Shown: one piece after another, positions 1 through 64,000 of the stretch
Position numbering within the stretch: the first letter of the stretch is position 1
Layout: each line of letters starts with the position of its first letter
Source: Hymenobacter canadensis
Lineage (GTDB): Bacteria; Bacteroidota; Bacteroidia; Cytophagales; Hymenobacteraceae
Direction: 5' to 3'
DNA: 64,000 nucleotides
Assembly: GCF_027359925.1 (NCBI RefSeq)
Contig: NZ_CP114767.1
Span: 1,736,001 to 1,800,000, forward strand
Notes under the pieces: generated by a model
The model's input: the letters and a program-made list of their open reading frames with translations, nothing else
Databases searched by the model: none
What the model was told of the DNA's origin: nothing
Program-made: the position numbers and the translations under genes

Positions 1-1973
1 CCCAGAACAGTATGGTGCCGGTGTTTCTCACCGAAACCGAAATCCGCGACTTTTACGAGGGCTTCAGCAACTCCACCCTCTGGCCTACTTTCCACTACTT
101 CACGCAGTACGCCACCTACGAGCAAAGCCACTGGGAAGCCTACGTGGCCGTGAACGAGAAATTCTGCCGCGCCGTGCTGGAGCTGGCTGGCCCCGACGAT
201 ACCATCTGGATCCACGACTACCAGCTGCTGCTGCTGCCGGCCATGCTGCGCCAGGCTCGCCCCGACTGCACCATCGGCTTCTTCCTGCACATTCCGTTTC
301 CGTCGTATGAGCTGATCCGGGTGCTGCCGTGGCGCCGGGAGTTGCTGCAGGGCATGCTGGGCGCCGACCTGATTGGCTTCCACACCTTTGGGTATATGCG
401 CCACTTCCTGAGCGCCGTATCGCAGCTGCTGGGCATGTCGTCGCAGAACGGGCAGATTGAAACCGGCACCCGCACCGTACTGGTCGATGCCTTTCCGATG
501 GGCATCGACTACGAGCGGTTTGTGACGGCGGCGGCTTCGGAAACGGCCGTTCGGCACGAGGCCAACTACCGCGAGGCCCTGCGCGACGTGCGCGTGATTC
601 TGAGCATCGACCGCCTCGACTACTCCAAGGGCATTGCCCAGCGGCTGCGGGCCTTCGAGCTGCTGCTGCAGCGCTACCCCGAGTGGCGCGAGCAGGCCAG
701 CCTGCTGATGGTGGTGGTACCCTCCCGCGACCAGGTGGCCCAATACGCCAGCCTGAAAGAGGAAATCGACGAGCTGGTGGGACGCATCAACTCGCAGTAT
801 CGCACCATCTCTTGGACCCCGATTCACTACTTCTACCGCTCCTTCCCGCTGGAAGAGCTGGCTGCCTTCTACCGCTTGGCCGAGGTGGCGCTGGTGACGC
901 CCATGCGCGACGGCATGAACCTGGTGGCGAAGGAATTTGTGGCCAGCAAAGCCAACCAGCGCGGTGTGCTGATCCTGAGCGAGCGGGCCGGGGCGGCCCG
1001 GGAGCTGTCCGATGCCCTCATCATCAACCCCACCGACACCGGCCAGCTGGCTGAGGCCATGCACGACGCGCTGGTGATGCCGGAGGAAGAACAGATCCAG
1101 CGCATGAGCGCCATGCAGGCCCTGGTGCGCCAGTACAACGTGTTTGCCTGGACCCAGCTGTTCATGGACCGGCTGGCCTACACCAAAATCAAGCAGCACA
1201 CGCTGGCCACCGAAACCCTCACGCCCACGGCCACGGCCCGGCTGCTCAGCGAGTACCACGCCGCCCCGTCGCGCCTGCTGCTGCTCGACTACGACGGCAC
1301 GCTGGCCCCCTTCCACCCCGACCCGCAGCGCGCCCGCCCCGACCAGGAGCTGCTGCTGCTGCTCAAGGCCCTGGCCGACGTGCCGCAGAACCGGGTGGTG
1401 GTCATCAGTGGCCGCGACCGGGCCACGCTGCAGGCCTGGCTGGGCCATCTGCCCATCGATTTCATTGCCGAGCACGGCGTATGGCTGCGGCCGGCCGGTG
1501 AGGAGTGGCAGCTGTTCCAGACGCTCAGCAACGCTTGGAAACCGGAAATCCGCTCGATTCTGGAGCTCTACGTGGCCCGCACGGCCGGCTCCTTCATTGA
1601 GGATAAGGAGTACTCTCTGGTATGGCACTACCGCCGTGCCGACGCCGACCTGGGAGCCGTGCGCGCCCGCGACCTGCTCAACCACCTCACCTTTATGACT
1701 TCGAATGGGGATTTGCAGGTGATGGAAGGCAACAAAGTCATCGAAATCAAGACGGCCGGGATTCACAAAGGCTCGGCAGCGGCCCGCTGGCTGGCCACCT
1801 ACCAGCCCGATTTTGCGCTAGCCATCGGCGACGACCGCACCGACGAGGACACGTTCCGTGCCATGCCGCCCGAAGCCTACACCGTGAAGGTGGGCACTGC
1901 CTCCCGCTCGCTGGCCCGCTACCACGTAGCCGGCACCCCCGACGTGCGCCACCTACTGCGGCAGCTACTGTAA
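1..1973 (+). CDS. otsAB: Bifunctional trehalose-6-phosphate synthase/phosphatase (5' end missing)
   Basis: This gene makes trehalose: the N-terminal GT20 domain joins UDP-glucose to glucose-6-phosphate and the C-terminal HAD domain removes the phosphate. The frame is open to the window edge, so the true start lies upstream; the ATG at 12 is internal because the reading frame starts in the middle of the conserved GT20 fold. Visible motifs include IHDYQ near 209, DRLDYSKG near 608 and RDGMNLVAKEF near 906 (OtsA substrate-binding segments). The phosphatase half follows with LDYDGTLAP near 1287 (the HAD nucleophile motif DxDGT) and GDDRTDED near 1827. Fused OtsA-OtsB proteins are known in Bacteroidota and eukaryotes. 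The GH15 enzyme at 2959-4746 is a plausible partner in trehalose or glucan turnover. The gene ends just before a long palindrome. Confidence 0.95.
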   Translation, partial: QNSMVPVFLTETEIRDFYEGFSNSTLWPTFHYFTQYATYEQSHWEAYVAVNEKFCRAVLELAGPDDTIWIHDYQLLLLPAMLRQARPDCTIGFFLHIPFPSYELIRVLPWRRELLQGMLGADLIGFHTFGYMRHFLSAVSQLLGMSSQNGQIETGTRTVLVDAFPMGIDYERFVTAAASETAVRHEANYREALRDVRVILSIDRLDYSKGIAQRLRAFELLLQRYPEWREQASLLMVVVPSRDQVAQYASLKEEIDELVGRINSQYRTISWTPIHYFYRSFPLEELAAFYRLAEVALVTPMRDGMNLVAKEFVASKANQRGVLILSERAGAARELSDALIINPTDTGQLAEAMHDALVMPEEEQIQRMSAMQALVRQYNVFAWTQLFMDRLAYTKIKQHTLATETLTPTATARLLSEYHAAPSRLLLLDYDGTLAPFHPDPQRARPDQELLLLLKALADVPQNRVVVISGRDRATLQAWLGHLPIDFIAEHGVWLRPAGEEWQLFQTLSNAWKPEIRSILELYVARTAGSFIEDKEYSLVWHYRRADADLGAVRARDLLNHLTFMTSNGDLQVMEGNKVIEIKTAGIHKGSAAARWLATYQPDFALAIGDDRTDEDTFRAMPPEAYTVKVGTASRSLARYHVAGTPDVRHLLRQLL

Positions 1974-1990
1974 GTAGGTGGGGGAAAGCC

Positions 1991-2124
1991 CTGTCATCCT
2001 GGGGAACTGTCATCCTGAGCGGAGCGAAGGATCCTATCACGTCTGGATTACCACTGAACGACGACCGTTCCAACGTGATAGGATCCTTCGCTCCGCTCAG
2101 GATGACAGTTCCCCAGGATGACAG
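1991..2124. repeat. 52-bp perfect inverted repeat (MITE/REP-like)
   Basis: Positions 1991-2042 and 2073-2124 are exact reverse complements (52 bp each) around a 30-bp spacer. Each arm carries the phrase GTCATCCTGAGCGGAGCGAA, similar in style to the GTCATTCCGAGC family seen elsewhere in this window. No open reading frame of its own is evident. It could fold as a terminator for the trehalose gene, but its length and perfection fit a repetitive mobile palindrome better. The promoter of the next gene starts immediately after the right arm. Confidence 0.9.
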
Positions 2125-2125
2125 C

Positions 2126-2133
2126 TACCTTTG
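2126..2133 (+). promoter_or_regulatory. -7 promoter element TACCTTTG
   Basis: TACCTTTG matches the Bacteroidota -7 consensus TAnnTTTG. It lies 24 nt before the ATG at 2157 and directly abuts the inverted repeat. It argues for the start at 2157 rather than an in-frame ATG at 2118, which would lie inside the repeat and upstream of the promoter. No clear -33 element is visible. Confidence 0.55.
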
Positions 2134-2156
2134 CCACCCCACCACTACTCCACCTC

Positions 2157-2879
2157 ATGCCCCAGCTCTTGATTGACGACTTGCCCGTGGAAGTCGTGCG
2201 CAAGAATATCCGGACGCTGCGCCTGAGCGTGCACATGCCCGATGGCCGGGTGCGGGTAGCCGTGCCCCTACGCACGCCTGAGGCCACTATCCGGGAGCTG
2301 GTAGTGGCCCGCCGTGCCTGGATTGAGAAGCACCAAGCGCGTTTTGCAGCGCGCGAGGTGGCGCCGGCCCTAACCTACGTTTCGGGCGAGCTGCATCCAT
2401 ACCAGGGACAAGCGTGTGTGCTGCAGGTGCACGAGGCGGAGGGCACGCCGAAAGTAGTGCTGCTGCCCAACGCCGAGCCCCCTACCCTGACGTTGCACAT
2501 CCGGGCCGACAGCACCGTGGAGCAGCGCCGCAAGGCCCTGGATGGCTGGTACAGGCAGCGCCTGCGCGAGCAGCTGCCGGCGTTGCTGGCCACCTGGCAA
2601 CCCGTGGTGGGGGCGCAGGCTAGCAGCTGGGGCATCAAGCAGATGAAAACCCGCTGGGGCACCTGCAACATTCAGGCGCGCCGCGTCTGGCTGAATTTGG
2701 AGCTGATCAAGCGCCCCCTACCCTGCCTGGAATACGTGGTGGTGCACGAGCTGACCCACCTGCACGAGCGGTACCACAACGCCCGCTTCTGGGGTTTTAT
2801 GGACCAGTTCATGCCCGACTGGCGCCAGCACAAAGCCGAGCTCAACCGCGTGCACCTGCGCGCCGCCGACGCGGATTAG
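2157..2879 (+). CDS. YgjP-type (M48-related) metallopeptidase domain protein
   Basis: A 240-residue protein of the YgjP/DUF45 family, predicted zinc metallopeptidases of unknown substrate. The zinc motif HELTHLHERYH (HExxH with a third histidine) is near nt 2746-2780, preceded by the family's typical segment around KTRWGTC near 2650. No signal peptide or membrane segment is seen, so it should be cytoplasmic. The start at 2157 is chosen because an earlier in-frame ATG (2118) falls within the upstream palindrome and before the promoter. It converges with the GH15 gene and the two share a strong hairpin. Family members are sometimes found beside type I restriction genes, but there is no such context here. 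Confidence 0.88.
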   Translation: MPQLLIDDLPVEVVRKNIRTLRLSVHMPDGRVRVAVPLRTPEATIRELVVARRAWIEKHQARFAAREVAPALTYVSGELHPYQGQACVLQVHEAEGTPKVVLLPNAEPPTLTLHIRADSTVEQRRKALDGWYRQRLREQLPALLATWQPVVGAQASSWGIKQMKTRWGTCNIQARRVWLNLELIKRPLPCLEYVVVHELTHLHERYHNARFWGFMDQFMPDWRQHKAELNRVHLRAADAD

Positions 2880-2892
2880 AAGACGTAGAAAT

Positions 2893-2947
2893 AAAGATAG
2901 AACGGCCAGCTTCTCTGAGCGAGAAGCTGGCCGTTCTATCTTTTTGT
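2893..2947. terminator. Bidirectional terminator hairpin
   Basis: Perfect 23-bp arms (2893-2915 and 2921-2943) with a 5-nt loop and a T-run on the + side. It separates the convergent YgjP-type and GH15 genes and can serve both. Confidence 0.9.
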
Positions 2948-2958
2948 TACAACTGAAA

Positions 2959-4746
2959 CTACACGAAAGTCGGGCGGTCCAGCTTCTTGGAGATGCGGTA
3001 GGCGGCATTCACGAGGCCCACGTGGCTGTAGGCCTGCGGGAAATTGCCCCACTGCGAGCCGGTTTTGGCATCTACATCCTCCGAGAGCAGGCCCAGGTGG
3101 TTGGTGTAGGTGATGAGCTTCTCGAACTCGCGCACGGCATCGTCGAGGCGGCCGACGCAGGCCAGCGTCTCGACGTACCAGAAGGAGCAGATTAGGAACG
3201 TGGTTTCGGGCGTGCCAAAGTCGTCGGGGTGGCGGTAGCGGTAAAACAGGCCCTCGGGCGTCATCAGCTCCTTTTCCAGGGCCTGCAGATGGCGGTGGGC
3301 GCGCTCGGTGGTGGGGTCGAGGTAGCCCATCATGATCAGCTGCAGGGTGCTGGCATCGAGGTGGGGCGAGCCGATGGCGTTGGCGTAGGCCTGGTGCTCT
3401 TCGCTGAAGCACTGCTCAATCCGCTCTTCAGCGGCGTGCATGAGGCGCGTGGCTAGGGCCTCCATTTCGGGGTTCTGGAGCGCCTGGGCCACCTTGCGGG
3501 CGGCGTGGCTGCCGGCCCAATGGAACAGGTAAGTGTAGCAGTGATACTGCGCAATGTGGCGAAACTCCCACAGGCCGGCGTCGGGCTGGTCCATGGTCTT
3601 CTCGATCATGCGCAGCGTGTCAAACACCAGTTTTTCGGGGCTGTTGCGCTCGGGGTTCAGGAAGCGGGCATCCACGTAGAGCGGCAGCAGCGCCACCAGA
3701 ATCTGGCCGTACACGTCGTTCTGGATGTGCGTGAAGGCGTCGTTGCCGATGCGCACGGGCTGGTTGCCGAGGTAGCCGGCCAGTGGCAGTTCGTGCTCGG
3801 TTAGCTCCGAAGCGCCACTGATGCCGTAGAGCGGCTGGTACTTGTCGCCAGTGGCCTTGCTGGTGATATTGGCGATGTAGTGGAAGTACCGCTCCATCTC
3901 CTCGAAATGCCCGATGTTATTGAAGGCCGTGAGCGTGTAGAACGTGTCGCGCATCCAGCAGTAGCGGTAGTCCCAGTTGCGGGTGCTGCCGGGGGCCTCG
4001 GGCAGGCTGGTGGTGCTGGCCGCAATGATGGCGCCGGTGTCTTCGTACTGGTGCACCTTCAGGGCCAGCGCCGACCGAATCACGGCCTGCTGGTGGAAGT
4101 TGCTGATGGTGGTGCTTTTCACCCACTGGCGCCAGTAGTCGGTGGTGGCGCGCAGAAACCGCTCGGCGGTGCTCCCCAGGGCGGCTTCCAGCGGGGCGCC
4201 GTAGGTGAGCACCAGGTAGCGGGTTTCGCTGAGCACGAAGTCCTCGCCGTCGGTGATGTAGGTGAGCGGGATGTCGGTAGTGAGACGGATTTCCTCTTCC
4301 AAGCCTAGGTAGGCAATGTGGTTAGAGCTGCGGCGGCGGGTGAGGCGGGTTTCGCCGTAGTTGCCCACCGGGTTGCAGGTCACGCGGATGCGGGGCGTGC
4401 CGGCCAGCGGCTCCAGCTTCCGGATCAGCATCAGGGGCTTGTAGTAGCGCTCATATTGCGGAAAGCGCGGCGCGAAGTCCGTGACGCGGTAGCGCCCGTC
4501 TTCACTCTCGATTTCGGTGCACAGCACGTTGGTGTTCTGCTCGTAGTACTGGTGCGACTCGAACTGGCCAGGCGCGGCGGGCCGCACGCTGAACTCGCCG
4601 CCTTTCTGGCCGTCGAGCAGGTCGCCGAATACAAAGCTGCTGTCGAAACGGGGCCAGCACATCCAGGCCACCGAGGTATCCTTGCGAATGAGGGCTAGAA
4701 AGGCACAGTTGCCGATTAGGCCCATGTCGTAGGTATGTTTGATCAT
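2959..4746 (-). CDS. Glycoside hydrolase family 15 protein (glucoamylase/trehalase-like)
   Basis: A 595-residue GH15 enzyme with an N-terminal beta-sandwich and a C-terminal (alpha/alpha)6 barrel, the usual bacterial layout. Typical family motifs include the N-terminal CAFLALIRKDTSVAWMCWPRFDS region, RNWDYRYCWMRD in the barrel and the catalytic-acid segment DAGLWEFR. The start at 4746 gives MIKHTYDMGLIGN, the standard N-terminus of the family; the 70 extra residues possible upstream look like non-coding sequence. No signal peptide is seen, so it is probably cytoplasmic. Actinobacterial members of this group have been shown to be trehalases, while others are glucoamylases; the nearby trehalose synthesis gene makes trehalose or alpha-glucan turnover the likely role. 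Substrate cannot be settled from sequence alone. Confidence 0.92.
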   Translation of the reverse strand: MIKHTYDMGLIGNCAFLALIRKDTSVAWMCWPRFDSSFVFGDLLDGQKGGEFSVRPAAPGQFESHQYYEQNTNVLCTEIESEDGRYRVTDFAPRFPQYERYYKPLMLIRKLEPLAGTPRIRVTCNPVGNYGETRLTRRRSSNHIAYLGLEEEIRLTTDIPLTYITDGEDFVLSETRYLVLTYGAPLEAALGSTAERFLRATTDYWRQWVKSTTISNFHQQAVIRSALALKVHQYEDTGAIIAASTTSLPEAPGSTRNWDYRYCWMRDTFYTLTAFNNIGHFEEMERYFHYIANITSKATGDKYQPLYGISGASELTEHELPLAGYLGNQPVRIGNDAFTHIQNDVYGQILVALLPLYVDARFLNPERNSPEKLVFDTLRMIEKTMDQPDAGLWEFRHIAQYHCYTYLFHWAGSHAARKVAQALQNPEMEALATRLMHAAEERIEQCFSEEHQAYANAIGSPHLDASTLQLIMMGYLDPTTERAHRHLQALEKELMTPEGLFYRYRHPDDFGTPETTFLICSFWYVETLACVGRLDDAVREFEKLITYTNHLGLLSEDVDAKTGSQWGNFPQAYSHVGLVNAAYRISKKLDRPTFV

Positions 4747-4995
4747 GCTGGTTGTCAGTTGCTGGTTGTCGGTTTTAGAGCCCTGCTGCGGGCCGGCAGG
4801 CGCTACCCTTTGCTGCGGCCTGCTCGTTGTAGTACCCCACATGGGCGGTCGGGGTTGTCCTGGCCATAGCCGCCTGAGTTGCGTACAGGCATCCGGCGGC
4901 CGGGTGCCGGCTCGCCTGTTCTGCCCCACTATTCCTGCCTGCACCCCGCAGCCCACCCGCCTTCAGCTGCCTGACCACCTGCCTCTTACCTGCAT

Positions 4996-5697
4996 ATGCC
5001 CGAGTCTTCTGCGCCGCGCCGCGGCACCCACTGGCCCCTCTATCTTTCGTTGAGTTTCATGGTGGCCCTGGTGGCCGCCTATTTTTTCTGGCCGGCCTTT
5101 CAGCAAGCCGCCCAGGAAGGTTTTCGGGTGCTGAAAAGCGGCGAGCAACGGCAGATTGCCGATTGGATGGCCCAGTTCGGCAACTGGGGCCCGGTGGTGC
5201 TGGTGGGGCTGATGGTGGTGCAGATGTTTTTGTTTGTGGTGAACGTGGTAGCCCTGATTTTGGTGGCCATCCTGGCGTACGGGCCGTGGTGGGGCTCGCT
5301 GCTGGCGCTGGCCGGCATTGTGGCCGCCTCCACGGTGGGCTACGGGCTGGGCCGCGCCCTCGGCGAGTCGTTTGTGAGCCGCCTGTTGGGCCGCTCCACC
5401 GAGAAGAAGGTCATCGGCATCGTGCACGGCTACGGGGTGTGGGCCATCATCATTGCTCGCCTCTCCCCGGCCCTCTCCGACGACGCCATCAGCTTTGTGG
5501 CGGGGGTGGCGCGCATGGGTTACTGGAAATTTATGGCCGCCACCGTGGCCGGCGTAGTACCCCTGATTGCGCTGCTGGCCTACCTCGGCGAAGAAAGCAA
5601 CCGCCTGAAAACCGGCCTGCTATGGGTTTCCGCAGTGAGCCTGCTGCTGTTCGGCGGGTACGTATGGTGGGACCGCCGCCAACAAAAATCCCACTAA
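4996..5697 (+). CDS. VTT (DedA/TVP38-TMEM64 family) membrane protein
   Basis: A 233-residue polytopic inner-membrane protein. A first membrane helix spans roughly residues 15-32, followed by the VTT domain with several hydrophobic segments. The conserved loop IIARLSPALSDDAISFVAGVARMGYWKF fits the family's R-x-x-P...AG...M pattern; it is given here in outline only. DedA/VTT proteins are linked to lipid scrambling and envelope homeostasis, but function here is not specified. It is transcribed divergently from the GH15 gene across a 249-bp gap that shows no clear TAnnTTTG element (a near match, TACCCTTTG, is at about 4804). Confidence 0.88.
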   Translation: MPESSAPRRGTHWPLYLSLSFMVALVAAYFFWPAFQQAAQEGFRVLKSGEQRQIADWMAQFGNWGPVVLVGLMVVQMFLFVVNVVALILVAILAYGPWWGSLLALAGIVAASTVGYGLGRALGESFVSRLLGRSTEKKVIGIVHGYGVWAIIIARLSPALSDDAISFVAGVARMGYWKFMAATVAGVVPLIALLAYLGEESNRLKTGLLWVSAVSLLLFGGYVWWDRRQQKSH

Positions 5698-5712
5698 ATC
5701 ATTGCCTGCGAC

Positions 5713-5744
5713 TTGCAGGATACATTTTTAGTGCCTTATCTTTG
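5713..5744 (+). promoter_or_regulatory. Promoter of tRNA-Glu
   Basis: TTG at 5713-5715, a 21-nt spacer, then TATCTTTG at 5737-5744 match the Bacteroidota -33/-7 promoter pattern. The tRNA begins 31 nt after the -7 element. Confidence 0.75.
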
Positions 5745-5775
5745 CATCACCAAAACGGAAAACGCCGTTTGAAAT

Positions 5776-5847
5776 GGTCCGTTCGTCTAGGGGTTAGGAC
5801 AGTAGATTTTCATTCTACCAACAGGGGTTCGATTCCCCTACGGACTA
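5776..5847 (+). tRNA. tRNA-Glu (anticodon TTC)
   Basis: The sequence folds as a full cloverleaf: a 7-bp acceptor stem pairing 5776-5782 with 5840-5846 (first pair G-U), an anticodon stem GTAGA/TCTAC around the loop TTTTCAT, with TTC at 5809-5811, and a T-arm with GGTTCGATTCC. CCA is not encoded. A promoter precedes it and a hairpin follows it, so it is a single-gene transcript. Confidence 0.97.
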
Positions 5848-5849
5848 CA

Positions 5850-5892
5850 AAAACACCCGCTCTGACTCACGTCGGAGCGGGTGTTTTGCTTT
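5850..5892 (+). terminator. Terminator after tRNA-Glu
   Basis: Arms 5850-5862 and 5875-5887 (13 bp, perfect) followed by a T-rich tract. Confidence 0.85.
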
Positions 5893-5910
5893 TTCGGGCT
5901 GTGCTATTAA

Positions 5911-5965
5911 CCGAAACAAATCAGGGCCGGCCTCCCATCGGAAAGCCGGCCCTGATTTGTTTCGG
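5911..5965. terminator. Hairpin at the 3' end of the hydrolase gene
   Basis: Perfect 21-bp arms (5911-5931 and 5945-5965) with a 13-nt loop, placed between tRNA-Glu and the 3' end of the minus-strand hydrolase. Read on the minus strand it ends in a T-containing tail, so it likely terminates that gene. Confidence 0.8.
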
Positions 5966-5987
5966 AAGCAATGAACACCCAAAGCGG

Positions 5988-6914
5988 CTACTTGCGCCGC
6001 GAAGCCAGCAACCATACACCGCCGGCCAGCAGCGCCAGAGTACTGCCTACCACGGCGGCGGTAGGCACTTTCGGCTGCGAGGTCTGCAGCTGCCGCTGGT
6101 CGGCAGCAAAAGCCTCGGGCAGGCCGTGGCCGCTGGTGGCGGCCAGAATGAGTTTGATGGTTTCGGCGGGCTGGTCCCACTGCGGAAAGTGGCCGCAGTT
6201 GTCGAACCAGTACAGGCGGGCATCCGGGAACTTGGCCAGCGCCAGCTTGGCCTGGCTGGGCAAGCACACCCGGTCCTGCCGGCCCCAGCCAATCACCAGC
6301 GGCTCCGAAATACTGCCTTTGGGGGCGGCCTGCTGCTTTTCGCCATGGGCCAGCTGATCGAGCAGCTCCTCGAAGACGGGCGTGTTGGCGAAGGTGCGCA
6401 TCTCCTCCTGAGCCTGCCGGGCATCCACGGCCCAGGGCCGGGCCGAAAACTGGGGCAGCAGCACGGTGCGGCCCACAGCCGAGCCGGCCAGCATCGGCAT
6501 TACGGGCTGCAGCGCCTTCACCAGCTTCACCGAAGCCGACACGGAGTGATAGAAAAACGGAACTTCCCAGCCCTGCCAGAAGCCGCCGGGATCCAGCGAC
6601 ACCACCGCCCCTACTACGCCGCCGCGCCGGGCCAGTTCCAGCACGAGGCGGGCCCCCATGGAACTGCCCACCGCATCAATCCCGAGCAGGCCGTGGCGGG
6701 TCAGGAAGGACGTGAGGGCGTCGGCGAAGGTGCGGATGGAGTTTTCGCCGACAAGCGCGGGCGTTTCGCCGTGGCCGGGCAGGTCGACGGCCACAACGTC
6801 GCGCTCGGCGGCCAGGGCGTCGATGACGGTGTTCCAGGAGCGCCAGCTCCCCCCGATACCGTGTACCAGCAGCAGCGGCCGGCCGGCTCCGCGCCGGATG
6901 TAGTTCAGATCCAT
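5988..6914 (-). CDS. Alpha/beta hydrolase with C-terminal membrane anchor
   Basis: A 308-residue alpha/beta-hydrolase fold protein. The oxyanion motif HGIGGS is near the N-terminus, the nucleophile elbow is GSSMGA (Ser near residue 105), and the catalytic histidine is in NCGHFPQWDQP near the end of the fold. The residue set fits an esterase or lipase-like enzyme; substrate unknown. Beyond the fold, the last 30 residues form a single hydrophobic helix ending in RRK, which suggests a tail-anchored protein with the catalytic domain in the cytoplasm. No N-terminal signal is present. It is divergent from the large exported protein gene downstream on the + strand. Confidence 0.88.
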   Translation of the reverse strand: MDLNYIRRGAGRPLLLVHGIGGSWRSWNTVIDALAAERDVVAVDLPGHGETPALVGENSIRTFADALTSFLTRHGLLGIDAVGSSMGARLVLELARRGGVVGAVVSLDPGGFWQGWEVPFFYHSVSASVKLVKALQPVMPMLAGSAVGRTVLLPQFSARPWAVDARQAQEEMRTFANTPVFEELLDQLAHGEKQQAAPKGSISEPLVIGWGRQDRVCLPSQAKLALAKFPDARLYWFDNCGHFPQWDQPAETIKLILAATSGHGLPEAFAADQRQLQTSQPKVPTAAVVGSTLALLAGGVWLLASRRK

Positions 6915-7145
6915 AGAAAAAACAAAAACAGATGATTGACCAAAGCAGCCGGCGCAGAAAATGGCCGGGCCGCCGGGCCTGCTTTAGGTTTACTGCAGAT
7001 GCCGCTATTTGTTCGGGCAGGGCGGCGCCAGCCAACGTCAGCACCGCGCTCCGCATACATCAGGGCCTGCCGATGCAGCAGCCTCGCCAGCTGCTACGCC
7101 CCGAAATCAGGCAAATTTTCCTGTTCGGTTCGTGGCGCAGGGGCT
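6915..7145. other. Intergenic region, no gene found
   Basis: The reading frame of the following gene stays open through this stretch, but the translation has no protein-like features and it lies upstream of the likely promoter. Nothing else is recognised. Confidence 0.5.
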
Positions 7146-7153
7146 TACCTTTG
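7146..7153 (+). promoter_or_regulatory. -7 promoter element TACCTTTG
   Basis: An exact match to TAnnTTTG, 70 nt before the GTG at 7223. It supports a start for the following gene downstream of this point instead of the ATG codons at 6932 or 7073. Confidence 0.55.
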
Positions 7154-7222
7154 CGGGCTTACGGGCAGGCGGCCATTGCCAACTGCCCCGCTGATTGCTC
7201 ATCTTTTTTACGCCGACTACCC

Positions 7223-9424
7223 GTGCGCCTTTCTCCGGGATTTCGCCTCTTGCGCTGCTGTGCGCTGCTGTTGCTGCTGCTGTTCACCCCATTCGTAGCG
7301 GCCGTGGCGCAAAGCGGCGCCGATGAGCCCGGCCTGCTCCTGCGCGACCTGGCCCTGCGCACCGACACCAGCCGCTACCTACTCAGCCGCCACACGGTGC
7401 TGGTGCAGAACGAGCCCAGCCTGTATTTCTACTACCGCCAGGAAGACGAAACCGCCGAACTGGAAGTGTACCCCGCCGCCACGCAAAGCCGCCGCCCGCT
7501 GCGGCTGGTGCGCTCCGCCGATTTCCTGCTGCTCGACTCACTGACGGCCGCCACCGGGCCGGCCGGCCCGTTCTACCGCGCCAAGGTGCGGTTCCGGGAG
7601 CTGACGGCGGCGCGGTTTCTGCGCCTCACCTTCTCGCAGGCCCCTGACTCGGCGGGGGCCCCGGCGCTCACCCAGACCGTGAACTTGCTGCCCGTGACGC
7701 GCACTACGCTGGAACTGCGGGCCGCCGACCCGGAGCTGTTTGTGGGCGAGGAAAAGGTGTTCGAGCTGAGCTCCAACAACCTCAAGAACATCCGCACCAC
7801 CGCCGACTGGACCAAGGGCCGCGACATCGACTACCGCATCACGCAGGAAAAGGGCGGGCTGCGGCTGCACGTGCTGCCCAACGCCACCGGCACGCGCCTG
7901 CTCACGGTGCAGCCCCAGACCGAGCGGCCCTTCCTCACCGACAACAACCGCCGCGTGAGCTACGCGCTGCCGCCCATCCGGCAGGAATTCACGGTGAAGG
8001 CCTCACGGCTGCGCTTTCTGAGCGTCGATAAAAAGGAAATTACCCTGGACGAAGTGTCCAGGCGCAAGGGCGTGGAGCTGATTCTCGACAACGGCCGCAC
8101 CTTTGATCTGAAGCGCACCTACCGCATTGAGGAGCAGGAGGAAGCCGGCGGCTCGCTGGTGGCTGAGCTGTTTACGCGCCAGTACCTCACCAACGACCGG
8201 GTGCTGTGCTGGCTGCGCGTGTACAACACCCACCGCCAGACCGACAGCTACCTCTACATCAAGGAAAACGACCAGGCCAAGTACATCACCAACCTCAATA
8301 TCTCGCCCAAAACCAACATTACGGCCGTGAGCGTGCGGCACCGCGGCGGCGACTGGACCAGCAGCCTGAACGTGAACCCCGGCGAAACGGTGGATGTACG
8401 CCTGGAGGGCGAGTCATTGGCGCGGGCCCGCTTCCACTTCGAGGACGTGCAGGTGATTCCCTCCGACTCCAGCGTGCGCTCCGACGCGGCCGTGGTGTAC
8501 CGCGTGCAGGTGCCCGTCACCATCGACAAAAAGCGCATCACCATCTTCAACGCCGGCACGCCTACGGGCCAGAGCCTGGCCGTGCGCGAGTTTCAGCGGC
8601 CCCACCCGCTGGACTTCGTGAGCGTGACGTTCGGCGAAGCGCCGCGGCCCGTCACGCGCCTCAACGGGCCGGTGCTCTACGACCGCACCGTGAGCGACGT
8701 GGTGTTTGGCTTCAACAGCGGCGGCATCGACTCCGACAAGCAGCTGTTTGGCAAGCAGTACCTGATTTTCGACATCCGGACCCAGAACGCCAAGGGCGAG
8801 CTGATTGAGCTGCGCACCGTCGAGAACGTGGTGGTGTGCCCCGACGACAACTCGGTGCGGGCTGCGTTCTACCAGGACAAGCAGTGCCAGGTGGGCAACA
8901 TCAGCCTCAACAGTTTGCTGGGCGCGCGCAAAACCTACGCCCTCGAGGACTGGAGCACCATTATCGTGACGGTGCGCCACAACCCGGCCCAGTACCAGGA
9001 GGCGGGCTTCTCGCAGAAGCTGGAGCTGGTGTTGCAGCGCCGCGTGAAGTTCGATATCGACATCAGCTTTCCGGCCGGCCTGCTCACCAAGCAGCTCAAC
9101 GCCAAAAGCGGCGAAAGCAACAACTATACAGCCTTCAGCGGCATCAGCCTGGCTACGCTGGCGCAGTTCAGCTTCTACCACCCCACCAAAATCAATAAGC
9201 TGCGGCCCTATAAGGTGGGCGCCGGCTTCGTGGCCCTGAACGCCTTCAACCTCAACCCCAACAGCACCGCCGGCCGCGACCTGGGCATCGTGGTGCTGGG
9301 CTCCGTCTACCCCACCCGCTCCGACGCCAAGCTCACGTTCCCGCTCTACCTGGGCGGCGGCTACCTCGTAAGCACCGGCCGCCTGTTCTTCCTCTTCGGC
9401 CCCGGCATCGGCGTGAGGCTTTAG
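7223..9424 (+). CDS. Large exported protein, probably outer-membrane associated, function unknown
   Basis: 733 residues from the chosen GTG start. That start gives a good signal peptide: MRLSPGFRLLRC followed by a leucine-rich core and a cleavage site after AVAQ. Earlier in-frame ATGs exist but lie upstream of the TACCTTTG element and would add an implausible leader. The body is rich in beta-strand-like segments with no motif I recognise. The last 150 residues alternate hydrophobic strands (around GAGFVALNAF, GIVVLGSVYP, LTFPLYLGGGYLVS) and end in GPGIGVRL, which resembles an outer-membrane beta-barrel anchor. It could be a Bacteroidota-specific surface protein. Start and localisation are inferences. 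Confidence 0.75.
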   Translation: MRLSPGFRLLRCCALLLLLLFTPFVAAVAQSGADEPGLLLRDLALRTDTSRYLLSRHTVLVQNEPSLYFYYRQEDETAELEVYPAATQSRRPLRLVRSADFLLLDSLTAATGPAGPFYRAKVRFRELTAARFLRLTFSQAPDSAGAPALTQTVNLLPVTRTTLELRAADPELFVGEEKVFELSSNNLKNIRTTADWTKGRDIDYRITQEKGGLRLHVLPNATGTRLLTVQPQTERPFLTDNNRRVSYALPPIRQEFTVKASRLRFLSVDKKEITLDEVSRRKGVELILDNGRTFDLKRTYRIEEQEEAGGSLVAELFTRQYLTNDRVLCWLRVYNTHRQTDSYLYIKENDQAKYITNLNISPKTNITAVSVRHRGGDWTSSLNVNPGETVDVRLEGESLARARFHFEDVQVIPSDSSVRSDAAVVYRVQVPVTIDKKRITIFNAGTPTGQSLAVREFQRPHPLDFVSVTFGEAPRPVTRLNGPVLYDRTVSDVVFGFNSGGIDSDKQLFGKQYLIFDIRTQNAKGELIELRTVENVVVCPDDNSVRAAFYQDKQCQVGNISLNSLLGARKTYALEDWSTIIVTVRHNPAQYQEAGFSQKLELVLQRRVKFDIDISFPAGLLTKQLNAKSGESNNYTAFSGISLATLAQFSFYHPTKINKLRPYKVGAGFVALNAFNLNPNSTAGRDLGIVVLGSVYPTRSDAKLTFPLYLGGGYLVSTGRLFFLFGPGIGVRL

Positions 9425-9545
9425 GAACGTCATTCCGAGCGAAGCGGAGCGTAGTCGAGGAATCTCGCTAGTGTAGTAATTACCATTACAATGTCAGCAC
9501 GCGAGATTCCTCGGCTGCGGCTCCGCCTTCGCTCGGAATGACGTT
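9425..9545. repeat. Inverted repeat, GTCATTCCGAGC family
   Basis: Arms 9425-9468 and about 9500-9545 are near-perfect reverse complements with short insertions. The arms begin GAACGTCATTCCGAGCGAAG and run inwards to GAGGAATCTCGC; the spacer contains GTCAGCACGC. The same elements recur at 26675-26833 and, in a diverged form, at 42597-42768. It sits between the convergent ends of the exported protein and the sensor kinase genes and could act as a terminator. Confidence 0.85.
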
Positions 9546-9556
9546 CTACCACATTT

Positions 9557-11545
9557 CTACCGCACGGGCAGCTCGATGGTGATGATGGTGCCCTGGCCGG
9601 GGCGGGAGGCAATGTGGAGGGTGCCACCGAGCAGCCCCACCCGGCTCCGGATGCCGGGCAGCCCGATTCCGGGCAGCGCGTCGGGCCGGGGTTCGGGGTT
9701 GAAGCCGTGGCCGTTGTCTTCCACCGAAATGGACAGCTGGTCGCCTTCGCGCACCACATGGATGAAGGCCTCCTGGGCGCCGGCGTGCCGGATGATGTTG
9801 TTGAACAGCTCCTGCACCATGCGGTACACGGCCACTTCCAGCAGCTTGGGCAGCGGCACCTCCAGCCCCGAAACGTGCAGCGAGGCCTTGAGACTGGCCT
9901 CCGGGATGCGCCGCACCAGCTCGCCCAGGGCATAGGCCAGCCCAAAGTCTTCCAGAATCCCGGGCGTCAGCTCGAAGGAGATGGTGCGCGTCATCCGGAT
10001 GGCGTCTTCGAGCAGGGTCAGGCTTTTGTCGCGGGTGGCATCGGTGGAGCGCAGCAGGTGCAGCTTGGTGGCGTAGAGCAGCTGCCCCACGCCGTTGTGC
10101 AGGGCCTCGGCAATGCGCTTGCGCTCGGCTTCCTGGGTGGCCAGAATCGCCGACAGTACCTCCTGCTGGCGGGTGAGCTGCAGGCGCGTGGTTTCTTCCT
10201 GCAGGCGGTTGCGCTCAGTGATGTCGCGGATTACCAGCAGCAGCCCCGTTATGGTGCTGTGCTCCGGCCCGCGCAGCGGCACCATGTAGGCATCGTAGTG
10301 GCCGGGGCGGTGGGCGTACGGAAGGTTGGCCTGCATCGCCCGCTCCCCGGTTTCCAGCACCTGCCGCAGCATAGCGCGCCCCCTTTCGCCAAACTGCGGG
10401 AACAAAACGAAGAGGTTGCAGCCCAGCACCTGGGCCTCTGCCTGGCCGGAGTAGCGCTCGGCTTCGCGGTTCCAGGCCGTGATGGTGCCTTCGCAGTCCA
10501 GGGCCACCACGGCGTCCAGGCTGTTGTCGAGCAGGCTTTTGGTGTATTCCTTTTCGGCCCGCAGCTGCTCACGTGCCGCCCGCTGCTCCGTGATGTTGCG
10601 CCAGACTACCTGCATCAGCTGTTCGCCGCTCACGTTGATATTGGTGAGGGTGGTTTCCAGCCACATGCCCTCCCCCTGCAGGCTGTAGCGGTACCACTCA
10701 AAACGGCTTATTCCCTGGCGGCGCAGCGTCTGGTGGTGGCGCTCCAGCACGTCGGCCGACAGCTGGCCGTCGGGCTGAAGTTCGGGCACCAGGTACGTCA
10801 CGGGTTGGCGCAGCAGCTGCTCCTTGGTGCTGGCGCCCACCATGTGCAGGGCGGCCTGGTTACAGTCGACGATGTGCAGGTTGCGCACGAGCAGCACGGC
10901 GTCGGCGCTCTGCTCGAACAGGCGCCGGAACCGGGTCTCACTCGCGGCCAGCGCGTCGCGGGTGGCGCGGCGCTCCGTCACGTCGAGCAGGGCCACATGG
11001 TAGCGCGGCTCGTGGTCCGTGAAGGAAACCTGACTGCCTTCGAGCAGTCCAAACCACGGGCTGCCGTCTTGCCGGCGCATGTCCAGCTCGCAGGTATGGC
11101 GCTGGTCCGACGACTGGCCCAGCTGCTGCAGAAAATCGGCGCAGGCGGCCCGGTCGGATTCGGCCACAAACAGCGCCAGCCGCCGCCCCAGCAGCCGCTG
11201 CCGGATGCTGCCCAGCTGCTGGGCCGCCCGCAGGTTGAGCTGCCGGATGCAGCCGAGCGCATCCAGCGTGAGGTAGCCGACGGGGGCAAAGTCGTAGAGG
11301 TTGACGAACTCGGCGCGGGCGCTTTCTGCTTCGGCCTGGGCCAGCAGCAGCTCCTCGTACTGCATTTCCAGCTCTATCTGGTGGGTTTGCAGCTCCTGCA
11401 CCAGTCGCTGCATGTCGTCGGGGCTTTTGTCGGTGACGGCCTGCGTAACGAGGTAGCGGCGCTTTTCGGCCCGCTCGCGCAGAGCCAGCAGTGCCTGCTG
11501 CGCGGTCTGGGGAGGCGGAAGGTCGTGGTCGTCGTTGGTGTTCAT
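9557..11545 (-). CDS. Multi-PAS sensor histidine kinase (HisKA_3 type)
   Basis: A 662-residue soluble kinase. An N-terminal helical segment is followed by at least three PAS-like domains (around residues 75-190, 205-325 and 330-450), then the HisKA_3 dimerisation region with ERKRIAEALHNGVGQ near residue 480 and a C-terminal HATPase domain with ELFNNIIRHAGA and DNGHGFNP. The residue after the phospho-acceptor histidine is asparagine, where the family usually has aspartate or glutamate. No membrane helices are seen. No response regulator is adjacent. The gene lies 86 bp downstream of the CheB-CheR fusion and is probably co-transcribed with it. Confidence 0.92.
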   Translation of the reverse strand: MNTNDDHDLPPPQTAQQALLALRERAEKRRYLVTQAVTDKSPDDMQRLVQELQTHQIELEMQYEELLLAQAEAESARAEFVNLYDFAPVGYLTLDALGCIRQLNLRAAQQLGSIRQRLLGRRLALFVAESDRAACADFLQQLGQSSDQRHTCELDMRRQDGSPWFGLLEGSQVSFTDHEPRYHVALLDVTERRATRDALAASETRFRRLFEQSADAVLLVRNLHIVDCNQAALHMVGASTKEQLLRQPVTYLVPELQPDGQLSADVLERHHQTLRRQGISRFEWYRYSLQGEGMWLETTLTNINVSGEQLMQVVWRNITEQRAAREQLRAEKEYTKSLLDNSLDAVVALDCEGTITAWNREAERYSGQAEAQVLGCNLFVLFPQFGERGRAMLRQVLETGERAMQANLPYAHRPGHYDAYMVPLRGPEHSTITGLLLVIRDITERNRLQEETTRLQLTRQQEVLSAILATQEAERKRIAEALHNGVGQLLYATKLHLLRSTDATRDKSLTLLEDAIRMTRTISFELTPGILEDFGLAYALGELVRRIPEASLKASLHVSGLEVPLPKLLEVAVYRMVQELFNNIIRHAGAQEAFIHVVREGDQLSISVEDNGHGFNPEPRPDALPGIGLPGIRSRVGLLGGTLHIASRPGQGTIITIELPVR

Positions 11546-11631
11546 GGCAGCAGGCCAGGTTGCCCGCGCAAGGCAAGGCAGTTCGAAGATAGCCGTAATC
11601 GGCTGGCCCTGGCGCGGCTGCCGGGCCGGAG

Positions 11632-14600
11632 CTAGGGGCGCGACTGCAGCCCCAGCAGCACGTGGCCGGTGGGCTGCCCTTCGCTGAGAATACGCCGGCC
11701 ATAGAGCAGCACCGATTGCCGGCCGGCCCCCGGAAAGGACACGTCCAGGCCAAAGTCATCGAAGCCCTCCGCCGTGCCGTCCAGGAGGCGGGCCAGCTGC
11801 TGGTGCAGGGCGGGCTGCTGCCACGCGCCATTGCTGAGCAGGCGCAGCTCCTGCCCCTTCGCGGCCGCGGCATCCACCCCGAACGTGGTGGCAAACGCCT
11901 GGCTGACGGTCAGGATCCGGAGCTGCTCGTCGAGCACCACCAGCGGCTCACGCACCGTTTCCACGATGCTTTCGGCCAGGCGGCGGCTGACCTGCACCCG
12001 CTCTTCCAGCTGCTTCATGGCCGTCACGTCGGTGAAGGTGATGACGGCGCCGCTGATGTAGTTTTCGAAGGTGCGGTAGGGCAGAATGCGCATAGCGTAC
12101 CAGTCGCCGGAGGTGGTCTGGATGGTGGCCTCGGTGCTGATCAGCCGGTCGAGGACCTGCTGCACGGTGGCGGCCAGGTTTTCGGAGCGCAGGGTGCTGG
12201 CAAAGTGCGTGATGGGGCGGCCCACGTCGGCCGGCATCAGGGCAATGATCCGGCTGACCGGCGGCGTAAACCGCTTGATGAGCATGTCGTTGTCGAGGAA
12301 AATGGTGGCAATTTCCGTGGCATCGAGCAGGTTTTTCATGTCGTTGGCGGCCAACGACAGCTCCTCCGTTTTGCTCAGATACTGCATATTGAGGGTCATG
12401 AGCTCCTCGTTAAGGCTCTGCATTTCCTCCTTGTTGGTCATGGCCTCCTCGTTGGTGCTTTGCAGCTCCTCGTTGGCGCTCTGCAGCTCCTCGTTGGTGC
12501 TTTTGAGCTCCTCCAGGCTGCTTTCCATTTCTTCGATGGTGGTCTGGAGGCGGTGGCGGGTGTACTGCAGTTCTTTATCCAGAGCGGCCACCAGGTCGGT
12601 GCGGGTGGCTTCGTCGGTCGTGGGCTTGCCGTGGCGCACCCGGCGCGGGGTAGGCATATCCTCAAACGATACCAGCAGCAGGCCCGCCAGCAGCTCCGGC
12701 TCAGCCAGATACTGCACCCGCAGGCGCAGCAGCTGGTAGCCGGCCTCGGTCTGCAACCGCAGGCCCTCGCTCACCACGGGCTGCTGCTCGTGGCTGGCCC
12801 GGTGCATGGCGTCGCTGATTTCGAAACGCAGCTCGTCGCGGGCCATATCCAGGATGTTCATGCCGCTCAGGCCGGGCGCCGGCTCCAGGTACTTGCCGGT
12901 ACGCCCGTGCACAAACAGAATGTCGCCTTTGGTATTGACGACCACGGACGGCGGCGCAAAGGCCCCGAGCATGGCGCGCTGCACCAAGCTGGCAAACATG
13001 CCGTCGCGGCGGGGAGTAGCAGGAATCATGGCAAGGGAATTAGCGGGCAGCGCCGCCGGGGCCTGCGGCCCGGAAGTAAACGGGAAATTGGCCAGCCGCA
13101 CCAGCGAGGCGGAGCCTTCGGAACGGCGCGAAATCTTCCATTTCACATCCAGCGGCGCAAACAGGTCCTGAAAGCCGGTGAGGTTTTCACTGGGCCCCAG
13201 AAACAGCAGCCCGTTGGGGTTGAGGGCGTAATGGAAGATGGGAAGCAGGTTTTTCTGCAGCTCCGCGCTCAGGTAGATGAGCAGATTGCGGCAGCAGAGC
13301 AGGTCCAGCTTGGTGAACGGGGCGTCTTTGTTGAGGTTGTGCAGGGCAAACACCACCGAGTCGCGCACTTCCTTGCAGATTTGGTAGGCGCCGTCGAGCC
13401 GGATAAAGAAGCGCCGCAGCCGCTCCGGGCTTACGTCGGCCTCAATGTTGCTGGTATAGACGCCGGCCCGGGCCGTTTCAACGCCTTCGGTGCTGATATC
13501 GGTGGCGAAGAGCTGCAGGCGCAGGCTGTGGCCGGGGATTTCCTCGAAGCACTCGAGCAGCGTCATGGCCAGCGAGTAGGCTTCTTCGCCGGTAGAGCAG
13601 CCCGGGGCCCACACCCGCACCGTGGTGCCCGGCGCCAGCTGCCGCAGCATGAGCAGCAGCTGGCGCTTGAGCGAGGCAAAGGCCTCCGGGTCGCGGAAGA
13701 ACTTCGTGACGCCAATCAGCAGCTCCTTGAACAGGTGTTCCACTTCCTCGGGGTTGTGCTGCAGGTAGCGCACGTAGTGCGTGAACTCGCGGATCTGGTG
13801 GCCGTTCATGCGGCGCTCAATACGGCGGAATACCGTATTGCGCTTGTAGAACGAGAAGTCGTGGCCGGTCTGGTTGCGAATCAGAATGAAGATCTTCTGC
13901 AGCGCGTGGGCGGGCATGCCGCCCAGCGTCTCAAACGAGGAGCTGCGTAGCGGCCGCCGCAGTGGCGGCTGGCGCACGTACTCCAGCAGCCGGGCCGGCA
14001 TGTCGGCGGCGGGCAGCACAAAATCCACGAATTCGGTGGCAATGGCGGCGCGGGGCATGCTGTCGAATTCGGCTTCCTGGGGGTCCTGCACCATCACCAT
14101 CCCAAAGTTTTCCATCACCATCTTCAGGCCGATGCTGCCATCGGCGCCCATGCCCGAGAGGATGATGCACACGGCCCGGTCGCGGGCATCTTTGGCCAAG
14201 CTTTGCAGGAAGTAGTCGATGGGCAGCCGATGACCGCGGGCCTGGGTGAACTCGAACAGGTGCAGCGACCCGTGCAGCAGCGACATGTCGCGGCCGGGCG
14301 GAATCACGTACACGTGGTTGGGGCGCACTTTCAGCCCGTCGGTTACCTCGTGCACGGGCAGCGAGGTGAAGTGCTGCAGCACATGGGCCAGCTCGCTATC
14401 CTGCGTGGGCATCTGGTGCGTGACGACGATGTAGGCCAGGCCACTGGTGGGCTGCACGGCCCGCAGAAAATGCTCCAGCGCCACCAGCGAGCCCGCCGAG
14501 CCCCCCAGGCACACGATAGGGAAGCTGCTGCTGCTCCCGGCCAGGCCCACCGCCAGAGGCCCCGGCTGCACCTGCAGCCGCCCGCCCGCTACGGGGGTAA

Positions 14601-14655
14601 CAGCGGCGGCGGAAGTAGCTGTTTGGCCGATAACTGGCGCTTTGGGAGTTTGCAT
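11632..14655 (-). CDS. CheB-CheR-PAS fusion protein
   Basis: About 1007 residues. The CheB methylesterase domain shows the catalytic serine in GGSAGS, a histidine in VVTHQMP and aspartate in GMGADGS. It is followed by a CheR methyltransferase domain with RRIERRM, FFRDPEAF and the SAM-binding APGCSTGEEAYS, then CCRNLLIYL. A heptad-rich coiled coil with EELKSTNEELQSANEE-like repeats leads into two PAS-like domains. The start at 14655 is preferred to one 24 residues upstream, whose extra residues look non-coding. Such fusions are widespread in non-chemotactic signalling; substrates of the methylation are unknown. The kinase downstream may share its signal. No methyl-accepting protein or CheY is seen nearby. 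Confidence 0.93.
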   Translation of the reverse strand: MQTPKAPVIGQTATSAAAVTPVAGGRLQVQPGPLAVGLAGSSSSFPIVCLGGSAGSLVALEHFLRAVQPTSGLAYIVVTHQMPTQDSELAHVLQHFTSLPVHEVTDGLKVRPNHVYVIPPGRDMSLLHGSLHLFEFTQARGHRLPIDYFLQSLAKDARDRAVCIILSGMGADGSIGLKMVMENFGMVMVQDPQEAEFDSMPRAAIATEFVDFVLPAADMPARLLEYVRQPPLRRPLRSSSFETLGGMPAHALQKIFILIRNQTGHDFSFYKRNTVFRRIERRMNGHQIREFTHYVRYLQHNPEEVEHLFKELLIGVTKFFRDPEAFASLKRQLLLMLRQLAPGTTVRVWAPGCSTGEEAYSLAMTLLECFEEIPGHSLRLQLFATDISTEGVETARAGVYTSNIEADVSPERLRRFFIRLDGAYQICKEVRDSVVFALHNLNKDAPFTKLDLLCCRNLLIYLSAELQKNLLPIFHYALNPNGLLFLGPSENLTGFQDLFAPLDVKWKISRRSEGSASLVRLANFPFTSGPQAPAALPANSLAMIPATPRRDGMFASLVQRAMLGAFAPPSVVVNTKGDILFVHGRTGKYLEPAPGLSGMNILDMARDELRFEISDAMHRASHEQQPVVSEGLRLQTEAGYQLLRLRVQYLAEPELLAGLLLVSFEDMPTPRRVRHGKPTTDEATRTDLVAALDKELQYTRHRLQTTIEEMESSLEELKSTNEELQSANEELQSTNEEAMTNKEEMQSLNEELMTLNMQYLSKTEELSLAANDMKNLLDATEIATIFLDNDMLIKRFTPPVSRIIALMPADVGRPITHFASTLRSENLAATVQQVLDRLISTEATIQTTSGDWYAMRILPYRTFENYISGAVITFTDVTAMKQLEERVQVSRRLAESIVETVREPLVVLDEQLRILTVSQAFATTFGVDAAAAKGQELRLLSNGAWQQPALHQQLARLLDGTAEGFDDFGLDVSFPGAGRQSVLLYGRRILSEGQPTGHVLLGLQSRP

Positions 14656-14955
14656 ACGCACGGAGCAGCAGCCAGGAAAAGAACAGGCCCGCTGCGGAAA
14701 AGACATCCAAAAGTAACCAGAAAGCACCGCCTTCCTACCACCGGCCAGCCAGCCGCCGGCCCCGAAAAAAACAAGCTTAATAAGCCCTCAGATCATGTTT
14801 TTCACCGGTCAGCTTCCCGCCAGTGCTGTGGCAGACTGCGGTGCCGGCCCCGGAACGGACCCGCAATCCGGGGGCACCGTGCGCGGCACCGGCGCCGGGC
14901 CGACAGTCGTGGCGGAGGCAACTACGTAGTAGGCTGGTTTACTGCTCACGTTCGT
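14656..14955. other. Divergent intergenic region, nothing recognised
   Basis: A 300-bp gap between the divergent CheB-CheR and MFS genes. No clear TAnnTTTG element, hairpin or small gene is visible on either strand. Confidence 0.5.
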
Positions 14956-16644
14956 ATGCCTGCCTCTGCCCCACCGCTTCTACCTGCGGCCTCCTCGCCG
15001 TTTACGCCGCTGCGCATCCCTATTTTCCGGATGCTCTGGATTGCGTCGTTCGTGTCCAACATCGGCACCTGGATGCAGAACGTGGGCGCCGTGGGTTTGA
15101 TGACGGAGCTGACGCCCTCGCCGGTGCTGGTGGCCCTGCTCCAGACGGCCGCCGCGCTGCCCGTGTTCCTGCTGAGTCTGCCCGCCGGCGCCCTCGCCGA
15201 CCTTGTGGACCGGCGCAAGATGCTGCTCACCACCCAGACCTGGATGGCCACGGTGGCGCTGCTGCTGGCGGCCATCACGCTGCTGGGCTTCAACAACCCG
15301 TGGCTGCTGCTCACGCTCACGTTTCTGCTGGGGCTGGGCGGCGCCCTCAACAACCCCGTCTGGCAAACCGTGACGCCCGAGCTGGTGCCCCGCGCCGAGC
15401 TGCCCCAGGCCATTGCCCTCAACAGCGTCAGCTTCAATCTGGCCCGGGCCTTCGGGCCGGCGCTGGGCGGGCTGGTGATTGGGTATTTCTCGGCGGGGGC
15501 GGCGTTTCTACTGAACGGGCTGTCGTTTCTGGCCACCATCTATATGGTGTACAGCTGGAAGCGGGCCCCGCAGACTACTTCTTCGCTGGCTACCGAGCGG
15601 GTGGTGGCGGCCATCCGGGGCGGGGTACGCTACGCCCGCTTTTCGCCGCCGGTGCAGCACATCTTGGTGCGGGGCGTGAGCTTCACGTTTGGGGCCAGCG
15701 CCCTGCTGGCCCTGATGCCGGCCGTGGTAATCCGGCAGCTGCAGCTGCCCACTTCGTTCTACTCCATCCTGCTCTCGTGCATGGGCGCTGGGGCAGTGCT
15801 GGGGGCGCTGCTGCTGCCGCGCCTCAACCGCCGCCTCAGCATCGACTGGCGCGTGACGCTGGCCACCGCCGCCTTTGCGCTGGGGCTGTTGGGGCTGGCC
15901 TACTCGGGCAGCAAGCCACTGCTGATGGCACTGCTGGTGCTGGTGGGGCTGGCCTGGATGCTGGTGCTCAACTCGTTCAGCGTGGGCGTGCAAACCGTAG
16001 TGCCGCGCTGGGTGCAGGCCCGCACCATCAGCCTGTATTTGCTTACCATTCAGGGTGGTATGGCGCTGGGCAGCGTAGTGTGGGGGGCGGTGGCCAGCCG
16101 TTGGGGGCTGCCGGCGGCGTTGGCCGGCGCGGCCACCTGGCTCACGCTCAGCACCCTGCTGGGGCTGCGCTTCTCGCTCTACAACGCTCCCGAAACCCTC
16201 GACCACACGCCGGCCCGCCCCCGCCCCGAGCCGCTGCTGGCCGAGGCCCCCGCGCCCACGGCCGGCCCGGTCATCATCACCACCACCTACCAGGTCGCGC
16301 CCGAAAACCGCCCCACCTTCACCTACCTCATGGACCAGCTGGCCGATATCCGGCGGCGCGAGGGAGCCATCGGCTGGGGCCTCTACGTGGATCTGGCCGA
16401 GCCCACCCGCCTGGTGGAGTACTTCATGACCGAATCGTGGGAGGAGCACGCGCAGCAGCACGAGCGGGGCGTCAGCCGCGACGAGGCGGCGCTCAAAACC
16501 CAGCTGCGGGCGCTGCACCAGGGCCCGGGCGCCCCGGCAGTGGCGCACCTGCTGGCCCAGTCCTACCACGATACTTCGCCGCCGCCCGTGATGGTGCCCG
16601 GCAGCACCCGCCTGGTGGCCAGCACCGCCGGCGAGGCCACGTAG
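14956..16644 (+). CDS. MFS_3-family transporter with C-terminal ferredoxin-like domain
   Basis: 562 residues. The first 400 residues form the membrane part (about 10-12 hydrophobic segments) starting with FRMLWIASFVSNIGTWMQNVG, a hallmark of the EntS-like MFS_3 family of exporters. After a proline-rich linker, about 110 residues (from VIITTTYQVAPENRP) resemble an antibiotic-biosynthesis-monooxygenase type alpha/beta barrel, which is a known part of MFS_3 proteins. The role is probably efflux of a small molecule such as a siderophore or drug; substrate unknown. The start at 14956 is chosen because it opens directly into the transporter fold; the frame is open for 250 codons upstream without protein-like sequence. 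Confidence 0.88.
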   Translation: MPASAPPLLPAASSPFTPLRIPIFRMLWIASFVSNIGTWMQNVGAVGLMTELTPSPVLVALLQTAAALPVFLLSLPAGALADLVDRRKMLLTTQTWMATVALLLAAITLLGFNNPWLLLTLTFLLGLGGALNNPVWQTVTPELVPRAELPQAIALNSVSFNLARAFGPALGGLVIGYFSAGAAFLLNGLSFLATIYMVYSWKRAPQTTSSLATERVVAAIRGGVRYARFSPPVQHILVRGVSFTFGASALLALMPAVVIRQLQLPTSFYSILLSCMGAGAVLGALLLPRLNRRLSIDWRVTLATAAFALGLLGLAYSGSKPLLMALLVLVGLAWMLVLNSFSVGVQTVVPRWVQARTISLYLLTIQGGMALGSVVWGAVASRWGLPAALAGAATWLTLSTLLGLRFSLYNAPETLDHTPARPRPEPLLAEAPAPTAGPVIITTTYQVAPENRPTFTYLMDQLADIRRREGAIGWGLYVDLAEPTRLVEYFMTESWEEHAQQHERGVSRDEAALKTQLRALHQGPGAPAVAHLLAQSYHDTSPPPVMVPGSTRLVASTAGEAT

Positions 16645-16763
16645 CCAATTGCTCCGGTACGACTGCTGAACGAGGCCGTAACAACATCAGCACGCAACGA
16701 CCGGCCCGACGGCGGAAAGAGCCGCCGGACCAGAGCGGCCGGCCGCCGTAACCGGCCGCTGCC

Positions 16764-16786
16764 TAGCCCAGGGCTTCAGCCCTGGA
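16764..16786. repeat. Short palindrome TAGCCCAGGGcttcaGCCCTGG
   Basis: A small inverted repeat of the same family as the exact palindrome at 42681-42706. It lies in the 230-bp gap between the MFS_3 and ABC genes. A partial -7-like sequence, GACCTTTG, follows at about 16807. Confidence 0.6.
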
Positions 16787-16874
16787 ACCCCACGCGAATC
16801 TGTGCGACCTTTGCCCGGGCTGAACATTTAGCCGGTTGCGGCGCTTGTAGCCTTTCTCCCCTCTCTCAATCCGC

Positions 16875-18665
16875 ATGAATCTTCTCTACCGCTACCTGCG
16901 CCACTATTGGGGCCTGCTGGCGCTGGCTTTGCTGCTGGCCGCCATCAACCAGATATTCTCCCTGCTCGACCCCTTCATTCTGGGGCAGATTATTGATCGT
17001 TACGTGTCGCCGGCCCTGAAAACCGCCCAGAAACCCACGTTTTGGGTGTTTGTCACGGGCGGCGCCGGCCTGCTCATTCTGAAGGCGCTGGGCGTGGCCA
17101 TGGTGTCGCGCATCGCCAAGAACTTCCAGGACTACTACACCAACGTCATCACCCAGCGGCTGGGCGCCGAGCTGTACTCCGACGGCCTGCGCCACTCGCT
17201 GGAGCTGCCCTACCAGGTGTTCGAGGACCAACGCTCGGGCGAGACGCTGGGCAAGCTCCAGAAGGTGCGCACCGACGTGGAAAAGCTCATTCAGAGCTTC
17301 ATCAACATCCTGTTCATCTCGTTGGTGGGTATCATTTTCGTGACGTGGTATGCCCTGAGCGTGTACTGGCCCATCGCGCTGGTGTATTTTCTCACCATTC
17401 CGCTGCTGGCGACGCTGAGCTTTTTCCTGAGCCGGCGCATCAAGGTGATTCAGAAAACCATCGTGGCCGAAACCACGGCTTTGGCCGGTTCCACCACCGA
17501 AAGCTTGCGCAATATTGAGCTGATCAAGAGCCTGGGGCTGGCCCAGCAGGAAACCCAGCGCCTGAACGCCACCACCGAGAAAATCCTGAAGCTGGAGCTG
17601 AAAAAGGTGCGCTACCTCCGTTCCCTGTCGTTTGTGCAGGGCACGTTCGTGAACCTGATGCGCAACGTGATTCTGCTCATGCTGGTGTTTCTGGTGGTGC
17701 AGGGCGTCATTCAGCCGGGCAAGTTCATTACCTTCTTCTTCTACTCCTTCGCCATTTTCGGGCCGCTGCAGGAGATGGGCACCCTCATCAACATCTACCG
17801 CGAAACCGAGGCCTCGCTGGCCAACTACCAGCAGATTCTCGACACGCCCAAGGAAGTCAAGCCGGCTCACCCCAAAACCATCGAGCAGATCGAAACCCTG
17901 GCCTTCGACGACGTGCACTTCCAGCACCTCACGGCCAGCGCCCCCGCCCTCGACGGCATCAGCTTCCAGACCAAGCTGGGCGAAACCATTGCCTTCGTAG
18001 GGCCCTCGGGCTCGGGCAAAACCACGCTCGTGAAGCTACTGGTGGGCCTCTACCCGCCCGCACAGGGCCGGATTCTCTACAACGGCATCCCCGGCCCCGA
18101 GCTGGACTTGGATACCCTGCGCGAGCAGATCGGCTTCGTGACCCAGGACACCCAGCTGTTCGCGGGCACCATCCGCGAAAACCTGCGCTTCGTGGCCCCC
18201 AATGCCACCGACGAGCAGTGCCTGCACGCCATGCACCAGGCCGCCGCCGACACGCTGCTGGCCCGCGCCCCGCTGGGCCTGGATACGGTAATCGGCGAAG
18301 GTGGCGTGAAGGTATCGGGCGGCGAAAAGCAGCGCCTCAGCATCGCCCGGGCCCTGTTGCGCCGCCCCACCCTGCTGGTGTTCGATGAGGCCACTTCGGC
18401 TCTGGATTCCCTGACCGAAGAGGAAATCAGCCAGACGGTGCGTGAGCTGTCGGGCTCGCGCCGGCATATCACCATCCTCATTGCCCACCGCCTGAGCACC
18501 ATCCTGCACGCCGACCGCATTTTCGTGCTGGAGCGCGGCCACGTGGCCGAAGCCGGCCGCCACGAGGAGCTACTGACGCAGCGCGGCCTCTACTACGCCA
18601 TGTGGCGCCAGCAGATCGGCGAGCGGCCCCAGGCCTCTATCCGGCCGCAGCGCCAGCCAGCGTAA
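16875..18665 (+). CDS. ABC exporter half-transporter (permease fused to ATPase)
   Basis: 596 residues: six membrane helices in the first 310 residues, then the nucleotide-binding domain. Walker A is GPSGSGKTT, the signature is VSGGEKQ, Walker B is LLVFDEATSALDS and the switch histidine is in LIAHRLST, so the ATPase should be active. Such half-transporters dimerise and export lipids, peptides or drugs; the closest general type is MsbA-like. No partner subunit lies nearby, suggesting a homodimer. It is probably transcribed alone: a repeat-containing gap lies before it and a strong hairpin follows. Confidence 0.93.
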   Translation: MNLLYRYLRHYWGLLALALLLAAINQIFSLLDPFILGQIIDRYVSPALKTAQKPTFWVFVTGGAGLLILKALGVAMVSRIAKNFQDYYTNVITQRLGAELYSDGLRHSLELPYQVFEDQRSGETLGKLQKVRTDVEKLIQSFINILFISLVGIIFVTWYALSVYWPIALVYFLTIPLLATLSFFLSRRIKVIQKTIVAETTALAGSTTESLRNIELIKSLGLAQQETQRLNATTEKILKLELKKVRYLRSLSFVQGTFVNLMRNVILLMLVFLVVQGVIQPGKFITFFFYSFAIFGPLQEMGTLINIYRETEASLANYQQILDTPKEVKPAHPKTIEQIETLAFDDVHFQHLTASAPALDGISFQTKLGETIAFVGPSGSGKTTLVKLLVGLYPPAQGRILYNGIPGPELDLDTLREQIGFVTQDTQLFAGTIRENLRFVAPNATDEQCLHAMHQAAADTLLARAPLGLDTVIGEGGVKVSGGEKQRLSIARALLRRPTLLVFDEATSALDSLTEEEISQTVRELSGSRRHITILIAHRLSTILHADRIFVLERGHVAEAGRHEELLTQRGLYYAMWRQQIGERPQASIRPQRQPA

Positions 18666-18666
18666 G

Positions 18667-18700
18667 GCAGTAGCGCGAACTGTGTAGTTCGCGCTACTGC
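18667..18700. repeat. Hairpin of the AGTTCGCGCTACT family
   Basis: Perfect 14-bp arms (18667-18680 and 18687-18700). The right-arm phrase AGTTCGCGCTACT recurs at about 42784, beside the dioxygenase gene end. Short palindromic repeat, function unknown. Confidence 0.75.
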
Positions 18701-18720
18701 ACCATCCCCTTAAACAGCAC

Positions 18721-18760
18721 AAAGCCGCCGGCCCGAAGAACTTCAGGCCGGCGGCTTTAT
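18721..18760. terminator. Bidirectional terminator hairpin
   Basis: Perfect 13-bp arms (18721-18733 and 18746-18758) starting with AAA and ending with TTT, between the convergent ABC exporter and secreted protease genes. Confidence 0.85.
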
Positions 18761-18780
18761 GCTGTAAAAACGAACGGGGG

Positions 18781-20859
18781 CTACTGCTTCACCACCCGGG
18801 TGCGGACCGGCGGGCCGCCGGCCGTGCTCCATTCCAGCACATACACGCCCGGGCGCACAGCCGGCGCCGACAGTTCCACGGCGGTTTGCCCGGCCGGCAC
18901 AGCCTGGGTGAGCACGAGGTGGCCCGCCAGGTCGTAGAGGCGCAGGGTGGCAGCTTCGGCGGCCGGCAGCGCCACCTGCAACTCCGCGCCGAACGGGTTC
19001 GGATACGCCACCAGCTCGCGGCCGGCAGCTGGGGCCACCGTTGCCACGGAGGAGAAATGATCGGTGCCGTCCTCATCCTGCTGGCGCAGGCGGTAGTAGC
19101 GCAGCCCGGCCCCGGCCCGGCCGTCCAGATACTCGTAGCGGCGTGCAGTGGTGGAGTTGCCGGCGGCGGGCTGCCGCGTAAGCTCCTGCCACTCGCCGGC
19201 CGGGTCCAAGGTGGTTTCCACCGCGAAGAAGGCGCTGTTTACTTCCGTGGCCGTCTGCCAGCGTAGCTGCACGCCCCCGCTCACCCGCCCGGCCCCAAAG
19301 CTGACCAGCGTGACGGGCAGAGGCACGGCCGCCAGGCGCACGTAGCTGGGGTTGCCGCAGCGCGGGGCGCTCAGGCTGAAGTCGATGATGGCATTGCCGC
19401 CGGCCACGTCGTTGGTGGCGTTGAGCACCCGGTTCTGGGTGTTGGCCGCAATGGCAAAGTGCATCACCGCGCCGGGCCGGATGATGTGGCCCAGCTGAAT
19501 GCCGTGGCCCAGCTCGTGTAACGACACGGTTTCGAAATCAATCTGCCCGCCGGTGGGCGCGGCCGGGCCGTACTGCCAGCTCCGCTCCCCGTCGAAGATG
19601 AAGTCGGTGCCCGCTAGCACCCAGTTGAAGCCGCCTGCGCCGTTGGAGCAGCCGGAAAAGTACGAGTAGGCCACGCCCAGCACCCCGGCCGGCAGCTCGG
19701 TGGCATCATCGAAGCTGACCACGTTCACATTGTCGTTGGCCACGTTGGAGTTGATGGGGGTGGTGACGGCCGCTATTTTGCGGTTGGCGCCCACACCGTT
19801 GCGCCAGGTGATGAGGGCCCGCTCAAAGGAGGCCGTGGCGGCGGTATTGGCCGCGAAATTCTGGTTGTAGGTGAGCGTGTAGCCGCCGGCGCCATCCCGG
19901 CTCACCAGCGCCACCGGAGCCGGTGCGCCGCTGAATTCCACATTGGCCAGGGAGTAGTCCACCGTCAGATTGGTGCCGCTCAGGCTGCTTTCCGAGGTGC
20001 CATTGGTAATCAGCAGCCGGCCCGTGCCGGCCGGGCCCGCGCCGCCCACCGTCGCGGCCGGTACCCGCACCCGTATTTCCGTGTCCGACCAGCTCAGGTA
20101 CTCCCCCGCCAGCGGCGACACAAACGACGTCCCGCCGTTGTTGGCATTGCTGAAGCCCACCGTCCCGGTGCCCTGCGTGGCCCCAAACCCCGAGCCGGTG
20201 ATGGTCAGCACCGCCCGGGTGCCGGCCGTGACGGTGGCGGGGCTGAAGCTGGTAATGACGGGGGGCGCCGCAGGCCGGGCCACCCGCCGCAGCCGGGCCA
20301 GCAGCACCTCGTTGGGCTGGATTTCGCGGTAGGCCTGCCCGGTCTGGGCCTGGAGCGTGGGGTACAGCTCCCCCGGGATGGACGTGTAGCGCCGGAACGG
20401 GTCGGCGGCGGTGGCCGTGGCCAGGTCCAGCCGGATCAGGCCCTGGGGGCCGGCCGCCAGGCGGTAGCGGCCGAGCTGGGTGGGGTCGGGCTGCAGCAGG
20501 AAGATGGCCTGCTCGCCGACGGCCAGCGTGGGTGCGTTGGAAACTTCTTCGCGGCGTAGGCCCACGGTGCCGCCTTCAGTCAGCAGCGTGAGGGCACCGG
20601 CCGGCAGCGTGCCCCGGAATACTTTAAATACCTCCAGCTCGTTGAGGGTGATGATGTGCGGGCCGGTATCGAGGCTGCGCGTGGCCTGCACCCGCGCCTC
20701 CACCACCAGCGGCGCCTCCTGCAGCCGCTCCGCCCACGACAGCGGCTGTAGCAGGCACATCTCCTGGGCGTGGGCGGGGCCCGCCAGGGCCAGCATCACG
20801 CCCAGTACGCCCAATCCTGCTCGCAGGAACCCCTTCTGGTTTAATTGTGTTTTTTTCAT
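18781..20859 (-). CDS. Secreted matrixin-like metalloprotease with T9SS sorting domain
   Basis: 692 residues. A signal peptide ends after AGPAHAQ. A TIG/IPT immunoglobulin-like domain begins around PVITSFSPATVTAGT (residue 200). A metalloprotease region carries HELGHGIQLGH, the extended HExxHxxGxxH zinc motif (with I in place of one usual residue) near residue 452. The C-terminal 75 residues form a type IX secretion sorting domain, starting at YPNPF and ending in VRTRVVKQ. The protein should cross the inner membrane by Sec and the outer membrane by the T9SS, then be released or attached at the surface. The signal peptide starts at 20859 and the gap upstream is AT-rich, with a near -7 match TATATTGG on the minus strand. 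Confidence 0.9.
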   Translation of the reverse strand: MKKTQLNQKGFLRAGLGVLGVMLALAGPAHAQEMCLLQPLSWAERLQEAPLVVEARVQATRSLDTGPHIITLNELEVFKVFRGTLPAGALTLLTEGGTVGLRREEVSNAPTLAVGEQAIFLLQPDPTQLGRYRLAAGPQGLIRLDLATATAADPFRRYTSIPGELYPTLQAQTGQAYREIQPNEVLLARLRRVARPAAPPVITSFSPATVTAGTRAVLTITGSGFGATQGTGTVGFSNANNGGTSFVSPLAGEYLSWSDTEIRVRVPAATVGGAGPAGTGRLLITNGTSESSLSGTNLTVDYSLANVEFSGAPAPVALVSRDGAGGYTLTYNQNFAANTAATASFERALITWRNGVGANRKIAAVTTPINSNVANDNVNVVSFDDATELPAGVLGVAYSYFSGCSNGAGGFNWVLAGTDFIFDGERSWQYGPAAPTGGQIDFETVSLHELGHGIQLGHIIRPGAVMHFAIAANTQNRVLNATNDVAGGNAIIDFSLSAPRCGNPSYVRLAAVPLPVTLVSFGAGRVSGGVQLRWQTATEVNSAFFAVETTLDPAGEWQELTRQPAAGNSTTARRYEYLDGRAGAGLRYYRLRQQDEDGTDHFSSVATVAPAAGRELVAYPNPFGAELQVALPAAEAATLRLYDLAGHLVLTQAVPAGQTAVELSAPAVRPGVYVLEWSTAGGPPVRTRVVKQ

Positions 20860-21045
20860 GCCGATCAGCCGTCTTTCGTATCTGCTTGCAATATCCCTCC
20901 CGCACCCATACCCTATATTTCATACAACCAATATAACAATTGTGTCAGCTAACCTGCTACCAGTGAGCGAAATTCATTGAAATACCCGTTTCTGATTCCG
21001 GCAAGGTAATTGCCAGTCACTACTCACCTCAAGAATAACTTTTCC

Positions 21046-21939
21046 ATGAATCACCTACGCTTTTTCCGCCGCTTCTCAGGTCTGGTGCTTGCCGGGTGGC
21101 TTATTCTGGCCGGCCCGGCTGAGGCCCAGTCGGCCGCCACCGCCCAGCGCGACGTGCTGCGCGAAATCACCGACGTCGTGGGCCTCAAACCCCGGTTTCA
21201 GCTGCGCTCCACCACGCAGGTGCAGAACGCCGCGGCCGTGGTGTACGGCGGGCAGCGCTACCTGCTCTACAACCCGCAGTTTGTGGCGGCCGTGAACCAG
21301 GCCGGCCGCACCGACTGGGCCGGCATCAGCATTTTGGCCCACGAGATGGGCCACCACCTCAACGGCCACACCCTGCGCGCCGGCGGCTCCAACCCCGCCG
21401 ATGAGCTGGAAGCCGACGAGTTTTCGGGGTTTGTGCTGCGCAAGATGGGCGCCAGCCTGGCGCAGGCGCAGGCCGGCATGGCCGTGGTGTCCGACGAGCA
21501 GGCCTCGCCCACGCACCCCGGCCGCAGCACCCGCCTGCAGTCCATCAACGAGGGCTGGCAGCGTGCCAGCCGGCAGATTGTGGCCAGCAGCCGCAGCACC
21601 GCGCCATCTGCCTCGCCTGCAATGGTGATGAGCCGGCCGGCGCCGGCGCCAGTAGCTACGGTGGCCAGCCGCATCAGCCAGCCCAGCAACACCATCGGCA
21701 GAATCACGTTCCGCAGCAACCCTGCCGAGCTGTACTACCTCACCAGCCACCTCAACATCGTACGCCTCAACCAGGAGGCCCGCACCACGCAGGTGGTGGG
21801 CCGCCTCACCCGCTCCGATTCGGTGTCGTATCCTTATATCATCGTCGATGGGCAGCAGCGCCGCCTGTTCGTGAGTGCCGCCGGGGGAGTGTTCGACGCC
21901 AATGGCCGCCAGGTAGCCCTGCTCTCCGACCCGTCGTAG
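21046..21939 (+). CDS. Exported M48-like zinc metalloprotease
   Basis: 297 residues with a signal peptide ending near GPAEAQS. The zinc site is HEMGHHLNGH (HExxH plus a further histidine) and the downstream glutamate is in ELEADEFSG, matching the M48 pattern of HExxH and E-x-x-x-D. The C-terminal 100 residues are a separate low-complexity and beta-rich portion. The start at 21046 is preferred to one 12 codons upstream because it opens directly into the signal peptide. It is divergent from the T9SS protease. Role unknown: probably periplasmic protein quality control or envelope turnover. Confidence 0.88.
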   Translation: MNHLRFFRRFSGLVLAGWLILAGPAEAQSAATAQRDVLREITDVVGLKPRFQLRSTTQVQNAAAVVYGGQRYLLYNPQFVAAVNQAGRTDWAGISILAHEMGHHLNGHTLRAGGSNPADELEADEFSGFVLRKMGASLAQAQAGMAVVSDEQASPTHPGRSTRLQSINEGWQRASRQIVASSRSTAPSASPAMVMSRPAPAPVATVASRISQPSNTIGRITFRSNPAELYYLTSHLNIVRLNQEARTTQVVGRLTRSDSVSYPYIIVDGQQRRLFVSAAGGVFDANGRQVALLSDPS

Positions 21940-22060
21940 TCAGCATAGATTTTCGTTCTGGTTTCTCTTCGGCAACGGCCGGCTCCTGCGTGCAGGTGCC
22001 GGCCGTTATCTTTAGGGCCGCCGGTGCCGGCTGCTTCTTTTCTCCTTCTCTTCGCTTTCG

Positions 22061-22957
22061 ATGCCCGTTTATCCTTTTCTGCTGGTGGATGCCTTCACTG
22101 AAACCGCGCTGGGCGGCAACTCCTGCGCCGTGGTGCTCGACGCCGACAACCTGACCGCCGACCAGATGCAGCGCCTGGCCCAGGAGTTCAACCAGCCCGA
22201 AACCGCCTTCGTGCGCCACTCCGCCACAGCCGACTTTGCCGTGCGCTACTTCACGCCGGCCGAGGAGATTCCGCTGGCCGGCCACCCCACCATTGCCACG
22301 CTCACGGCCCTGCTGCACACCGGCCGCCTGCCCCGCCCCACGCACGCCACGCCCCTCACGCTGGAGCTGCTGCACGGGCCCATTGCGGTGGCCGTAGAGC
22401 CCGCCGAGCCCGGCCGCCCCCACCTGGTACACATGACGCAGCGCCGCCCCGTCTTCGGGCAGGTGCACGATGCCGCCGAGGTGCTGCCCATGTTCGGCCT
22501 CACGCCCGCCGACCTGCTGCCCGGAACTGTGGTGCAAACCGTGAGCACCGGCACCCCGCAGCTGATGGTGCCCCTGCGCGACGCCGCCACCCTGCGCCGG
22601 GCGCACCTGGCCCAGCCCGAGGCGCTGCTGGCCTACCGGCAGACCACCGGCTTTTTTAGCTCCCACCTGTTTTGCCTGGAAGGCGCCACGCCGGCGGGCC
22701 GCACGTTTGCGCGCCATATCTGCACCCCGCCCGATGTGCTGGAAGACCCCGTTACGGGCTCGGCTACCGGCGGCATGGCGGCCTACCTCTGGCACTACGG
22801 CCTGCTGGATTCGCCGGCGTTTCTGGCCGAACAGGGCCACTGGCTGGGCCGCCCCGGCACGGTGCAGGTGCTGGTGCAGGGCCCCCCAACTGATATTGAA
22901 GCAGTACGCATCAGCGGGACGGGCGTGGTGGTGCTGGAAGGACGCCTCACGCTGTAG
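22061..22957 (+). CDS. PhzF-family isomerase
   Basis: 298 residues, full length for the PhzF/DapF-fold family. The N-terminus contains VDAFTETALGGNSCAVVLD and NQPETAFV, where the glutamate corresponds to the catalytic acid of PhzF; GHPTIAT and GSATGGMAAYLW are further family signatures. Bacterial members outside phenazine producers have unknown substrates, so this is not evidence for phenazine synthesis. A TATCTTTA near-match to the -7 consensus is about 50 nt upstream. Confidence 0.92.
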   Translation: MPVYPFLLVDAFTETALGGNSCAVVLDADNLTADQMQRLAQEFNQPETAFVRHSATADFAVRYFTPAEEIPLAGHPTIATLTALLHTGRLPRPTHATPLTLELLHGPIAVAVEPAEPGRPHLVHMTQRRPVFGQVHDAAEVLPMFGLTPADLLPGTVVQTVSTGTPQLMVPLRDAATLRRAHLAQPEALLAYRQTTGFFSSHLFCLEGATPAGRTFARHICTPPDVLEDPVTGSATGGMAAYLWHYGLLDSPAFLAEQGHWLGRPGTVQVLVQGPPTDIEAVRISGTGVVVLEGRLTL

Positions 22958-23066
22958 CGCAGCGGTTTTACCCGTGCTGGCACAGGCACCGCAACCACGG
23001 CCGCCATTTGGCAGTTATACCCGGGCACGTCCGGCAGGGCGCTGCATTCCCTTTTTTGCGCTGCTT

Positions 23067-23897
23067 ATGCCCGAATTACCCGAGGTAGAAACCTACCGCC
23101 GCTTCCTCGACGACCTGGTGGTGGCCCAGACCATCACGGCGCTGGAAGTGAAAGACGCCAAAGTGCTGGCCACCGACGAAGACACCCTGCGCCGCGCCCT
23201 CACCGGCCGCACCATCACGCATACCAGCCGCCTGGGCAAAAACTGCTTTCTACACCTCGATGACGACCGGGTGCTGGTACTGCACTTCGGCATGACCGGC
23301 GACGTGGGCGCCTACCGCGACGAGCCGGACGCCCCGCGTTTTACCCGCTTGGCCCTGCACTTAGCCGACGGCCTGCGCATTGCGTTTGTGGATGCGCGTA
23401 AGTTTGGCCGTATCCGGCTGGTAGAGGGCGTGGCGCAGTACCAGAAAGCCAAGAAGCTGGGCCCCGATGCCCTGGATATTACGGCTGCCCAGCTGCAGCA
23501 GGCCCTGGGCGCGCGTAAGCCCATGATCAAGCCGCTGCTGCTGGACCAGAGCATCACGGCTGGCCTCGGAAATTGGATTGTAGACGAAGTGCTGTTCCAG
23601 GCGCGTGTACATCCGGAGCGTCGAGCACACACGCTCAGCACCACCGAGTTTGAGGCCCTACACGCGGCTATCCAGCTGGTGCTCAGCACGGCTATCCGGC
23701 ACGAAGCCACGTACCGGTATTTCCCGGCTTCGTTCCTGATTCATGCCCGCGAATGGGACGACTCAGCCACTCCAGGCACGAATAACCATATTTTCTGCCC
23801 GCGTCATCCAAAAATTGAAATAGCAAAAAGCTACGTAGGTGGGCGGGCTACCTACTACTGCCCTAAGTGCCAGCCACCACCACCGGCTTCTGAATAG
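23067..23897 (+). CDS. mutM: Fpg/Nei-type DNA glycosylase with variant zinc finger
   Basis: A 276-residue base-excision repair enzyme that removes oxidised purines or pyrimidines and nicks the abasic site. It starts MPELPEVET, giving the catalytic Pro2 and Glu3; the conserved lysine is in RLGKNCF and the zinc-finger arginine is in GGRATYYC. The zinc finger is unusual: CPRH followed 17 residues later by CPKC, so the second ligand appears to be histidine (CHCC, not CCCC). The usual VYGR motif before the finger is replaced by NNHIF. Start at 23067 is set by the conserved N-terminus; the frame is open upstream without meaning. It could belong to a Nei-like or diverged Fpg subgroup. Confidence 0.88.
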   Translation: MPELPEVETYRRFLDDLVVAQTITALEVKDAKVLATDEDTLRRALTGRTITHTSRLGKNCFLHLDDDRVLVLHFGMTGDVGAYRDEPDAPRFTRLALHLADGLRIAFVDARKFGRIRLVEGVAQYQKAKKLGPDALDITAAQLQQALGARKPMIKPLLLDQSITAGLGNWIVDEVLFQARVHPERRAHTLSTTEFEALHAAIQLVLSTAIRHEATYRYFPASFLIHAREWDDSATPGTNNHIFCPRHPKIEIAKSYVGGRATYYCPKCQPPPPASE

Positions 23898-23914
23898 TGC
23901 TATACAGTATATTT

Positions 23915-23955
23915 AAAAGGCCTCTGAATCAGATTTAGGGGCCTTTTTTACTTTT
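23915..23955 (+). terminator. Terminator after the glycosylase gene
   Basis: AAAAGGCCTCT and AGGGGCCTTTT pair around an 11-nt loop (one mismatch), followed by T-rich sequence. Confidence 0.8.
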
Positions 23956-24073
23956 CAGGGAATAATTAATCACAAAATCAAGATAATCAGCCATCTAGTG
24001 TACTCTTCTGATATAAAGTGGTAAAAATTGACCTTTTCCTATACATGACGAACTAACTTGATAAACAGTTAGT

Positions 24074-24081
24074 TAGATTTG
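24074..24081 (+). promoter_or_regulatory. -7 promoter element TAGATTTG
   Basis: Exact TAnnTTTG match 136 nt before the lipoprotein start codon at 24217. The nearest upstream TTG is only 13 nt away, so the -33 element is uncertain. Confidence 0.5.
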
Positions 24082-24085
24082 CACT

Positions 24086-24216
24086 AACGAAACCCACCTG
24101 GGTGATTCGTTGAGAAGAGAAGTTGGACGCCTAGTGAAGAAGTACCGGCCCGGAGTGGCCATGCCGAAGTAAGACGTGTTGTTGAAGTAACTCAAAAATC
24201 ACCCAAAACCCATTTC
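24086..24216 (+). promoter_or_regulatory. Long structured 5' leader of the lipoprotein gene
   Basis: If transcription starts just after 24081, the leader is about 130 nt. It opens with a hairpin (24086-24111: AACGAA and ACCCA pair with TGGGT and TTCGTT) and contains a second partly self-complementary stretch. It matches no riboswitch class that I recognise. It may control mRNA stability or translation. Confidence 0.35.
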
Positions 24217-24720
24217 ATGAAGAAAGTAACCTTGTTCCTGAGCCTCGCTGCCACCGTTCTAAGCCTGGCTTCCTGTGAGAAAGAATTGGATAATGTAAAT
24301 ACGCCGAACCAGGCTGTTACAGCATCTGCCGCCACTGCCGCTCAAACAGTGGAAGAGAAAACCAGCCTGCTTACTACCGGCGACTGGAAACTGACCAGCC
24401 AGGTGGGCACCGCCAATGAGCTGACCACCGACCTTCGGGTGATGCTGAAGGCCGATAAGCTCGACAACCTCACGCAGTTCCGCGACGCCGGCAAGTTGAT
24501 CCTGGATGAAGGCACTCTGAAGCGCGACGCCGAAACCACCCAGCAAACGGAAGGCACCTGGGCTTTCACCGATAACGGCCAATCGCTGGCAATGGCCCAC
24601 GCCGGAGTTACTACCACATACTCCATTGCCGAGTTGACGGCTACCACTCTGCGGCTGGTTCAGACCGAAGCCGGCGCCGGGGGCAAGACTACCACGATAA
24701 CGTCGGTGTACGGCCGCTAG
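24217..24720 (+). CDS. Small lipoprotein, lipocalin-like
   Basis: 167 residues. The N-terminus MKKVTLFLSLAATVLSLASCEKE is a lipoprotein signal with the lipobox LASC, so the mature protein starts at Cys and should be anchored in the outer membrane or periplasm. The mature part has the pattern TTGDWKLTSQ... and GTWAFTDNGQSL seen in small lipocalin-like Bacteroidota lipoproteins. No catalytic motif. It has its own promoter, a long leader and a strong terminator, so it is probably monocistronic and possibly regulated. Confidence 0.8.
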   Translation: MKKVTLFLSLAATVLSLASCEKELDNVNTPNQAVTASAATAAQTVEEKTSLLTTGDWKLTSQVGTANELTTDLRVMLKADKLDNLTQFRDAGKLILDEGTLKRDAETTQQTEGTWAFTDNGQSLAMAHAGVTTTYSIAELTATTLRLVQTEAGAGGKTTTITSVYGR

Positions 24721-24764
24721 AATTTTCGCCCGCCGCGTACCCCAATATGTACCACCGTTCAAGC

Positions 24765-24801
24765 AAAAAAGCGCCCGGCTGTTCAGCCGGGCGCTTTTTT
24801 T
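24765..24801. terminator. Bidirectional terminator hairpin
   Basis: Perfect 16-bp arms (24765-24780 and 24785-24800) starting with six A and ending with T-run, between the lipoprotein and the minus-strand SDR gene. Confidence 0.92.
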
Positions 24802-24834
24802 GTCATGATGGGCCAGCGTTCTGCTGCCGTTGCC

Positions 24835-25869
24835 TTAGGCGTGGGGCAGTTCGTTGTTGTCCTTCTCGGCTTTGCGGGTGAGGGCCGTCAGCCACGACTG
24901 CGACAGTTCCGACTCGCTTTCGTGGCCGAAACGGCGGGCATCGCCCTGCTCGCCGGTAGGGGCCGGGAGCGTCCGGTTCACCCAGCTCAGCAGGTCGGCG
25001 GTGGTGCCGGGGGCCAGGCCGTGGAAGGCCGAAAGCAGCTTGGCGGGCAGGCCGATGATGATTTCGGCGTCGCCGCGGCGGCAGGCGTTCCAGATCTGGC
25101 GGGCCGCCGAGTCGGCCGCGACGGTGAGAGCCGGCAGCGAGTCGGCAATGGTGAACCAGGCGTATTCCTTGCGGTGCTGCCCTTTCACAATGGCATTGCG
25201 CGGACTGCCCGTACGCAGCAGGCCGGGGCAGACGGTGGTCACCTGAATACCATATTGGCGCAGCTCGGCCCGGAAGCCTTCTGACAAGCCCACCAGGGCA
25301 AACTTGCTGGCACTATAGGGCGCCAGGTGCGGCACGGCCACCTTGCCGCCCACCGAGGCAATGTTCACGATGCGGCCTTCGCCGCGGAGGCGCATATCGG
25401 GCAGTACGGCCTGCATGGCGTGCAGCGGGGCCCAGAAGTGGGTGTCCATCGACTCCTCGTACTCGCGCAGCTCCATGTGGTCGAGGGGGCCGGCCGTGAT
25501 GATGCCAGCGTTGTTGACCAGCACTTCGATAGGCCCCAGTTGCTGCTGCACCTCGGCTACCAGCGTCCGGACTTCCACGGCGTTGGTCAGGTCGCGCACC
25601 AGGGCCATTACCTGCGCACCGTCGGCGGCCAGCTCCTGGCGGGCCCGCTCCAGCTCCTCGGCGTCGCGGGCGCAGATGGCTACTTTGGCGCCTTCGGCCA
25701 CGGCCTGGCGGGCCAGAATAAGGCCCAGGCCGCGCGAGCCGCCGGTTACCAGCACCACACGGCCCCGCAGGTCGTAGGTGCCGCGGCGGTTGCTCCAGAG
25801 CGTGGCGGCGGCCAGCGCCAGACCGGCGCCAGCGGCGGCCAGCCAGTTGTTTCGGGTAGTTGGGGTCAT
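24835..25869 (-). CDS. Membrane-anchored short-chain dehydrogenase/reductase
   Basis: 344 residues. The first 30 form a membrane helix (WLAAAGAGLALAAATLWS). The SDR fold follows, with the cofactor motif TGGSRGLG, the structural motif NNAG and the catalytic YSASK; serine is in NIASVGG. The classical SDR pattern predicts NAD(P)-dependent oxidation or reduction of a small alcohol or ketone; substrate unknown. A C-terminal extension of about 50 residues is polar. Upstream, the 237-bp gap to the next + gene shows no clear promoter element on the minus strand. Confidence 0.9.
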   Translation of the reverse strand: MTPTTRNNWLAAAGAGLALAAATLWSNRRGTYDLRGRVVLVTGGSRGLGLILARQAVAEGAKVAICARDAEELERARQELAADGAQVMALVRDLTNAVEVRTLVAEVQQQLGPIEVLVNNAGIITAGPLDHMELREYEESMDTHFWAPLHAMQAVLPDMRLRGEGRIVNIASVGGKVAVPHLAPYSASKFALVGLSEGFRAELRQYGIQVTTVCPGLLRTGSPRNAIVKGQHRKEYAWFTIADSLPALTVAADSAARQIWNACRRGDAEIIIGLPAKLLSAFHGLAPGTTADLLSWVNRTLPAPTGEQGDARRFGHESESELSQSWLTALTRKAEKDNNELPHA

Positions 25870-26106
25870 GGCTAGAGAGGGTTGCGGAAGGTGAGCCTGC
25901 CGCTTACATACTACCGGAAGCCGTGGGAAGTTTGCCGGCCAGGCACCTTTGCCGAAATTCTGGAGCCGGGCCGACCAAAAAGGGAAAAGCCGGCGTTATA
26001 GCCCTGCCTTTTCTGAATTGGCATCATCTTTACATATCAATTGGGGCGGCGGCCCTTATGACCACATCCGCCAACGGCCGCCGGCTCCCATTTTCTTTGC
26101 CATTCC

Positions 26107-26610
26107 ATGAAAAAATCTGTTTTAGCCACGCTGCTGGCGCTCAGCGCGCCCGGTCTGCTACTGGCCCAGACCACCACCAAAGTCAAAACCAAGTCGGAAA
26201 CGGCAGGCGCTGACACCAAGACCAAGACCCGCACTTCCGCTGCCACATCCGCCGCTCCGCTGCCCGCCGCCGAGCCCGATGCCACCAAGGTAGATGCCCG
26301 CGCTGCCTCGCTCACGGCCAACATGCAGAAAGCCCTGGGCCTGAATCCGCAGCAGGTGGAGAAAGTGCGCCAGATAAACCTGGTGAGCGTGCGGGGCGTG
26401 GAAACCGCCCGCCTCACTTACCGCCAGAACGTGCGCAAGATGGCCACCGTCATCGACGACATCGGGCAGGCCCGGATGGGCGCCCTGAAGGACGTGCTGA
26501 CGCCCGCCCAGTTCGACCGGTATCAACGCAAGCGCGAAGAGAAAATGGGCGTTCCGAATGCCCAGGGCGCCCAAGGCACCCCCGCCCCCGGCCTGCCGGG
26601 TAATGAGTGA
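26107..26610 (+). CDS. Small exported helical protein (Spy/CpxP-like)
   Basis: 167 residues. A signal peptide ends at LLLAQ. After a lysine/threonine-rich linker, a helical core contains LGLNPQQVEKVRQIN and LKDVLTPAQFDRYQRKREEKM, resembling the Spy/CpxP periplasmic chaperone pattern (a helix, then LTPxQ). The end is rich in Gly, Pro and Ala. It is probably periplasmic and stress-related, by analogy only. Directly after its stop codon begins the GTGACAG tandem repeat. Confidence 0.75.
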   Translation: MKKSVLATLLALSAPGLLLAQTTTKVKTKSETAGADTKTKTRTSAATSAAPLPAAEPDATKVDARAASLTANMQKALGLNPQQVEKVRQINLVSVRGVETARLTYRQNVRKMATVIDDIGQARMGALKDVLTPAQFDRYQRKREEKMGVPNAQGAQGTPAPGLPGNE

Positions 26611-26616
26611 TTTTTG

Positions 26617-26665
26617 GTGACAGGTGACAGGTGACAGGTGACAGGTGACAGGTGACAGGTGACAG
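26617..26665. repeat. Seven tandem copies of GTGACAG
   Basis: Seven exact 7-bp units (26617-26665), six nucleotides after the stop codon of the preceding gene. Reverse-complement GTCAC pieces occur at 26836-26845, so the block forms the outer part of a larger palindrome. No spacers, so not a CRISPR array. Confidence 0.95.
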
Positions 26666-26674
26666 GTAAAGAAA

Positions 26675-26833
26675 GAACGTCATTCCGAGCAGCGCGAGGA
26701 ATCTCGCCAGCGTAGTAATCCCCAAAAACCACATTATCAAAAAACTCGTCTGGCTCCCCCTCTCCACGGGAGAGGGGGCCGGGGGGTGAGGCCCACGTCA
26801 GCACGCGAGATTCCTCGCAGGCTCGGAATGACG
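26675..26833. repeat. Inverted repeat, GTCATTCCGAGC family, with inserted module
   Basis: Left arm 26675-26707 (GAACGTCATTCCGAGC to GAATCTCGC), right arm about 26805-26833, imperfect complements. The spacer carries GGCTCCCCCTCTCCACGGGAG followed by GGGGGCCGG, itself a palindrome nested inside. It shares its outer arms and the phrase GTCAGCACGCGAGATTCC with the repeat at 9425-9545. Confidence 0.85.
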
Positions 26834-26864
26834 ACCTGTCACCTCATCACCCCATCACCCAAAA

Positions 26865-27632
26865 TCACCCAAACACCTGCAGGCTCAGCTTCACGATGAA
26901 GCTACCCACCACCACCAGAAACAGGACGCGCACGAAGCCGGTGCCGTGGCGCAACGCCAGGTGCGCCCCCAGCGTGGAACCCACCATATTGCAGAGCGCC
27001 ATCGGGAGGGCTACGGCCCACAGGATCTGCCCGGTGTAGGCGAAGTACAGCAGCGCCGCCAGGTTGGTGGCCACGTTCACCAGCTTGGCAGACGCCGAGG
27101 AGGTGATGAAATCGTAGCCGAACAGGCCCACGAAGGCAAACAGCAGGAACGAGCCCGTACCCGGCCCGAAGAAGCCGTCGTAGAAGCCGATGATCAGGCC
27201 CACCAGCGCCCCGTACAGCGGCTCGCGCTGCGCCGATAGCCGCGGGGCGTGCAGGCTCCCGAAATCCTTGCGCCAAAACGTGTAGACGGCAATGGCCACC
27301 AGCAGCCCCAGCACCAGCGGCGGCAGCAGCTCCTGCGGCAGCTGGCTCACCACACGCGCCCCCAGAAACGAAAACACGCCCGCCACGGCCGCCGCCGTGC
27401 CCACGGCCCGCCACCGGATGGGCACCTTGCCGGCATAGCTGCGCAGCGCCGCCGCCGTGCCCATCAACGATGAGACTTTGCCCGTGCCCAGAATAGTGGG
27501 CACCGGCGTGCCCTTCAGCAGCAGCAACATGGCCGGCAGCTGAATCAGGCCGCCACCGCCCACTATGGAATCAATGAAACCGGCCAGAAAGGCAAAAAAA
27601 CACAGCAGGCCGAGCGCCACGGGAGTTACCAT
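26865..27632 (-). CDS. TauE/SafE family membrane transporter
   Basis: 255 residues with about eight hydrophobic segments. The N-terminal repeat contains FLAGFIDSIVGGGGLIQLPAML and the second repeat GFYDGFFGPGTGSFL, both signatures of TauE/SafE anion permeases. The family transports sulfite, sulfonates or other organic anions; the substrate here is not known. The start at 27632 is the first in-frame ATG. It is divergent from the acetyltransferase gene. Confidence 0.9.
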   Translation of the reverse strand: MVTPVALGLLCFFAFLAGFIDSIVGGGGLIQLPAMLLLLKGTPVPTILGTGKVSSLMGTAAALRSYAGKVPIRWRAVGTAAAVAGVFSFLGARVVSQLPQELLPPLVLGLLVAIAVYTFWRKDFGSLHAPRLSAQREPLYGALVGLIIGFYDGFFGPGTGSFLLFAFVGLFGYDFITSSASAKLVNVATNLAALLYFAYTGQILWAVALPMALCNMVGSTLGAHLALRHGTGFVRVLFLVVVGSFIVKLSLQVFG

Positions 27633-27732
27633 GCCGCGAAAGTAGCACCCAACGCCCCTGGTTCCGCATCAGGCATGCTGTTGGCGGCCGGCAAGCCTTA
27701 TTTTGCGGCGCACCTTACTTTACTGAATCACC

Positions 27733-28374
27733 ATGCACGGCCCCGACCCCGCTACGCTGTACCCGCTGCCGCACCATCGCAAGCTGGTGTTCCTCAAAAA
27801 CCTGGTTACCCGCCCCAACATCATCGTCGGCGACTACACCTATTATGATGACCTAGAAGACCCGGCCAACTTTGAGCGCAACGTGCTCTACCATTTTGAC
27901 TTTCTGGGCGACCAGCTGATTATTGGCCGGTTCTGCGCCCTGGCGTCCGGCGTGAAGTTCATTATGAATGGCGGCAACCACGAAACTACGCCGGTTTCCA
28001 CGTTTCCGTTTGCCATTTTCGGGGGTGGCTGGGAAGCGCTGATGGCCGACCAGTCGGTGCAGGAAAAATACCCCTCCAAGGGCGACACCGTGGTGGGGCA
28101 TGACGTCTGGATTGGTTACGAAGCCACCATCATGCCCGGCGTGCAAATCGGCAACGGCGCCGTAGTGGCCGCCAAATCCGTGGTAACGCGCGACGTGCCG
28201 GCCTACGCTGTGGTGGCTGGCAACCCGGCCCAGGTGGTGCGTTACCGTTTCGACGAAACCACCATAGCGCGGCTACAGGCGCTGGCGTGGTGGCACTGGC
28301 CTGCCGATAAAATCACGCGCCATCTGTCGCTGCTCAATGCCGCCGACCTCGACGCGCTGGAAGCCGCCGAATAG
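27733..28374 (+). CDS. Vat/CatB-type O-acetyltransferase
   Basis: 213 residues, the normal length for xenobiotic acetyltransferases of the left-handed beta-helix class. Signatures resemble streptogramin A acetyltransferases (Vat): NGGNHETTP with the presumed catalytic histidine, [25 protein letters not shown] and [12 protein letters not shown]. It would transfer acetyl from acetyl-CoA to a hydroxyl of an antibiotic or a sugar. Similarity to Vat is by motif; many chromosomal members have unknown substrates, so resistance is not proven. A TATTTTG sequence about 40 nt upstream is close to the -7 consensus. Confidence 0.9.
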
Positions 28375-28444
28375 CGCGCGGCGTGTACCACACGGTAATG
28401 GTGCGGCAGTAAACTAACCGCCCCCGATTGGTGTTATACCAGCT

Positions 28445-29515
28445 ATGAATTCCTTGAACCTGACTTCCTCTGCTTCGCAACCCCTTCGTCTGAGCGTGCT
28501 CGACCAGTCGCCGGTGCCGCTGGGCCGCACCCCGCGCGAGGCGCTGCAGCATTCCATAGAGCTGGCGCGCCTCACCGACCGGCTGGGCTTCACCCGCTTC
28601 TGGGTGAGCGAACATCATAACACTAACACCTTGGCCGGATCATCGCCGGAGGTGCTGCTGGCCCGCCTGGGCGCCGAAACCAGCCGCATCCGGCTGGGCT
28701 CGGGCGGCGTGATGCTGCCCCACTACTCGGCCCTGAAAGTGGCCGAAAACTTCCGCATGCTGGAGGCCCTCTACCCCGGCCGCATCGACCTGGGCATTGG
28801 GCGGGCGCCCGGCACCGACCGCATAACGGCCCACGCCCTCAACCCCCACAACCAGTTCCGCGACGAAGACTTCGCCGAGCAGCTCATGGACCTGCGGGCC
28901 TACCTGCGCGACGAAACCGTGCCCGACACCATCCATGCCCGCGTGAAAGCCGCGCCGTTTGTGGATACGGTGCCGGAGCTGTGGCTGCTAAGCAGCAGCG
29001 GGCAAAGTGGCCTGTTTGCGGCGCACGTGGGGGCCGCGTTTTCCTTCGCCCACTTCATCAACCCCAATGGCGGGCCGAAGATGGTGCAGATGTACCGTGA
29101 GCGGTTCCGGCCGTCGCCGGAGCTGGCGGAGCCACAGGCCAACGTGGCCGTGTTTGTGGCCTGCGCCGACACCGCCGGCCACGCCCAGGCCCTGGCCGAC
29201 AACCTGGCGCTGCAGATGCTGAAGCTGGAAACCGGCCAGTTCACGCCAATCGAAGCCGTGGAGAAAGTGAATGTAGCCAGCCTGTCGGCCGACCTGCGGG
29301 CGCGCCTGGCATACCACCACCAGCGCATCATCAGCGGCACGCCCGACAAGGTGAAGGCCGACCTGACGGCGCTGGCCGCCAGCTACGGCGTAGATGAGGT
29401 GTCGGCCTTGACCATCACCCACGACTACGACGACCGGCTCCGCTCCTACGAGCTGCTGGCCGACGCCTTCGCGCTGGATACGCCCGTTCCGGAGCAGTTG
29501 GCGGCGGCTATCTAG
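28445..29515 (+). CDS. Luciferase-like FMN-dependent oxidoreductase
   Basis: 356 residues of the LLM TIM-barrel class. The N-terminal LSVLDQSPVP motif, FWVSEHHN, GGVMLPHYSALKVAE and GRIDLGIGRAPG are typical of the MsnO8/YhbW-type subgroup. Reduced flavin and oxygen are used to oxidise a small molecule; substrate unknown. It is 70 nt downstream of the acetyltransferase in the same direction, so the two may be one operon, though no shared pathway is evident. A terminator follows. Confidence 0.92.
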   Translation: MNSLNLTSSASQPLRLSVLDQSPVPLGRTPREALQHSIELARLTDRLGFTRFWVSEHHNTNTLAGSSPEVLLARLGAETSRIRLGSGGVMLPHYSALKVAENFRMLEALYPGRIDLGIGRAPGTDRITAHALNPHNQFRDEDFAEQLMDLRAYLRDETVPDTIHARVKAAPFVDTVPELWLLSSSGQSGLFAAHVGAAFSFAHFINPNGGPKMVQMYRERFRPSPELAEPQANVAVFVACADTAGHAQALADNLALQMLKLETGQFTPIEAVEKVNVASLSADLRARLAYHHQRIISGTPDKVKADLTALAASYGVDEVSALTITHDYDDRLRSYELLADAFALDTPVPEQLAAAI

Positions 29516-29540
29516 CTCCGGCACCTCCACTTCACCACAC

Positions 29541-29580
29541 GCAAAAGCGCCAAATCTGTCCAGGTCTGGCGCTTTTGCAT
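29541..29580 (+). terminator. Terminator after the luciferase-like gene
   Basis: Arms 29541-29552 and 29567-29578 (12 bp, perfect) around a 14-nt loop. Confidence 0.8.
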
Positions 29581-29617
29581 GTGGCAGGTTGCGGGTGTCG
29601 GTCAGGCGCTTATCTGT

Positions 29618-29697
29618 CTATTTATAATTTTTCTAAACAACTATTTTGAATCTATCTAAATAGCGGCGTGCTTTGCATTGTTTTTAATCAATCTAAA
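29618..29697 (+). promoter_or_regulatory. Array of three CTATTT-N8-TCTAAA motifs (putative iron-type operator)
   Basis: Upstream of the TonB receptor, CTATTT-N8-TCTAAA occurs at 29618-29637 and again at 29641-29660; a third, weaker copy TTGTTT-N8-TCTAAA lies at 29678-29697, ending 20 nt before the ATG. The second copy is also a dyad (CTATTT at 29641 and AAATAG at 29658-29663). The first two are 23 bp apart, about two helical turns. The AT-rich block stands out from the GC-rich surroundings. A metal-responsive repressor (Fur or DtxR type) would be expected for a siderophore receptor gene, but the regulator is inferred. Confidence 0.45.
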
Positions 29698-29717
29698 TAA
29701 GCAAAGCATCTCCTCTC

Positions 29718-32297
29718 ATGTCCCGACTCCTACCCTTGCTGCTGACCGCCCTGCCCCTCACGGCGGCCCTCCCTGTTTCTGCGTTTGTTGCGCCTCCCGG
29801 GGGGCCGGTTGCCAACTCGGGCGCCGACGAGCCGGCGCGGCGCGGCTGGGTGGCGGGCCGCGTGACGGATGCCGACGGGAAGGGCGTGGAAGGCGTGACG
29901 GTGGCGCTGAAAGGCACTTCGTACGGCGCCAGCACCACCGCCGACGGCCACTTCCGGCTGGCCGCGCAGGCGGGCTCCTACCAGTTGGTGGTGAGCAGCA
30001 TCGGATATGCTACGCAGGAAGTGGTGGTGAGCGTGGCGAGCGGCGAAACCGTAACGCTACCGGCTTTCACGCTGGCCGTGAGCAACCAGAACCTGTCGGA
30101 GGTGACCGTGACCGGCACCAAGTCGATGAACCAACGGGCGCTACGCGTGGGCAAGCTGCCCGTGGCCGCCCTCGACCTGCCGCAGAGCGCCGTGACGGTG
30201 GAGCGCGAGGTGCTGGATCAGCAGCAGGTGCTGCGCCTGAGCGACGCGCTGGTGAACGTGAGCGGCCTGTACGTGACCAGCACCACCGGCGGCACGCAGG
30301 AAGAGCTGGGCAGCCGGGGCTTCGCCTACGGCTCCAACAACACCTTCAAGAACGGCGTCCGGTTCAATAACGGCGTGATGCCGGAAGCCAGCTCGCTGGA
30401 ACGGATGGAAGTGCTGAAAGGCAGCGCGGCCATCCTGTACGGCAACGTGGCGGCGGGCGGCGTGCTCAACCTCGTCACCAAGAAGCCGCAGTTTGAGCGC
30501 GGCGGCTCGGTGGGGCTGCGGGTGGGCAGCTTCGGGTTCTGGAAGCCGATGGTGGACGTGTACGGCGCCATCGGCAACAGCCAGAAGGCCGCTTTCCGGC
30601 TGAATGGCAGCTACGAAAACGCCGACAGCTTCCGCGACGAAGTGAAATCGGAACGGGTGTATGTGAACCCGTCGCTGCTGTTTGAGCTGACACCGAAAAC
30701 CACGCTGGTGCTGGAAGGCGACTACCTGCGCGATAACCGCACGCCCGATTTTGGGGTGGGTGCCATCGACTACAACATTCTGGAGTCGCGGACCCGGTTT
30801 CTGAACGTGCCGGGGGCCGAGAATGCCACCACCCAAACCAGCACGACGGCCACGCTGAGCACGCGCCTCAACGACAAGTGGCAGCTGCGCGCCGTAGGCG
30901 GATTCCAGCGCTACGACAGCGAGCAGCGCACCGGCAACCGCCCCACCAACATCAACAACGGCACGCGCCCGGCCCGGGGCACGGTGGGCAGCCCCACTTA
31001 CGTGCCGGCCGCTCCCAAGCCCAGCCTCTACGGCAACTGGGGCCGCACTTTGGGCCGCAGCGAAACGTCGGAAAACTACTACCTCGCGCAGCTTGACCTC
31101 ACGGGCGAGGTGCGCACCGGCTTCCTGGAGCACAACGTGCTGCTCGGCGCCGATGCCGACCAGTACAACACCAACGCGCTGACTTACACCGCGCAGGCCT
31201 ACGACTCCATCAACGTAGTGGACCGCAGCCGGACGCTGGCACGGGCGGCCAACGCCGTGAATAGCTTCGACGCGCTGGCCCGCAACACCCGCACGCTCAC
31301 CAACACGCGCCGCGCCGGCTTCTACGTGCAGGACCTGATCAGCATTTCCGAGAAGGTAAAGCTGCTGGCCGGGGTGCGCTGGAGCTACCAGGAAACGCCG
31401 AGCGACGTGTACACCTACGCCGCGCCAACCGCCGCCGACCAGACGCTGAAGGTGACGCAGCAGAACCGCCGCTTCGATGACGCCTTCTCGCCGCGCCTGG
31501 GCGTGGTGTACCAGCCGCTCAAAACCACCTCGGTATTCGCGTCTTACGCCAACTCGTTTCAGCCGAATACCGGCCAGGATGTTAGCGGCGCGGCCCTCGC
31601 GCCTTCCACCTTCGACCAGTATGAAGTGGGCATCAAAAACGACCTGTTCCACGGGCTGCTGTCGGCCAACGTCACGGCCTACCGCATCGTGAATAGCAAC
31701 CTGGCGCAAACCTACCTGGGTTTGGTGCCGGCGGCGAATGGCACCCTGGTGCCGAACCTCAACACCAGCATCAGGGAGCTGGCGGGCGAAGTGACCAGCA
31801 AGGGCGTGGAAGTGGACATGCAAAGCAAGCCGCTGATGGGCTGGACGTTCATCACGGGCTACAGCTACAACCACACGGCCTACACCAGAAGCAACATTTA
31901 CGAAAACGGCAGCCGCCTGCGCTACAACCCGGCCCACACTGCCAACCTGAGTTTGTACTACAACTTCGGCAGCAGCTTCGCCGAAAACAGCTTCCTGCGC
32001 GGCCTCACGGCGGGCGTCACTTCCTACTACGTCGGTGGCCGGCTGGCGGGCCGCAACACCCGCCTTTACGACCCCGCCACCGGCAAGCCGTTTGCCACCG
32101 CCGATGCCTTCCGCCTCATCAGCTCGCCTGACTATCTGCTGTTTGATGCCTCGCTGGGCTATACCTACAACCGGTTTTCGGTGCGCGTGAAAGCCGCCAA
32201 CCTGCTCAACGAGCTGAGCTACAACCTGCACGACGACAACAGCGTGAACCCCATTGCGCCGCGCAACTTCGCCGCCACTTTGGCCTACCAGCTGTAA
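29718..32297 (+). CDS. TonB-dependent siderophore receptor
   Basis: 859 residues: signal peptide, a carboxypeptidase-regulatory-like domain (about residues 45-125, with GRVTDADGKGVEGV), a plug domain (about 140-290, with LPQSAVTVEREVL and MEVLKGSAAILYG) and a 22-strand barrel ending in FAATLAYQL. The plug and barrel pattern is that of ferric-siderophore receptors. It imports an iron chelate across the outer membrane using TonB energy. The next gene encodes a PepSY membrane protein often found with such receptors. The operator-like array upstream fits iron control. No TonB, ExbB or ExbD gene is in the window. Confidence 0.93.
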   Translation: MSRLLPLLLTALPLTAALPVSAFVAPPGGPVANSGADEPARRGWVAGRVTDADGKGVEGVTVALKGTSYGASTTADGHFRLAAQAGSYQLVVSSIGYATQEVVVSVASGETVTLPAFTLAVSNQNLSEVTVTGTKSMNQRALRVGKLPVAALDLPQSAVTVEREVLDQQQVLRLSDALVNVSGLYVTSTTGGTQEELGSRGFAYGSNNTFKNGVRFNNGVMPEASSLERMEVLKGSAAILYGNVAAGGVLNLVTKKPQFERGGSVGLRVGSFGFWKPMVDVYGAIGNSQKAAFRLNGSYENADSFRDEVKSERVYVNPSLLFELTPKTTLVLEGDYLRDNRTPDFGVGAIDYNILESRTRFLNVPGAENATTQTSTTATLSTRLNDKWQLRAVGGFQRYDSEQRTGNRPTNINNGTRPARGTVGSPTYVPAAPKPSLYGNWGRTLGRSETSENYYLAQLDLTGEVRTGFLEHNVLLGADADQYNTNALTYTAQAYDSINVVDRSRTLARAANAVNSFDALARNTRTLTNTRRAGFYVQDLISISEKVKLLAGVRWSYQETPSDVYTYAAPTAADQTLKVTQQNRRFDDAFSPRLGVVYQPLKTTSVFASYANSFQPNTGQDVSGAALAPSTFDQYEVGIKNDLFHGLLSANVTAYRIVNSNLAQTYLGLVPAANGTLVPNLNTSIRELAGEVTSKGVEVDMQSKPLMGWTFITGYSYNHTAYTRSNIYENGSRLRYNPAHTANLSLYYNFGSSFAENSFLRGLTAGVTSYYVGGRLAGRNTRLYDPATGKPFATADAFRLISSPDYLLFDASLGYTYNRFSVRVKAANLLNELSYNLHDDNSVNPIAPRNFAATLAYQL

Positions 32298-32451
32298 GTC
32301 ATTCTTCCGATCTAAAAAAAGGTGAGTGAAGCCGAAAGCCCGGCCGGAACCAGCAGCAACTGGCGCCGGCCCGGGTTTTCCTCTGCCCGGGGCTTTCCCT
32401 GCTGAAATTCTGCCCGATCTGGCCGCTGTGGGCGGCCGCAACTTTTGTCTT

Positions 32452-33771
32452 ATGAAAATCTTCTTCCGCAACATTCACCTTTACCTCAGCCTCGCGTCGG
32501 GGCTGATTATTGCTGTGGTGTGCTTCACGGGCGGCGTGCTGGTATTCGAGAAAGAACTGGAGCAGGCCTGGCACCCGGAGCGCTACTTTGTGGTGCCCGC
32601 CGCCACGCCGCGCCAGCCGCTAACCCAACTCACGGCCGCCGTGCGGGCCTACAAGCCCGACGCCAGGATTGCCGGCCTGAAAGTCTACGCCGACCCCACC
32701 CGCACCGTGGAAATCAGCCTTGCCGGAGCGCCCGGCGGCCCCGGCGACGGACGCAAGCCAGAGGCCGCCCGCGCTGAGCGGAGCGGCCAGCCCGGCACAG
32801 GCGCAGCCGACAAGGGCCAGAACGGCAAGGAAGGCCAAGGCCCGAACGCCGGCAAAGGCGGCGGCGAAGGCGGCCGGGGCCCGGTGGTGTTCGTGAATCC
32901 CTACACGGCCGCCGTAACGGGCGAGTTGAACTACCGCGAAACCTTTTTCTTCTCGATGATGGCGCTGCACCGCGGCATGGTGGGCGGGGTCGTCGGCAAG
33001 CTGGTGGTGGGCGTGAGCACGCTGCTGTTTCTGGTCATTATCGGGACCGGGCTGGTGCTGTGGTGGCCGGCTTCGCGCAAGGCCATGCAGCAGCGGCTGC
33101 AGGTGAAGTGGAGCGGCGGCTGGAAGCGCCTCAACCACGACCTGCATGTGGTGCTGGGCTTCTACTCGGCGCTGGTGCTGTTCGTGTTTGCTTTCACGGG
33201 GCTGGCGTGGTCGTTTGAGTGGTTCAACAAAGGCATCTACGCCGTCACGAACTCGCCTCTGGAACGCCCCGAGCCGCCCGTCTCGGTGGTGCCGGCCGGC
33301 TTGGCCGCGCTGACGCCCGCCGCTTCAGATACTGCTACGCCAGCGCAGCCGGCTACGTCGGCCACCGCGCCGAGCTTCTCTGCTGATGCGGCGCTGGCCC
33401 AGGCGCAGAAGCTGGCCCCGATGGCCGTATACTACTCGCTGCAGCTGCCGAAAGACCCTACCGGCAGCATCAAAGTGGCCACGCTGCGGCCGAATGCGTT
33501 GTATGACAACGCCACCGACGAGGTCTACCTCGACCAGTATTCCGGCCGCGTACTCAAAAGCCAGACCTACGAGCAGCGCAACCTGGGCCAGCGCGTGCGG
33601 GGTTTGTTCAAGCCGGTGCATACCGGCTCCATCTTCGGCTGGCCATCCAAAATCGTGAGTCTGGTGGTGTGTCTGCTGGGCGTTACATTCCCCATTACGG
33701 GTACTATCATGTGGCTGAACCGGCTGAAAAAGGGCCGTAAGAAGCAGCGCAAGCTGGCCACGGCGGCCTGA
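32452..33771 (+). CDS. PepSY-associated membrane protein (iron uptake accessory)
   Basis: 439 residues with membrane helices near residues 12-35, about 185-205 and 235-260, and one near the C-terminus. The first helix is followed by VFEKELEQAWHP, a signature of the PepSY_TM family, which includes siderophore-linked ferric reductases and iron-regulated membrane proteins. A Gly/Lys-rich, low-complexity insertion (about residues 100-145) lies in the periplasmic part. Start 32452 is selected because it opens directly into the first helix. It follows the TonB receptor by 154 bp and probably acts with it in releasing iron from the siderophore. Confidence 0.88.
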   Translation: MKIFFRNIHLYLSLASGLIIAVVCFTGGVLVFEKELEQAWHPERYFVVPAATPRQPLTQLTAAVRAYKPDARIAGLKVYADPTRTVEISLAGAPGGPGDGRKPEAARAERSGQPGTGAADKGQNGKEGQGPNAGKGGGEGGRGPVVFVNPYTAAVTGELNYRETFFFSMMALHRGMVGGVVGKLVVGVSTLLFLVIIGTGLVLWWPASRKAMQQRLQVKWSGGWKRLNHDLHVVLGFYSALVLFVFAFTGLAWSFEWFNKGIYAVTNSPLERPEPPVSVVPAGLAALTPAASDTATPAQPATSATAPSFSADAALAQAQKLAPMAVYYSLQLPKDPTGSIKVATLRPNALYDNATDEVYLDQYSGRVLKSQTYEQRNLGQRVRGLFKPVHTGSIFGWPSKIVSLVVCLLGVTFPITGTIMWLNRLKKGRKKQRKLATAA

Positions 33772-33820
33772 TGCACCGGTGGCGGCTTAACCCCCGGCCC
33801 GGCCCCTGCGTATTGCCGGC

Positions 33821-33857
33821 AAGCGTCAGACTACAATAGTCTGACGCTTTTCTTTTG
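33821..33857 (+). terminator. Terminator hairpin
   Basis: Arms 33821-33832 and 33838-33849 (12 bp, perfect) with a 5-nt loop and T-rich tail. It ends just before the next gene at 33866, so the SBF gene must start from a promoter overlapping this hairpin or by readthrough. Confidence 0.82.
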
Positions 33858-33865
33858 CTCTGCCC

Positions 33866-34927
33866 ATGATTCAGCCCACCCCTCCGCCTCTCTCTCCCGC
33901 GCTGACCGCGCCCCCCGAAAACCGCCTGCTGGCTCTGCTCCGCCGCGCCGGCCTGCTCGACTGGTTTCTGCTGGGGCTGATGGGGGCCGTGGCGCTGGCG
34001 TATCTGGTGCCCGGAGTCGGGAGCAAAAGCAGCCCCATTCCTTGGAAAATCATCACTACGGCCGGCGTGGCCCTGATTTTCTTTTTCTATGGGCTGCGCC
34101 TGAGCGCCGAAAAGCTCACAGCTGGCTTGCGCAACTGGCGGCTGCACGTGGTGGTGCAGGGCATTACGTTTCTGGCGTTTCCGCTGCTGGCGCTGCTGGC
34201 CCGTCCGCTGTTTGAAGGTCTGAAGGGCGAGCAGCTCTGGCAAAGCATCTTTTTTCTGTGCACGCTGCCCAGCACGGTGTCCACGTCCGTCGTGATGGTG
34301 AGCATTGCGCGGGGCAACCTGCCGGCGGCCATCTTCAACGCCAGCATCAGCAGTCTGCTGGGCATTGTGCTCACGCCGCTCTGGACCAGCCTGTTTCTGA
34401 ACACCAGCGCCGACGGCGGCCACCTCTGGCACCTGGCCCTGATTCTGGTGTGGCAGGTGATACTGCCGGTGGTGGCCGGGGTGCTGCTCAACCGCCGCTA
34501 CGGAGCCTTTGCCGAGCGCCACAAAGGCGCATTGCGCGTCTCCGACCAGATTGTGATTCTGCTGATCGTGTTTACGGCCTTCTGCGAGTCGTTTGCCGAG
34601 GGCATCTTCCGCAGCTACGCCCCCGCCGATGTGGCGCTGCTGGCGTTGGGCATGGTGGGGCTGTACGGGGCCATCTTCGGGCTGGTGTGGGGGCTGAGCC
34701 GGCTGCTGGGCTTCTCACGCGAAGACCGGATTACGGCTTTGTTCTGCGGCTCCAAGAAGTCATTGGTGCATGGCAGCGTGATGGCCAGCCTGCTGTTTCC
34801 GGGCCTGGCCGCCACGGGGCTGCTGCTGCTGCCGCTCATGCTCTACCACGCCCTGCAGATCGTGCTGGCCAGCACAATGGCCCGGCAGATGAGCCGCCAG
34901 CCCGACTCCACCCCGGCGGCAGTCTGA
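33866..34927 (+). CDS. SBF-like (bile acid:sodium symporter family) transporter
   Basis: 353 residues with about ten hydrophobic segments. The order FFFYGLRLSAEKL, CTLPSTVSTSVV and FCGSKKSLVHGSVMA matches the SBF_like group (YfeH type), a branch of the bile acid:sodium symporter superfamily. Substrate unknown; Bacteroidota members are often near iron genes, which may hint at a link here, but that is a guess. The ATG at 33866 is the first in frame. Confidence 0.88.
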   Translation: MIQPTPPPLSPALTAPPENRLLALLRRAGLLDWFLLGLMGAVALAYLVPGVGSKSSPIPWKIITTAGVALIFFFYGLRLSAEKLTAGLRNWRLHVVVQGITFLAFPLLALLARPLFEGLKGEQLWQSIFFLCTLPSTVSTSVVMVSIARGNLPAAIFNASISSLLGIVLTPLWTSLFLNTSADGGHLWHLALILVWQVILPVVAGVLLNRRYGAFAERHKGALRVSDQIVILLIVFTAFCESFAEGIFRSYAPADVALLALGMVGLYGAIFGLVWGLSRLLGFSREDRITALFCGSKKSLVHGSVMASLLFPGLAATGLLLLPLMLYHALQIVLASTMARQMSRQPDSTPAAV

Positions 34928-35182
34928 CCAATAAAAACAATTGCACTATAGCCCGAAACAAGCAGACCAATTCAGTAATTCAGTAAAAACTGTACTATCC
35001 TGCGTCCAGTTGCCATCCTACTCCGCCTGACTCACGCCCGGGCCCACACGTCACTCTGAAAGCGTTATTACAGGCTCAAAGCCTGATTCCGCCACAACCT
35101 GCCGTTTTCCGAGGCGCTAACCTCCGGCAACGGGGCACGATAATTCCACGCAAAAAATAGAGATATTCCGATAATGAAGTCT
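34928..35182. other. Intergenic, no gene found
   Basis: AT-rich near 34930-35000, GC-rich afterwards. No hairpin or coding signal is recognised. Confidence 0.45.
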
Positions 35183-35190
35183 TACATTTG
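35183..35190 (+). promoter_or_regulatory. -7 promoter element TACATTTG
   Basis: Exact TAnnTTTG, 33 nt before the ATG at 35224. It overlaps an alternative in-frame ATG at 35188, which argues that translation begins at 35224. Confidence 0.6.
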
Positions 35191-35223
35191 GCGGATCCCA
35201 CTCCACTCAAACGTACTTCCATC

Positions 35224-35673
35224 ATGAAAAAACTCGTACTGCTTTTTGTCTTATTTCAGTCCCTGACATTTTTCGCTCAGGCCCAGACGACCACTCAGAA
35301 GGTATACGCCACCATCGTCAACAACCAGCCGGAGGCCCTGCAGGCGCTGCTGGCCGCGGGGGCTGATGCCAACGCGCCCGTGGTAATGGTGTCGGGCTTT
35401 CCAACCACCTTTCTGATTCTGGCCGCCGGCAAAGGCCAGCTGGAACTGGTTAAGATTCTGGTGAAGTATAAAGCCCAGATCGACAAACCAGACTCTTTCA
35501 ATGCAACTGCCCTGATGGCTGCTGCAGATCAGGGTAGTGCGGAGGTAACAGCCTTTCTGCTTGCCAGCGGGGCCAACCCCACTGCCAGGGACAACGATGG
35601 CAAAGACGTGCTGGCTCATGCCAAAGAAAGCGGCAGCTCCGACGTAGTGAAACTGATCCATAAAGCAAAATAG
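35224..35673 (+). CDS. Small exported ankyrin-repeat protein
   Basis: 149 residues. Signal peptide MKKLVLLFVLFQSLTFFAQAQ, then about four ankyrin repeats (for example LQALLAAGADANAP, LELVKILVKYKAQIDKPD, VTAFLLASGANPTARDNDG). It is predicted periplasmic and would bind other proteins; partner unknown. It has its own promoter and a terminator. Confidence 0.87.
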   Translation: MKKLVLLFVLFQSLTFFAQAQTTTQKVYATIVNNQPEALQALLAAGADANAPVVMVSGFPTTFLILAAGKGQLELVKILVKYKAQIDKPDSFNATALMAAADQGSAEVTAFLLASGANPTARDNDGKDVLAHAKESGSSDVVKLIHKAK

Positions 35674-35690
35674 CGGGCAATTCAGGCCCA

Positions 35691-35733
35691 CAAAGCATAA
35701 CGGCCGGGCACATTGCCTGGCCGTTATGCTTTG
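35691..35733 (+). terminator. Terminator hairpin
   Basis: Perfect 15-bp arms (35691-35705 and 35719-35733). The outer sequence AAAGCATAACG also appears in the hairpin at 50265-50302. Confidence 0.82.
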
Positions 35734-35926
35734 TAGAAGCGCGGCCGGCTGCCCCCGACGTAAGCTGCCAAGCCGCCTATTTCTCTGCTGCCAGCAACGC
35801 CCGACGGCTACATTGCTTCCCCCTGGCAGGACATTCTGCACCGCCATTTATATAAAAATTCTTTTACCCGAATGAAACTATCTAACAATTCCACGCATTT
35901 GGGGCCATGAAACCCACCCGCCCAAA

Positions 35927-36163
35927 ATGCTTGATAAACAACTTACTAACGCCGGCTTCTACGAAATAGCCTCCCCCAACAACGCGCCTACCGGCATCAC
36001 ACTCATCCGGCCCGGCCGGCGCGAGTCGGTACGGGTATTTCTGCCCCACAATTCCACCGACGTAGAGGTATACACCGGCTCCCTTCGCAGTGGGCGCCTC
36101 GTGTACCAGGGCCCGGCCGAAATGGCGGCCCAGCTCACGCTCCTCACCGACCGCAGCAACTAG
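35927..36163 (+). CDS. Small hypothetical protein
   Basis: 78 residues, soluble, without a signal peptide or recognised domain. The sequence has an ordinary protein composition and contains PTGITLIRPGRRESVRVF. A strong hairpin follows within 60 bp. I cannot assign a function; it may be a genus-specific small protein. Confidence 0.55.
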   Translation: MLDKQLTNAGFYEIASPNNAPTGITLIRPGRRESVRVFLPHNSTDVEVYTGSLRSGRLVYQGPAEMAAQLTLLTDRSN

Positions 36164-36213
36164 CCGCCACCCGGCGCCGGCCAGCGCGTACTGCCCTCAT
36201 CCCCCAGGAATGC

Positions 36214-36278
36214 AGCGGCCCGGTTTCCGCTAAGCAGTCGGCACTTGTGCCGGGATGCTTAGCGGAAACCGGGCCGCT
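36214..36278. terminator. Bidirectional terminator/inverted repeat
   Basis: Perfect 23-bp arms (36214-36236 and 36256-36278) around a 19-nt loop, between convergent genes. No poly-T tail is prominent. Confidence 0.8.
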
Positions 36279-36303
36279 ATGTTATGGCAGGAATAGCGGC
36301 AGC

Positions 36304-38955
36304 CTACTGGCCGCTGAGCTGCAGCAGGCGCACAACCAGGCCGGTCCAGCCGGTTTGGTGGCTGGCGCCGAGGCCGTGGCCGGCGTCGCCGTGGAAGTAC
36401 TCGTGGAAGAGCAGGTTGTCCTTGAAGTGCGGGTCGGTTTGCAGCAGCTCGTTGTCGCCGAAGGCGGGGCGGCGGCCGGTTTCGTCTTTGAGCAGCAGCC
36501 GGGTGAGGCGGCCGGCCAGAGCCTCCGATACCTGCTGCAGGTTGAGCAGCTTGCCGGAGCCGGTGGGGTACTCAATCCTGAAATTGTCGCCGTAGTAGTG
36601 GTGGTAGCGCTGCAACGACTCGATGATGAGGAAGTTGATGGGCAGCCAGATGGGGCCGCGCCAGTTGCTGTTGCCTCCGAACATGCTGCTTTCGGCCTCG
36701 CCGGGCACGTACTGCACCGTGAAGTCGGTTTCGGGGGTGCTGTAGACGTAGGGGTGCTCCAGGTGGTGCCTGGACATGGCCCGGATGCCGTAGTCCGACA
36801 GAAACTCGGTTTCGTCGAGCATGCGGGTGAGCAGCTTCTTGAGGCGCGGACGGCGCAGCAGGCCCAGCAGGTGGCGGGCGCCCTTGCCGGGCTCCTGCCA
36901 GCGCGTGACGAGCTGCGCCAGGTGCGGCCGGTGCCGGATCAGCCAGGTGGCGCGGGCCGTAAACTCGGGCAGCGCATCCAGAATATCCTGCTCCACCACT
37001 TCCACCGCAAACAGCGGAATCAGCCCCACAATGGAGCGCACCTTCAGCTTGGTGCGCACGCCGTCGGGGGTGTGCAGCACGTCGTAGTAGAAGCCGTCCT
37101 CCTCGTCCCAGAGGTTGAACTGGCCGTCGCCGCCGCGGGTCATGGCATCGGCGATGTAGAGGAAGTGCTCGAAGAACTTGCCGGCCATTTCCTGGTACAC
37201 GCGGTTGGACTTGGCCAGCTCCATGGCCATGCGCATCATGTTCAGGGCAAACATGGCCATCCAACTGGTGCCGTCGCTCTGCTCGATGAATCCGCCAGTG
37301 GGCAGCGGCGCGCTCCTATCAAACACGCCGATGTTGTCGAGGCCCAGGAAGCCGCCCTCGAAGATGTTCCGCTCGCTCTTGTCCTTGCGGTTCACCCACC
37401 ACGCGAAATTCAGGGCCAGCTTATGAAACATCACCTCCAGAAACACGGTGTCGCCGAGGCCATGGTGGAGCTTTTTGTCCATCTGGTACACGCGCCAGGT
37501 GGCCCAGGCGTGCACGGGCGGGTTCACGTCGGAGAAGTTCCACTCGTAGGCCGGCAGCTGGCCGTTGGGGTGCATGTACCGGTCTTTGGTGAACAGGCGC
37601 AGCTGCTGCTTGGCAAACTCGGCGTCCACCATGGCCAGCGGGATGCAGTGGAAGGCCAAATCCCAGGCCGCGTACCACGGATACTCCCACTTGTCGGGCA
37701 TCGAAATGATGTCGGCGTTGTAGAGGTGATGCCAGGTGCTGTTGCGGCCGGCGCGGCGGCTGGCCGGGGCCTTGCTCATGGCCGGGTCGCCCTTCAGCCA
37801 CTGGTTCACGTCGTAGTAGTAGAACTGCTTGCTCCAGAGCATGCCCGCAAAGGCCTGCCGCTGCACGTTGCGCACATCGGGGTCGGCGGGCAGGTTTTCC
37901 TGGAGGCAGTCGTAGAACTCGTTGGCCTCGGTCTGGCGCAGGTAGAACTGGTGGTCGAAGTCCTGGAAAGGCGCGTCCTGCCAAGGCTGGCTGAGGCGCA
38001 GGCGCACGGTGCGGGCCTCGCCGGCCGGCACGGTCAGCTGATACTGAGCGGCCACTTTGGTGCCAGCCTGCTCGTCGTTGATGGCCTCGGCGCGGCCATC
38101 TACCACGTAGTCGTTGATGCCATCCTTGAAGTGGCGACCTTCGGCGGGCAGATTGTAGAGGCGGGCGCCGTTGGTGTCGTTTTCGCAGAACAGCAACGGC
38201 GGCAGCTCGCCTTCGTGGTGGTCGCAGTAGAGGTGGTAGTGGCCCAGCTCGGGGTGCTGGGCGTGCACCGCGCCGGGCTGCGACTCGCGCATACTGGGCC
38301 GGGTGGACTTGCCGTCCCAGCTCCAGGTGTTGCGGAACCAGAGCTGCGGCAGCAGCTGCACGCTGGCCTTTTTGGGGCCGCGGTTATGCACCGTGAGCTT
38401 GATGAGCACGTCTTCGGGGCCGGCCTTGGCGTACTCCACGTACACGTCGAAGTAGCGGCTCTGGTCGAAGATACCGGTGTCGAGCAGCTCATATTCGGGC
38501 TCCAGACGAGTGCGGCGGCCGTTTTCACGGATCAGCTTGCCATACGGAAACTTGCGCTGCGGATACTTATAGAGCATCCGCATGTAGGAGTGCGTGGGCG
38601 TGCTGTCGAGGTAGTAATACTGCTCCTTCACGTCCTCGCCGTGGTTGCCCTGGCCGTTGGTGAGGCCGAACAGGCGCTCCTTGAGCATCTCATCCTTGCC
38701 GTTCCAGAGGGCCACCGCAAAGCACAGCAGCTGCCGGTCGTCGGAGATGCCGCCGATGCCTTCCTCGCCCCAGCGGTAGGCCTTGCTGCGGGCCATGTCG
38801 TGGGTGATGTAGTCCCAGGCGTTGCCTTCGGCCGAGTAGTCTTCGCGCACCGTGCCCCACTGGCGCTCGGTGAGGTAGGGTCCGAACTTCTTCCATGGGG
38901 CCCGCCCGGCGTTGGCCGCGGCTAGGCGTAATTGTTCCTGCGTCATAAACTTCAA
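36304..38955 (-). CDS. GH63-like glycosidase (MGH1-type)
   Basis: 883 residues, cytoplasmic. The C-terminal half is an (alpha/alpha)6 barrel of the GH63 type, with [30 protein letters not shown] and the end segment [15 protein letters not shown], signature positions of glucosidase I/mannosylglycerate-hydrolase-like enzymes. The N-terminal part is a beta-sandwich with [19 protein letters not shown]. Bacterial members cleave alpha-glucosides or related sugars; the substrate is not known. The first ATG at 38955 is used; another lies three codons in. Confidence 0.88.
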
Positions 38956-39171
38956 GCTCAGGCCTGGCTGAGTATACGCAGCAGCGCAACTTCAGGTAGC
39001 CACCGGTTGGAGGCGCGCCGGGTGGCGGTTTCCCAAAGGTCGGGCCATTTCTGTTGGCAGGGCCCGTATACCGGCTGGGTGAAGGTCAGGCGTACTGCTT
39101 TTTTGAGGGTAGGGTTGTACAGCAGCTACCACTAACTAGTACCTTCGGCTCACCATCTCCACTGTGTCCGT

Positions 39172-39729
39172 ATGTCATTTTTACTCCGCCTGAAGCCCTG
39201 GCTGCTATTTACTATTACGTTTGGCTTGCCCATGCTGGTGGCTCTTGCCGGTAATGTAGGACTGCTGTTGAAACCTGTCTCGCTGCCCTTTTTTCTGGGC
39301 TGCTTTATTGTATCGACAGGCATGTTTGCTTTGGGAATCTTTAGCTGGCTATGGGCTCTGGGCACTAAACTCCCGTCGCTGCTGCCAAGCCATGTTTCTG
39401 TATCCAGCAAACTTCTAAAGGTTAGTTTACTGGCTCCGGCGCTGTATATAGCCGCCATACTAGCCGTATTGGCCTGGGTATCCAACCAAGGCTCTATGAA
39501 TCCGGCTTTTGCGTTCGTGCTGCTACCACTGCATTTGCTTTCCATGGCCGGTATTTTCTACGGCCTTTACTTTGTGGCAAAGACCCTGAAAAGTGTGGAG
39601 TTGCAGCGTCCGGCCAGCTTCAGCGAATTCGTAGGCGAGTTCTTTCTATTGTGGTTTTTCCCCGTGGGCATCTGGGTAATACAGCCTCGTATCAATCGGT
39701 TGTTTGCCCAACCAAGCTGGGACGCATAA
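39172..39729 (+). CDS. Hypothetical membrane protein, four helices
   Basis: 185 residues with four hydrophobic segments (about residues 10-33, 38-64, 83-107 and 112-137) and a last amphipathic stretch ending near FFPVGIWVIQPRINRLF. The ending resembles small membrane proteins found across Bacteroidota, but I recognise no named family. Base composition is slightly lower in GC than its neighbours. Confidence 0.75.
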   Translation: MSFLLRLKPWLLFTITFGLPMLVALAGNVGLLLKPVSLPFFLGCFIVSTGMFALGIFSWLWALGTKLPSLLPSHVSVSSKLLKVSLLAPALYIAAILAVLAWVSNQGSMNPAFAFVLLPLHLLSMAGIFYGLYFVAKTLKSVELQRPASFSEFVGEFFLLWFFPVGIWVIQPRINRLFAQPSWDA

Positions 39730-39857
39730 TCCATCAGCGCCGATAATTTCTACTGCTTGAAACCAACGGGAGAAAAAATACATCTTCCCTTTTTCGGAGC
39801 ACAAACATATCCGTGGGAAGGCGCCGAAGCAGTAAAGCATATTCAGGGTTCCGAAAC

Positions 39858-40041
39858 GATGTAGAGACGCGACACTTCGCGTCTCACCGTTGAACGGTCC
39901 GGAAGTATGCAGCCTAACAACGTCAGCAACGACGAGACGCGAAATGTCTCGTCTCTACATCGGTCGATTTACGGCTTGCCGCTGCTTGGGTGGCGGCGCG
40001 GGGCCGGTCGTTCAACGACGAGACGCGAATACGCGTCTCTA
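39858..40041. repeat. Inverted repeat, GTAGAGACGCG family, three units
   Basis: Arms 39858-39886 and 39934-39962 are reverse complements with two or three mismatches, and a third unit AACGACGAGACGCGAATACGCG follows at 40014-40041. Relatives lie at 43648-43680 and 43788-43818. The stop codon of the minus-strand aminopeptidase (40039-40041) lies inside the third unit. The 309-bp gap between genes consists largely of these repeats. Confidence 0.85.
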
Positions 40042-42510
40042 CTTCGCGGCTTCGATTTCGGCTACGGCGGCGGTTACCTGCTGCGCGGCCAGGGCGGCGT
40101 TGGGGCGCGTGGCCTGCTGCTGCTGAATCTGGCGGAGCAGGCCGATGAGGCGGGCGGAATCGACGTAGGGTTTGTAGCGCACCGTCAGGTCTTTGATGCG
40201 GGTGATGCCTTCGGTGAGGGCCGTGGCATCATCGGTGCGGCCCATCATGCTGCCGACGCTGGCCAGCAGACTGAAGCGGCTGGGTGGGTTGGCAGCGTCG
40301 TATTTGGTGCGCATCAGGGACCATTGGGCAGGGCTGCCGGCTTGGCCGTACACCTGCACCATCGCCACGGTAAGGGCGCCTTTGTTGTCGGCCTCGAAGG
40401 CGGCAGCGCGGGCCAAAGCCAGCTCCGGCCGCAATGGCAGCAGCCCCACCAGGGCCGCGCCCTGCACCCGGTACGAAGGGTTTTCAAGGGCTTTCGTGAA
40501 CAGCGGCAGGTACTCCTTGTCCTTCAATGCGCCCAGGGCCGTGAGGGCGGCGGCCCGCACCACCACCACAGTATCGGTGGCGGCCAGCCGGGCCAGGGCC
40601 GGTGCGGCGGCTTTGCGCTGGGCGGCGTTCTGCAGGTCGAGGGCTTCGATGGCGAACTGGCGCAGCACCGGCGACTTGTCGGTGAGGCCGGCCGTCAGCA
40701 GCTGGCGGGCCAGCGCGTCGGTGGGCTGGGCTTTGAACTGGATCTGGGCGGCAGCCAGGGCTTCGCGCCGGTCGAGGTAGCGCGGGGCGAGCCGGAGCTG
40801 GGCGGCGTACTCGGAAAGGGGCTTGTTGTCGGTTTTCTGCCAGAGCAGCACCTTGTCGGCGTCCACATTCACCAACTCCGGCTTGCTGGCGGCCGGGAAG
40901 CGGAAGGTTTCGGTGGCCTGAGTCATCCTTACTTGATGACGCAGGGGTTTGCCATTCACGTACACATCCACCGCCATCGGCAGCTGATACGTTGGGCCGG
41001 ACTGGGTTTGCTTGATGGTCACGGTTTGCTCCCGGCGGGCGGCGTCGTAGGCGTAGTCGATACTGACGACGGGGTGGCCGGCGCGGTAGTACCACTGGTC
41101 GAAAAACCAGTTCAGATCCTGCCCCGACGCCTGCTCCAGGGCCAGCCGCAGCTGGTGCGGCTCCCCAGTCCCGAAGGCGTTCTGGGTCAGGTAGGTTTTC
41201 AGGCCGTTGAGGAAAACCGCCTCGCCCAGGTAGGTGCGCAGCATGTTCAGGATGCTGCCGCCCTTCTGGTAGCTTACGTTATCGAACAGGTCCTCCTTGT
41301 CGGCGTACTGGTATCGGGCCAGGGACTTGGTATGGTTGGTGGGGTCACTGAGGTAGGTGCGCAGACTGCGGTAGGCCTGGGCCGCGCCGGCGTCGGGGCC
41401 GTACTCGTGCTCGGCCCAGAGCACCTCCGAGAAGTTGGCGAAGCTCTCATTAACGGTCAGGTTGCTCCAGCTTTCGGCCGTCACGTAGTCGCCGAACCAG
41501 TGGTGGAACAGCTCGTGGGCCACTTCCCGCTCCACACCGGCATATTCCCAATCGAGCAGCTCGCGGGCCGACCCCTGGGCCTGGGGGCCGAACAGCGAGG
41601 CCGAGGTGTTTTCCATGGCCCCGGCCACGTAGTCACGCACCACCACCTGGGCGTACTTGTTCCACGGATACTCCACCCCGAGCCGCTCGGAAAAGAACTC
41701 CAGCATGCGCGGCGTCTTGCCGAAAATGGCCCGGGCCTGCCCGGCGTACTGCGGCTCCAGGTAGTAGCTGACTTCCTTGCCGCGCCAGGTATCGGTGGTT
41801 TTGCGGAAGTCGCCGACGGCCAGCATGAACAGGTAGGGCGCGTGCGGCTGGTCCATCTTCCAGGTGTCGCGGCGCAAGCCCGCGCCGGCCGGCTGCTGGC
41901 TGACGAGCGCGCCGTTGCTGAGCGTGACGTACTTGGCGGGTACCGTCAGGCTGATTTCGGAGGTGGATTTCTGGTTGGGCTTGTCGATGGTGGGAAACCA
42001 GGCCGAGTTGGATTCCGTCTCGCCCTGGGTCCAGATCTGCACCGGCTTGCCCGCCACGGCGCTGTCGGGATTGATGAAGTACAGGCCCTTGGCGTCGCCG
42101 ATGGCCTCACTGCCCTTGGCCCCCAGCTCGTCGGGCTTAGCCGTGTACTCAATGTAGATGGTATAGGCCTCCCCCGCCGGCACCACCCGCCCCAGCCAGA
42201 TCAGGAGCTGCTGCTTGTTGTAGGCGTACTTCAGCGGCTGCGGGGCACCGTTCTGCAACAAACTCACCTGCTTAATATCCATCCCCTTGGCATCGAGTCG
42301 CAAAGAGTCGGTGGCGTAGCCGTGGGGCTTCAGCGTCACCCAGGCCTGCCCGTAGGCGTAACGCTTGGCGTAGTCGAAGCGCAGATCCAGCCGGGTATGC
42401 ACCAGGTCGTTGACTTTGAGCTCGGCGGCGCGGTAGGGGGCGGCGGGCGTCTGGGCGGTAGCGGCCGTGGCGGCGGTCAGGCTGAGCAGCAGCGGGAGGA
42501 GTTGGCGCAT
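40039..42510 (-). CDS. M1-family aminopeptidase with HEAT-like C-terminus
   Basis: 823 residues with a signal peptide ending in AATAQ. The M1 motifs are all present: GAMEN, the zinc site HELFHHWFGD (HExxH) and the later glutamate in NESFANF. The C-terminal 250 residues form HEAT-like helical repeats. It should remove N-terminal residues from peptides in the periplasm. Start 42510 is chosen for the signal peptide; a sequence TACCTTG (42519-42525 on the minus strand), one base short of the -7 consensus, is 9 nt upstream. The stop codon lies in a repeat, so its last residues may vary among relatives. Confidence 0.92.
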   Translation of the reverse strand: MRQLLPLLLSLTAATAATAQTPAAPYRAAELKVNDLVHTRLDLRFDYAKRYAYGQAWVTLKPHGYATDSLRLDAKGMDIKQVSLLQNGAPQPLKYAYNKQQLLIWLGRVVPAGEAYTIYIEYTAKPDELGAKGSEAIGDAKGLYFINPDSAVAGKPVQIWTQGETESNSAWFPTIDKPNQKSTSEISLTVPAKYVTLSNGALVSQQPAGAGLRRDTWKMDQPHAPYLFMLAVGDFRKTTDTWRGKEVSYYLEPQYAGQARAIFGKTPRMLEFFSERLGVEYPWNKYAQVVVRDYVAGAMENTSASLFGPQAQGSARELLDWEYAGVEREVAHELFHHWFGDYVTAESWSNLTVNESFANFSEVLWAEHEYGPDAGAAQAYRSLRTYLSDPTNHTKSLARYQYADKEDLFDNVSYQKGGSILNMLRTYLGEAVFLNGLKTYLTQNAFGTGEPHQLRLALEQASGQDLNWFFDQWYYRAGHPVVSIDYAYDAARREQTVTIKQTQSGPTYQLPMAVDVYVNGKPLRHQVRMTQATETFRFPAASKPELVNVDADKVLLWQKTDNKPLSEYAAQLRLAPRYLDRREALAAAQIQFKAQPTDALARQLLTAGLTDKSPVLRQFAIEALDLQNAAQRKAAAPALARLAATDTVVVVRAAALTALGALKDKEYLPLFTKALENPSYRVQGAALVGLLPLRPELALARAAAFEADNKGALTVAMVQVYGQAGSPAQWSLMRTKYDAANPPSRFSLLASVGSMMGRTDDATALTEGITRIKDLTVRYKPYVDSARLIGLLRQIQQQQATRPNAALAAQQVTAAVAEIEAAK

Positions 42511-42596
42511 AGGGAGGACAAGGTAGAAAACCTGTGCTCCGACAGACGCCGCCCGCAGCCCGGGCGTTGCCTGGGGCCTGAAGAACGCCAACGAAA

Positions 42597-42768
42597 GAAC
42601 GTCATGCCTCATCTGGTGTCCGCTTGCCGAAGCATCTCGCGTGCTGACGCGTGAATAGCATTGCAACGTCAACCGCTCCGTAGCCCAGGGTTTAAACCCT
42701 GGGCTAGTGAAGCAACGTCAGCACGCGAGATGCTTCGGCAAGCGGACGCCAGATGAGGCATGACGTTC
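42597..42768. repeat. 52-bp inverted repeat with nested palindrome
   Basis: Arms 42597-42648 and 42717-42768 are reverse complements with one mismatch. They share GAACGTCAT...GCATCTCGC and the phrase GTCAGCACGCGAGAT with the family at 9425 and 26675, but are otherwise diverged. The spacer contains an exact 26-bp palindrome at 42681-42706 of the TAGCCCAGGG type. Confidence 0.9.
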
Positions 42769-42793
42769 TGTTTTCAGCCCAAAGTTCGCGCTA

Positions 42794-43630
42794 CTACCCT
42801 CCCACCACAAACGTGCGCATGCTTAGGCCGCCGTATTCCACGGCTTCGTAGGCGTGGCGGATGTCGTCGTCGGGTTCGGCCAGGGCCAGGCTGTAGAGCA
42901 GCGGGATGTAGTGGTCGGGGGTGGGCACGGCGAGGGGGCCGCTGGCGCCGGCCTGCTGGTAGTGGGCCAGGGCCAGCAGGTCGCGCTGGTCGATTTTGCG
43001 TTTGGCCCACTCGTCGAACTCCGAGGCCCAGGCGTAGGGCGTGGGGTCGTCGGCCATGAGCTTGGGCATGCTCTGGCGCAGGTTGTGCACGATGTTACCG
43101 CTGCCCAGAATCAGCACGCCACGGCGGCGCAGAAACTGCAGTTGCCGGGCCAGCTCGGCGTGGTAAGTCAGGGGCTGGTGATAGTCGATGCTGAGCTGGA
43201 ACACCGGAATGTGGGCCTCCGGAAACATGTGGTGCAGCACCGTCCAGGTGCCGTGGTCGAGGCCCCACTCGTCGGTGGGGTGGGCATCGGGCAGGGCGGC
43301 CAGCACCTCCTGGGCCACGTCGGGGGCGCCGGGCGCGGGGTACTGCATAGCAAACAACTCCTGCGGAAAGCCGCCGAAGTCGTGGATGGTTTCGGGCCGC
43401 TCGTTCACGGCCACGAAGGTGCCGCGCGTGAGCCAGTGCGCCGACACCACCAGCACCGCCCGCGGCGGCTGCCGGTTCCGGATATCAAGCCCCAGCTGGT
43501 GCAGCGTGCGGGTGAAGGCGTTATCGGCCAGCGCGTTCATCGGCGAGCCGTGGCCCACGAACAGCACGGGCATTTTGGCGGTGGTCTGGAATCCGCGGGC
43601 GGTGTTGTGAAGGTCTTGCAGGGAGTTCAT
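42794..43630 (-). CDS. ygiD: YgiD-like extradiol dioxygenase (4,5-DOPA type)
   Basis: 278 residues of the class III extradiol ring-cleavage family. Metal-binding histidines occur in FVGHGSPMNAL, SAHWLTRG and GSGNIVHNL; DHGTWTVLHHMFPEA is another family motif. It would cleave catecholic rings such as L-DOPA in an iron- or zinc-dependent manner. No accessory catabolic genes are nearby. Start 43630 gives a 20-residue lead before the fold; a second ATG at residue 20 (MPVLFVGHG) is an alternative. Confidence 0.9.
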   Translation of the reverse strand: MNSLQDLHNTARGFQTTAKMPVLFVGHGSPMNALADNAFTRTLHQLGLDIRNRQPPRAVLVVSAHWLTRGTFVAVNERPETIHDFGGFPQELFAMQYPAPGAPDVAQEVLAALPDAHPTDEWGLDHGTWTVLHHMFPEAHIPVFQLSIDYHQPLTYHAELARQLQFLRRRGVLILGSGNIVHNLRQSMPKLMADDPTPYAWASEFDEWAKRKIDQRDLLALAHYQQAGASGPLAVPTPDHYIPLLYSLALAEPDDDIRHAYEAVEYGGLSMRTFVVGG

Positions 43631-43647
43631 ACCGAGAGTTGATGCAC

Positions 43648-43818
43648 GATGTAGAGACGCGTATTCGCGTCTAGTCGTTGCTGATGTTGTTAGTTCTGGT
43701 CGGTTTCAGTCGTTCCGGAGCTGGCCGATACCAGCCGTATCATACCGAGCGGTTCCGGTCGTTCAATGATGAGCGGTTCCAGTTGTTCAACGACAAGACG
43801 CGAATACGCGTCTCTACA
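43648..43818. repeat. Inverted repeat, GTAGAGACGCG family, with 24-bp tandem duplication
   Basis: Arms 43648-43680 and 43788-43818 are near-exact complements. Inside lie two 24-bp direct copies (43747-43770 and 43771-43794) starting GAGCGGTTCC. Related to 39858-40041. Most of the 351-bp gap is this repeat. Confidence 0.85.
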
Positions 43819-43981
43819 CCGTTTGGGCGGTTATTTAGCCCTTCATGCTGAACTGCTTCTACACACCAAAGGTACCCGGCCCGAAACGACGGGGCCTTGA
43901 TGTAGGATAAGAAACGCGGCGGCGGGGCCAACCGGCCGATTTGGGTACTTTCGCGGCTCTCCCACCTACTCTCTCGCTCCC

Positions 43982-45148
43982 ATGTCCCGTACTCTTCCCA
44001 CCATTGTGGGGGCGCAGTTCTGCTGCACCTCGCTGTGGTTTGCCGGCAATGCCGTGGCGCCCGAGCTGGCGGCGCGGTTTCAGCTGCCGGCCGGCTTCGT
44101 GGCCTCGCTCACCAGCGCCGTGCAGTTGGGCTTTATCAGCGGCACGCTGCTGTTTGCGCTGCTGGCCCTCGCCGACCGGTTTTCACCCTCGCGGGTGTTC
44201 TTTGTGAGTGCGCTGGCGGCGGCCACCGCCAACCTGGGCGTGCACCTGAGCGGCCTCGGGGCCGAAGGGCTGCTGGCCTGCCGCTTCCTGACGGGCTTTT
44301 TCCTGGCCGGCATCTACCCGGTGGGCATGAAAATAGCCGCCGACTACTACCAGGAAGGCCTGGGCCGCTCCCTGGGGTGGCTGGTGGGGGCGCTGGTGCT
44401 GGGCACGGCGTTTCCGCACTTGCTACGTAGCGTTACGGGGCACTTGCCGTGGTACTATGTCACGGGCGCTACCTCGGCGCTGGCGGTGCTGGGCGGGGTG
44501 GCGCTGCTGCTGCTGGTGCCCGATGGCCCTTTCCGCCGCCCCGGGCAGCGGCCCCGGCTCACGGCATTTCTGGCGGGGTTCCGGCAGCCGCAGTTTCGGG
44601 CGGCGGCGCTGGGCTACTTCGGGCACATGTGGGAGCTGTACGCGTTCTGGGCGTTTGTGCCGGTGGTGCTGGCGGCGTTTCAGGCGCGGCACCCGGCGGC
44701 GGCGCTGCCGGTGCCGCTGCTCTCGTTCGGCATTATTGGCGGGGGCAGCCTGGCCTGCGTGGGCGCGGGGCTGCTGGCCCGGCGGCTGGGGCCCAGCCGG
44801 GTAGCCACCACGGCGCTGGCGCTGTCGGGGGCGTGCTGTGTGGCTTCGGGGCTGGTGCTGGGCGGGGGCTCGGCGGTGGGGCTGGTGGCGTTTCTGGCGT
44901 TCTGGGGGCTGGTGGTGGTGGCCGATTCGCCCATGTTCTCCACCCTGGTGGCCCGGCACGCCCCCGCCGAATCGCGCGGCGCGGCCCTGACCATCGTCAA
45001 CTGCCTGGGGTTTGCCCTCACCATCGGGAGCGTGCAGCTCACCGGCTGGCTGGCCCCGCGCCTGCCGCCTCAGCTACTGCTGCTGCCCCTGGCCATCGGC
45101 CCGGCGCTGGGGCTGTGGGCGTTGTGGCGGGGAAGGCGGGCAGTTTAA
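43982..45148 (+). CDS. MFS transporter
   Basis: 388 residues with about twelve hydrophobic segments. The N-terminus has SLWFAGNAVAPEL and the loop GIYPVGMKIAADYY, typical of the CynX/NimT-like or general MFS drug/anion group. Substrate unknown. A near -7 match (TACTTTCG) lies about 35 nt upstream. Its stop codon (45146-45148) marks a sharp change from GC-rich to AT-rich sequence. Confidence 0.88.
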   Translation: MSRTLPTIVGAQFCCTSLWFAGNAVAPELAARFQLPAGFVASLTSAVQLGFISGTLLFALLALADRFSPSRVFFVSALAAATANLGVHLSGLGAEGLLACRFLTGFFLAGIYPVGMKIAADYYQEGLGRSLGWLVGALVLGTAFPHLLRSVTGHLPWYYVTGATSALAVLGGVALLLLVPDGPFRRPGQRPRLTAFLAGFRQPQFRAAALGYFGHMWELYAFWAFVPVVLAAFQARHPAAALPVPLLSFGIIGGGSLACVGAGLLARRLGPSRVATTALALSGACCVASGLVLGGGSAVGLVAFLAFWGLVVVADSPMFSTLVARHAPAESRGAALTIVNCLGFALTIGSVQLTGWLAPRLPPQLLLLPLAIGPALGLWALWRGRRAV

Positions 45149-46140
45149 AATTATTGTAAGTTTTAGCTTTTACAGAAATTTTATACAAAGAGGACTATAT
45201 TGCCCTTGCAATAAATAGCAACTTAAATTCACAGATTAAATGGCAACAAAGAGAAATAATCAATCAGAACAAAATGAGGTTACAGTGCTCATTAAATCAA
45301 AGGAACATTTTTCGCAAGAGCTTCAAGAAAGAATCAAAACAGCAAGAGATATATTGGATAATAAAAATGATCAAAATTACCCAAAAACACTGTATACCTT
45401 TTTTTCGTCATGGAACGATTATAATCTGGAATTATTGAAGCAATCATTCAACATTCCGTACAACGAATATAGGCACTCGTATGATAATGCGGGTGAATGG
45501 AGCGGCATGCGAATTCGAAGTATTGGGGCTCCACCGCCAACTGAAAATCAAATTTTGCAAGGACAAATTGCAAAAATTGAAAGCAAAGTAAATAATCTTG
45601 AGAACTTACATCAAAAAGTCAAATTAATAAAATCATCATCCGAGTCAGCAGATAAGAAAGAGTCGATTTCTATAAATGCAACAGCTGACCTAAACAAGGT
45701 TTTCATAGTACATGGCCATGATGAATTAGCCAAAATTGAAACCGCACGATTTATAGAGAAATTAGGGCTAAACCCAATAATTCTTCATGAGCAAGCAAGC
45801 TCTGGAAGAACAATTATAGAGAAAATCGAAGCTCATTCTAATGTAGGATTCGGCATAGTATTATATACACCTTGCGATGTTGGAGCAAGTAAAGAAGATG
45901 CAGAAAATCTTCAATCTAGGGCACGTCAAAATGTCGTTTTTGAGCATGGTTTTTTAATTGGTAAAATAGGCAGAAATAATGTATGTGCTTTGGTAAAAGG
46001 AAATATTGAGACCCCTAATGACATTTCTGGTGTAGTTTACATATCAATGGCAAATGATTGGAAACTAAGTCTTACTAAAGAGCTTAGAAGTAGCGGATAC
46101 AAGATTGATATGAATCTTGTCATCTGAGTGCTCAAGACAC
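45149..46140. other. AT-rich island, probable horizontal transfer
   Basis: From just after the MFS stop codon to about 46140 the sequence is strikingly AT-rich by eye (about one third GC against roughly two thirds on both sides). It holds one gene and no transposase or integrase. The boundaries match the gene closely. Confidence 0.8.
45240..46127 (+). CDS. TIR-like nucleotide-binding domain protein (putative defence effector)
   Basis: 295 residues. The C-terminal 140 residues (from KVFIVHGHDELAK) match the predicted nucleotide-binding TIR-like family used as effectors of cyclic-nucleotide defence systems (Cap12/Pycsar type): NPIILHEQASSGRTIIEKIE, GIVLYTPCDVG and ARQNVVFEHGFLIGK, in which the glutamate of FEHG is a candidate catalytic residue. 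The N-terminal 110 residues are helical with WNDYNLELLKQSF, a module I have seen with this TIR type but cannot name. A coiled-coil linker (QGQIAKIESKVNNLEN) joins them. No cyclase or other defence gene is adjacent, so it may act alone. AT-rich codon use differs from all neighbours. NAD cleavage is an inference. Confidence 0.82.
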   Translation: MATKRNNQSEQNEVTVLIKSKEHFSQELQERIKTARDILDNKNDQNYPKTLYTFFSSWNDYNLELLKQSFNIPYNEYRHSYDNAGEWSGMRIRSIGAPPPTENQILQGQIAKIESKVNNLENLHQKVKLIKSSSESADKKESISINATADLNKVFIVHGHDELAKIETARFIEKLGLNPIILHEQASSGRTIIEKIEAHSNVGFGIVLYTPCDVGASKEDAENLQSRARQNVVFEHGFLIGKIGRNNVCALVKGNIETPNDISGVVYISMANDWKLSLTKELRSSGYKIDMNLVI

Positions 46141-46162
46141 ATTTTTTTCCACTCACAAATCT

Positions 46163-46277
46163 GCCCCGCAACCTCACGGTTACGGGGCGGTTTGCGTTAC
46201 GGCAAGCGGCGGCGGTTACAGCAGCTTGTAGTTCACACAAAAAACACCCCGCAACCAGATGGTTGCGGGGCATTTTT
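46163..46277. terminator. Two terminator hairpins between convergent genes
   Basis: The first (46163-46188) pairs GCCCCG/CGGGGC and AACC/GGTT. The second (46247-46270) is perfect, CCCCGCAACC and GGTTGCGGGG, with A-run before and a T-run after, so it works in both directions. They share the sequence CCCCGCAACC. Confidence 0.88.
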
Positions 46278-46320
46278 TTTTGCGGCTGACGGCACAGGCT
46301 GAAGCCTATGCTACACTTCG

Positions 46321-48552
46321 TTACAGCAGCTTGTCAATCGTAATTGGCAGGTCGCGGACGCGCTTGCCGGTGGCGTGGTGGATGGCGTTGGCCACGGCGG
46401 CGGCTACCCCCAGCATGCCTACTTCCCCGATGCCTTTGATGCCCAGCGGGTTCACCACATCGTCTTCCTCATCCACGAAGATGACGTCGATGTCGTGAAT
46501 GTCGGCGTTGACGGGCACGTGGTACTCGGCAAAGTTGTGGTTCATGTAGCGCCCGAACTTGTGGTCCATCACGGTTTCCTCCATCAGAGCCGCCCCGATG
46601 CCCCACACGACCGAGCCCAACACCTGCGAGCGGGCCGTTTTGAGGTTAATGATGCGGCCGGCGGCAATGGCATTCACCACCCGCGTGACGTGCACCGTGC
46701 CCAGGTCCTCGTCTACCTTCACTTCCACAAACACGGCGTTGTGAGCGTGCAGCGAGTACTGCTTCTGCTTGAGCATGTTGGGCATCGTGGAGCCATCGGC
46801 TTCCACTTTGGCCTCGCCGCTGGCCTGCAGCACGTCGCGGATTACCACGGACTGGTTGTGGTCGGCGCGAAGGCGAATCTGGCCATTCAGGAACTCCACG
46901 TCCTCGAACTTGGCATCCTTGAGCGGCGAGTCGTCCTGCTTCTGGGCCAGCTTCAGGATTTTACCGGCCAGGTCCTGGCACACGCTCTGGATGGCCGTGC
47001 CCACGGAGGCCGCCGTCCAGGAGCCGCCCTGCAGCGGGGCTTCGGGCTGGTCGGTGTCGCCGAGCTTGAAGGATACGGCCTCCAGGGGCAGGCCCATGGT
47101 TTCGGCCGCAATCTGCGTCATGATGGTGTAGGTGCCGGCGCCGTTTTCACCGGAACCGCTCATCACCGTCAGCTTGCCATCGGCCGTGATGGAGGCCTTG
47201 GCAGCCGATTTCTGCTGGGTGGCATCCCAGACGCCGCCGGCCATGCCCCAGCCCACCAGCATCTTGCCTTCGCGCATGGAGCGCGGCTCCTGGCTGCGCT
47301 TTTCCCAGCCAAACTTGGCAGCCGCCTGGTGGTAGCACTCGCGCAGCTTCTTGCTGGAGAATGGCTTATCCACGTTCTGGTCACGGTCGGCGTAGTTGCG
47401 CAGGCGGAACTCCAGCGGATCGAGGCCGGCGGTATAGGCCATTTCGTCCATGGCAATTTCCAGCGCAATGCTGCCCGAGGCGGCACCAGGGGCCCGCATG
47501 TCCAGGGGCGTAAACACGTCGAGCTTGGCCAGCTGGTAGCCCAGCTTCACATTCTCGCACTGGTAGAGCATGCCGCTCCAGTTCACCACATTCTCGGTGT
47601 AGTCCTCGAAGTGCGAGGTTTCGTGGAGGGCGTGGTGCTGCAGGGCCGCCAAAGAGCCATCGGGGTTGGTGGCAAGCTTCACGGTCTGGAGCACGTGGGG
47701 CCGGTGGCCGAAGCTGAACATCTGCTGGCGCGTGAGCGTGAGGCGCACCGAGCGGCGCAGCTCCAGCGAGGCCATCACGGCCAGGTACACCGAGTACTGC
47801 GGCCGCAGGCCTGAGCCGAAGCCGCCGCCCATGTACTCGTTCACCACGCGCACATCGTCCTTCTTCAGGCCGAATACGCCCACCAGGTAGTTTTTCACAT
47901 TGAAAACGCCCTGGGTTTTGTCGTAGGCCGTAATCTGACCTTCGCCGCGCCACTCCACCGTGGTGCTGAACAGCTCCATGGGGTTGTGGTGCTGGGTGCC
48001 GTGCACGTACTCGGCCTCCATGCGGTGCTCGGCGGCCTCCCAGGCCTTGTCGGGGTTGCCGCGGGGCGGTGGCGGCGGCTGGAAGCCGGTTTTGCCGCTG
48101 CCCGGCTCGTAGCCCTTGGCGCGCTGGGTTTCGAGGTTGGTTTCGTGCTTTTCTTCGTCGTACTCGATGCGCAGCACCGAGGCCGCGTAGCGGGCCAGCT
48201 CGAAGGTATCAGCCACAATCAGGGCCACCGGCTGCTGGCTGAACTGAATTTCGGGTTCCTGCAGCGCGCGGAACGGCGAGCCGCCGGGCGCTACCAGGTC
48301 CTTGTGCTTCTTGTCGAGCCAGGCCACGGAGGGCACGTTCTCGTGCGAAAACACCTGGATAACGCCGGGCAGTGCCAGCACCTCGTCGGCGTGGATCTTC
48401 GTGATTTTGCCCTTGGCAATGGGGCTGTTCACCACGTAGGCATACGCCATGTTGGGCAGGTGGTACTCGGCGGCGTAGGTGGCCGTTCCCGTCACCTTGG
48501 CCGGCCCGTCGACGCGGCTGGTGGCTTTGCCGATATAGTTAGTGGTGCTCAT
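46321..48552 (-). CDS. paoC: Molybdenum hydroxylase, Mo-cofactor subunit (PaoC-like)
   Basis: 743 residues of the xanthine oxidase family large subunit. Substrate-channel and cofactor motifs include EYMGGGFGSGL, GGSWTAASVGTAIQ and the C-terminal KGIGEVGMLGVAAAV, whose glutamate is the family's catalytic base. It oxidises aldehydes or N-heterocycles with Mo, passing electrons to the other two subunits. The order 2Fe-2S, FAD, Mo subunit and their lengths match E. coli PaoABC. It is the last gene of the run, 5 bp after the FAD subunit. No Tat signal is visible. A matching maturation gene (PaoD/XdhC) is not in the window. Confidence 0.92.
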   Translation of the reverse strand: MSTTNYIGKATSRVDGPAKVTGTATYAAEYHLPNMAYAYVVNSPIAKGKITKIHADEVLALPGVIQVFSHENVPSVAWLDKKHKDLVAPGGSPFRALQEPEIQFSQQPVALIVADTFELARYAASVLRIEYDEEKHETNLETQRAKGYEPGSGKTGFQPPPPPRGNPDKAWEAAEHRMEAEYVHGTQHHNPMELFSTTVEWRGEGQITAYDKTQGVFNVKNYLVGVFGLKKDDVRVVNEYMGGGFGSGLRPQYSVYLAVMASLELRRSVRLTLTRQQMFSFGHRPHVLQTVKLATNPDGSLAALQHHALHETSHFEDYTENVVNWSGMLYQCENVKLGYQLAKLDVFTPLDMRAPGAASGSIALEIAMDEMAYTAGLDPLEFRLRNYADRDQNVDKPFSSKKLRECYHQAAAKFGWEKRSQEPRSMREGKMLVGWGMAGGVWDATQQKSAAKASITADGKLTVMSGSGENGAGTYTIMTQIAAETMGLPLEAVSFKLGDTDQPEAPLQGGSWTAASVGTAIQSVCQDLAGKILKLAQKQDDSPLKDAKFEDVEFLNGQIRLRADHNQSVVIRDVLQASGEAKVEADGSTMPNMLKQKQYSLHAHNAVFVEVKVDEDLGTVHVTRVVNAIAAGRIINLKTARSQVLGSVVWGIGAALMEETVMDHKFGRYMNHNFAEYHVPVNADIHDIDVIFVDEEDDVVNPLGIKGIGEVGMLGVAAAVANAIHHATGKRVRDLPITIDKLL

Positions 48553-48557
48553 GCGGG

Positions 48558-49580
48558 TTAGGGATTGGAGTTCTGAAATACGTCGGAAGCCTTCTGTGAG
48601 CCGTCGGCGGCCTGCTTCAGGGCCCGCACGATGGCGCGCTGGGCCAGCGCAATCTTGAAGTCGTTGGAGCCCTGGCCTTTGGCCTCGGCTACTACCTGGG
48701 CCGCCACGCGGCGGAAGGTGTCCTCGGTGGCGGGCTGGCCTTTCAGCATGGCCTCGGCCTTCTGGTCGCGCCAGGGCTTGTGGGCCACGCCGCCCAGCGC
48801 CAGGCGGGCATCCTTGATGGTGCCGCCCTCCAGCTCCAGCCCTACCGCCACCGAAATCAGGGCGAAGGCGTAGCTGTTTCGGTCGCGCAGCTTCAAGTAG
48901 CTGAAGTTTTTCTCAAAGCCTTTCTCCGGCAGGTCGAGGCTGATGATCAACTCGCCGGGGGCTAGGGTGTTGTCTTTCTCGGGCTGGTTTTCGGGCAGGC
49001 GGTGGAAGTCGTCGAAGGCAATGCTCCGCTCGCCGTTGGGCCCGCTCACGCGCACCGTAGGAGCCAGCGCCGCCAGGGCCACGCACATATCCGACGGGTG
49101 GGTGGCAATGCAGTGCTCACTGGCCCCCAGAATGGCATGAATGCGGTTGAAGCCCCCGACGGCCGAGCAGCCGGTGCCCGGCTCACGCTTGTTGCAGGGC
49201 GTGGCCAGATCATAGAAATACAGGCAGCGGGTGCGCTGCATGAGATTGCCGCCGTTGGTAGCCGCGTTGCGCAGCTGGGGCGAGGCGCCGGCCAGAATGG
49301 CTTGGTTGAGCAGCGGGTAGCGGCTTTTCACGTCCTCGTTCCAGGCCGTGTCGGCGTTGGTGGCCATGGCGCCCAGGCGCAGGCCGCCGTCGGGCTGGCT
49401 TTCGATGGCGGCCAGCGGCAGCTTGGCCACGTTCACGAGGTGGGTGGGGCGCTCCACGCTTTCCTTCATCAGGTCGATGAGGTTGGTGCCGCCCCCGATG
49501 TAGGCCGAGCCTTCGTGGCTGGCCTGGTCCCGCACGGCATCCTCAACGGCCGTCGCGCGGTGGTAGGTAAATGAGTTCAT
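48558..49580 (-). CDS. paoB: Molybdenum hydroxylase, FAD subunit (PaoB-like)
   Basis: 340 residues. The FAD-binding region has YIGGGTNLIDLMKE and the CO-dehydrogenase flavoprotein C-terminal domain follows. Like PaoB it carries an additional cysteine-rich insertion (TRCLYFYDLATPCNKREPG, then CSAVGG and EHCIATHPSDMC) that in PaoB binds a [4Fe-4S] cluster. It should carry electrons from the 2Fe-2S subunit to an acceptor. Neighbours: 5 bp from the Mo subunit, 73 bp from the 2Fe-2S subunit. Confidence 0.92.
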   Translation of the reverse strand: MNSFTYHRATAVEDAVRDQASHEGSAYIGGGTNLIDLMKESVERPTHLVNVAKLPLAAIESQPDGGLRLGAMATNADTAWNEDVKSRYPLLNQAILAGASPQLRNAATNGGNLMQRTRCLYFYDLATPCNKREPGTGCSAVGGFNRIHAILGASEHCIATHPSDMCVALAALAPTVRVSGPNGERSIAFDDFHRLPENQPEKDNTLAPGELIISLDLPEKGFEKNFSYLKLRDRNSYAFALISVAVGLELEGGTIKDARLALGGVAHKPWRDQKAEAMLKGQPATEDTFRRVAAQVVAEAKGQGSNDFKIALAQRAIVRALKQAADGSQKASDVFQNSNP

Positions 49581-49599
49581 TTTAGAGAGCTTAGATGGG

Positions 49600-49675
49600 A
49601 GAAGTTAGAGCGTAGAATGGGTAGGGCGTACCAGAAACAGAACTTTCTAAGCTCTAACTTCTATGCTCTGAGCTC
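49600..49675. repeat. Imperfect inverted repeat at the 3' end of the 2Fe-2S gene
   Basis: AGAAGTTAGAGC (49600-49611) pairs with GCTCTAACTTCT (49651-49662), with AGCTC/GAGCT further out. The right arm contains the last six codons and the stop codon of the 2Fe-2S gene (49654-49656). Confidence 0.65.
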
Positions 49676-50193
49676 TTTTTATCCACCACTTCCTTCACGG
49701 CGTTGAGGATGCCTACGTAGGCGCCGCAGCGGCAGAGGTTGCCACTCATATGCTCCCGGATTTCGTCTTCGGTGTGGGCTTTGCCTTCGTTGATGAGGCC
49801 CTGAGCCGAGCAGATCTGGCCGGGGGTGCAGTAGCCGCACTGGAAGGCGTCGTGGTCGACGAAGGCCTGCTGCAGCGGGTGCAGGGCCTCCAGGGTACCC
49901 ATACCTTCGATGGTGGTGATGTCGTCGTCGTCGTGCATCACGGCCAGGGTCAGGCAGCTATTCACGCGCTTGCCGTTCACCAGCACCGTGCAGGCACCAC
50001 ACTGGCCATGGTCGCAGCCTTTTTTGGTGCCGGTCAGGTGTAGGTACTCGCGCAGGGCATCGAGCAGGGTGGTCCAGGGGGCAATCTGGAGCGTGTGCTG
50101 CTGACCGTTGATGGTGAGGCTAACCGGGCCGGTAGGTGGCGGCGCGGCCACTCCGCCGGCACTGGCCGCTGAGTTGGTCGGTTGCTGGGTCAT
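49654..50193 (-). CDS. paoA: Molybdenum hydroxylase, 2Fe-2S subunit (PaoA-like)
   Basis: 179 residues. The plant-type ferredoxin cluster motif is CDHGQCGACTV...NSC and the second, helical cluster motif is QCGYCTPGQICSA...NLCRCGAY. Start 50193 gives MTQQPTNSAASAGG, a Ser/Ala-rich lead; it has no twin-arginine motif, unlike E. coli PaoA. The last residues EHRS and the stop codon fall in an intergenic repeat. It is the first gene of the three. A 438-bp region separates it from the TonB receptor gene upstream. Confidence 0.93.
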   Translation of the reverse strand: MTQQPTNSAASAGGVAAPPPTGPVSLTINGQQHTLQIAPWTTLLDALREYLHLTGTKKGCDHGQCGACTVLVNGKRVNSCLTLAVMHDDDDITTIEGMGTLEALHPLQQAFVDHDAFQCGYCTPGQICSAQGLINEGKAHTEDEIREHMSGNLCRCGAYVGILNAVKEVVDKKSSEHRS

Positions 50194-50631
50194 AGAAAGG
50201 GTGTTGTGGTGATGGAGTGGATACGCGGGTGCTCCTGCCCCGGCAGAAACCATAGGGGAGCCTCAAAGCATTACGCTGGCATCCGGGCCAGCGTTATGCT
50301 TTCTACCGTATTTCTCCAGTACAAAATCCTATCCTTTGCCACTGGCTTTACCTATGCCTTATTTTTCAGCTGATTATCTATTTATCAAGATTTAATCTAA
50401 ATATCCCGCCGATTCGGAATTGGGGTAAACTCCAGCAGGCCTATATTTCTTTATATTTATTGAAACGCAACGACCCGCAAATTCTGGCTTTCCAGGCCCG
50501 CCCCCACCCGGCCCGCAGCCAGCGCTGCCTGCGGACCGGAGAATAACCTTGTGGCAGCTGCATGACACTGGTTCAGGCGCTTTTCCGCAGAGGATGTAGA
50601 ATCGTTCTGACAAGGTTCTTGCAGGCCCGAA
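50194..50631. other. 438-bp gap between TonB receptor and 2Fe-2S gene
   Basis: It contains a hairpin at 50265-50302 and an AT-rich block at 50360-50460 with TTAATCTAAATAT, similar to the TCTAAATA in the operator array at 29618. No open frame looks real; the promoter for the molybdenum enzyme genes is presumably here, but no TAnnTTTG element is visible on the minus strand. Confidence 0.5.
50265..50302. terminator. Hairpin in the 2Fe-2S gene leader
   Basis: Arms 50265-50280 and 50287-50302 (16 bp, one mismatch). In the minus-strand direction it lies between the TonB gene and the 2Fe-2S gene; it could terminate the former or attenuate the latter. Confidence 0.6.
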
Positions 50632-53199
50632 TCACAGCCCATACGTCAGTTGCAGGTAGTAGAGGGCGCCCACGCCGGGGCCGCCGAGGTAGCTCACGTA
50701 GTAGTGGTTGAGCAGGTTGCTGGCTCCTAGTTTGAAGCGCAGGTTAGGCTCGGGCAGGCGGTAGCTGAGCTGGGCATCGAGGGTGCCGTAGGCGGGCACG
50801 TAGCCGGTCACCAGGAAGGTTTGGGAGTAGTAGCGCTGCTGCCAGTGGTAGTTGAGGCCAAAGCCGATGTTGTGGGCTACGTTTTCGTTGCCCAGGCTCA
50901 CGTTGGCGGCCCAGCGCGGCGTGTTGAAGCCATCCTCCAGCCCGTCGCCCGACTCGGTGCGGCGCAGGCGGGCGTAGGTGGTGCTGGCCCCGGCCAGGTA
51001 GCCGCCGGCCACCTCGTAGCGCAAACCCAGCGAGCCGCCGTAGTTGTACACCCGGCTGCGGGAGTTCGTCCAGAGGCGGTAGCGGGCCTGGCCGGCGCGG
51101 GCACTCAGGGCGGTGGCCACGGCGTTCAGGTCGGAGCCAGTGGGCAGGGGCTGACCAGCGGCGTTGAGGGGCACGTAGGCTTCCATCTGGGCAATAAAGT
51201 CGCGGTAAGTGTTGGAATAGAATTCCATATCGGCCAGCAGACGGCCGCCGGGCAGCAGAGCGGCTTTGTAGCCCAGCTCTACGGACTTGATGTGCTCGGG
51301 CCGCAGGTAGGTGTAGGGATTCTTCTGCAGCAGGCCCTGGTTCTGGCTGATGGCCTGGCTGCGCGAGAGGCCGCCGGTGTTCACGCCCCGCGTGACGGCC
51401 GCATTGAACGCGTCGATGGAGCTGCGCAAGTAGCTGTTCTCAAACACCCCGTCCGACATCACCCGGAGCCCCCCAATGCGCTTCACCTGCCCGCTGTTCA
51501 CGTTGGAAAACCCCTCGAACAAACTCGGAAACCGGTAGCCGCTCTGGTAGCTCACCCGGAAGTTGTGGCGCTGAGTGGGCGAGTACACGGCCGTGAGGCG
51601 GGGGTTGAAGCGGGTGGTGAAATAATCGTTCTTATCGGCCCGCAGGGTGGCCGTCAGGCGGATTTTCTCTTCCCAGAGCCGCGCCCCGGCCTGCACGAAG
51701 CCCCCGGTTTTGCCGTACGTGAGCGTGCTGAACGGGTCCTCCCCTGCTTCGGGGTTGATGAAGTAGTTGCCGTCGGGCCGGATGAAGTAGGTGCGGTGGT
51801 CGAGCCCCAGCAGCACGTCGGCCCAGGCGGGCAGCCCCTTGCTACCGCCCCGGCGCAAAGCTTCGCTGAGGTTCAGCTGGCCTTCCAGGTGCAGCAAATC
51901 GGCCTGCACGCGCAGAGCCGCGCCCTGGTCCCAGTTGTTGATGTCGGCCAGCTCCCGCAGGCGCTGTTGAAACTCGGGAGTGCCGGGCTGCAGGCGACCC
52001 GCATCGGCGGCGGCGCGGGCGGCGGCGTGAGCCTGCGCCACCGTTTGGCCGGCCTGCGCGGCGGCGTTCCAGGCGGCGGTGTAGTCCTGGTTCCAGAGGT
52101 TATCGGGCTTGAAGCTGCGGTCCAGGTTTTCGGCCATGCTGCGCAGGTTGTAGCTGCGGCCGGTGTTTTCCTGGGTGAAGTAGGCGCGGGCCTGCACCAC
52201 GGGGCCGGTGAGCTGCAAGGCGTGCTGCTGCAGGTGGTAGTTGTCGAGCCGGAACCGGTTGCTGCGCTGGTACACGTTGTCGAAGTTGGCCCCGCGGTAG
52301 GTGTAGGCCAGCTCCGCCTTATCGGTCAGCTTGTAGTGCAGGGCCGCGTCGTACTTGAGGGTTTGCAGTTGGTAGTCGGTCACGTCCTGCTCCCGGTAGC
52401 CGGTGCGGGCCACCTGGTAGCTTTTGCCCCCCAGCGTGAGGTTCGAGCGGTTCGACGACTCATTGCCGTAGCTACTCACCAGGTCGCGGGCCGGGTTATC
52501 GGCTCCCAGCAGACCGGTGGTGGCGTTGCCGTTGGGGTTGATGTCGGTCGGGTCGTGGGCAATCCAGTCGTAGCCGCGCAGGTAGGTGCCGTTCACCTTC
52601 ACCGCCCACTTCGGCCCCAGCACCTGGGCGTAGCGCACACTGGTTTCGGAAAAGGCGTGCGCGTCGGTGGCCGGGTCGTTGAGGTGGTTGACGCCCACCT
52701 TCTGTTGCACGCTCAGGCCGGGGCTGCGGAACGGGTTACGGGTGCTGAAGTTGGCCAGCCCGTTGATGGCATTCAGCCCATACAGCGCGGCGGCCGTGCC
52801 CGGCACCAGCTCCACGGCCTGAATATCCAAATCACTCGGCCCTAGCAGATTGCCGATAGGTGCCCCAATGTGCGGGGCCTGGTTGTCGATGCCGTCCACG
52901 AGCTGGGCGAAGCGCACGTTGGTGGTGTTGCTGAAGCCCCGGGCGTTGAGCACCCGAAACCCCAGGCTGGGCGTAATCATCTGCACGCCCTTCAGGTGCT
53001 CAATGGCATCGAAAAACGAGGCTGCGGGCGTAAGCCGCAGCTGCCGGGCGTTGAGCTTTTCCACCGTCACCGGCGACTGTAGAATACTTTCTTCCACCTT
53101 CGAGGCCGTCACAACCACCTCCCCCAGCCGCGTGGTATCGGGGGCCTGGGCGTGGGCCAGCACCGGAAGCAGCAGAAGCGCGAGCGTAACGTGTTTCAT
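50632..53199 (-). CDS. TonB-dependent receptor, predicted molybdate/tungstate-related importer
   Basis: 855 residues: signal peptide MKHVTLALLLLPVLAHAQ, plug domain (about 25-150, VVVTASKVEESILQSP and IQAVELVPGTAAALYG) and a barrel ending in LQLTYGL. No carboxypeptidase-like N-terminal domain is present. An Ala-rich extracellular stretch (about residues 370-415) is unusual. It is 117 bp downstream of a ModE-like regulator and upstream of a molybdenum enzyme; a ModE-type palindrome covers its promoter. This points to uptake of molybdate, tungstate or a metal chelate, by inference. The receptor family alone does not show the ligand; vitamin B12 or siderophore cannot be excluded. Confidence 0.8.
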   Translation of the reverse strand: MKHVTLALLLLPVLAHAQAPDTTRLGEVVVTASKVEESILQSPVTVEKLNARQLRLTPAASFFDAIEHLKGVQMITPSLGFRVLNARGFSNTTNVRFAQLVDGIDNQAPHIGAPIGNLLGPSDLDIQAVELVPGTAAALYGLNAINGLANFSTRNPFRSPGLSVQQKVGVNHLNDPATDAHAFSETSVRYAQVLGPKWAVKVNGTYLRGYDWIAHDPTDINPNGNATTGLLGADNPARDLVSSYGNESSNRSNLTLGGKSYQVARTGYREQDVTDYQLQTLKYDAALHYKLTDKAELAYTYRGANFDNVYQRSNRFRLDNYHLQQHALQLTGPVVQARAYFTQENTGRSYNLRSMAENLDRSFKPDNLWNQDYTAAWNAAAQAGQTVAQAHAAARAAADAGRLQPGTPEFQQRLRELADINNWDQGAALRVQADLLHLEGQLNLSEALRRGGSKGLPAWADVLLGLDHRTYFIRPDGNYFINPEAGEDPFSTLTYGKTGGFVQAGARLWEEKIRLTATLRADKNDYFTTRFNPRLTAVYSPTQRHNFRVSYQSGYRFPSLFEGFSNVNSGQVKRIGGLRVMSDGVFENSYLRSSIDAFNAAVTRGVNTGGLSRSQAISQNQGLLQKNPYTYLRPEHIKSVELGYKAALLPGGRLLADMEFYSNTYRDFIAQMEAYVPLNAAGQPLPTGSDLNAVATALSARAGQARYRLWTNSRSRVYNYGGSLGLRYEVAGGYLAGASTTYARLRRTESGDGLEDGFNTPRWAANVSLGNENVAHNIGFGLNYHWQQRYYSQTFLVTGYVPAYGTLDAQLSYRLPEPNLRFKLGASNLLNHYYVSYLGGPGVGALYYLQLTYGL

Positions 53200-53227
53200 T
53201 CGTTATATTTTTCCAAACATAACGAAT
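53198..53227 (-). promoter_or_regulatory. ModE-box-like operator overlapping TonB receptor promoter
   Basis: A 30-bp palindrome: ATTCGTTATAT at 53198-53208 and ACATAACGAAT at 53217-53227, with one mismatch and an 8-nt centre. The half-sites CGTTATAT and ACATAACG with 8-nt spacing agree with the E. coli ModE binding site as I remember it. On the minus strand a TATGTTTG (-7 type) element lies inside it at 53214-53221. The outer edge touches the ATG, so the mRNA would have almost no leader. Bound repressor would block transcription. Confidence 0.7.
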
Positions 53228-53237
53228 ATGGCGCGCC

Positions 53238-53306
53238 CGGGTTTCCCGCAAAGGACGCGGAGGTCGTTCTTCTGGGTCCTCTGCGCAACCCTCTGCGTCT
53301 TCTGCG
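53238..53306. repeat. Imperfect repeat CCGCAAAGGACGCGGAGG / CCTCTGCGTCTTCTGCGG
   Basis: A loose inverted repeat between the ModE-like and receptor genes. Similar sequences (GAC/GCAGAGG words) occur widely in bacterial intergenic DNA; function unknown. Confidence 0.45.
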
Positions 53307-53316
53307 GGAACCGACG

Positions 53317-53673
53317 CTAGAACAGCCGCGCCGCCTCCGCGGCCAGAAACGCCTGAAACCGGCCCTGCAGGCCCTCAAACTCTACAATCAGAGCCTCGCC
53401 CTCGGGCGTTACCACGGTGCCACCGCCGCGCTTGCCGCCGGTTTGGGTGAGCACCAGCGGCCGGGCCGCCTGCGCGTTCAGCGACGATACCAAATCCCAG
53501 GCCCGCTTGTACGACATGCCCATTTCCTGCGCCGCCTTCGAGATGGAGCCGTGCTGCTGAATCTGGCGCAGCAGCTCCAGCCGCCCGATGCCCATAAACC
53601 GGTCGTCCGCGGATTCCACCCAGAGGCGGCCGGTGAGGCGGAAGGTCAGGTCGGGGCGCAGCAGGTCTTTCAT
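53317..53673 (-). CDS. ModE-like winged-helix regulator without molybdate-binding domain
   Basis: 118 residues. The N-terminal DNA-binding domain of ModE is recognisable: GRLELLRQIQQHGSISKAAQEMGMSYKRAWDLVSSLN followed by the wing TGGKRGGGTVVTPEG. (Motifs: GSISKAAQEMGMSYKRAW and TGGKRGGGTVVT.) Full ModE proteins are about 260 residues and carry two Mop domains that bind molybdate; these are absent, so either the sensor is another protein or the ligand binds differently. Next to the operator at 53198 and the TonB receptor, it is the obvious regulator. It starts 87 bp from the DnaB gene end and is separated from it by a terminator. Confidence 0.85.
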   Translation of the reverse strand: MKDLLRPDLTFRLTGRLWVESADDRFMGIGRLELLRQIQQHGSISKAAQEMGMSYKRAWDLVSSLNAQAARPLVLTQTGGKRGGGTVVTPEGEALIVEFEGLQGRFQAFLAAEAARLF

Positions 53674-53714
53674 ACGGGCAATTTTACGGAAAAGCCGCCG
53701 TATGGCCGGGGCAC

Positions 53715-53748
53715 AAAAAAAGCGTCAGCCGTTGCCGACTGACGCTTT
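53715..53748 (-). terminator. Terminator of dnaB
   Basis: Arms 53719-53728 and 53739-53748 with A-run on the left, giving a T-tail on the minus strand. Confidence 0.82.
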
Positions 53749-53760
53749 CGAAGCGAAGGG

Positions 53761-55380
53761 TTAGAACGGCGGCGGGCCGTCGTCGAAGTTGCTGCGGGGG
53801 AAGGGCTGGGCCGGCGGCGGGCCGTCGTTGTTGAGGCGTGAGCCCAGCCGGATGGTGTTGGGCGTGAAGCCGGTCTGCTCGTCGAAGCTACTGGGCGGGA
53901 AGGCGCTGGGGTTGAAGCCCCCGGCGTCGCCGAAGCCGCCCGCGCCGTCGAGGTCAGCGAACTTGGTGAACTTGCCGATGAACTTGAGCTGCACGGTTTC
54001 CAGGGAGCCGTTCCGGTGCTTGGCAATGATAACCTCGCCGGTGCCCTGCGTCGGGTTGCCCATTTCGTCCTCCGTAATCTTGTAGTACTCGGGGCGGTAC
54101 AGGAAGATAACCATGTCGGCATCCTGCTCGATGGAGCCGGATTCGCGAAGGTCACTCAGCTGCGGCTTCTTGTCGCCGCCGCGCGTTTCCACGGAGCGGG
54201 AGAGCTGCGACAGGGCCAGCACGGGCACGTTCAGCTCCTTAGCAATGCCTTTGAGCGCCCGCGAAATCGAGGCAATTTCCTGTTCGCGGTTGCCGGCGCC
54301 CTTGCCGTCGGTGTTGCCGGTCATCAGCTGCAGATAGTCGATAATGATCATCGAAATATCGTGGTGGGCCTTGAGGCGGCGGCACTTGGTACGCAGCTCC
54401 CGGATGCTCAGGCCCGGCGTGTCGTCAATGTATATCGGGGCCGACGACAGGCTGGAAATCTTGTGGTTGAGCTGGGCCCACTCGTGGTCGGCGAGGTTAC
54501 CCTTCTTGATCTTCTCGGAGTCCAGCTCGGCCTCAGCCGAAATCAGACGATTCACCAGCTGCAGCGAGGACATTTCCAGCGAGAAGATGGCTACCGGCTT
54601 CTTGAACTCCACCGCCGCGTTGCGCATGGCCGAAACCACGAAAGCCGTTTTGCCCATACCTGGCCTAGCCGCAATAATCACTAAATCAGATGGTTGCCAG
54701 CCGGAGGTTACGCGGTCCAGGGCAGAGAAGCCGGAGGGCACGCCGGTGAGGCCGTCCTTCTGGTCCTTCTTTTCTTCCAGCTCCTTGATGGCCTTGCCCA
54801 TCAGACTGCGCATGTCGTCGAAGTTCTTGCGAATGTTCGACTCCGACACCTCAAACAGTGCCTGCTCGGTGCTGTCGAGGAGGTTGAACACGTCGGTGGT
54901 GTCCTCGAAGGCGTCGCGCTGGATGGTGCTGGCAATGTTGATCAGCTCCCGCTTGATGGCGTTTTCGGTGATGATGCGGGAGTGGTACTCGATGTTGGCC
55001 GCCGAGTTGACCTTGAACGTGAGGTTGGCTACGTAGTGCGCGCCGCCGGCGGGCTCCAGCTCGCCCATCTCGCGCAGCTCGTGCGTAACCGTCAGAATAT
55101 CAATCGGCTCTGACTTATCGAACAGGTTCAGGATGGCCTTGAAGATGCGCTGGTGGCCGTCCTTATAGAAGCTTTGGGGCTTCAGGATGTCGATAACCGT
55201 GGTGAGGGCATCTTTTTCCAGCATGAGGGCGCCCAGCACGGCGGCTTCCAGCTCCAGAGCCTGGGGCGGCAGCTTGCCCGCGGGCCCGCCCATGGGCAGC
55301 TGCGCGGGGCGGCTGCTCCAGGCGGCTTTGGCGCGCGAGGCCGAGAGTTTCAGGCGGTCATCCATCCGGTCGTTCATCAA
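53761..55380 (-). CDS. dnaB: Replicative DNA helicase DnaB
   Basis: 539 residues. The N-terminal domain (PQALELEAAVLGALMLEKD) precedes the RecA-like ATPase domain with Walker A ARPGMGKTA, Walker B IIIDYLQLM and DnaB motifs QLSRSVE and DLRESGSIEQDAD. The hexamer unwinds DNA ahead of the replisome. The C-terminal 70 residues are Pro/Gly/Phe-rich (ending FDDGPPPF), as in other Cytophagales. TACCTTG (minus strand, 55394-55400), close to the -7 consensus, lies 14 nt before the start. No intein is seen. Confidence 0.96.
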   Translation of the reverse strand: MMNDRMDDRLKLSASRAKAAWSSRPAQLPMGGPAGKLPPQALELEAAVLGALMLEKDALTTVIDILKPQSFYKDGHQRIFKAILNLFDKSEPIDILTVTHELREMGELEPAGGAHYVANLTFKVNSAANIEYHSRIITENAIKRELINIASTIQRDAFEDTTDVFNLLDSTEQALFEVSESNIRKNFDDMRSLMGKAIKELEEKKDQKDGLTGVPSGFSALDRVTSGWQPSDLVIIAARPGMGKTAFVVSAMRNAAVEFKKPVAIFSLEMSSLQLVNRLISAEAELDSEKIKKGNLADHEWAQLNHKISSLSSAPIYIDDTPGLSIRELRTKCRRLKAHHDISMIIIDYLQLMTGNTDGKGAGNREQEIASISRALKGIAKELNVPVLALSQLSRSVETRGGDKKPQLSDLRESGSIEQDADMVIFLYRPEYYKITEDEMGNPTQGTGEVIIAKHRNGSLETVQLKFIGKFTKFADLDGAGGFGDAGGFNPSAFPPSSFDEQTGFTPNTIRLGSRLNNDGPPPAQPFPRSNFDDGPPPF

Positions 55381-55687
55381 TAGGGGGGCACTACAAGGTA
55401 AGCAGGTTGGGCCGGTCTGGCCAGAATTTCTTCCGGGGCGGCCCGTTTTTCTGGAAGGGGCACAAAGCTAACGGCTGGGCTTCACAAGTGAGGGCTGGGC
55501 AAAAAGGTTTCTTTTGCGTAGAATGAACAGGGGTAGCATCCGCTTCCGCCAGTGCCGTTTTACCGATGAGCGGCAAGCCGTAAGCGGCAAGCGGCAAGCG
55601 GCAAGCAAAATGGCAGGGGTGAAAAAGCTTGCGGCTTGCGGCTCACAGCTCTCCAGCCGGCACAAGCTAAAGCTTATGCTACATGCC
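55381..55687. other. Intergenic region with 7-bp tandem repeat
   Basis: Five AGCGGCA-type units (one variant) at 55569-55603 are followed by a partial inverse GCTTGCGGCTTGCGGCT at 55628-55644 and the REP-like GCTAAAGCTTATGCTACAT at about 55666-55684, a relative of a sequence at about 46299-46316. No gene is seen. Confidence 0.7.
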
Positions 55688-55695
55688 TACCTTTG
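55688..55695 (+). promoter_or_regulatory. -7 promoter element TACCTTTG
   Basis: Exact TAnnTTTG match, 24 nt before the ATG at 55719. Confidence 0.6.
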
Positions 55696-55718
55696 CGGCC
55701 TGCTTACTTATTCTGTAA

Positions 55719-57104
55719 ATGGCCGCTACTCCTTCTTCGCTCCAACGCCTGCACCTGATTGCCATCGGGGGCAGCATCATGCACAACCTGGCCCTGGCCC
55801 TGCACAAAAGCGGCGCCTACGTCACGGGCTCCGACGACGAGATATTTGAGCCCGCCAAAAGCCGGCTGGCTGCCGCCGGGCTGCTGCCTGCCGCCGAGGG
55901 CTGGTTTCCGGAAAAGGTGACGGCCGACCTCGACGCCGTGATTGTGGGCATGCACGCCCGCGCCGACAACCCCGAGCTGCTGCGCGCCCAGGAGCTGGGT
56001 TTGCGGGTGTACTCGTTTCCGGAGTTCATCTACGAGGCGTCCAAGGACAAGCAGCGGGTGGTGATTGGCGGCTCGCACGGCAAAACCAGCATCACGTCGC
56101 TGATTCTGCACGTGCTGCGCTACCACGGCCGTAAGTTCGACTACGCCGTGGGGGCCCAGCTGGAAGGCTTCGACCTGATGGTGCAGCTCACCGACGACGC
56201 GCCCATCATCATCATCGAGGGTGACGAGTATTTGTCGTCGCCGATTGACCGGCGGCCCAAGTTCCACCTGTACCAGCACCACATCGGCGTAATTTCCGGC
56301 ATCAGCTGGGACCATATCAACGTGTTTCCGACCGAGGAAATCTACCGCGAGCAGTTCAAGATCTTCGCCGACATGACGCCCAAGGCCGGCACGCTTATCT
56401 ATGACCGCGACGACGAGCAGGTGCAGCTCGTGACGGTGCCCAGCAGCCCCGACGTGACTTACGTGGGCTATGGCCCGCACGAAAACGTTATCCGGGACGG
56501 CAAAACCTACCTGCTCAACAAGAAGGACGAGGAAGTGCCGGTACAGGTGTTCGGCGAGCATAACCTGCGCAACATCTCGGCGGCCAAGGAAGTGTGCAAG
56601 TGCCTGGGCATCAAGGGCAAGGATTTCTACGAGGCACTGGGCTCGTTTAAGGGCGCGGCGCGGCGGCTGGAGCTGGTGCGGGAAGGCGCAGGCTCGGTGG
56701 TGTACAAGGACTTCGCCCACGCCCCCAGCAAGCTGAAAGCCACCGCTACCTCTTTCAAGAAGCAGTTTCCGAAGCGCAAGCTGGTGGCCTGCCTGGAGCT
56801 GCACACCTTCAGCTCGCTGAACCCCGCCTTCCTGTCGCAGTACGCCCACACTTTCGACGCGCCCGACGTGGCCGTGGTGTACTTCAACCCCCACGTGCTG
56901 GAGCACAAGCGCCTGCCGGCGCTGCCGCCGGAAGCCGTGCAGCAGGCCTTCCAGCGCCCCGACCTGCGCGTGTTCACCGACAGCCGCGAGCTGGCCGCCT
57001 TCCTGCACGCCCAGGACTGGCACGAAGCCAACCTGCTGATGATGTCGTCGGGCACGTTCGACGGGCTGGATCTGGTGGAGCTGGCCGAAAAAGTGGTTCG
57101 CTAA
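55719..57104 (+). CDS. mpl: Mpl-like murein peptide ligase
   Basis: 461 residues of the Mur ligase family. The ATP-binding P-loop is GGSHGKTSIT; the NADH-like N-terminal domain begins HLIAIGGSIMHNLA, and FGEHNLRNISAAKEV is the C-terminal linking motif. Mpl joins the recycled tripeptide L-Ala-gamma-D-Glu-meso-Dap to UDP-MurNAc in peptidoglycan recycling. It could also be a MurC paralogue, but length and motifs fit Mpl. The next gene begins 2 bp after its stop, so the two are translationally coupled. Confidence 0.93.
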   Translation: MAATPSSLQRLHLIAIGGSIMHNLALALHKSGAYVTGSDDEIFEPAKSRLAAAGLLPAAEGWFPEKVTADLDAVIVGMHARADNPELLRAQELGLRVYSFPEFIYEASKDKQRVVIGGSHGKTSITSLILHVLRYHGRKFDYAVGAQLEGFDLMVQLTDDAPIIIIEGDEYLSSPIDRRPKFHLYQHHIGVISGISWDHINVFPTEEIYREQFKIFADMTPKAGTLIYDRDDEQVQLVTVPSSPDVTYVGYGPHENVIRDGKTYLLNKKDEEVPVQVFGEHNLRNISAAKEVCKCLGIKGKDFYEALGSFKGAARRLELVREGAGSVVYKDFAHAPSKLKATATSFKKQFPKRKLVACLELHTFSSLNPAFLSQYAHTFDAPDVAVVYFNPHVLEHKRLPALPPEAVQQAFQRPDLRVFTDSRELAAFLHAQDWHEANLLMMSSGTFDGLDLVELAEKVVR

Positions 57105-57106
57105 CC

Positions 57107-57829
57107 ATGCAGGCTCCACTCAAACACCCGGTTCTGCTGCTGCACGGCGCGCTGGCCAGCGAAAAGCAGCTGCGCCCTTTGGCCCGCGAGCTGGCCGCGC
57201 ACTACACGGTGCGCACCTTCAGCTTCGCAGGCCACGGTGGGCAGCCGTTGGAAGAGTCGACCTTTACTATGCGCCACTTCTCGGCGCAGGTTACCCGGTT
57301 TCTGGATGCGCAGGGCTGGGAGTCGGCGCACGTGTTTGGCTACAGCATGGGCGGCTACGCGGCGCTGGCGGCGGCGGTGGCGGCCCCGCACCGGTTCCGC
57401 AGCATCACCACGCTGGGCACCAAGCTCGACTGGTCGCCGGCGACGGCGGCGCTGGAAACCCGGTTTCTGGACGTGGAGAAGATGCGGGCAAAGATTCCGC
57501 AGTTTGCCGCGCAGCTGGAGCAGCAGCACGCCCCCACTCCCCTGCCGGCGCTGCTGGCCGCCACGGCCGGCCTCATGCGCGGCCTCGGCGACGTGCCGCT
57601 GCTCACGCCCCAGAACCTGTCGGCGCTGGAAGTGCCGGTGCAGGTGCTGGTGGGCGAGCTGGACAAAACGGCCGGCGTGGATGCCTCCCGCCACTTCGCC
57701 GACTTCATGCCCCGCGCTACCTTCGAAATCATCTTCAACACCCCGCACCCGCTGGACAAGGTGAACCCGGACTTGCTCACCAGCCGCATTGCGCGCTTCG
57801 TGGAGCAGACGGAAGACCAGCGCCGTTAG
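57107..57829 (+). CDS. Alpha/beta hydrolase
   Basis: 240 residues, cytoplasmic. The oxyanion motif is LLHGALA, the nucleophile elbow FGYSMGGYAA, and the acid and histidine lie in VGELDKTAGVD and FNTPHPLDKV. Substrate unknown. It is in one operon with mpl, but no link to peptidoglycan recycling is known. Confidence 0.9.
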   Translation: MQAPLKHPVLLLHGALASEKQLRPLARELAAHYTVRTFSFAGHGGQPLEESTFTMRHFSAQVTRFLDAQGWESAHVFGYSMGGYAALAAAVAAPHRFRSITTLGTKLDWSPATAALETRFLDVEKMRAKIPQFAAQLEQQHAPTPLPALLAATAGLMRGLGDVPLLTPQNLSALEVPVQVLVGELDKTAGVDASRHFADFMPRATFEIIFNTPHPLDKVNPDLLTSRIARFVEQTEDQRR

Positions 57830-57850
57830 CCTAACCAGATTTCCGGCCAC

Positions 57851-57885
57851 AAAAAAGGCCCGCCTTGTGAGGCGGGCCTTTGCGG
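57851..57885. terminator. Bidirectional terminator hairpin
   Basis: Arms 57854-57865 and 57870-57881 with AAA before and TTT after, between convergent transcripts. Confidence 0.88.
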
Positions 57886-57886
57886 T

Positions 57887-58015
57887 TTATTCTGGTTTCG
57901 GATCGGGCTCCGGCGGCGCGGGTGGCGCGGCGGCTGGCCGGCGGCGCCGGTCGGTGGTGACCAGTAGGGCCAGGCCAGTGAGGGCTAGGCGCAGCATCCA
58001 TTTGCGGCTCAGCAT
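57887..58015 (-). CDS. Tiny membrane protein (42 residues)
   Basis: An open frame starting ATG at 58015 gives MLSRKWMLRLALTGLALLV as a single hydrophobic helix and then a proline-rich tail ending in DPKPE. It begins 2 bp after the stop codon of the lipoprotein gene and ends 2 bp before the terminator hairpin. The tight fit suggests a real small gene, but such short frames can arise by chance. Confidence 0.5.
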   Translation of the reverse strand: MLSRKWMLRLALTGLALLVTTDRRRRPAAAPPAPPEPDPKPE

Positions 58016-58017
58016 GA

Positions 58018-58590
58018 CTAGCGGTTGAGAAGCAGGGTGTTGGTTTCCTCCACGCGCAGGTCGCAGCTGCTGCCGCCGGTGTTTTCCTCGCAGCTCGTGC
58101 CCACAATGTCGTTGTTCTCGAAATTGAAGAAGCAGAACGTGCAGCCCACGCCGTTGATGATGTAGCGGGAGGCGCTGGTGCTCAGGTACAGGTCGTTGTC
58201 GGTGGTCAGGTTCAGGGGCAGGGCCATGCCGCGGAACATGCCGTTGCGCAGCCCCAGGCCCACCAGGTAGTACATGGCGGGGTCTTTAGGCTTACCCTGC
58301 ACCTTGCGCACCATAGTTTTGTCGATGCTGGTGCCGTCGCCGAACTGCCGGCTGAAGGCCAGGGCCAGCTGCTCGCGGGGCATTTCGTATTTGATCAGGC
58401 CCCGGTCGCCGACGGAGGCCACCAGCTTGCTGGTTGGCTCGCGGCGGCGGCGGCTGGCTTCGCCGGTTTCGCCGTCGGGCGAGCCCAGCTCCGGAAAGCC
58501 CCGCTTGGTGGTTTCGCAGGCGGGCAGCGAAGCGGTGAGCAGGCCGGCGGCCAGCAGCAGGCGCCAGAAGGGCCGGAAAGAACGTAGCAT
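58018..58590 (-). CDS. Lipoprotein of unknown function
   Basis: 190 residues. The N-terminus has a signal ending in a lipobox-like LPAC. The mature part carries several cysteines (CTFCFFNFENN, EENTGGSSCDLRV) and a KYEMPREQLALAFSRQFGDG stretch. I do not recognise the family. It is 26 bp downstream of an M48 protease gene on the same strand and may be co-transcribed. Confidence 0.7.
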   Translation of the reverse strand: MLRSFRPFWRLLLAAGLLTASLPACETTKRGFPELGSPDGETGEASRRRREPTSKLVASVGDRGLIKYEMPREQLALAFSRQFGDGTSIDKTMVRKVQGKPKDPAMYYLVGLGLRNGMFRGMALPLNLTTDNDLYLSTSASRYIINGVGCTFCFFNFENNDIVGTSCEENTGGSSCDLRVEETNTLLLNR

Positions 58591-58616
58591 AAGAGTATGA
58601 CTAACAGGTAGAAAGA

Positions 58617-59411
58617 TTAGCGGGCGGTATAAAACGTGCGGGCTTCGGGCAGGTCGCGCTGAATATCGGCGATGCGCGTGCCGTTGGAGGGGTGGGTGGA
58701 GAGGAACTCGGGCGGTGAGGCCTGGCCCTCGCGGGCGTCCATGCGCTGCCAGAACTGCACGGCCCCGTCGGGGTTGTAGCCCGCCATGGCCATAAAGATA
58801 AGGCCCAGGCGGTCGGCTTCCGACTCCTGGCTACGGCCATACTTCAGCAAACCCAGCTGCGAGCCGGCCCCTACCACCTGCAGAAACACGTTCTGGGTGG
58901 CCGTGGGGTTCTGGCCGGCCGAGGCCGACAGCACGCCGCCGAGGCCCTGGGCCGCCATCTGCTGGCTCATGCGCTCCGAGCTGTGCTTGGCTACGGCGTG
59001 GGCAATTTCGTGGCCCATCACCACAGCCAGGCCGTTTTCGTCCTGCGTGATGGGCAGGATGCCGGTGTACACCGCCACCTTGCCGCCGGGCATGCACCAG
59101 GCGTTTTCCTGCTTGTCGTTGATCAGGTTGAACTCCCAGGCGTAGCCCTCCAGTTGAGCCTGAGCATTCTGCTGGCGGAAGTACGTATCCACGGCCTGCT
59201 GAATGCGCTGTCCCACCCGCTTCACCATAGCCGCCTGCTCGCCGCTGCCTGCCACCTGACTGGAGGCCAGCACTTTCTGGTACTCAGCAGCGGCCATCGT
59301 GTTCATCTCCGTGTCGGAAACTAGGCTGAGCTGGCGGCGGCCGGTGATGGGCACCGTGGAGCAGGCCGCAGTAACTAGAAGGCAGCTGGCGAGGGCAAGG
59401 TTGCGGAGCAT
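58617..59411 (-). CDS. M48-family metalloprotease lipoprotein
   Basis: 264 residues. The lipobox is TAACS. The zinc site is HEIAHAVAKHSSER (HExxH with further histidine) and the third ligand region is ESEADRLG. This is the pattern of periplasmic quality-control proteases such as BepA/LoiP, though without TPR repeats. It begins the short minus-strand run with the two genes after it. No clear promoter element is visible upstream. Confidence 0.93.
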   Translation of the reverse strand: MLRNLALASCLLVTAACSTVPITGRRQLSLVSDTEMNTMAAAEYQKVLASSQVAGSGEQAAMVKRVGQRIQQAVDTYFRQQNAQAQLEGYAWEFNLINDKQENAWCMPGGKVAVYTGILPITQDENGLAVVMGHEIAHAVAKHSSERMSQQMAAQGLGGVLSASAGQNPTATQNVFLQVVGAGSQLGLLKYGRSQESEADRLGLIFMAMAGYNPDGAVQFWQRMDAREGQASPPEFLSTHPSNGTRIADIQRDLPEARTFYTAR

Positions 59412-59579
59412 GACGTAGGAAGGGCTTAGGGAAAGAGACGAGTAGGGCCCGACGTGGTGAAAGCGCCGGCCGGACGCTTCTATACGTGCGCAGGCCGCAA
59501 AAATGTTTATTTACCTCTATTCTGATGGCGGCGCACCTGTTTTTTGCCTTTTCTTCGTTCAGCCACTACGAATTAGCGG

Positions 59580-59587
59580 TAGTTTTG
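59580..59587 (+). promoter_or_regulatory. -7 promoter element TAGTTTTG
   Basis: Exact TAnnTTTG match, 113 nt before the ATG at 59701, in the 289-bp divergent gap. Confidence 0.45.
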
Positions 59588-59700
59588 ACTTCCGGGCCGC
59601 TACCCGCCGGCAGTAGCCCGTTTTTCTGTATCCTGTTTTCCTGGGCTTAGGCCGCTGCCACCAGCCGCCGGGCCCTTTCCTCTCCCCTGCTTTTTACGCT

Positions 59701-60315
59701 ATGAAAATCCTCTGCATTGGCCGCAACTACACCGAGCACATTGCCGAACTCCAGAACGAAACACCCGACGCTCCCGTCATCTTCGCCAAGCCCGATACGG
59801 CCCTGCTGCAGCGCAACCAACCGTTCTTCGTGCCCGATTTCTCGCAGGACATTCACCACGAAATAGAGCTGGTGCTGCGCATCTGCAAAAACGGCAAGAA
59901 CATCGAGGAGAAGTTTGCGCCCACCTACTTCGACGCCATCGGCCTGGGCATCGACTTCACGGCCCGCGACCTGCAAAGCAAGCTCAAATCCAAAGGGCTG
60001 CCGTGGGAGCTGGCTAAAGGCTTCGACGGCTCGGCCCCTATTTCGCAGGAGTTCAAGCCCGTGGCCGACTTCCCAGACCTGAAGAACATCAACTTCCGGC
60101 TGGAAGTGAACGGGCAGGTGCGTCAGCAGGGCAACTCCGGCCTGATGCTGCACGACTTCAATAAAATCATCAGCTACATCTCGCAGTTCATCACCCTGAA
60201 AATGGGCGACCTGATTTTTACGGGCACGCCCAGCGGCGTGGGCCCGGTGCAGCCCGGCGACCAGCTCACCGGCTATATCGAAGACCAGCAGCTGCTGAAT
60301 CTGGCTGTGAAGTAG
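59701..60315 (+). CDS. Fumarylacetoacetate hydrolase family protein
   Basis: 204 residues, the short bacterial form. Motifs include CIGRNYTEHIAEL, FAKPDTALL, and the metal-binding HHEIELVLRI (E...E) and GIDFTARDLQ. FTGTPSGVGPV is a further signature. Related enzymes are acylpyruvate hydrolases or oxaloacetate tautomerases; the substrate is unknown. Confidence 0.93.
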   Translation: MKILCIGRNYTEHIAELQNETPDAPVIFAKPDTALLQRNQPFFVPDFSQDIHHEIELVLRICKNGKNIEEKFAPTYFDAIGLGIDFTARDLQSKLKSKGLPWELAKGFDGSAPISQEFKPVADFPDLKNINFRLEVNGQVRQQGNSGLMLHDFNKIISYISQFITLKMGDLIFTGTPSGVGPVQPGDQLTGYIEDQQLLNLAVK

Positions 60316-60336
60316 TAGAGAGGTGGGTTGGTGGCG

Positions 60337-60529
60337 GTGGTCCTACGAGTTGCCCGCAGGGCCTCGTAGGACCACTAAAAAGCCGTCCGGTTCGGCAGCA
60401 GAAGCTGTCAGCAAGGGGTGTAGAAATGTAGAACACGTTTGTAGCCCAGACAACCTCCGGGGCATTGAACGACGGCTTACCAACGATTTAGTGGTACTAC
60501 GAGGCCCTTCGGGCAACTCGTAGCACCAC
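60337..60529. repeat. 193-bp MITE-like element with hairpin termini
   Basis: The first 39 bp (60337-60375) and last 39 bp (60491-60529) are reverse complements at 36 of 39 positions, and each is itself a hairpin (GTGGTCCTACGAG... CTCGTAGGACCAC). The middle is non-coding. The element fills most of the gap between the FAH and M23 genes. Confidence 0.85.
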
Positions 60530-60609
60530 TACCCGTGTCGAACCAATGCCCACGTCCGTCAATCCACTACCCCACTACTCCAGCAATCCACCATACCTAG
60601 TATTTCTGA

Positions 60610-62622
60610 ATGCCCAATACGTTGTTTACCAGCTTTTCGCGCCGGCTGCTGAGTCTGGCGGCGCTGCCGCTGCTGCTCACTTGGCCGCCTACATCCTGCG
60701 AGGGCCAGGCCCCCGATTCCTCGGCTCCGAAACCAGCGCCGGCTGCCACCGCCGATGCCCGACGCCCCAGTGTGCCGGCCGGCTACTTTCTGTTCCCGAT
60801 TAAGCCCGGCGTGCAGAACTACCTGGCCGGCAGCATGGGCGAGCTTCGCCCCAACCACTTCCACGGCGGCCTCGACATCAAGACCGACGGCCGCGTGGAT
60901 TTGCCGGTGTACGCCGCCGCCGACGGCTACATCTCGCGCATGAAGCAGAGCAGCTACGGCTACGGCAACGTGCTCTACATCACGCACCCCAACGGCCTGA
61001 CGACGGTGTACGGCCACCTCAACCACTTCAAGGGGCCGGTAGCCGCCGAGCTGCTGCGCCGCCAGTATGAGAAGCAGACCTACGATCTGGAGCTGTTTTT
61101 CGACAAAACGCAGTTTCCGGTAAAGCGCGGCGAGGTGGTAGCACTATCGGGCAACACGGGCGGCTCGGCGGGCCCGCACCTGCACTGGGAAGTGCGCACC
61201 CCCGACGACCACCAACTCAATCCGCTGCAGTTTGGGGGCTTCCCCGAAATCCAGGACCACGTGGCGCCGCAGCTGCAGGCGTTTGCGGTGGAGGCGCTGG
61301 GCATTGAAGCCCGCGTGCAGGGGCGCTTCGGCAAGAGCATATTCGTGCCGAAAGCGCCGATGCTGCCCAACGGCGGCGGCTACGTGTGGGCCGATACCAT
61401 TGCCGCCTTCGGGCAGGTGGGCCTGCTGGTGCAGGGCTTTGATAGGTTCGACGGGGTGTGGAACAAGAACGGCCTGCAGCGCGTGGACGTGCGTGTGAAC
61501 GGCCAGCCGCTCTACACCCACGTCGTGGATGATATTCCGTTTCCGGAAGGCTCGCGCCAGATCAACCGGCACGTGGACTATGAGTGGCGCGCCACCCAGG
61601 GCCGGCAGCTGGAGCGCCTGTTCGTGGACGACGGCAACGACCTGAGCATGTACAAAACCGGCCCCGCCAAGGGCAAGCTGCGCGTGGAAGCCGGCAAGCT
61701 CTACGCGGTGGAAATCATGCTGGCCGACTCCTACGGCAACCGCACGCCGCTGCGCTTCGTGCTGCGCGGCGAGCAGCCGGTGTACTACAAAACCCGCTCG
61801 GCGCTGGTGAAAAAGCCCACCCTGCGCTACGATATCAGCCGCAACCTGCTGTTGGCCACCGCTTCTGACCCCGACACGGCCTCTGTGGGTGGGCCGCTCA
61901 CGCTCTACAAAGGCAACCGCCGCCTCACACTGCGCCCCAGCTACACGGTGCAGAGCGAAAACACCTACCTCTACGACCTGCGCGCCGGCCTGCCCGACTC
62001 GCTCAGCTTCCAGGGCGTCACGCGCCGCTTCGACCGGCAGGCCAGCATTCCATCGGGCCGGGATTTCGCCTTCTCCACCAGCGCGCTGCAGCTGGGCTTC
62101 GCGCCCAAAACGCTGTTTGACACGCTGTATGTGCAAACCAGCTATGCCGCCGGCCTCTGGACGGTGCACCTGCCGCGCACGCCGCTCTACGAAACCCTGC
62201 GCCTCACGCTCCGGCCCGAAACGCCCGTAACTGACCCGCGCCGCACCGCCATCTATAGCATAGCGCCCAACGGCGGCAAAGGCTACGTGGGCGGCAAGTG
62301 GGCCGCCGACAACACCACCGTATCGGCCCCCATCAAAACCTTCGGCCGCTTCCGTTTGCTCACCGACACCATTCCGCCTTCGGGGCGCCTGCTCAGCAAA
62401 GGGCCCGGCGGCGTGGTGTTCAAGGTCGGCGACGACCTGTCGGGGCTGGCCAGCTACCGGCTGGAAGTGAACGGGCAGTTTCACCTGCTGCGCTTTGAGC
62501 ACAAAAACGCCACTCTGTTCTCGGAGCGCTCCGACACGCTGGGCCCGGTCCTGCGCGGCCCCGCCACGCTCCGCCTCACCGACCAGGCCGGCAACGAGAA
62601 GGTGCTGAACGTGGTGCTGTAG
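60610..62622 (+). CDS. M23-family metallopeptidase
   Basis: 670 residues. A signal peptide precedes an M23 domain with NHFHGGLDI (H and D ligands), YGHLNH and HLHWEVR, the complete zinc-binding set, so it is probably an active cell-wall peptidase or elastase-like enzyme. The C-terminal 400 residues are a beta-rich region, some of it Ig-like (for example DTIPPSGRLLSKGPG). LAGSMGELRPNH is typical of Bacteroidota members. It is likely periplasmic and acts on peptidoglycan cross-links. Confidence 0.92.
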   Translation: MPNTLFTSFSRRLLSLAALPLLLTWPPTSCEGQAPDSSAPKPAPAATADARRPSVPAGYFLFPIKPGVQNYLAGSMGELRPNHFHGGLDIKTDGRVDLPVYAAADGYISRMKQSSYGYGNVLYITHPNGLTTVYGHLNHFKGPVAAELLRRQYEKQTYDLELFFDKTQFPVKRGEVVALSGNTGGSAGPHLHWEVRTPDDHQLNPLQFGGFPEIQDHVAPQLQAFAVEALGIEARVQGRFGKSIFVPKAPMLPNGGGYVWADTIAAFGQVGLLVQGFDRFDGVWNKNGLQRVDVRVNGQPLYTHVVDDIPFPEGSRQINRHVDYEWRATQGRQLERLFVDDGNDLSMYKTGPAKGKLRVEAGKLYAVEIMLADSYGNRTPLRFVLRGEQPVYYKTRSALVKKPTLRYDISRNLLLATASDPDTASVGGPLTLYKGNRRLTLRPSYTVQSENTYLYDLRAGLPDSLSFQGVTRRFDRQASIPSGRDFAFSTSALQLGFAPKTLFDTLYVQTSYAAGLWTVHLPRTPLYETLRLTLRPETPVTDPRRTAIYSIAPNGGKGYVGGKWAADNTTVSAPIKTFGRFRLLTDTIPPSGRLLSKGPGGVVFKVGDDLSGLASYRLEVNGQFHLLRFEHKNATLFSERSDTLGPVLRGPATLRLTDQAGNEKVLNVVL

Positions 62623-62678
62623 CATCGGCCGCGGCCGCGTATGAGTTCGTATATTCCAGTAACCTTTCCCCTATTCTC

Positions 62679-63263
62679 ATGTCCAACAATCTGCTTAAGC
62701 GCCGCAAGCCGGTGCTGCTGGCCTCCGTGGCTGCGGCCGTAGCTACCGGCGTGGCTGCCTATGCCTTCGCCCGCCGCAAGCTGCACCCGCCGCTGCCCAC
62801 CGTGGCCCACGTGGATCTGCACAAGTACATGGGCCTCTGGTACGAGGTGGCCCGGCTCCCGACCCGCTTCGAGAAAGGCTGCCAGCACGTGACGGCCGAG
62901 TACACGCTGCGGCCCGACGGCAAAGTGACCGTACGCAACACCTGCCACAAAGAAGGCCTGAATGGCCCCGTGGAAACCGTGACGGGTACGGCCCGCGTGG
63001 TAGATGCCGTCACCAACGCCAAGCTGAAAGTGAGCTTCTTCTGGCCGTTTGAAGGCGACTACTGGATCATTGCCCTCGACCACTCCGACTACCGCCACGC
63101 CCTGGTGGCCGGCGGCCCCGACCGCACCAACCTGTGGCTGCTGAGCCGCACGCCGCACATGGAGCGCAACCTCCGCGACCACTATCTGGCCAAGGCCCGC
63201 GAGCTGGGTTTTGACGTGGACCGCATCCTGTTCACGCCTCAGCCCATTGCCGGCAAGCCGTAA
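62679..63263 (+). CDS. blc: Lipocalin (Blc-like)
   Basis: 194 residues. An N-terminal hydrophobic segment (about 13-32) acts as signal or anchor without a lipobox. The lipocalin motifs are YMGLWYEVARLPTRFEKGC, YWIIALDHSDYRHALVAG and LWLLSRTP. Blc proteins bind lipids or lysophospholipids in the envelope. It is 56 bp after the M23 gene and may share its transcript. Confidence 0.92.
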   Translation: MSNNLLKRRKPVLLASVAAAVATGVAAYAFARRKLHPPLPTVAHVDLHKYMGLWYEVARLPTRFEKGCQHVTAEYTLRPDGKVTVRNTCHKEGLNGPVETVTGTARVVDAVTNAKLKVSFFWPFEGDYWIIALDHSDYRHALVAGGPDRTNLWLLSRTPHMERNLRDHYLAKARELGFDVDRILFTPQPIAGKP

Positions 63264-63313
63264 CCGTGCCCGGCACGCGGCGGCGCGCTATATTTACCGC
63301 AAATCCCAGCCTT

Positions 63314-63763
63314 ATGCCCATTCCCCAGATCGGCGACGCCGCCCCCGCCTTCGAAGCGCCCGACCAGCACGGCAACCTGCACCGCCTGCAGGACTACGCC
63401 GGCCGCAAAGTGGCCCTCTACTTCTACCCCAAAGACGACACCAGCGGCTGCACGGCCCAGGCCTGCGACCTGCGCGACAACTACCAGAGCCTGCAGGCCG
63501 CCGGCATTCAGGTGCTGGGCGTAAGCATCGACAGCGAGAAGTCGCACAAGAAGTTCGCCGATAAGTACGAGCTGCCGTTTCCGCTGCTCGTGGATGAAGA
63601 CAAAAAGCTGGTGGAAGCCTACGGCGTGTGGCAGGAGAAATCCATGTACGGCCGCAAGTACATGGGCACCATGCGCTACACCTTCCTGATTGACGCCGAC
63701 GGCCGTATCGAGAAGGTCATCACCAAAGTCGACACCAAAAACCACGCGGCCCAGTTGCTGTAG
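63314..63763 (+). CDS. bcp: Peroxiredoxin, BCP/thiol peroxidase type
   Basis: 149 residues. The active-site region is KDDTSGCTAQACDLRD, with peroxidatic Cys in GCTAQ and a second cysteine five residues later, the atypical 2-Cys arrangement. It reduces organic and hydrogen peroxides with thioredoxin. Start 63314 is preferred over an upstream ATG (63266) because it begins MPIPQIGDAAPAF, the usual N-terminus. TATATTTA at about 63289 is close to the -7 consensus. Confidence 0.95.
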   Translation: MPIPQIGDAAPAFEAPDQHGNLHRLQDYAGRKVALYFYPKDDTSGCTAQACDLRDNYQSLQAAGIQVLGVSIDSEKSHKKFADKYELPFPLLVDEDKKLVEAYGVWQEKSMYGRKYMGTMRYTFLIDADGRIEKVITKVDTKNHAAQLL

Positions 63764-63771
63764 GCCCTGTT

Positions 63772-63801
63772 AGCCCCGCCCGTTTGGCGGGGCTTTTTTT
63801 T
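63772..63801 (+). terminator. Terminator after peroxiredoxin
   Basis: Arms 63772-63780 and 63786-63794 followed by eight T. Confidence 0.92.
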
Positions 63802-63822
63802 CGCGCGCCTCGCCCAAGTTCC

Positions 63823-63830
63823 TACCTTTG
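63823..63830 (+). promoter_or_regulatory. -7 promoter element TACCTTTG
   Basis: Exact TAnnTTTG match, 25 nt before the ATG at 63855. Confidence 0.6.
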
Positions 63831-63854
63831 CTTTCCCCCAACCTCATAGAATTC

Positions 63855-64000
63855 ATGTCGCACGACGCCAATTCCTTCGCCGCTTCTTCCGAAACCCACG
63901 CCCCCGAAGCCACCAAGTCGGTGGCCGAGCTGCAGCAGATTGCCGCGCAGGTGCGCCGCGACATTGTGCGCATGGTGCACGCCGTGAACTCCGGCCACCC
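63855..64000 (+). CDS. tkt: Transketolase, N-terminal part (3' end beyond window)
   Basis: The first 48 residues are visible. After a polar lead (about 20 residues) the sequence reads LQQIAAQVRRDIVRMVHAVNSGHP, the start of the thiamine-diphosphate domain of transketolases in their split, N-terminal-subunit form; the conserved GHP is a substrate-binding histidine motif. It would interconvert pentose-phosphate sugars. The remaining sequence is needed to tell a split from a full-length enzyme. Confidence 0.85.
   Translation, partial: MSHDANSFAASSETHAPEATKSVAELQQIAAQVRRDIVRMVHAVNSGH

Follow-up and report, generated by a model that had tools for sequence, protein, structure and literature searches.

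Does a ModE-type operator place an outer-membrane receptor of Hymenobacter canadensis under molybdenum control, and if so, what does that receptor import? These questions are raised by a palindrome found in the window, by which we mean the whole 64,000-nucleotide stretch of DNA that was analysed. The features concerned are as follows.

46321..48552, minus strand: molybdenum-binding subunit, PaoC-like (PF01315, PF02738, PF20256; PaoC model 621.6 bits)
48558..49580, minus strand: FAD subunit of molybdenum hydroxylase (PF00941, PF03450)
49654..50253, minus strand: 2Fe-2S subunit, PaoA-like (PF00111, PF01799; PaoA model 247.7 bits)
50449..50472, minus strand: degenerate second ModE-type box before the molybdoenzyme operon (3 mismatches, matrix score 15.8)
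50632..53199, minus strand: TonB-dependent receptor, 855 aa, proposed outer-membrane importer of molybdenum species (PF07715 plug, PF00593 barrel)
53198..53227, no strand assigned: predicted ModE-type operator (half-sites and spacing of the E. coli modA operator; found at orthologous promoters)
53214..53221, minus strand: TATGTTTG, candidate -7 promoter element within the operator (from its sequence, which fits TAnnTTTG)
53317..53673, minus strand: 118-aa ModE-type regulator, winged helix-turn-helix domain alone (TIGR00637)

The arms of the palindrome, ATTCGTTATAT at 53198-53208 and ACATAACGAAT at 53217-53227, are 92% complementary when extended to 13 nt, and the operator core, CGTTATAT-N8-ACATAACG, occupies 53201-53224. 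The original prediction that this palindrome (53198-53227) lies over both the promoter and the start codon of the receptor gene holds at these coordinates. It extends into the receptor ATG (53197-53199, minus strand) and contains TATGTTTG at 53214-53221, which conforms to TAnnTTTG, the -7 motif of Bacteroidota promoters. The predicted gene order was likewise confirmed, with the ModE-type gene 117 bp upstream of the receptor gene, the molybdenum hydroxylase genes downstream, and all of them on one strand. Recognition by ModE had been proposed from a likeness to E. coli sites, and direct comparison bears out that likeness: the modA operator of E. coli K-12 has the same two 8-base half-sites, separated by the same 8 bases.

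Across the whole 5.09-Mb genome, the palindrome is the sole match to the box pattern with 0 mismatches. When up to 3 mismatches are allowed, the window contains three matches, two of which are the two strands of the receptor site, while 100 shuffled windows gave a mean of 0.06 matches and none of them reached three. At the same tolerance, the genome yields 8 forward and 5 reverse matches, compared to 9 and 10 for a reversed control pattern. Because the control pattern gives similar counts, we regard the weak matches elsewhere in the genome as noise. The second-best match in the genome (C1:229311, 2 mismatches, score 5.3) lies between an acetate kinase gene and a DUF808 gene, and it was also taken as noise.

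The regulator possesses an N-terminal ModE winged helix-turn-helix domain: residues 27-107 match TIGR00637 (E 2.9e-25, 88.2 bits, below the curated cut-off of 98.5) and the protein aligns to 2ijl and 1o7l, with 1b9m also among its solved relatives. At E 0.001, the genome holds no other match of this kind. No TOBE or Mop molybdate-binding domain was found in the regulator, and a PF03459 search of the complete genome, which was positive in 12 of 14 named genomes used as a control, gave 0 matches, arguing against a hidden TOBE partner. Since TOBE and Mop domains are absent, we class the regulator as a ModE-type DNA-binding protein and not as a canonical ModE. Given the lack of TOBE matches in the genome and a regulator score below the TIGR00637 cut-off, there is no recognisable molybdate sensor, and the description "molybdate-responsive" is therefore based on which genes make up the regulon. 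This raises a sharp question, namely by what route a ModE that lacks the molybdate-binding half would sense molybdenum.

The receptor contains both a plug (PF07715, 41.7 bits) and a barrel (PF00593, 105.3 bits), and its closest solved relatives align mainly over the plug region (2hdf). Orthologs are present in 91 of the 101 genomes that make up our genus sample (89 by score, one that is split in G038, and one that is cut by a contig end in G138). The other 10 genomes have moaA and lack the ortholog; therefore, the receptor is not essential. The sample comprises 84 genomes with ModE and 17 without it, and a site within 1 mismatch of the pattern is present somewhere in 81 of the former and in none of the latter (Fisher p 1.4e-16, kinship ignored). 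The original prediction would have failed if orthologous receptors had lacked the palindrome or sat amid unrelated genes; the survey made this check and did not refute it. At the receptor loci of the 84 genomes with ModE, the box is present with at most 2 mismatches in 83 and with at most 1 in 79, and in 80 the ModE gene is located no more than 3.1 kb upstream of the receptor. In the stretches fetched around the 91 receptors, 30 have paoA-like genes nearby and 12 have moaA. The motif TAnnTTTG falls on the receptor strand in 45 of 79 receptor boxes, compared to 6 of 79 on the other strand. The pairing of receptor and box was also seen in Mucilaginibacter, Chitinophaga, Dyadobacter, and Chryseolinea. 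Taken together, the shuffles, the genome scan, the recurrence in the genus, and the identity with the E. coli operator rule out a chance palindrome.

On the receptor tree there are at least three changes of ModE presence, which we read as losses, and the box disappears too; in one genome without ModE (G132), a remnant with 2 mismatches persists. In G031 and G007, whose ModE gene is unlinked, the receptor box is still present. A kinship-aware comparison offers only three independent pairs, among which the box follows ModE in a mean of 2.5, and a sign test on three pairs cannot reach significance (median p 0.25). The receptor is kept without ModE and without a box of at most 1 mismatch in 7 of the 91 receptor-bearing genomes. 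In one family outside this pattern (f26), no E. coli-type box was found at four receptor orthologs with an adjacent ModE; three of these loci (L293-L295) share a different palindrome of similar layout, CAGTATTC-N8-ACATACTG, and in the fourth (L292) no palindrome was found. ModE is itself common without the receptor, with 91 of the 103 ModE-containing genomes of the phylum sample lacking an ortholog.

A weight matrix built solely from Hymenobacter receptor sites was applied to other promoters. On 5 kb of E. coli DNA, its sole good match is the modA operator (25.6, compared to 0.2 for the next). At modABC loci of related genomes, it finds an E. coli-type box before modA, a molybdate transport gene, in 23 of 23 cases, 2-111 bp ahead of the modA start with one box overlapping it, these starts being approximate; TAnnTTTG is present in 16 of the 23 boxes and in none on the opposite strand. 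Among 80 comparison promoters, the seven top scorers are all moaA, and the best of the rest scores -1.45. Of the 123 matrix matches, 116 lie at receptor, paoA, or moaA promoters; since the loci were mostly picked around the receptor, this is no genome-wide rate. In one genome (G131, locus L172), a 1-mismatch box lies ahead of the gene for a secreted GDSL-lipase-like protein, for which no molybdenum link was visible.

As to what the receptor carries, one possibility is an iron siderophore or heme, with ModE control serving to balance the metals, for example because catechol siderophores bind molybdate. In NCBIfam, the receptor most resembles hemin and siderophore receptors, with all scores far under the cut-offs, molybdophores have been reported (PMC11317620), and among the first 40 loci, 5 include a gene for a siderophore-type receptor (TIGR01783, 293.5 bits, cut-off 223.5). 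However, the remaining 35 loci yielded no such gene, and none of 17 paralogous receptors has a box (best score 4.4), so we consider such a role very improbable.

The neighboring enzyme provides another candidate. Its PaoA and PaoC scores of 247.7 and 621.6 bits fall below the NCBIfam equivalog cut-offs of 322 and 1180, and we describe the predicted enzyme as a PaoABC-like molybdenum hydroxylase. The second box of the window lies 195 bp ahead of the paoA-like gene, and in relatives (G005, G012, G116, G118) the distance is 190-201 bp and the boxes score 18.5-25.4. More broadly, a box precedes paoA in 17 of 26 loci with ModE, the other 9 being exceptions, and in 0 of 5 without it. That the receptor and the paoABC-like genes are both boxed in many genomes, and that these genes lie downstream of the receptor here and in the vicinity of 30 of the 91 receptors, would fit a receptor that imports the enzyme's organic substrate, an aldehyde or aromatic compound, with ModE matching enzyme and uptake to the molybdenum supply. 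We judge this unlikely. No paoA is present in the fetched 9-20 kb at 61 of the 91 receptor loci, which also makes it unlikely that the receptor is tied to the molybdoenzyme alone; yet among these 61, ModE is absent only in G035 and G132, and a box of at most 2 mismatches only in G011 and G035. Unlinked paoABC operons (G013, G109, G059) have their own boxes upstream, and the receptor is found at moa genes too. In locus L253, a molybdenum-hydroxylase gene lies near the receptor.

The moa linkage would fit a third cargo: molybdopterin or Moco, imported as a ready-made pterin cofactor or as something derived from its breakdown, much as BtuB imports cobalamin. The genes moeB-moaA-moaD-moaE are linked to the receptor in L097-L100 and others, and moaA linkage extends outside the genus, with the receptor adjoining moaA in L241, L245, and G432 (L296). 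Against this, moaA is matched in 101 of 101 genus genomes, which therefore probably make the cofactor themselves, and the box is common to modABC, a molybdate transporter; we judge cofactor import unlikely.

ModABC was rejected as the inner-membrane partner in this genome because no ModB permease exceeds the cut-off (best 46.5 bits, cut-off 182.6). A MOT1-type permease (PF16983) scores 177.9 bits against a cut-off of 30, and the inner membrane is probably served by it rather than by ModABC, here and in 77 of the 101 genomes. The two transporters alternate within one bacterial genus; in PMC6147048, MOT1 is tabulated for eukaryotes only. No box was found in nine stretches with the MOT1-moaA-moeA locus (L316-L322, L324, L325; best 4.8), and therefore that locus lies outside the operator's control there.

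The identity of the operator, its recurrence, its co-occurrence with ModE, and its sharing with modABC are demonstrated at the level of sequence. For binding, the direction of control, molybdenum sensing, and the substrate, we infer the following as the best explanation, and we think it likely. A ModE-type repressor consisting of the DNA-binding domain alone would bind the box that covers the receptor's -7 promoter element. When molybdenum is plentiful, the receptor gene would be shut off, and in many relatives the same would hold for modABC, a molybdenum hydroxylase, and a number of moaA genes. When molybdenum is scarce, the receptor would be made, and molybdate, tungstate, or a molybdenum chelate would cross the outer membrane, pass the MOT1-type permease in H. 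canadensis, and enter cofactor synthesis. The recurrence of the box-receptor pairing in related bacteria suggests a controlled outer-membrane gate for molybdenum and so lends support to the importer originally predicted, import being its conjectural part. Whether this is a dedicated and widely kept Bacteroidota importer, with an E. coli-type box, a ModE without its sensor half, a signal route other than TOBE/Mop, and coupling to ModABC or a MOT1-type permease, is a broader proposal whose chances we see as about even.

Among the matches listed from the open-access literature, no title concerns a TonB-dependent receptor for molybdate, and the text of a 2024 review of TonB-dependent uptake does not contain "molyb" or "tungst". 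According to PMC6147048, 278 of 3683 molybdenum-using bacteria have no known molybdate transporter, which raises the question of what transporters these use. Since the box belongs to one family of receptors, a single gene and a single operator are open to test.

Several known systems invite comparison. E. coli ModE has a homologous winged-helix DNA-binding domain, and its operator has the same half-sites and 8-bp spacer, located 19 bp ahead of the transport gene start at modA. The C-terminal half of E. coli ModE binds molybdate. That protein has 262 residues, compared to 118 here, where the genome search detected no TOBE domain, and the gene proposed to be controlled here encodes an outer-membrane receptor. 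The ModE-like protein of Campylobacter jejuni (Taveirne 2009) reportedly lacks the customary ligand domain yet responds to Mo and W, and its targets are ABC transporters and not an outer-membrane receptor. If so, it is a precedent for molybdenum sensing without a ligand domain. ModE proteins with the helix-turn-helix alone are described in two Desulfovibrio species and D. psychrophila, in PMC545781, which also gives the E. coli-type operator consensus and a predicted Desulfovibrio operator, CGGTCACG-N14-CGTGACCG, ahead of molybdate transport genes; here, by contrast, the box is of the E. coli type and is paired with a TonB-dependent receptor. The MOT1-type molybdate permease (PF16983) is the likely inner-membrane partner in H. 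canadensis. In Caulobacter, TonB-dependent zinc receptors are reported to be controlled by Zur (PMC4176598). The regulator family, operator, and phylum differ from those here, where the proposed cargo is an oxyanion and transport is conjectured, but in both a metal regulator is linked with outer-membrane receptors for the same metal.

The genome that contains the window (5.09 Mb, estimated completeness 100%) has Hymenobacter species as its closest named relatives by receptor sequence comparison. The locus has the following features:

53317-53673, minus strand: ModE-type protein, 118 aa
53198-53227: palindrome (the box), downstream of the ModE-type gene and reaching the receptor start codon
50632-53199, minus strand: TonB-dependent receptor
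50449-50472: degenerate box, weight-matrix score 15.8; close relatives have better boxes at that place
46321-50253, minus strand: molybdenum hydroxylase, three subunits

On re-examination, the original prediction proved correct in its coordinates, in the gap of 117 bp and in the spacer of 8 bases. At window 45240-46127 the plus strand encodes a protein of 295 aa whose TIR domain (PF10137) is of the CAP12/Pycsar type, possibly a phage-defence effector; its gene is flanked by an MFS gene and by the genes of the molybdenum hydroxylase.

The palindrome had been assigned to ModE by its likeness to E. coli sites. With the E. coli K-12 modE-modABC region as the reference, we found that the E. coli modA operator (CGTTATATTGTCGCCTACATAACG) and the window palindrome (CGTTATATTTTTCCAAACATAACG) are identical in spacing, at 16 of 16 half-site bases and at 19 of 24 bases overall, which bears out that assignment. 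The palindrome also shares the geometry of the published ModE consensus, ATCGNTATATA-N6-TATATANCGAT, as it appears in excerpts of PMC545781. When a weight matrix built solely from receptor sites (66 unique Hymenobacter receptor boxes) was run over 5 kb of E. coli DNA, the modA operator was the sole good match, scoring 25.6, and the runner-up scored 0.2.

Allowing no more than one mismatch, we searched 101 genomes sampled from the genus for CGTTATRT-N8-AYATAACG and found it in 81; the reversed control pattern was found in 6. A ModE-type gene, counted at E < 1e-19, is present in 84 of the 101 (G002, whose sole match of E 6.6e-4 was treated as a LysR-type relative, was left out). The site occurs in 81 of the 84 ModE-bearing genomes, the exceptions being G011, G047 and G125, versus none of the 17 others (Fisher p 1.4e-16, uncorrected for kinship). 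Receptor orthologs were found in 91 genomes: 89 by score, G038 with a split gene and G138 with a gene cut by the contig end. At the receptor loci of ModE-bearing genomes, the box is present with at most one mismatch in 79 of 84 and with at most two in 83 of 84, there being none within two mismatches at the G011 locus. A one-mismatch box precedes the second receptor copy of G034 (locus L266); in G131, two two-mismatch boxes precede the receptor and a one-mismatch site lies elsewhere (locus L172). The ModE gene lies at most 3.1 kb upstream of the receptor in 80 of the 84 loci; where it lies elsewhere, the receptor box is kept in G031 and G007 and degenerate in G125. The expected recurrence of the palindrome at orthologous receptors, together with ModE, is thus borne out in the sampled genomes of the genus.

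Receptor, ModE and box are jointly absent from 10 of the 101 genomes. Seven genomes carry the receptor without ModE (G003, G026, G029, G035, which is only 82% complete, G105, G132 and G137), and no box within one mismatch was found in any of the seven; G132 has a two-mismatch remnant. Site decay after ModE loss is described for Geobacter metallireducens in excerpts of PMC2700814. ModE presence requires at least three changes on the receptor tree; over three independent pairs, the box goes with ModE in 2.5 on average, with no difference in the rest, and a sign test gives a median p of 0.25, the pairs being too few for significance. Branches are long for the receptors of the ModE-less G035 and G132 (0.26 and 0.24), perhaps a sign of relaxed constraint.

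The -7 element of Bacteroidota promoters is TAnnTTTG. It lies inside 45 of 79 receptor boxes on the receptor strand and 6 of 79 on the opposite strand, and inside 16 of 23 modA boxes versus 0 of 23 on the other strand. Because 34 of the 79 receptor boxes lack the element on the receptor strand, this placement is only a tendency. A bound ModE-type dimer would cover the promoter of the receptor gene, an arrangement that would fit repression.

Between box and receptor, 19 of the 91 loci encode a secreted protein of the PF00174 fold. It is a single-domain protein (at L099:8116-8682, plus strand, and at 18 other genus loci), and several members have no cysteine in the matched part, so that they may lack the customary ligand of the active site. 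Near the receptor in loci L072, L074, L080, L088 and L096 is a second, siderophore-type TonB-dependent receptor (TIGR01783 above cut-off in the tested member), with ABC-type genes in some of these loci.

The box also precedes other genes. Taking the best matrix match within 280 bp of modA starts, which are approximate since they were placed with one modA protein, we found boxes scoring 9.9-23.4 at all 23 modABC loci: 20 lie 2-30 bp before the modA start, two lie some 110 bp before it and one overlaps it. Promoters of paoA score at least 13 in 17 of 26 loci of ModE-bearing genomes versus 0 of 5 in ModE-less ones. Boxes also stand before unlinked paoABC operons, with one mismatch in G013 and in G059 and with no mismatch in G109. 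Five moaA promoters among the fetched loci score at least 9.9; among 80 comparison promoters, the seven top scorers are all moaA and the best non-moaA promoter scores -1.45. None of 17 paralogous receptors from the same superfamily (L297-L313) has the box, the top score being 4.4. In G131, a one-mismatch box (L172:4840-4863, score 19.8) precedes the gene of a secreted GDSL-lipase-like protein of 693 aa with no visible molybdenum link.

For the inner membrane, 23 of the 101 genus genomes encode ModB above cut-off and 77 have a MOT1-type match that is strong (PF16983, E <= 1e-25). No genome has both, and the only one with neither is G027 (82% complete). With the cut-off of the family itself as the threshold, 79 of 101 pass, a number that takes in two ModB genomes with weak MOT1 matches (E 1.3e-6 or weaker). 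Receptor and ModE are both present in each of the 23 ModABC genomes. In the window's genome, a MOT1-type molybdate permease (G000:C1:3336009-3337172; L316:8010-9173) adjoins moeB- and moaA-type cofactor genes, and no box was found at that locus.

A search with the receptor alignment gave 269 named loci, and the 80 best of these include 16 from outside Hymenobacter and Solirubrum. A box no more than about 170 bp from where the receptor match starts is present in 13 of these 16 if two mismatches are allowed and in 15 if three are, the exception being L245; ModE adjoins the receptor in 7. Four Mucilaginibacter boxes (L244, L247, L248, L254) match the pattern perfectly and the Adhaeribacter box has three mismatches. 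In L241 and L245 the receptor has a neighbouring moaA gene above the curated cut-off, and in L296, whose genome (G432) has no ModE match, such a gene stands immediately before the receptor; XdhC- and MobA-like genes or a molybdenum-hydroxylase gene lie nearby in L241, L245 and L253. In a phylum-wide sample of 395 genomes, 13 have a receptor scoring at least 1200 bits (next best, 953), and ModE is present in 12 of these 13 versus 91 of the 382 others; ModE is thus common without the receptor. Four receptor orthologs of family f26 have an adjacent ModE, and none has the E. coli-type box. Just before the receptor, L293-L295 share a palindrome that differs in sequence and likewise has an 8-8-8 layout (CAGTATTC or CAGTGTTC-N8-ACATACTG), perhaps a diverged ModE box; no such palindrome was seen in L292.

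The 118-aa protein is a homologue of ModE's DNA-binding half (E 2.9e-25; 88.2 bits, below the curated cut-off of 98.5), with 2ijl, 1o7l and 1b9m as solved relatives. It consists of the DNA-binding domain alone and, judged by its domains, is not a full ModE. No TOBE domain was found in the window's genome by a search whose control was positive in 12 of 14 named genomes. Therefore, we infer the system's response to molybdate from regulon content, namely modABC, paoABC-like genes and some moaA genes. The molybdenum sensor could be either the winged-helix protein or some protein with a different fold.

The ModE-type protein very probably controls the receptor. Given that the same operator precedes modABC and that the receptor lies beside moa genes in several lineages, the most economical reading of these sequences is that the receptor would import a molybdenum species. 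HTH-only ModE proteins with unclear sensing are noted for Desulfovibrio in excerpts of PMC545781, and these likewise lack the sensor half. The ModE-type protein and the receptor would work together like a metal repressor and its receptor.
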